In this document: piece by piece, positions 1-12,457 of the stretch
Layout of the letters: each line of letters starts with the position of its first letter
Position numbering within the stretch: the stretch's first letter is position 1
Source of the DNA: Holophagae bacterium
GTDB lineage: Bacteria > Acidobacteriota > Thermoanaerobaculia > Thermoanaerobaculales > Sulfomarinibacteraceae
Assembly (NCBI GenBank): GCA_030609785.1
Contig: JAUWTC010000026.1
Span: forward strand, 1-12,457
Direction: 5' to 3'
Length of the DNA: 12,457 bases
Notes under the pieces: model-generated
Databases searched by the model: none
What the model was told of the DNA's origin: nothing
What the model saw: the letters and a program-made list of their open reading frames with translations, nothing else
Program-made: the position numbers and the translations under genes

Positions 1-1
1 G

Positions 2-1405
2 ACGCCCGACGCCGTTCGGGCGACCGCGGCACTGGTCCTCCCGAATGAGCCCAGTCGCCTGCGAGCGGCCTGGATTGGATCGGGGGGACCTGCCGAGAGG
101 ACAGCCCTGCCGAAGGCGAAAGAAACCGAGTCAATGCAGATGACGACCGTTTTTGACGAGGGGCCGTTCGGGAGCCGGTTGACGACGCTGCCCAACGGAC
201 TTGTCCTGGGAATTCTGCCGGAAGCCGGCGGCGAGGTCTTCGGCGTACACCTGCTGGTCGCCGACCGCAGCCTTCGCGAGCCCGAGGACCTCCCCGGAGT
301 CGCCGACTTCATGCACCGCCTCCTGCCCGCCGGGACCTCCGTCAGCGGCAGCCGCGAGATCGAACGCCGTCTGGCGCGCGCGGGAATCGAACTCAAGGCC
401 GCGGACTCGGCGATGATCCCCTTCGATGATCGCTACCACGTCCCGGATTTCTCTTACGCCCGCATGGAAGGACCGGCACAGAGCCTCGAACAGAGCCTGG
501 AAATGCTGGCGGAGATGATCCGTCAACCCCAGTGGGACTCCGAAGGACTACAGGCCGCAACGATCAGTCACCAGCAGTCTCGAGCAGCCGGCAATCGAGG
601 CGGCGCGCTGGCGAGCCTCAAGCTCTACACCGCGCTTTTGGGGCCCGACCATCCGCTGGCCCGCCCGGTATCCGGGCCCAAAGGAGAAATGGCGGACGAG
701 GCTCGTGCAGAAGAAATCTGGGGCCACTGGCCGGACGGCTACTTCGCAGCCGATCGCATTATTCTGACGATCGCTTCGCCACTGCCGGTCGAGCAAACCG
801 TCGAAATGGTTGAGGATCTCTTTGGCGGAGGTGAGAGCACGCCGAAACGCGGACCTTACCCCAATGCTCAGTCCACTGAGGTCGAGGCCGGTGAAGGCGA
901 CGCCACCCAGGTGACGATGCTCTGGGGTCGGCGCCTGTCAATTAAGCCTGAGGAGAGAGCTGCATTTCTCGTCGCTGTTAACGCCTTATCCGATCGCATG
1001 GTCGCTGTGGTCCGTGAACAAGAAGGCCTGGCGTACCGTTTGGGCGCCGGAGTGCGCTCTCTTCCGGGCAACGAGCTGCTGCTCTCGGCACGGGTCGGCA
1101 CCCGGCCGGAGAACCAGGATCGGGTTTCGGAGCTGATGCAAGGGATCATCGAGGATCTCACCGCAGAAACCCTGACCCCCGAGGAACTTGTACGGTTTGC
1201 CGCGCGGGATCGCCGCAGCCGAATGCTACGGGGACTATCGGCGGCCTCTCGTGCTTACCGCCTCGGCCGGGCGCTCTTCGAAGGCGAAGGATCCCCGCTG
1301 CTGGTGTCATCAACCGAAAGAGCAGCCGTCACGCCTGAAGAGGTCCAGAACGCCGCAAGGAAGTACCTCAGCCTTGACAACATGACACTGGTTGTTGTGC
1401 GGTAG
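2..1405 (+). CDS. M16 (insulinase-like) peptidase family protein, C-terminal part, 5' end outside window
   Basis: The reading frame is open from base 2 to the TAG at 1403-1405, 467 codons with no start required. An ATG at 134 lies in the same frame but has no Shine-Dalgarno sequence. The residues before it (TPDAVRATAALVLPNEPSRLRAAW) resemble the end of a preceding M16 domain, so I read this as the tail of a two-domain M16 protein. The second domain opens with LPNGLVLGILPEAGG and shows the usual M16 course: an early helix region, EQEGLAYRLGAGV near 1018-1055, and a C-terminal TPEEVQNAARKYLS segment. The zinc motif HxxEH is replaced by DFMHR at 305-319, so this half should be non-catalytic, as in the structural halves of M16 proteases. 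If ATG 134 were the real start, this would be a separate 423-aa inactive subunit. The family call is firm. Fusion versus separate gene is inferred. Confidence 0.82.
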   Translation, partial: TPDAVRATAALVLPNEPSRLRAAWIGSGGPAERTALPKAKETESMQMTTVFDEGPFGSRLTTLPNGLVLGILPEAGGEVFGVHLLVADRSLREPEDLPGVADFMHRLLPAGTSVSGSREIERRLARAGIELKAADSAMIPFDDRYHVPDFSYARMEGPAQSLEQSLEMLAEMIRQPQWDSEGLQAATISHQQSRAAGNRGGALASLKLYTALLGPDHPLARPVSGPKGEMADEARAEEIWGHWPDGYFAADRIILTIASPLPVEQTVEMVEDLFGGGESTPKRGPYPNAQSTEVEAGEGDATQVTMLWGRRLSIKPEERAAFLVAVNALSDRMVAVVREQEGLAYRLGAGVRSLPGNELLLSARVGTRPENQDRVSELMQGIIEDLTAETLTPEELVRFAARDRRSRMLRGLSAASRAYRLGRALFEGEGSPLLVSSTERAAVTPEEVQNAARKYLSLDNMTLVVVR

Positions 1406-1603
1406 GGACATCGCGCACCGTCCGATGACCGGGCCAGGTGAACGTTCAACGTCCAACGTTCAACGTCGAACATCGAAGTTCGCGTTCGGGTTCACTGTTA
1501 GTTTGCACGGAAACGCTCGGGGCCGACGATGTTGATGGTCGTTCATCTTCCCTTGGGCATCGACCGGTGCCACCCCACCCCGGTCAGGCCTCGGGCGCGC
1601 ACT
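1406..1603. other. Intergenic gap between two convergent genes
   Basis: This 198-bp gap separates the 3' ends of the M16-like gene and the GT-C-like gene. It contains most of an inverted repeat pair, annotated separately. I see no oligo-T-tailed intrinsic terminator and no coding signal between the arms. The pair could fold into a large hairpin and serve both converging transcripts, but this is inference. Confidence 0.6.
1434..1484 (+). repeat. Degenerate AACGTTCA-type short-period repeat, left arm of inverted pair
   Basis: The block is built from 7-8 nt units such as AACGTTC and AACGTCC, beginning GGTGAACGTTCAACGTCC. By eye it matches the reverse complement of 1595-1645 at roughly 40 of 51 positions. 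Arrays of this type, often mistranslated as 'NVQRSTFNVQ' peptides, occur in the intergenic DNA of many environmental bacteria. Their function is unknown to me. Confidence 0.75.
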
Positions 1604-1645
1604 TCAAAGTTGAACGTTGGACGTTGAGCGTTGGACGTTCACCCT
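1595..1645 (-). repeat. Degenerate AACGTTCA-type repeat, right arm of inverted pair
   Basis: Read on the minus strand, this arm runs GGGTGAACGTCCAACGCTCA and continues with further AACGTCC/AACGTTC units, mirroring 1434-1484. It overlaps the 3' end of the GT-C-like gene and supplies its last residues (VNVQRSTSNVQL) and its stop codon. The arms are about 110 bp apart. Confidence 0.75.
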
Positions 1646-2932
1646 GTTCCTTCGCCAATCCAACGCCGCCGCCAGAGGCAGGGCCCCGAGGACGACGAGG
1701 GGCATCAGGAAACGGTTACCCCAGTGCGACGTGACCCACTGCGCATACGTCGAATAAAAGAGGAAAATCGCCAGTGAGGTCACGGCGATGTAGACGGCCC
1801 AGCGGCGTTCTCGGAACCACAACAGCGGCAGCAGCAGGAAGGACACGACCGTAACGGGGCTTGTCGGCAGCAGCCCCTTTCCCGGCCGGATGATCTGGTC
1901 GCGAACCCCTCGCCACAGGGGTTCAGTGAAGTCCTCCCGATTCGAGTGCAACTCGATCCCTGCCTCGGTGAAGTGGACGATGCGATCGTACGGGGTGACC
2001 AGAGGGTGGCCGAAGAGGTGCTGGTTCAGGCCCATCCACAGGGCGACCGGAAGCAGGCCCCCAAGCACGAAAGCAGGGATGCTTCGTCGTAAGGGCTTCC
2101 CGAGGAGCAATGGCAACGCGATTGCAGCGAGCGCAAAGGACGGCTTGGCGGTTGTCGCCAAACCGAGGAACACGCCGGCGAGGATGTGCCGTCCGATGCA
2201 AGAGGCCCGGCCGGAAACCCTCTCACGGCTGCAAATCGCGAATGAGGCACAATCTGTGACGCCATAAGTCCTTGAAGTAGAGTGACTACGACTGCGGCCT
2301 TCCGGCGACACATCTCGCACCTCCTGGCGATTTTCGCTTCGCGGGGGATTTTCGGCCGGGCCTCTAGGCGCCCGGTCGTGCGGCAAGATCACCAAGGCGC
2401 CCAGGAGGAGAACCGCCGCGAAGACGTCCGGCGAAAAGTTCCATGCAAAGTGCGGCAGGAACGACAGGGTCGCCGTCAGACAGATCGCAACCGCCGACGG
2501 CCAGGGGCCGGCGACACGCCGAGCAAGCGCGAACATCAGGGCGCACAACAGGAGGAGCTGGAGCAGGTTAAAGACCAGGGCCCCCTGGTCACCGAAAACA
2601 AGAAGGAACGGGAGCGCGGCGAGAGACATCCACAGCGGGTGTTTTGGGACGAGTCGCCCTTGCTGATCAAGGGCCACGTTGGTGTTGTGGGCACGCCACG
2701 GCTGCCAGAGCTGATTCCCGAGGTCGAGGTCACCATCTTCGGCAATGGACCGGGCTGCGGCCACGTAGTATGGGCAATCTCCGCGCAGGTACGGCTTGCC
2801 GTCGTAACCGCTGCCGATGACCGCCAGGAATACGACAGCGGGAACCACCACCGCAACAAGACCGGCGAGGACCCCTCGTGAAACGGTCATGATTGGGCCC
2901 CGGGGCCGACGTTCTTGAACGTCATCATTCAT
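1604..2932 (-). CDS. GT-C-like polytopic membrane protein (putative glycosyltransferase) with in-frame inserted element
   Basis: The 442-residue protein has many hydrophobic segments: about 20-40, 101-119, 120-138, 145-160, 170-184, 248-275, 283-301 and several near 355-425. It has an early polar loop with RGDCPYYVAAARSI, a layout typical of GT-C fold lipid-linked-sugar glycosyltransferases. No diagnostic catalytic motif settles the substrate. The ATG at 2932 overlaps the TGA of the upstream SGNH gene (ATGA, 2929-2932), which fixes the start and implies coupled translation. Two oddities stand out. Residues 190-244 form a polar Arg/Ser-rich stretch in what should be a short loop between two membrane segments; it is encoded exactly by a 165-bp element with terminal inverted repeats. 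The last dozen residues come from the adjacent intergenic repeat, so the original C-terminus was probably replaced. The family is likely, but whether the protein is still functional is uncertain. Confidence 0.7.
   Translation of the reverse strand: MNDDVQERRPRGPIMTVSRGVLAGLVAVVVPAVVFLAVIGSGYDGKPYLRGDCPYYVAAARSIAEDGDLDLGNQLWQPWRAHNTNVALDQQGRLVPKHPLWMSLAALPFLLVFGDQGALVFNLLQLLLLCALMFALARRVAGPWPSAVAICLTATLSFLPHFAWNFSPDVFAAVLLLGALVILPHDRAPRGPAENPPRSENRQEVRDVSPEGRSRSHSTSRTYGVTDCASFAICSRERVSGRASCIGRHILAGVFLGLATTAKPSFALAAIALPLLLGKPLRRSIPAFVLGGLLPVALWMGLNQHLFGHPLVTPYDRIVHFTEAGIELHSNREDFTEPLWRGVRDQIIRPGKGLLPTSPVTVVSFLLLPLLWFRERRWAVYIAVTSLAIFLFYSTYAQWVTSHWGNRFLMPLVVLGALPLAAALDWRRNRVNVQRSTSNVQL
2201..2365. 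mobile_element. 165-bp MITE-like element with terminal inverted repeats, inserted in frame
   Basis: The 17-nt end AGAGGCCCGGCCGGAAA (2201-2217) matches the reverse complement of 2349-2365 at 16 of 17 positions. Similarity between the two halves continues inward more weakly (for example AAATCGC and TGTGACGCC/TGTGTCGCC), so the whole element is an imperfect long palindrome. It is 165 bp, exactly 55 codons, without a stop in the host frame, and it encodes residues 190-244 of the GT-C-like protein. I see no transposase and no convincing target-site duplication. It may be a non-autonomous transposable element or a large REP/BIME-like hairpin. Confidence 0.65.
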
Positions 2933-4302
2933 TCCGTTCCCACTGAAATCGAGGCAGCCGAAGCTGATTCAAGCTCATCGAAGTGAACTTGGTGATTCCC
3001 CCCGTTCAAACCGATGGCCTCCGCGATAAACCGGGCCAACCGCCGATGACCGTCTGCACTGAAGTGACCGTCTTCAGACAAGAAGTTCGAGGTTGAATTC
3101 TCGAAAAGATCTCGGGTATCGAAAAACTCGATGCCGTTCTCGCCGGCAGTTCTGGCCAGAAACCTGCGCAGCTTTCGCTGGGCCTGAGCGTGGACCTCAC
3201 CTCGCTCCCCGCTCGGGACAAACAGGTGGACGAGAATCAGGCGGATTTCTTGCCGACGACAGCGATCGGTCAGGTCTGCAGTTACACGGCGATAGTAACG
3301 GGCAATCGGAGCAAACCGAGCCGGATCCAAAATGGGAACCTCAACCCGACCCGGCCAGAGGCCTCGCGCCCGCAAGGCCGCAGCATTCATCGGCGTCGCG
3401 GCTTCAACCGACCGAGGGACGTTCTTGAGGCTGTGTGGCTCAGTAACCGAAACCTTGGCTGGTCGTGTCGAGGGCTCTCCCTGCGACGTCGTCGTTCGAT
3501 CTGGTTTCGGCGAACTTGCAGGCGCCCGAGATTCGCTACCGCCCTTCTTGTGAAGCCACTTGGTCGCCAGCCGCACTGTACCCAGTTCGAACGCAGCACG
3601 GACCGGCCAGGCCTCTTTCCGTGACTTGAGTTCGTCGACGCGGGCACGTATCTCGTCATAGTCAAAACTCCGGATCTCGGGGATCTTCTCGATCAGTCGC
3701 CCTTGGCGTTTTTTTTCCAGGTCTCGAAAATCATTGAGGAAGGAAAACAGCACGACCGTTCGAGGTCGCAACTGGTTGAGGTAGAGGTTCAGTAAGACCG
3801 TATGCTCGTAGAGGCACTGGCCCTGGCTGGCCATGTTGTAGGCCGCCACCCCGTGCTCGGTCCTCAGAAAATGCGCGACCGTTTCCTCCTCCTCCACCCC
3901 GTGGCCATAAATGAAGGAATCTCCAAGGAGCAGAACACCATGATCCACCAGGTCCGAGGGATTGCGAAAACCGAGGCTATCGGTTTGGTGGCGCCAGAAA
4001 TATCCGTGAGAATAGGCGCGGGTTGAATAATCAGCCCGCATGAATCGCATTTTGGTTCGCCTCTCCTTGACGTACATGCCTCCTGGCAGGGTGTCATACC
4101 TTGAAAAGGCCCAGCTCAGAGCATCACCGCCGAACAGGCTCGGCAGAAGACGCAGTGCGCCTTCGATTCCACCGACTACCGCCACCAAGCCGACCAGAAC
4201 AGCCAGCAGACGATACGTCACCCAACGAACCCACCCACGACGCCGGGGGCGGCCAACCGGTCCTGCAGTTCGGCGGAGGCGGGCATCTGATCGAGCCATC
4301 AT
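2929..4302 (-). CDS. Membrane-anchored SGNH/GDSL-family hydrolase or acyltransferase-like protein
   Basis: With the ATG at 4302 the protein has 457 residues. An Arg-rich N-terminus precedes one transmembrane helix at about 28-48, so the catalytic domain should face outward. Block I is LLLGDSFIYGHGV with the nucleophile Ser at about 129. The FLND segment at about 188-191 fits block III, and EDGHFSADGH at about 410-419 supplies the C-terminal Asp/Glu and His. Related SGNH proteins add or remove acetyl groups on surface glycans. Residues about 250-312 are a Ser/Thr/Pro-rich low-complexity insert that separates the two halves of the domain. The start is not decided by a Shine-Dalgarno: GTG 4314, ATG 4302 and ATG 4299 are all possible. 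Its stop overlaps the ATG of the GT-C-like gene, so the two likely act together in envelope glycan synthesis, though this is inferred from position. Confidence 0.72.
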   Translation of the reverse strand: MMARSDARLRRTAGPVGRPRRRGWVRWVTYRLLAVLVGLVAVVGGIEGALRLLPSLFGGDALSWAFSRYDTLPGGMYVKERRTKMRFMRADYSTRAYSHGYFWRHQTDSLGFRNPSDLVDHGVLLLGDSFIYGHGVEEEETVAHFLRTEHGVAAYNMASQGQCLYEHTVLLNLYLNQLRPRTVVLFSFLNDFRDLEKKRQGRLIEKIPEIRSFDYDEIRARVDELKSRKEAWPVRAAFELGTVRLATKWLHKKGGSESRAPASSPKPDRTTTSQGEPSTRPAKVSVTEPHSLKNVPRSVEAATPMNAAALRARGLWPGRVEVPILDPARFAPIARYYRRVTADLTDRCRRQEIRLILVHLFVPSGERGEVHAQAQRKLRRFLARTAGENGIEFFDTRDLFENSTSNFLSEDGHFSADGHRRLARFIAEAIGLNGGNHQVHFDELESASAASISVGTE

Positions 4303-4399
4303 CCAGGCTGACACGGTAGCAGGTCGAACGACAGGCTTGCGGCCACTCCAATACCCTCAGCAGACAAGGAACACCTATTCGGTCTCTTCGTCCCTCCGC

Positions 4400-4405
4400 T
4401 ATAAT
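4400..4405 (+). promoter_or_regulatory. -10 hexamer for the sulfatase-like gene, predicted leaderless start
   Basis: A perfect TATAAT ends 7 nt before the ATG at 4413 (TATAAT-CCCGCAG-ATG). Transcription would begin at or next to the start codon, and no Shine-Dalgarno exists. The -35 region is weak. The site lies in the divergent gap shared with the SGNH gene. Confidence 0.6.
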
Positions 4406-4412
4406 CCCGCAG

Positions 4413-5810
4413 ATGTTGGCTACCCCCTTCGCGCCATGTTTGAAACGTCTGTCGTTATTCGTCGTGTTGTGCTTCACCGCTGCGTGCTCGGCCGAACCTC
4501 CACCACCGCCCAATATTGTGCTGGTCGTGATTGACGCTCTGCGGGCCGACCATTTGAATCACTACGGCTACCACCGCGACACCGCGAGCGGCATCGACGA
4601 TTTCGTCGCTTCCTCAACCCGGTTCGCAGATTGCAGCGCGCAGGCGCCGTGGACCATCCCCAGCGTGGCATCCTTGTTCACCGGCTTAAACACCGCCCGG
4701 CACCGCACCAATACCTTTGGAGCGGCCCTCCCCACCGAGTTCACGACCGTGGCTGAGAGCTTGCAACAAAACGGCTGGAATACGGCGGCAATCTCATTCA
4801 ATCCGGGTGTACGCCGTGAACTCAACTTTGACCAGGGCTTCGACGCTTTCGATGAGTTTCTCGGGAAAGCGGCTGACTATCCCCACATGGAGGAAATGAT
4901 CAGCCGGACCGCCGACTGGTTCCAAAGCCCACCCCGGCAGCCTTTCTTCCTCTACCTGCATTCGATGAATGTACACGGCCCGTACCGCGTGCCGACAGAG
5001 GCAAGCGAAAAGGTCCTCGGTCGGCCCCCGAGTGAAGAGTTCACGTATTACGGTGACCTCATGAAGGGCATCCTCTCCAATGGACAGCTCGAACTTCGCG
5101 AACAGGTGGGCGACACCTACCTCGAGAGCCTCACCGACAAGTACGACACCGCTGTCCGTTATTCCACAGACCAACTCGCCGAGTTCTTCGCGTTGATGGC
5201 CCAAAACCAGCTCTACGATGATGCACTGATCATCGTGACAGCCGACCACGGGGAAGAACTCTTTGACCACGGTGGATTCAGTCACGGGTGGTCCCTGCAT
5301 AGCGAGTCGCTTCATGTGCCCCTGTTTATCAAGCTCCCCGGACAACGTCAGGGAGGTGTTGTCGAGTCTCGGGTGAACCTGATTGACCTCTTCCCTACTA
5401 TTCTCGAGGTCGCAGGGATCAGGTCAGAGCTCAACCTGGACGGAAGCAGCCTGGTGCCGTTGATCCTGGGAAACGGAGATCCGGATTCTGATCAGGAACG
5501 GGAACGATTGACTCAAACTGACTGGGACAGGCGTTGCGTCGCCCGCGGGATCTCTGCCCGAGGCTTCAGGCTCGTCGAAATCGAGCGCAACTACGAAGGG
5601 CTCAGGAATGTGGTCAGAATGTACGATCTGGCCGGCGACCCGCGGGAGGAAGACGATGTGTCAGCCCAGCACCCGCAGATTGTCCAGGAGCTAAGGCGAG
5701 AACTCCACCGCCGCTTCGACGAATTGGCTCGAGCAGCCGGACCACAACCCGAAAACCGTAAGGGCCAGCTCGATCAAGAACGACTCCGGGCGTTGGGTTA
5801 CGTGGAGTAG
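4413..5810 (+). CDS. Sulfatase-like (alkaline phosphatase superfamily) lipoprotein with Thr at the active-site position
   Basis: The 465-residue protein starts with a signal sequence ending FTAAC|S (Cys25), a non-canonical but plausible lipobox followed by a proline run, so it is probably an outer-surface or periplasmic lipoprotein. The sulfatase fold is clear: NIVLVVIDALRADH (34-47, metal-binding Asp41), APWTIPSVASLFTG (78-91), HSMNVHGPY (183-191), TADHGEELFDHGG (276-288) and the common C-terminus LRALGYVE. Canonical sulfatases have C/S-x-P-S-R, where Cys or Ser becomes formylglycine. Here the first position is Thr81 and Arg is replaced by Val, so a formylglycine sulfatase is unlikely. A phospho- or glycan-transferase/hydrolase using Thr is more plausible. 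It is divergent from the SGNH/GT-C pair and could act on the same surface polymer. The start is supported by the TATAAT 7 nt upstream. Confidence 0.82.
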   Translation: MLATPFAPCLKRLSLFVVLCFTAACSAEPPPPPNIVLVVIDALRADHLNHYGYHRDTASGIDDFVASSTRFADCSAQAPWTIPSVASLFTGLNTARHRTNTFGAALPTEFTTVAESLQQNGWNTAAISFNPGVRRELNFDQGFDAFDEFLGKAADYPHMEEMISRTADWFQSPPRQPFFLYLHSMNVHGPYRVPTEASEKVLGRPPSEEFTYYGDLMKGILSNGQLELREQVGDTYLESLTDKYDTAVRYSTDQLAEFFALMAQNQLYDDALIIVTADHGEELFDHGGFSHGWSLHSESLHVPLFIKLPGQRQGGVVESRVNLIDLFPTILEVAGIRSELNLDGSSLVPLILGNGDPDSDQERERLTQTDWDRRCVARGISARGFRLVEIERNYEGLRNVVRMYDLAGDPREEDDVSAQHPQIVQELRRELHRRFDELARAAGPQPENRKGQLDQERLRALGYVE

Positions 5811-5859
5811 AACAACTTTCGAAAATCGTCTCAAAACTCGGGGAAGTTGGTAGTGGATG

Positions 5860-6873
5860 TCAAAGGGAGTGAGTCAGGACCGGACCATCGACCCACACAC
5901 TCAGGCCCCAACGCCGGATAATCGCGCCGGCGCCCTGGGAGACACCCGGGATCCACAGGGTCTGTCCTGAGCGATCAGCTTCTCGCGCAAGCGCCTCGAC
6001 GACCACCGCCCCGGGAGAACCCTCACGGTCGAGATCGGACGACGGGATGCCTTCAACCCGGATGATGTCGGTTGTCGTCTGTCCGAGGTCGTTCCGTGTG
6101 CTGACCGCCTCCGCCGCCAAGGCCTCACCTTCGGGCGCTTCCAACCCCCACGGACACGCCAGGTCTGACGGATCGAGGCTCCATTCAGCGACAATCCTCC
6201 CGGAGGGCCAATGAGCGACCGGCCATTTTCGACTTTCAAACCCGGGTGTTTCGACCCCGGCGGCCGGCCCAAAATTCAACTCTCCAAAAACCAGAAGATC
6301 GACATCACCTGCCCACGGAGGTCTGCCGTCCAGGCATTCCCAGGCCTTCTCGATCTCAGCCCGGTTCAATCCGGTCAACGTCAGCGCCGGGCCCGGACCA
6401 ATGACCGCGGGTTGCTCAAGGGCTACTGCCAACGCCGTCAGCGCCTCAAGACAGCCCCGAAGGCCGACCATGGCTTCCCACAGCCTTTGAGGCTGCAGGC
6501 TTACGCTCAGGCGGTCTCTGCTTCGCCCCAGTTCCGAAACGGCCACAGGATCACCGATCCACAGAGGCAACGCAGAGGCCTCGTCGGCGGCACGACAGGC
6601 CGCAGAAACACATATCAGGGAGGGCGGCAGCAGCACACCGCCTCCGATCGACCACCTCGCGGCCGCTACAAGGTCCTCATCGTCCAGAGCAACCGCGATG
6701 CAGGCCCTGCGCTCGGCCAGGGACAACCGAGACGTGGCGTCCTGCCACAGCCCGTTCTTGTCCAGGTAGACCATGGCCGCCGGCGCCGGGACACCTTCGC
6801 CGAGGGCCCGCTCAATCACCAGTCGAAAGGGTTCGGAAACGGCGGAGGGGGGCGTCTCACCCAGCCATTGCAT
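5860..6873 (-). CDS. Uncharacterised 337-aa protein at the end of the surE operon
   Basis: I do not recognise a family. The protein is soluble-looking, with no signal peptide or membrane helix, and is rich in Ala, Leu, Gly and Trp. It has no Cys cluster, P-loop, Rossmann GxGxxG or metal motif that I can identify. Local features are a PPWAGDVDLLVFGELNFGP stretch near the middle and a SQGAGAIIRRWGLSVWVDG segment near the C-terminus. The ATG at 6873 follows the acyP TGA by one nucleotide (TGAGATG), and an AGGA lies 6 nt upstream, so start and co-translation are well supported. Position after surE, pcm, YqaA-like and acyP suggests a role in the same housekeeping or stress process, but that is guilt by association. 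The long plus-strand ORF opposite it (6211-6885) looks like an antisense shadow. Confidence 0.75.
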   Translation of the reverse strand: MQWLGETPPSAVSEPFRLVIERALGEGVPAPAAMVYLDKNGLWQDATSRLSLAERRACIAVALDDEDLVAAARWSIGGGVLLPPSLICVSAACRAADEASALPLWIGDPVAVSELGRSRDRLSVSLQPQRLWEAMVGLRGCLEALTALAVALEQPAVIGPGPALTLTGLNRAEIEKAWECLDGRPPWAGDVDLLVFGELNFGPAAGVETPGFESRKWPVAHWPSGRIVAEWSLDPSDLACPWGLEAPEGEALAAEAVSTRNDLGQTTTDIIRVEGIPSSDLDREGSPGAVVVEALAREADRSGQTLWIPGVSQGAGAIIRRWGLSVWVDGPVLTHSL

Positions 6874-6874
6874 C

Positions 6875-7174
6875 TCAGATCCTGATCGAGAACCGGCCGT
6901 CCGGGGCTACGGATTCCGGCGGCGGTTCCCGGAGAACAGCATCGACCTGGGACCAGCGAGGCCCCTGACCAAGGGCGGTGCTCAAGGCGTCGAGCTGAAC
7001 CTCCGAACCCCACGCGGCAACTTCGACACTGCCGTCCTCCCTATTACGAACCCATCCCCGAATCCCAAGTTCTTCGGCCGTCCTCCAAACGAAATGCCGA
7101 AAGCCGACACCCTGGACCCGGCCGCGAATCAGAAAGAGGCGTGACGACGGCTCGTCATTCACCGGCCGACCCAT
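6875..7174 (-). CDS. acyP: Acylphosphatase
   Basis: The 99-residue protein is a full-length acylphosphatase. It hydrolyses carboxyl-phosphate bonds such as acetyl phosphate or 1,3-bisphosphoglycerate in the cytoplasm. The signature RLFLIRGRVQGVGFRHFVW is present with the phosphate-binding loop and catalytic Arg26, followed by GWVRN containing catalytic Asn44, and a C-terminal GRFSIRI strand. The ATG at 7174 overlaps the end of the YqaA-like gene by 20 nt. A GTG at 7162 is an alternative start with a shorter overlap, but ATG has a short CAGG upstream. It ends one nucleotide before the unknown gene. Membership in the surE-pcm string fits a metabolite-repair role. Confidence 0.93.
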   Translation of the reverse strand: MGRPVNDEPSSRLFLIRGRVQGVGFRHFVWRTAEELGIRGWVRNREDGSVEVAAWGSEVQLDALSTALGQGPRWSQVDAVLREPPPESVAPDGRFSIRI

Positions 7175-7778
7175 GCGCCTGAGAGGCTCGATGACCGAAG
7201 TGCTGGACAGCCCAGAAACCCCCTACCAGCATCACGACAAAGGCCAGGGAAACCCAATTGAAGTAGTCGAAAAGAAAGACCCGAATTCGTTCTCCGAAGA
7301 AAAAGAGCATTACTGCTTCGGCCATAAAACGTAGGCCCCGGGATGCCAGAGAGGCAAGCATGAAAATCTTGAAGTTGATCTTGAAGGCGCCGCCGCCGAT
7401 GGTGAAAATCTTGTAGGGGATCGGCGTCAGGCCCGCGATGCCGGTGGCCCACGCGTTGTAGCGTTCATACAATCTCTCAACCGTATGAATCTTGTTCTCG
7501 TTGAAAAAACGGTAGAGGATCGGCCGTCCGCCCCACTTCCCGATTCCGTAACCCAATCCGCCCCCGAGCACGCTGGCGACGGTGCAGATCAGACCATAGA
7601 CAAGAGCCATCTCCGGATCCGCCACGCCGAGGGCGATCAGGAGAATATCCGGTGGCAGCGGGAAGAACGAACTCTCTGCGAAGGAGAGCACGAAGAGCCA
7701 CACGCCCGGGTGTTCGGAGGCCGCCAGGCCTTCCATCCAACCGAAGATCCCCTCCTTCAAGTGGTGAAGCCAGGTCAT
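7155..7778 (-). CDS. YqaA-type DedA/VTT-domain inner-membrane protein
   Basis: With ATG 7778 the protein has 207 residues. It is a small VTT (SNARE-associated/DedA superfamily) integral membrane protein of the YqaA branch. Diagnostic stretches are FAESSFFPLPPDILLIALG near residues 35-53, the glycine-rich VLGGGLGYGIGKWGG, and GLTPIPYKIFTIGGGAFK in the second re-entrant region. Two helices lie near the C-terminus. DedA-superfamily proteins are linked to lipid (undecaprenyl phosphate or phospholipid) translocation and envelope homeostasis; the role of the YqaA branch is unclear. The frame stays open up to a TTG at 7793, but ATG 7778 overlaps the pcm TGA as ATGA and has GGGAG about 8 nt upstream, so I chose it. 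Its 3' end overlaps acyP. Confidence 0.88.
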   Translation of the reverse strand: MTWLHHLKEGIFGWMEGLAASEHPGVWLFVLSFAESSFFPLPPDILLIALGVADPEMALVYGLICTVASVLGGGLGYGIGKWGGRPILYRFFNENKIHTVERLYERYNAWATGIAGLTPIPYKIFTIGGGAFKINFKIFMLASLASRGLRFMAEAVMLFFFGERIRVFLFDYFNWVSLAFVVMLVGGFWAVQHFGHRASQAHGSAGE

Positions 7779-8428
7779 TCCTCGAGCTCCCAACCGAAAC
7801 GCCCGATCAGGGGCACAAAAGTGGCCTCTCTCAAATCACGAGCCATATATCGTTCCCCTCGCCTCTCGACGACCTTGAGTACCTGCTGATCCCGAGGGCC
7901 GACGGGCAGGACCAGCCGACCGCCGTCAGTCAGTTGCTGAAGGAGGGGCTCGGGAACATCGGGCGCACCGGCGGTCACCAGGATCACGGCGTAGGGCCCC
8001 TGCGCCCTCCAGCCCAGCGTACCGTCCATCGCCTTGACGCTGATGTTTTCGAACCCCAGAGCATCCAACCGCTGCTTGGCGCTTCGGGCCAGTTTCGGAA
8101 TACGTTCGACAGTACAGACAAACCGAGCCAATCGCGCCAACACAGCCGCCTGATAGCCCGACCCGGTTCCGATCTCCAGGACCCGGTCATCCGGACCAAC
8201 CTGAGCCGCCTCGGTCATCGTCGCGACAACCCTGGCCTGGGAAATCGTCTGGCCCTCGCCGATATTGACTGAATTGTCGGGCGAATAGGCCTGGGAGCGG
8301 TAGGCTTCGGGCAGGAAGAGGTGCCGGGGCACCTCGCCCATCGCCTCGAGCACCCGCTCGTCCTTGATGCCGCCGGACCGAAGGGCGGCGACCATCTGCT
8401 GACGCTGAAACTGCCAACCGTCATGCAC
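7775..8428 (-). CDS. pcm: Protein-L-isoaspartate O-methyltransferase
   Basis: The 217-residue SAM-dependent enzyme repairs isoaspartyl residues in aged proteins. The N-terminal RHLFLP and the family signature GEGQTIS (57-63, isoaspartyl substrate site) are intact. The SAM-binding motif VLEIGTGSGYQAAVLA (83-98), VERIPKLA, the DGTLGW region and VTAGAPDVPEPLLQQL follow in normal order. The start is GTG at 8428, which overlaps the surE stop by 8 nt (GTGCATGA) and has a GGTGAGG upstream. The next in-frame ATG would remove conserved N-terminal residues. The surE-pcm order is shared with many Proteobacteria, including E. coli. Translation is coupled to surE upstream and to the YqaA-like gene downstream. 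Confidence 0.95.
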   Translation of the reverse strand: MHDGWQFQRQQMVAALRSGGIKDERVLEAMGEVPRHLFLPEAYRSQAYSPDNSVNIGEGQTISQARVVATMTEAAQVGPDDRVLEIGTGSGYQAAVLARLARFVCTVERIPKLARSAKQRLDALGFENISVKAMDGTLGWRAQGPYAVILVTAGAPDVPEPLLQQLTDGGRLVLPVGPRDQQVLKVVERRGERYMARDLREATFVPLIGRFGWELEE

Positions 8429-9194
8429 GGTCGTTCAACCTCACCCACGGCGGCTCGGCGGCTTGGAGCTCTTCGAGGAACGCGGTGTCGGTCATGTCCA
8501 GGTGGAGCGGCGTCACCGAGGTCCACCCCTCTCCGACCTCGTTGAAGTCGGTACCCGGAATCCTCTCCCACACCGGCTCTCCACCGCCGATCCAGTAAAT
8601 TGTTCTTCCGCGGGGATCCTTCTGCTTCAATACGCCTTCCGTGTAGCGCCGCACACCCAGTCGGGTCAATTTCAAACCCCGCGGCTCAGTCAAAGGAACA
8701 TTGACGTTGAGCAGGGTGTCCTTCGGTAGCCCGTGGTCAAGGATCCAGTCCGTCAGTTCCCGAGCGACGGCGCCGGCGGCATCCCACGACATGCCCTCCC
8801 CGACGATCTGACTGACGGCAATCGCCGGCGCCCCGAGGATCACGCCCTCGAACGCTGCGGATACGGTTCCCGAATAGTGAACGTCGACACCCATGTTGGC
8901 GCCGCGATTGATGCCGGAAACAACGACGTCCGGTGGCGATCCGTTCATCAGCTTGGAAATTCCCAGAGTGACGCAATCGGTCGGTGTCCCGTCGACAACG
9001 TATCGACGCTCACCCACCGACCGGACCCTCAACGGTCGTTCCATTGTCAAGGCGTGCGAGACGGCCGACTGTTCGCTGTCCGGGGCGACCACCCACACCT
9101 CGCCGACGTCCTCCAGAGCCTCCGCCAGCACCTGGATGCCCTCGGCGCTGTAGCCGTCATCGTTGGTCACGAGGATGCGTGGTCTTCCCGACAT
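8421..9194 (-). CDS. surE: 5'/3'-nucleotidase, survival protein SurE
   Basis: From ATG 9194 the protein has 257 residues, normal for SurE. It dephosphorylates nucleoside monophosphates with a divalent metal. ILVTNDDGYSAEGI supplies ligands Asp12 and Asp13; PDSEQSAVSHALT supplies Ser43; SGINRGANMGVDVHYSGTV supplies Asn96. These sit four residues later than the known E. coli ligands D8, D9, S39 and N92. GTPTDCVTLG is also present. The frame extends upstream to a TTG at 9293, but that extra stretch is not SurE-like, and a good promoter (TTGTCC-17 nt-GATAAT) ends 7 nt before ATG 9194, which decides the start. It is the first gene of the five-gene operon and its stop overlaps pcm. Confidence 0.95.
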   Translation of the reverse strand: MSGRPRILVTNDDGYSAEGIQVLAEALEDVGEVWVVAPDSEQSAVSHALTMERPLRVRSVGERRYVVDGTPTDCVTLGISKLMNGSPPDVVVSGINRGANMGVDVHYSGTVSAAFEGVILGAPAIAVSQIVGEGMSWDAAGAVARELTDWILDHGLPKDTLLNVNVPLTEPRGLKLTRLGVRRYTEGVLKQKDPRGRTIYWIGGGEPVWERIPGTDFNEVGEGWTSVTPLHLDMTDTAFLEELQAAEPPWVRLNDRA

Positions 9195-9201
9195 GCCGGG
9201 G

Positions 9202-9230
9202 ATTATCTCAGTGCATCGGCGTAAGGACAA
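9202..9230 (-). promoter_or_regulatory. surE operon promoter, predicted leaderless
   Basis: On the minus strand, TTGTCC (9230-9225) and GATAAT (9207-9202) are 17 nt apart, a sigma-70-like arrangement with 4/6 and 5/6 matches. The -10 hexamer ends 7 nt before the surE ATG (CCCCGGC between), so transcription would start at or near the A of ATG. No Shine-Dalgarno is present. Confidence 0.6.
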
Positions 9231-9426
9231 GCCAAAGGCACGGCGGGCCCTGAAGTGCCGGGTCTGCTCGAATTCGAGAGCGCCCCTCTCCAACAGGGGT
9301 GCCAGTTACGGCCTTCTTCACCGGGCAGACCTCCCGGCAATGACGCCGCCCCGACGAAAGCCGTGGCTGGCTCCCCTCGGCGAGCAAGCGGCAATCGAAT
9401 CTCGGCCGAAGGCAGTAGGCCGCCGC

Positions 9427-9494
9427 TCGCCCTTTCTGCGGTACCGAGGATTCCCTGCGTCTTGCACTCCGCTGCGGTCCCGTAGAAAGGGCGA
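9427..9494. repeat. Strong imperfect hairpin in the surE-iorA intergenic region
   Basis: TCGCCCTTTCTGCGG (9427-9441) pairs with 9480-9494 over 15 bp with one G-U pair. After one mismatch, ACCG (9443-9446) pairs with CGGT (9475-9478). The apical loop is about 28 nt. A second stem (GCGAGC/GCTCGC, GCGGC/GCCGC, 9380-9430) abuts it. It could be part of a small RNA, a REP-like element or a relic of a mobile hairpin. No U-run follows, so it is not a classic terminator. Confidence 0.5.
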
Positions 9495-9618
9495 CGCTGG
9501 CAGGTCCGGAGGGCCTGGCAGAAGGCCGGGATTGGGAAACAGGCGCAGGGACAGCGACCGCGTCATTCCCCAGCCTTCCCCTGAGAGAACCCGAGAGCCA
9601 AAACCCAAAATTTTGCGC

Positions 9619-9624
9619 TAGACT
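9619..9624 (+). promoter_or_regulatory. -10-like element upstream of iorA
   Basis: TAGACT sits in the 10-mer GCTAGACTGC (9617-9626). The same 10-mer occurs at 12279-12288 upstream of the acyl-CoA synthetase gene. TAGACT matches TATAAT at 4 of 6 positions. A start near 9631 would give a leader of about 35 nt containing the iorA Shine-Dalgarno. No clear -35 is seen. Confidence 0.4.
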
Positions 9625-9656
9625 GCCCAGCGTCCGGCACAGACGGCCGGACTCAT

Positions 9657-9661
9657 GGAGG
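9657..9661 (+). promoter_or_regulatory. Ribosome binding site that decides the iorA start
   Basis: GGAGG lies 5 nt before ATG 9667 and overlaps the first in-frame ATG at 9655. It therefore favours 9667 and makes 9655 unlikely as the start. Confidence 0.75.
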
Positions 9662-9666
9662 CAGCG

Positions 9667-11244
9667 ATGTCAAAAGAAATTCTGCTTGGCGACGAGGCGA
9701 TCGGACTCGGCGCGATCCACGCCGGTATCAGTGGGGTCTACGGCTATCCGGGCACACCCTCAACCGAGATCTTCGAGTTCATCGAACGCAGGACCAAGAA
9801 AAAGGGCGATGTGCACGCATTCTGGTCGACCAACGAGAAGGTCGCCTACGAAGAGGCCCTGGGCATGTCCTGGGCGGGCAAACGCGTCCTGGTCTGCATG
9901 AAGCATGTCGGCCTCAACGTTGCCGCCGACGCCTTCATGAACTCGGCGCTCACGGGCACCAACGGAGGCCTGGTTCTGGCCGTGGCGGATGACCCCGGCA
10001 TGCATTCCAGCCAGAACGAACAGGACAGCCGGTACTTCGCACAATTCGCCCTGATTCCCTGCTTCGAACCCAGAAATCAGCAGGAAAGCTACGACATGAT
10101 GCTCGAGGCCTTCGAAATGTCGGAGGAGTTGGCGATCCCCGTGATGGTCCGCCTGATCACCCGCATCGCCCATAGCCGCTCCGCTGTGACCACCCAATCG
10201 GCCCATCCTCAGAATCCACTCAATCCCACCAAAGAGATCAAGAGATGGACCCTGCTGCCGAGCAACGCTCGGGTTCAATATGCGCACCTGACCGATAAGC
10301 AGCCGGAACTGCTCAAGCGTGCCGAAAACAGTATCCACAACGAATTGGAGCTTCGCGGAAAACGGGGCGTCATCTCCTGCGGCCTTTCGGAGAACTACCT
10401 CCGGGAAAACCTCGATGAGGATCACGATCTGTCGATTCTTTCGATCCGGCAGTACCCGATGCCGGCGGAAAAAATCCGGACTCTGGTGGAACACGTAGAT
10501 GAACTCCTGATCCTGGAAGACGGTTACCCACTGGTGGAAAACACCGTACGCGGACTCTTCGGCCTGATCGGAACCGAGGTCAAGGGCCGTATGACCGGTG
10601 ATTTGCCACGTACCGGCGAACTCAATCCCGACCTGGTTCGGGAGGCGCTGGGGCTGCCCAAGCTCGAAACGGCCCACAGCCACACCGGCGACATTGCGCT
10701 CCGGCCTCCCGCGCTCTGCAAGGGCTGCCCGCACACAGACAGTTTCAAGGCCCTCAACGAGGCCCTCAACACCTTCGAGGACCCGCAGGTTTTCTCCGAC
10801 ATCGGCTGCTACACCCTGGCAGCCTTGCCACCGCTGGAGGCCATTCACAGCTGTGTGGCGATGGGCGCTTCCATCGGCATGGCTGCGGGCGCCGCTCACG
10901 CCGGCTACAGCCCGGCGGTGGCTGCTATCGGCGACTCGACATTCTCTCATGGTGGGATAACGCCGATGCTCTCCGCCGTCCAGCAGGAGGTCAACCTCAA
11001 CGTCTTGATCCTGGACAACGACACGGTCGCCATGACCGGGACCCAGCGTTCAATGTCGACCGGCCGCGCCCTGGACGACATCGTCCATGGCACCGGCATC
11101 GATCCCGAGCACGTCCGCATCATCGTGCCGCTGCCAAAGAACCACGACGAGAACGTCAAAATCATGCGGGAGGAACTGGCCCACGAGGGGCCCAGCGTCA
11201 TCATCGCCCGCCGTACCTGTATTGAAGCGATCAAGGGCCATTGA
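9667..11244 (+). CDS. iorA: Indolepyruvate:ferredoxin oxidoreductase alpha subunit, lacking the C-terminal ferredoxin domain
   Basis: IorA carries thiamine pyrophosphate and decarboxylates aryl-pyruvates to aryl-acetyl-CoA while reducing ferredoxin. The 525-residue protein has the N-terminal pyrimidine-binding signature GYPGTPSTE (26-34), a central transketolase-C-like region, and the TPP domain with CKGCPH (Cys351, Cys354), DIGCYTL (Cys381), GDSTFSHGGITP (from 422) and LDNDTVAMTG (449-458). It ends at ARRTC(518)IEAIKGH. Typical IorA proteins are about 600-650 residues and continue into a ferredoxin domain with two [4Fe-4S] clusters; here a TGA follows and no CxxCxxC motif appears in iorA or iorB. 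The four cysteines could hold one proximal cluster, as in archaeal 2-oxoacid:ferredoxin oxidoreductases that lack the ferredoxin subunit. iorB follows 13 nt downstream. The exact 2-oxoacid is not shown by sequence. Confidence 0.9.
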   Translation: MSKEILLGDEAIGLGAIHAGISGVYGYPGTPSTEIFEFIERRTKKKGDVHAFWSTNEKVAYEEALGMSWAGKRVLVCMKHVGLNVAADAFMNSALTGTNGGLVLAVADDPGMHSSQNEQDSRYFAQFALIPCFEPRNQQESYDMMLEAFEMSEELAIPVMVRLITRIAHSRSAVTTQSAHPQNPLNPTKEIKRWTLLPSNARVQYAHLTDKQPELLKRAENSIHNELELRGKRGVISCGLSENYLRENLDEDHDLSILSIRQYPMPAEKIRTLVEHVDELLILEDGYPLVENTVRGLFGLIGTEVKGRMTGDLPRTGELNPDLVREALGLPKLETAHSHTGDIALRPPALCKGCPHTDSFKALNEALNTFEDPQVFSDIGCYTLAALPPLEAIHSCVAMGASIGMAAGAAHAGYSPAVAAIGDSTFSHGGITPMLSAVQQEVNLNVLILDNDTVAMTGTQRSMSTGRALDDIVHGTGIDPEHVRIIVPLPKNHDENVKIMREELAHEGPSVIIARRTCIEAIKGH

Positions 11245-11250
11245 GGAGGA
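11245..11250 (+). promoter_or_regulatory. iorB Shine-Dalgarno
   Basis: GGAGGA begins right after the iorA TGA and sits 7 nt before ATG 11258. It sets the iorB start although the frame is open upstream to 11087 inside iorA. Confidence 0.75.
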
Positions 11251-11257
11251 CAGACTG

Positions 11258-12010
11258 ATGCAAAAGAACATCATCCTCGCCGGCGTCGGCGGTCAGGGTA
11301 TTCTCTCCGTCGCCTACGTCTTCGACAACGCGGCCCTTGATGCCGGGTTTTTCTTCAAACAGGCCGAAGTGCACGGAATGGCCCAGCGCGGCGGCGCGGT
11401 GCAGTCCAACCTGCGCTATTCCGACGTTGAAATCCACTCCGACGTGATTCCCGAGGGCCGGTGTGACATGGTGCTGGCGGTGGAACCGCTTGAGGTCATG
11501 CGCTACTGGCACTACCTCAAGCCGGATGGATGGGTCGTTACCTCGATCACCCCCTACGTCAATATCCCGGATTACCCCGAGATCGATACGCTGCTTGCGG
11601 ACCTCGCGGCCTTCCCCCATATGGTGATGGTCGACACGGGACATCTGGCCCGGGCCGCCGGCAACCTCAGATCCCAGAACATGGTCACAGTCGGGGCCGC
11701 CTCCAACCTCTTGGAGTTCACTGAAGAGCAACTGCTCAAACACGTCGAAGGGCTTTTTGCGCGCAAGGGCGAGAAGGTCGTCGCCGTCAACCGCAAGGCC
11801 TTCCTGTACGGAAGGGCCGCCGGCGCCTTCTTCCGCGCCCTGGTCGATGGTGGGCTTGATGCAGTCAAGGCCGTCAAGCTGTGTTCCAAGATCAAACCCG
11901 AGACCATGGCGGTCGCCCTGGCCCCGGCCTGGGTGGAACGTCTTCGGAATGATGAGGCTTTGCTCGACACCATCTTGGAAAGCGGCTCGGACGTCAGTGC
12001 GGAAAGCTGA
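11258..12010 (+). CDS. iorB: Indolepyruvate:ferredoxin oxidoreductase beta subunit
   Basis: The 250-residue protein is the gamma-domain partner that completes the IorA active site and CoA handling. GVGGQGILSVAYVF (9-22) and EVHGMAQRGGAVQSNLRYS (37-55) are the family signatures, followed by VLAVEPLEVMRYWHYLKP. A C-terminal helical extension of roughly 50 residues after AVNRKAF makes it somewhat longer than the usual 190-210 residues. It has no Fe-S motif, so it does not compensate for the missing ferredoxin domain of IorA. The strong Shine-Dalgarno and 13-nt spacing show one operon with iorA. The long minus-strand ORF across it is an antisense shadow. Confidence 0.92.
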   Translation: MQKNIILAGVGGQGILSVAYVFDNAALDAGFFFKQAEVHGMAQRGGAVQSNLRYSDVEIHSDVIPEGRCDMVLAVEPLEVMRYWHYLKPDGWVVTSITPYVNIPDYPEIDTLLADLAAFPHMVMVDTGHLARAAGNLRSQNMVTVGAASNLLEFTEEQLLKHVEGLFARKGEKVVAVNRKAFLYGRAAGAFFRALVDGGLDAVKAVKLCSKIKPETMAVALAPAWVERLRNDEALLDTILESGSDVSAES

Positions 12011-12041
12011 CGCGAACACAAGAGGGGCCGAACGAGAAGGC

Positions 12042-12272
12042 AATTGAACCGCCAAGACGCCAAGCCCGCGAAGGAAGCGCAAAGAGGGAAGAAATTGAAC
12101 CACGAAGGACACTAAGAACACAAAGGGAAAGCGAAAAAGAGGCACGAAGAGCAATACAATGGAGACCACTGGAATCTCTGAGTAAACCTATAGAGCCAAT
12201 GCTCAAATGCCTCTTCTCCCCTTTTTGTGCTTTTTCGTGCCTTTTTGTGGCTTCCCTTCTTGTGGCGTTTCG
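12042..12272. repeat. Degenerate 'CACGAAGGACAC'-type repeat array with inverted right arm
   Basis: The left arm (about 12042-12155) has AATTGAACC at 12042 and again at 12093, 51 bp apart. The first copy leads into GCCAAGACGCCAAG, the second into CACGAAGGACACTAAGAAC. The right arm (about 12204-12272) is rich in TTTTTGTGCTTTTTCGTGCC and resembles the reverse complement of the left arm. Such blocks are recurrent intergenic elements in several environmental phyla. A terminator role for iorB is possible but unproven. Confidence 0.65.
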
Positions 12273-12280
12273 AAAAAGGC

Positions 12281-12286
12281 TAGACT
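12281..12286 (+). promoter_or_regulatory. -10-like element upstream of the acyl-CoA synthetase gene
   Basis: TAGACT lies within GCTAGACTGC (12279-12288), identical over 10 nt to the element upstream of iorA. It would start a leader of about 53 nt and suggests that this gene has its own promoter in addition to any read-through from iorB. Confidence 0.4.
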
Positions 12287-12290
12287 GCTT

Positions 12291-12328
12291 GCTGAGAGCT
12301 GACAGCTGAGAGCTGAGAGGTGATAGCT
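12291..12328 (+). repeat. GCTGAGA(GCTGACA) short tandem repeat in the leader
   Basis: Degenerate 7-nt units GCTGAGA / GCTGACA / GCTGAGA / GCTGAGA / GGTGATA run between the -10-like element and the Shine-Dalgarno. The repeated AGCT palindromes allow small alternative hairpins. It belongs to the same class of heptameric repeats as the AACGTTC arrays. Confidence 0.65.
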
Positions 12329-12334
12329 TATAAA

Positions 12335-12340
12335 AAGGAG
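12335..12340 (+). promoter_or_regulatory. Shine-Dalgarno of the acyl-CoA synthetase gene
   Basis: AAGGAG lies 6 nt before ATG 12347, with the expected spacing, and supports this start for the partial gene. Confidence 0.7.
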
Positions 12341-12346
12341 AACCCC

Positions 12347-12457
12347 ATGGCTCCCATCAATTTCGAAGTCATCGAGAATCTCTTTCGTTCAGCGCACGGC
12401 GCCGGACGCTCGGTCCTGCTGGAACACGAGTGCTATCAACTGCTGGCGGAGACCGGC
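12347..12457 (+). CDS. Probable acyl-CoA synthetase (ADP-forming) ATP-grasp chain, 3' end outside window
   Basis: Only 37 codons are visible. The sequence VIENLFRSAHGAGRSVLLEH followed by ECYQLLAETG matches the start of the ATP-grasp (beta-chain type) domain of ADP-forming acetyl/acyl-CoA synthetases, where a short helix, GR-x-x-LLEHE and a helix ending in a Gly turn are usual. These enzymes turn acyl-CoA plus ADP and phosphate into the free acid, CoA and ATP. Placement after iorAB fits: aryl-acetyl-CoA from IorAB would be the substrate, giving ATP by substrate-level phosphorylation. The call rests on a short N-terminus, so other ATP-grasp acyl-CoA ligases remain possible. Confidence 0.6.
   Translation, partial: MAPINFEVIENLFRSAHGAGRSVLLEHECYQLLAETG

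Follow-up and report, generated by a model that had tools for sequence, protein, structure and literature searches.

The window, i.e. the whole stretch of 12,457 nucleotides that was analysed (contig JAUWTC010000026.1 of the Holophagae bacterium assembly GCA_030609785.1), carries on its minus strand a gene for a GT-C-like membrane protein that contains a palindromic element in frame (Table 1). As stated in the preliminary description, the terminal sequence AGAGGCCCGGCCGGAAA at 2201-2217 matches its inverse at 2349-2365 at 16 of 17 positions, and the 165 nt amount to exactly 55 stop-free codons, codons 190-244 of the minus-strand gene 1604-2932. A repeat search of the window gave element arms of 20 nt that are 90% complementary and 125 nt apart. 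The inverted ends of the 165-nt element are 19 nt each, and the ends of the element family read AGAGGYCCGGCCGGAAACC. Pfam returned no match for the GT-C-like protein itself; some of its homologues among the matches listed carry precomputed PF13231 or PF09594. The proposed GT-C-like identity is in agreement with the predicted structure, whose best Foldseek match is ArnT (5f15, E 5.4e-4, TM 0.48). The AlphaFold model also places the insert, as had been suggested, in a probable loop between membrane helices, with a helix at residues 168-182, no structure at 183-231 and a helix at 241-262. The fold is kept in the model, and residues 211-229, with helices on either side, have a pLDDT below 50.

A further inverted repeat, made of AACGTT-type units and 81% complementary, lies at 1437-1484 and 1596-1643 of the window. 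The second of its arms extends into the 3' end of the GT-C gene, where it encodes the protein tail NVQRSTSNVQL, which makes it a second repeat reading into this protein.

Table 1. Position and strand of the element, its ends and its host gene in the window
Feature	Position	Strand	Description	Basis
Palindromic element	2201..2365	- (coding sense)	165 nt; encodes residues 190-244 of the GT-C-like protein	Copies present in seven genomes; 55-codon net insertion relative to empty orthologues; hairpin
Terminal inverted repeat, end A	2201..2219	+	AGAGGCCCGGCCGGAAACC	
Terminal inverted repeat, end B	2347..2365	-	AGAGGCCCGGCCGAAAATC	
CTAG junction at one element end	2364..2367	.	Opposite junction 2199-2202 is CAAG	
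Host gene	1604..2932	-	Putative GT-C-like membrane glycosyltransferase, 442 aa	ORF, empty orthologues, model, Foldseek

Positions 2201-2365 form a hairpin of 165 nt with inverted ends and belong to a dispersed, mobile-type element, copies of which occur in the source genome and its relatives, where the preliminary description had proposed to look for them. In the source MAG (G000; 2.8 Mb, 457 contigs, 80% complete) two more copies are present, one full (C447, 84%) and one half-length (C110). With two mismatches allowed, the 17-nt end has nine matches in this genome against none for a reversed-pattern control, two of the nine being the window copy's own ends and some others resembling unrelated sequence. 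Element matches were found in seven of 59 genomes (source genome counted), all among the 20 genomes of family f1; none of the 39 genomes outside this family matched, with at most 14 candidates scored per genome. With a consensus query, the seven genomes (source genome included) gave at least 50 places 100 nt or longer: at least 32 in G004, eight in G003, five in G002, two in G000 and one each in G001, G014 and G019. The total is a lower bound because candidates in G004 and G001 were only partly scored. With up to two mismatches, the 19-nt end has 76 matches in G004 against none for the control; the four matches in G007, against two in the control, are at chance level. A wider genome scan gave 39 stretches, in MAGs of Thermoanaerobaculales or Holophagae (Acidobacteriota) and in one Deltaproteobacteria-labelled contig. 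The copy on the latter (JAUVAN010000329, labelled Deltaproteobacteria bacterium CSMAG_220; L139, about 1797-1966) may reflect horizontal transfer or mis-binning. Viral contigs gave no exact match to the element core pattern and plasmids no blastn match to the element.

Measured from AGAGG to CCTCT, 15 of 44 copies are exactly 165 nt long and ten others 159-168 nt, some of the ten being cut by contig ends; a longer class of 197-201 nt accounts for 11 copies, two of them exactly 201 nt, and eight copies are partial. In G004 a long subfamily of 198-201 nt (C62, C398, C252, C101, C204, C87, C404 and C351; L089-L094, L096, L097) is longer by about 36 nt, which lie between the codons for TYG and those for SFAICSR. 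At two loci of the same genome (L019, L029) a short piece of another element end directly follows a full copy, with the CTAG common to both. The family resembles MITEs in being short, with no room for a transposase gene, in its dispersed copies and terminal inverted repeats, and in the existence of occupied and empty orthologous sites.

Such empty sites were found for coding and intergenic copies. In G002 and G003, precisely these 55 codons (165 nt) are missing from the orthologous GT-C-like genes, as anticipated for residues 190-244. The peptide is also absent from all 45 aligned homologues, a selection from the 120 listed among 136 matches; 42 of them have no letters in the insert columns and three have 2, 7 and 17 unrelated letters. 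The TrpF proteins of G003 and G002 align to residues 2-95 and from residue 151 onward of the copy-bearing TrpF of G000, leaving out residues 96-150 (55 residues), an empty site that rests on the protein alignment, the DNA alignment being too ragged to contribute. In the dnaE product of G004, 55 residues separate MSSDGIA from NPFVHLHLH; the corresponding G001 sequence is MSSSESLRPFAHLHLH. Among four intergenic sites, three (L013, L014, L025) have flanks that rejoin without a gap, and at L036, the remaining one, the junction contains a single additional base. The L025 copy itself is 168 nt long, and the flanks of G002 and G003 at this locus are identical over about 40 nt except for two junction bases. 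At the window site, in trpF and at three of the four intergenic sites, the insertion consists of the element only, with no other length change. Dispersal and empty sites are shown, as are, at the level of sequence, the in-frame fusions.

The commonest junction, with CT before and AG after the element, was found in 18 of 28 copies with AG...CT ends and creates a CTAG at both ends, so that the palindrome usually reads CTAGAGG...CCTCTAG. With element ends left out, the density of CTAG per kb is 0.128 inside ORFs of 150 codons or more and 0.494 outside them, in loci that overlap, so that part of the DNA is counted twice. A plausible mechanism would involve an enzyme acting in trans, with the hairpin or the element ends as its recognition feature and CTAG-like sites as its targets for insertion. 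As CTAG is about four times rarer in ORFs, most insertions would fall between genes, and the intergenic bias of the family can be explained by this rarity together with the removal of harmful insertions. Within a gene, a sense-oriented insertion in frame 0 would be survivable, since the element is a whole number of codons long and stop-free in that frame. The frame would then be maintained by selection on the host protein, with the 55 extra residues as an unstructured loop or tail.

In the three clearest intragenic cases the CTAG junctions are incomplete (CT/TG, CT/GG and CC/AA). The preliminary description had proposed to look for target-site duplications at empty sites, where no clear one was found and none beyond a possible TA. 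This TA bears on another reading of the family, as a classical TA-target MITE of the IS630/Tc1-like type, in which a 163-nt body GAGG...CCTC would be flanked by a duplicated TA and be mobilised by an IS630-type transposase. We regard this as a real possibility without favouring it. TA flanks the body at both ends of the 18 CTAG copies, the net gain of 165 nt fits 163 + 2, and TA termini are described for most bacterial MITEs, RUP having ends in common with IS630-Spn1 (see PMC2229807, on the repeats it describes). A TA duplication also predicts TA at the empty junction; of the six sequences from relatives that cover three empty intergenic sites only one has it, and at L025 the flanks of G002 and G003 differ precisely at the junction pair. 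The junction pairs are moreover unlike on the two sides in the window (TA/TT), in trpF (TA/TG) and in dnaE (CA/TA), and DDE_3 is unmatched in all seven genomes. The family shares with RUP and IS630-type MITEs the terminal inverted repeats, the TA at the ends of most copies and the non-autonomous character, whereas RUP is described as having stops in all six frames (PMC2229807) and the present family occurs in seven genomes without DDE_3.

The search for a matching transposase, also proposed earlier, yielded none in these fragmented MAGs, whether through DDE_3, Y1_Tnp or the ORFs beside solo ends. For an IS630-type partner, DDE_3 is absent from all seven genomes. For a RAYT/IS200 partner, Y1_Tnp proteins occur in four of the seven genomes but none of their 13 loci has an element end at up to three mismatches; like the present family, REPs are hairpin repeats, whereas their size is given as 20-40 bp (PMC3733652). 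The 20 ORFs on the inner side of 15 solo ends (one or two per locus) include no transposase and match Pfam cytochrome oxidase, Lon, PKD, T2SSE and similar families, or none. Places with an end only were also considered as autonomous copies and rejected, being solo ends, truncated copies at contig ends or members of a second hairpin family. Since the MAGs are fragmented, the absence of a transposase is weak evidence.

The element with 5 nt on each side folds into a single hairpin (RNA -82.4 kcal/mol, z -5.1, none of 200 shuffles as low; z -5.4 for DNA folding), and this self-folding extends beyond the two ends over nearly the whole stretch 2201-2365. In 20 aligned copies the hairpin has 54 pairs, ten of which are changed on both sides, and 97.2% of cells are paired vs 35-46% in slid controls. 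None of 500 shuffles of these copies reached any of five covariation measures, counts that are not probabilities because the aligned copies are related; the strongest pair changes are common to many copies. A hairpin so stable and covarying, with most copies outside genes, might be a functional RNA or a terminator spread for regulation, its intragenic copies being accidental. This we consider unlikely: the window, L012 and L018 gave no Rfam match at gathering thresholds, presence is patchy with empty orthologous sites, and the covariation fits a mobility hairpin as well.

ORFs spanning the element were sought in 44 copies, of which 34 are flanked on each side by 150 nt or more. For the window gene and trpF, a single open frame scores clearly as coding on either side of the element, and in dnaE the element lies in frame near the gene start, after seven codons. 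Pfam PRAI was matched in two stretches of the trpF product, and PHP and DNA_pol3_alpha in a 577-aa part of DnaE. These three well-supported in-frame cases, in two genomes, have ORFs open throughout the DNA analysed and keep the invariant residues of their families. Three more copies, L100, L101 and L091, also lie within an ORF, each probably at the N-terminal end of a secreted protein, and the G003 copy on C208 forms the C-terminal end of a HlyD-type adaptor, running to the contig end. Conversely, none of the 34 copies interrupts an ORF with a clear coding score on both sides (codon-score test with the flanks joined). For four copies (L104, L093, L035, L036) just one flank scores as coding, and these may adjoin gene ends; most copies appear to be intergenic or at gene edges, as judged by the codon-score test rather than by copy-by-copy annotation.

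A database search with the 55-residue region revealed the element peptide in four more proteins: a LicD protein (P0241, residues 254-308 of 314), a RecA-type domain protein (P0242, element ending at residue 57), an alpha/beta hydrolase (P0243, element at the N-terminus) and a Wzy_C ligase (P0244, residues 117-183 of 501, in a 67-codon form), the true start codon of P0242 and P0243 possibly differing from the predicted one. These proteins cannot show a preference for frame 0, because the query was in frame 0 and proteins were limited to 0.55-1.75 x 442 aa. One of these database cases is a cluster of 13 sequences on two contigs. Together with trpF and dnaE, the four proteins bear out the earlier suggestion that the element spreads within genes as well as between them. 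One TrpF locus was seen in G000 (in the 80% complete MAG). G004 has a second, distant DnaE-type ORF (31% identity), so that an insert in its sole replicative polymerase can only be surmised.

That the carrying genes are pseudogenes or misassemblies, their in-frame state being a passing one, is very improbable. The MAGs are fragmented and several contigs end at or in copies, and yet the three in-frame cases come from two genomes, with open ORFs and invariant residues kept, and are joined by the database proteins. A native, fast-evolving GT-C loop whose palindrome is a coincidence of G+C-rich sequence, as the open frame and loop position might suggest, can be dismissed, since the same DNA lies in many unrelated places and genomes and is missing from orthologues and homologues. 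The two findings that had been named in advance as counter-evidence, conservation of the residues in distant relatives and the lack of other copies, are thereby both contradicted.

The predicted structures of two host proteins keep their folds with the inserted peptide in place. In the AlphaFold model of TrpF the PRAI barrel is kept (best Foldseek match 1lbm, TM 0.88 by target) and residues 99-144 are mostly below a pLDDT of 50, a low value being expected for a segment without homologues in the alignment. The host genes have dN/dS values of 0.12-0.25 in filled-empty pairs, against 0.18 and 0.27 in two empty-empty pairs, values that may cover mostly the time before insertion; by this sequence measure they appear to be under ordinary constraint. 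Their frame, dN/dS and models together suggest that the host proteins may still be made and active, with the element translated and functionally tolerated.

The open frame of the element alone is unremarkable because 27% of Markov-1 random 165-mers of the same composition are open in a given frame (88% if any of the six frames is allowed). Read in gene sense, the consensus of the family is open in frames 0 and 1 and closed in the remaining four; frame 0 is open in 18 of 20 aligned copies and frame 1 in ten. Codon positions of the element vary alike (P 0.255), and alleles that introduce a stop in frame 0 show no significant deficit (2 vs 3.8 expected, P 0.21). Both tests being null, selection on the frame across the family is not proven. 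The preliminary description was right in placing a palindromic 165-bp element in frame in a membrane-protein gene, and its term 'domesticated' is not borne out by the codon tests. 'Tolerated' is the better shown of the two, and the element is better seen as selfish DNA than as a part recruited for function. We conclude with high confidence that it is a non-autonomous, MITE-like palindromic element, selfish and tolerated in proteins, which spreads in one Thermoanaerobaculia-like family of uncultured Acidobacteriota, probably by mobilisation in trans.

The in-frame palindromic elements described in the accounts cited here (PMC2229807, PMC10969869, PMC3767692, PMC4224334) are mostly from Rickettsiales, the enterobacterial cases being ERIC and YPAL. 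The RPEs, for which sizes of 105-146 bp and of about 105-150 bp are given, are palindromes fused in frame in Rickettsia genes, and the one tested RPE-bearing product mentioned there, Gmk, was still active (PMC10969869, PMC2229807). WPE-like inserts were reported in frame in Wolbachia recombination genes (PMC4224334), and such inserts are said to occupy solvent-exposed positions (PMC3767692). The present family resembles these RPE and WPE repeats, as described, in being short and dispersed, with a long stem-loop and an open frame, and in its in-frame inserts in conserved genes, solvent-exposed in the described repeats (PMC2229807, PMC10969869, PMC3767692, PMC4224334); like them, it has copies outside genes as well as in-frame copies within conserved genes unrelated to each other. 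It differs from them in its 165-nt length, its G+C-rich sequence, its CTAG-like junctions and its hosts, which are Acidobacteriota MAGs rather than Rickettsiales. RPE insertions in RNA genes have also been reported, whereas the present comparison covers protein genes. ERIC (127 bp) and YPAL/RU-2 (about 168 bp, with a frame coding 56 aa) are likewise repeats with an open frame found in frame in some enterobacterial genes, according to the overview in PMC2229807. The inverted repeats of YPAL are given there as internal and its duplications as 3-26 bp, whereas here the repeats are terminal and there is at most a possible TA. The best reading is that the family is a protein-coding palindromic repeat of the RPE-like kind in another phylum, a likeness drawn from the published descriptions. 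At the level of titles, the mostly non-subscription literature gave no report of such an element in Acidobacteriota.

Judging from its multi-megabase environmental MAGs, the host lineage, which is G+C-rich, is probably free-living. The inserts in trpF and dnaE, genes for enzymes of tryptophan synthesis and DNA replication, suggest that mobile DNA can add peptides to core enzymes without endosymbiont decay, and the presence of filled and empty orthologues in sister species makes the cost of a 55-residue peptide directly testable.

The second hairpin family has ends in common with the 165-nt element and other cores. It was found in G001 as copies of 321 nt (L069, 3002-3322) and 276 nt (L071, 2729-3004; four mismatches in the first end) and in G010 as copies of 276 nt (L201 and L204, from 1501). 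Its 19-22-nt ends are the same as those of the element, and both lengths are multiples of three with at least one stop-free frame. One could envisage a superfamily with shared ends (AGAGGYCCGGCCGG...), different cores and sizes in multiples of three (165, about 201, 276 and 321 nt), selected to be harmless to genes; if so, core proteins would regularly gain peptides from what would be a 'gene-compatible' MITE. Each of the four size classes has at least one stop-free frame. This superfamily seems rather unlikely, as only the two long-class copies noted above, out of 11, are exactly 201 nt long and the tests for coding selection are null; the pattern of multiples of three itself rests on these four classes.

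Solo element ends were also seen at the edges of genes. A single 22-nt end lies at 3001-3022 of both L070 (G001) and L082 (G003), at the 3' end of the same gene, which we take to be deoC, and apparently codes the C-terminal tail of its product. In G010, a diverged element end (L208 and L209, 1501-1519) abuts an apparent gene 3' end, for which it would supply the TAG stop; the gene in L208 is presumably that of EF-P.
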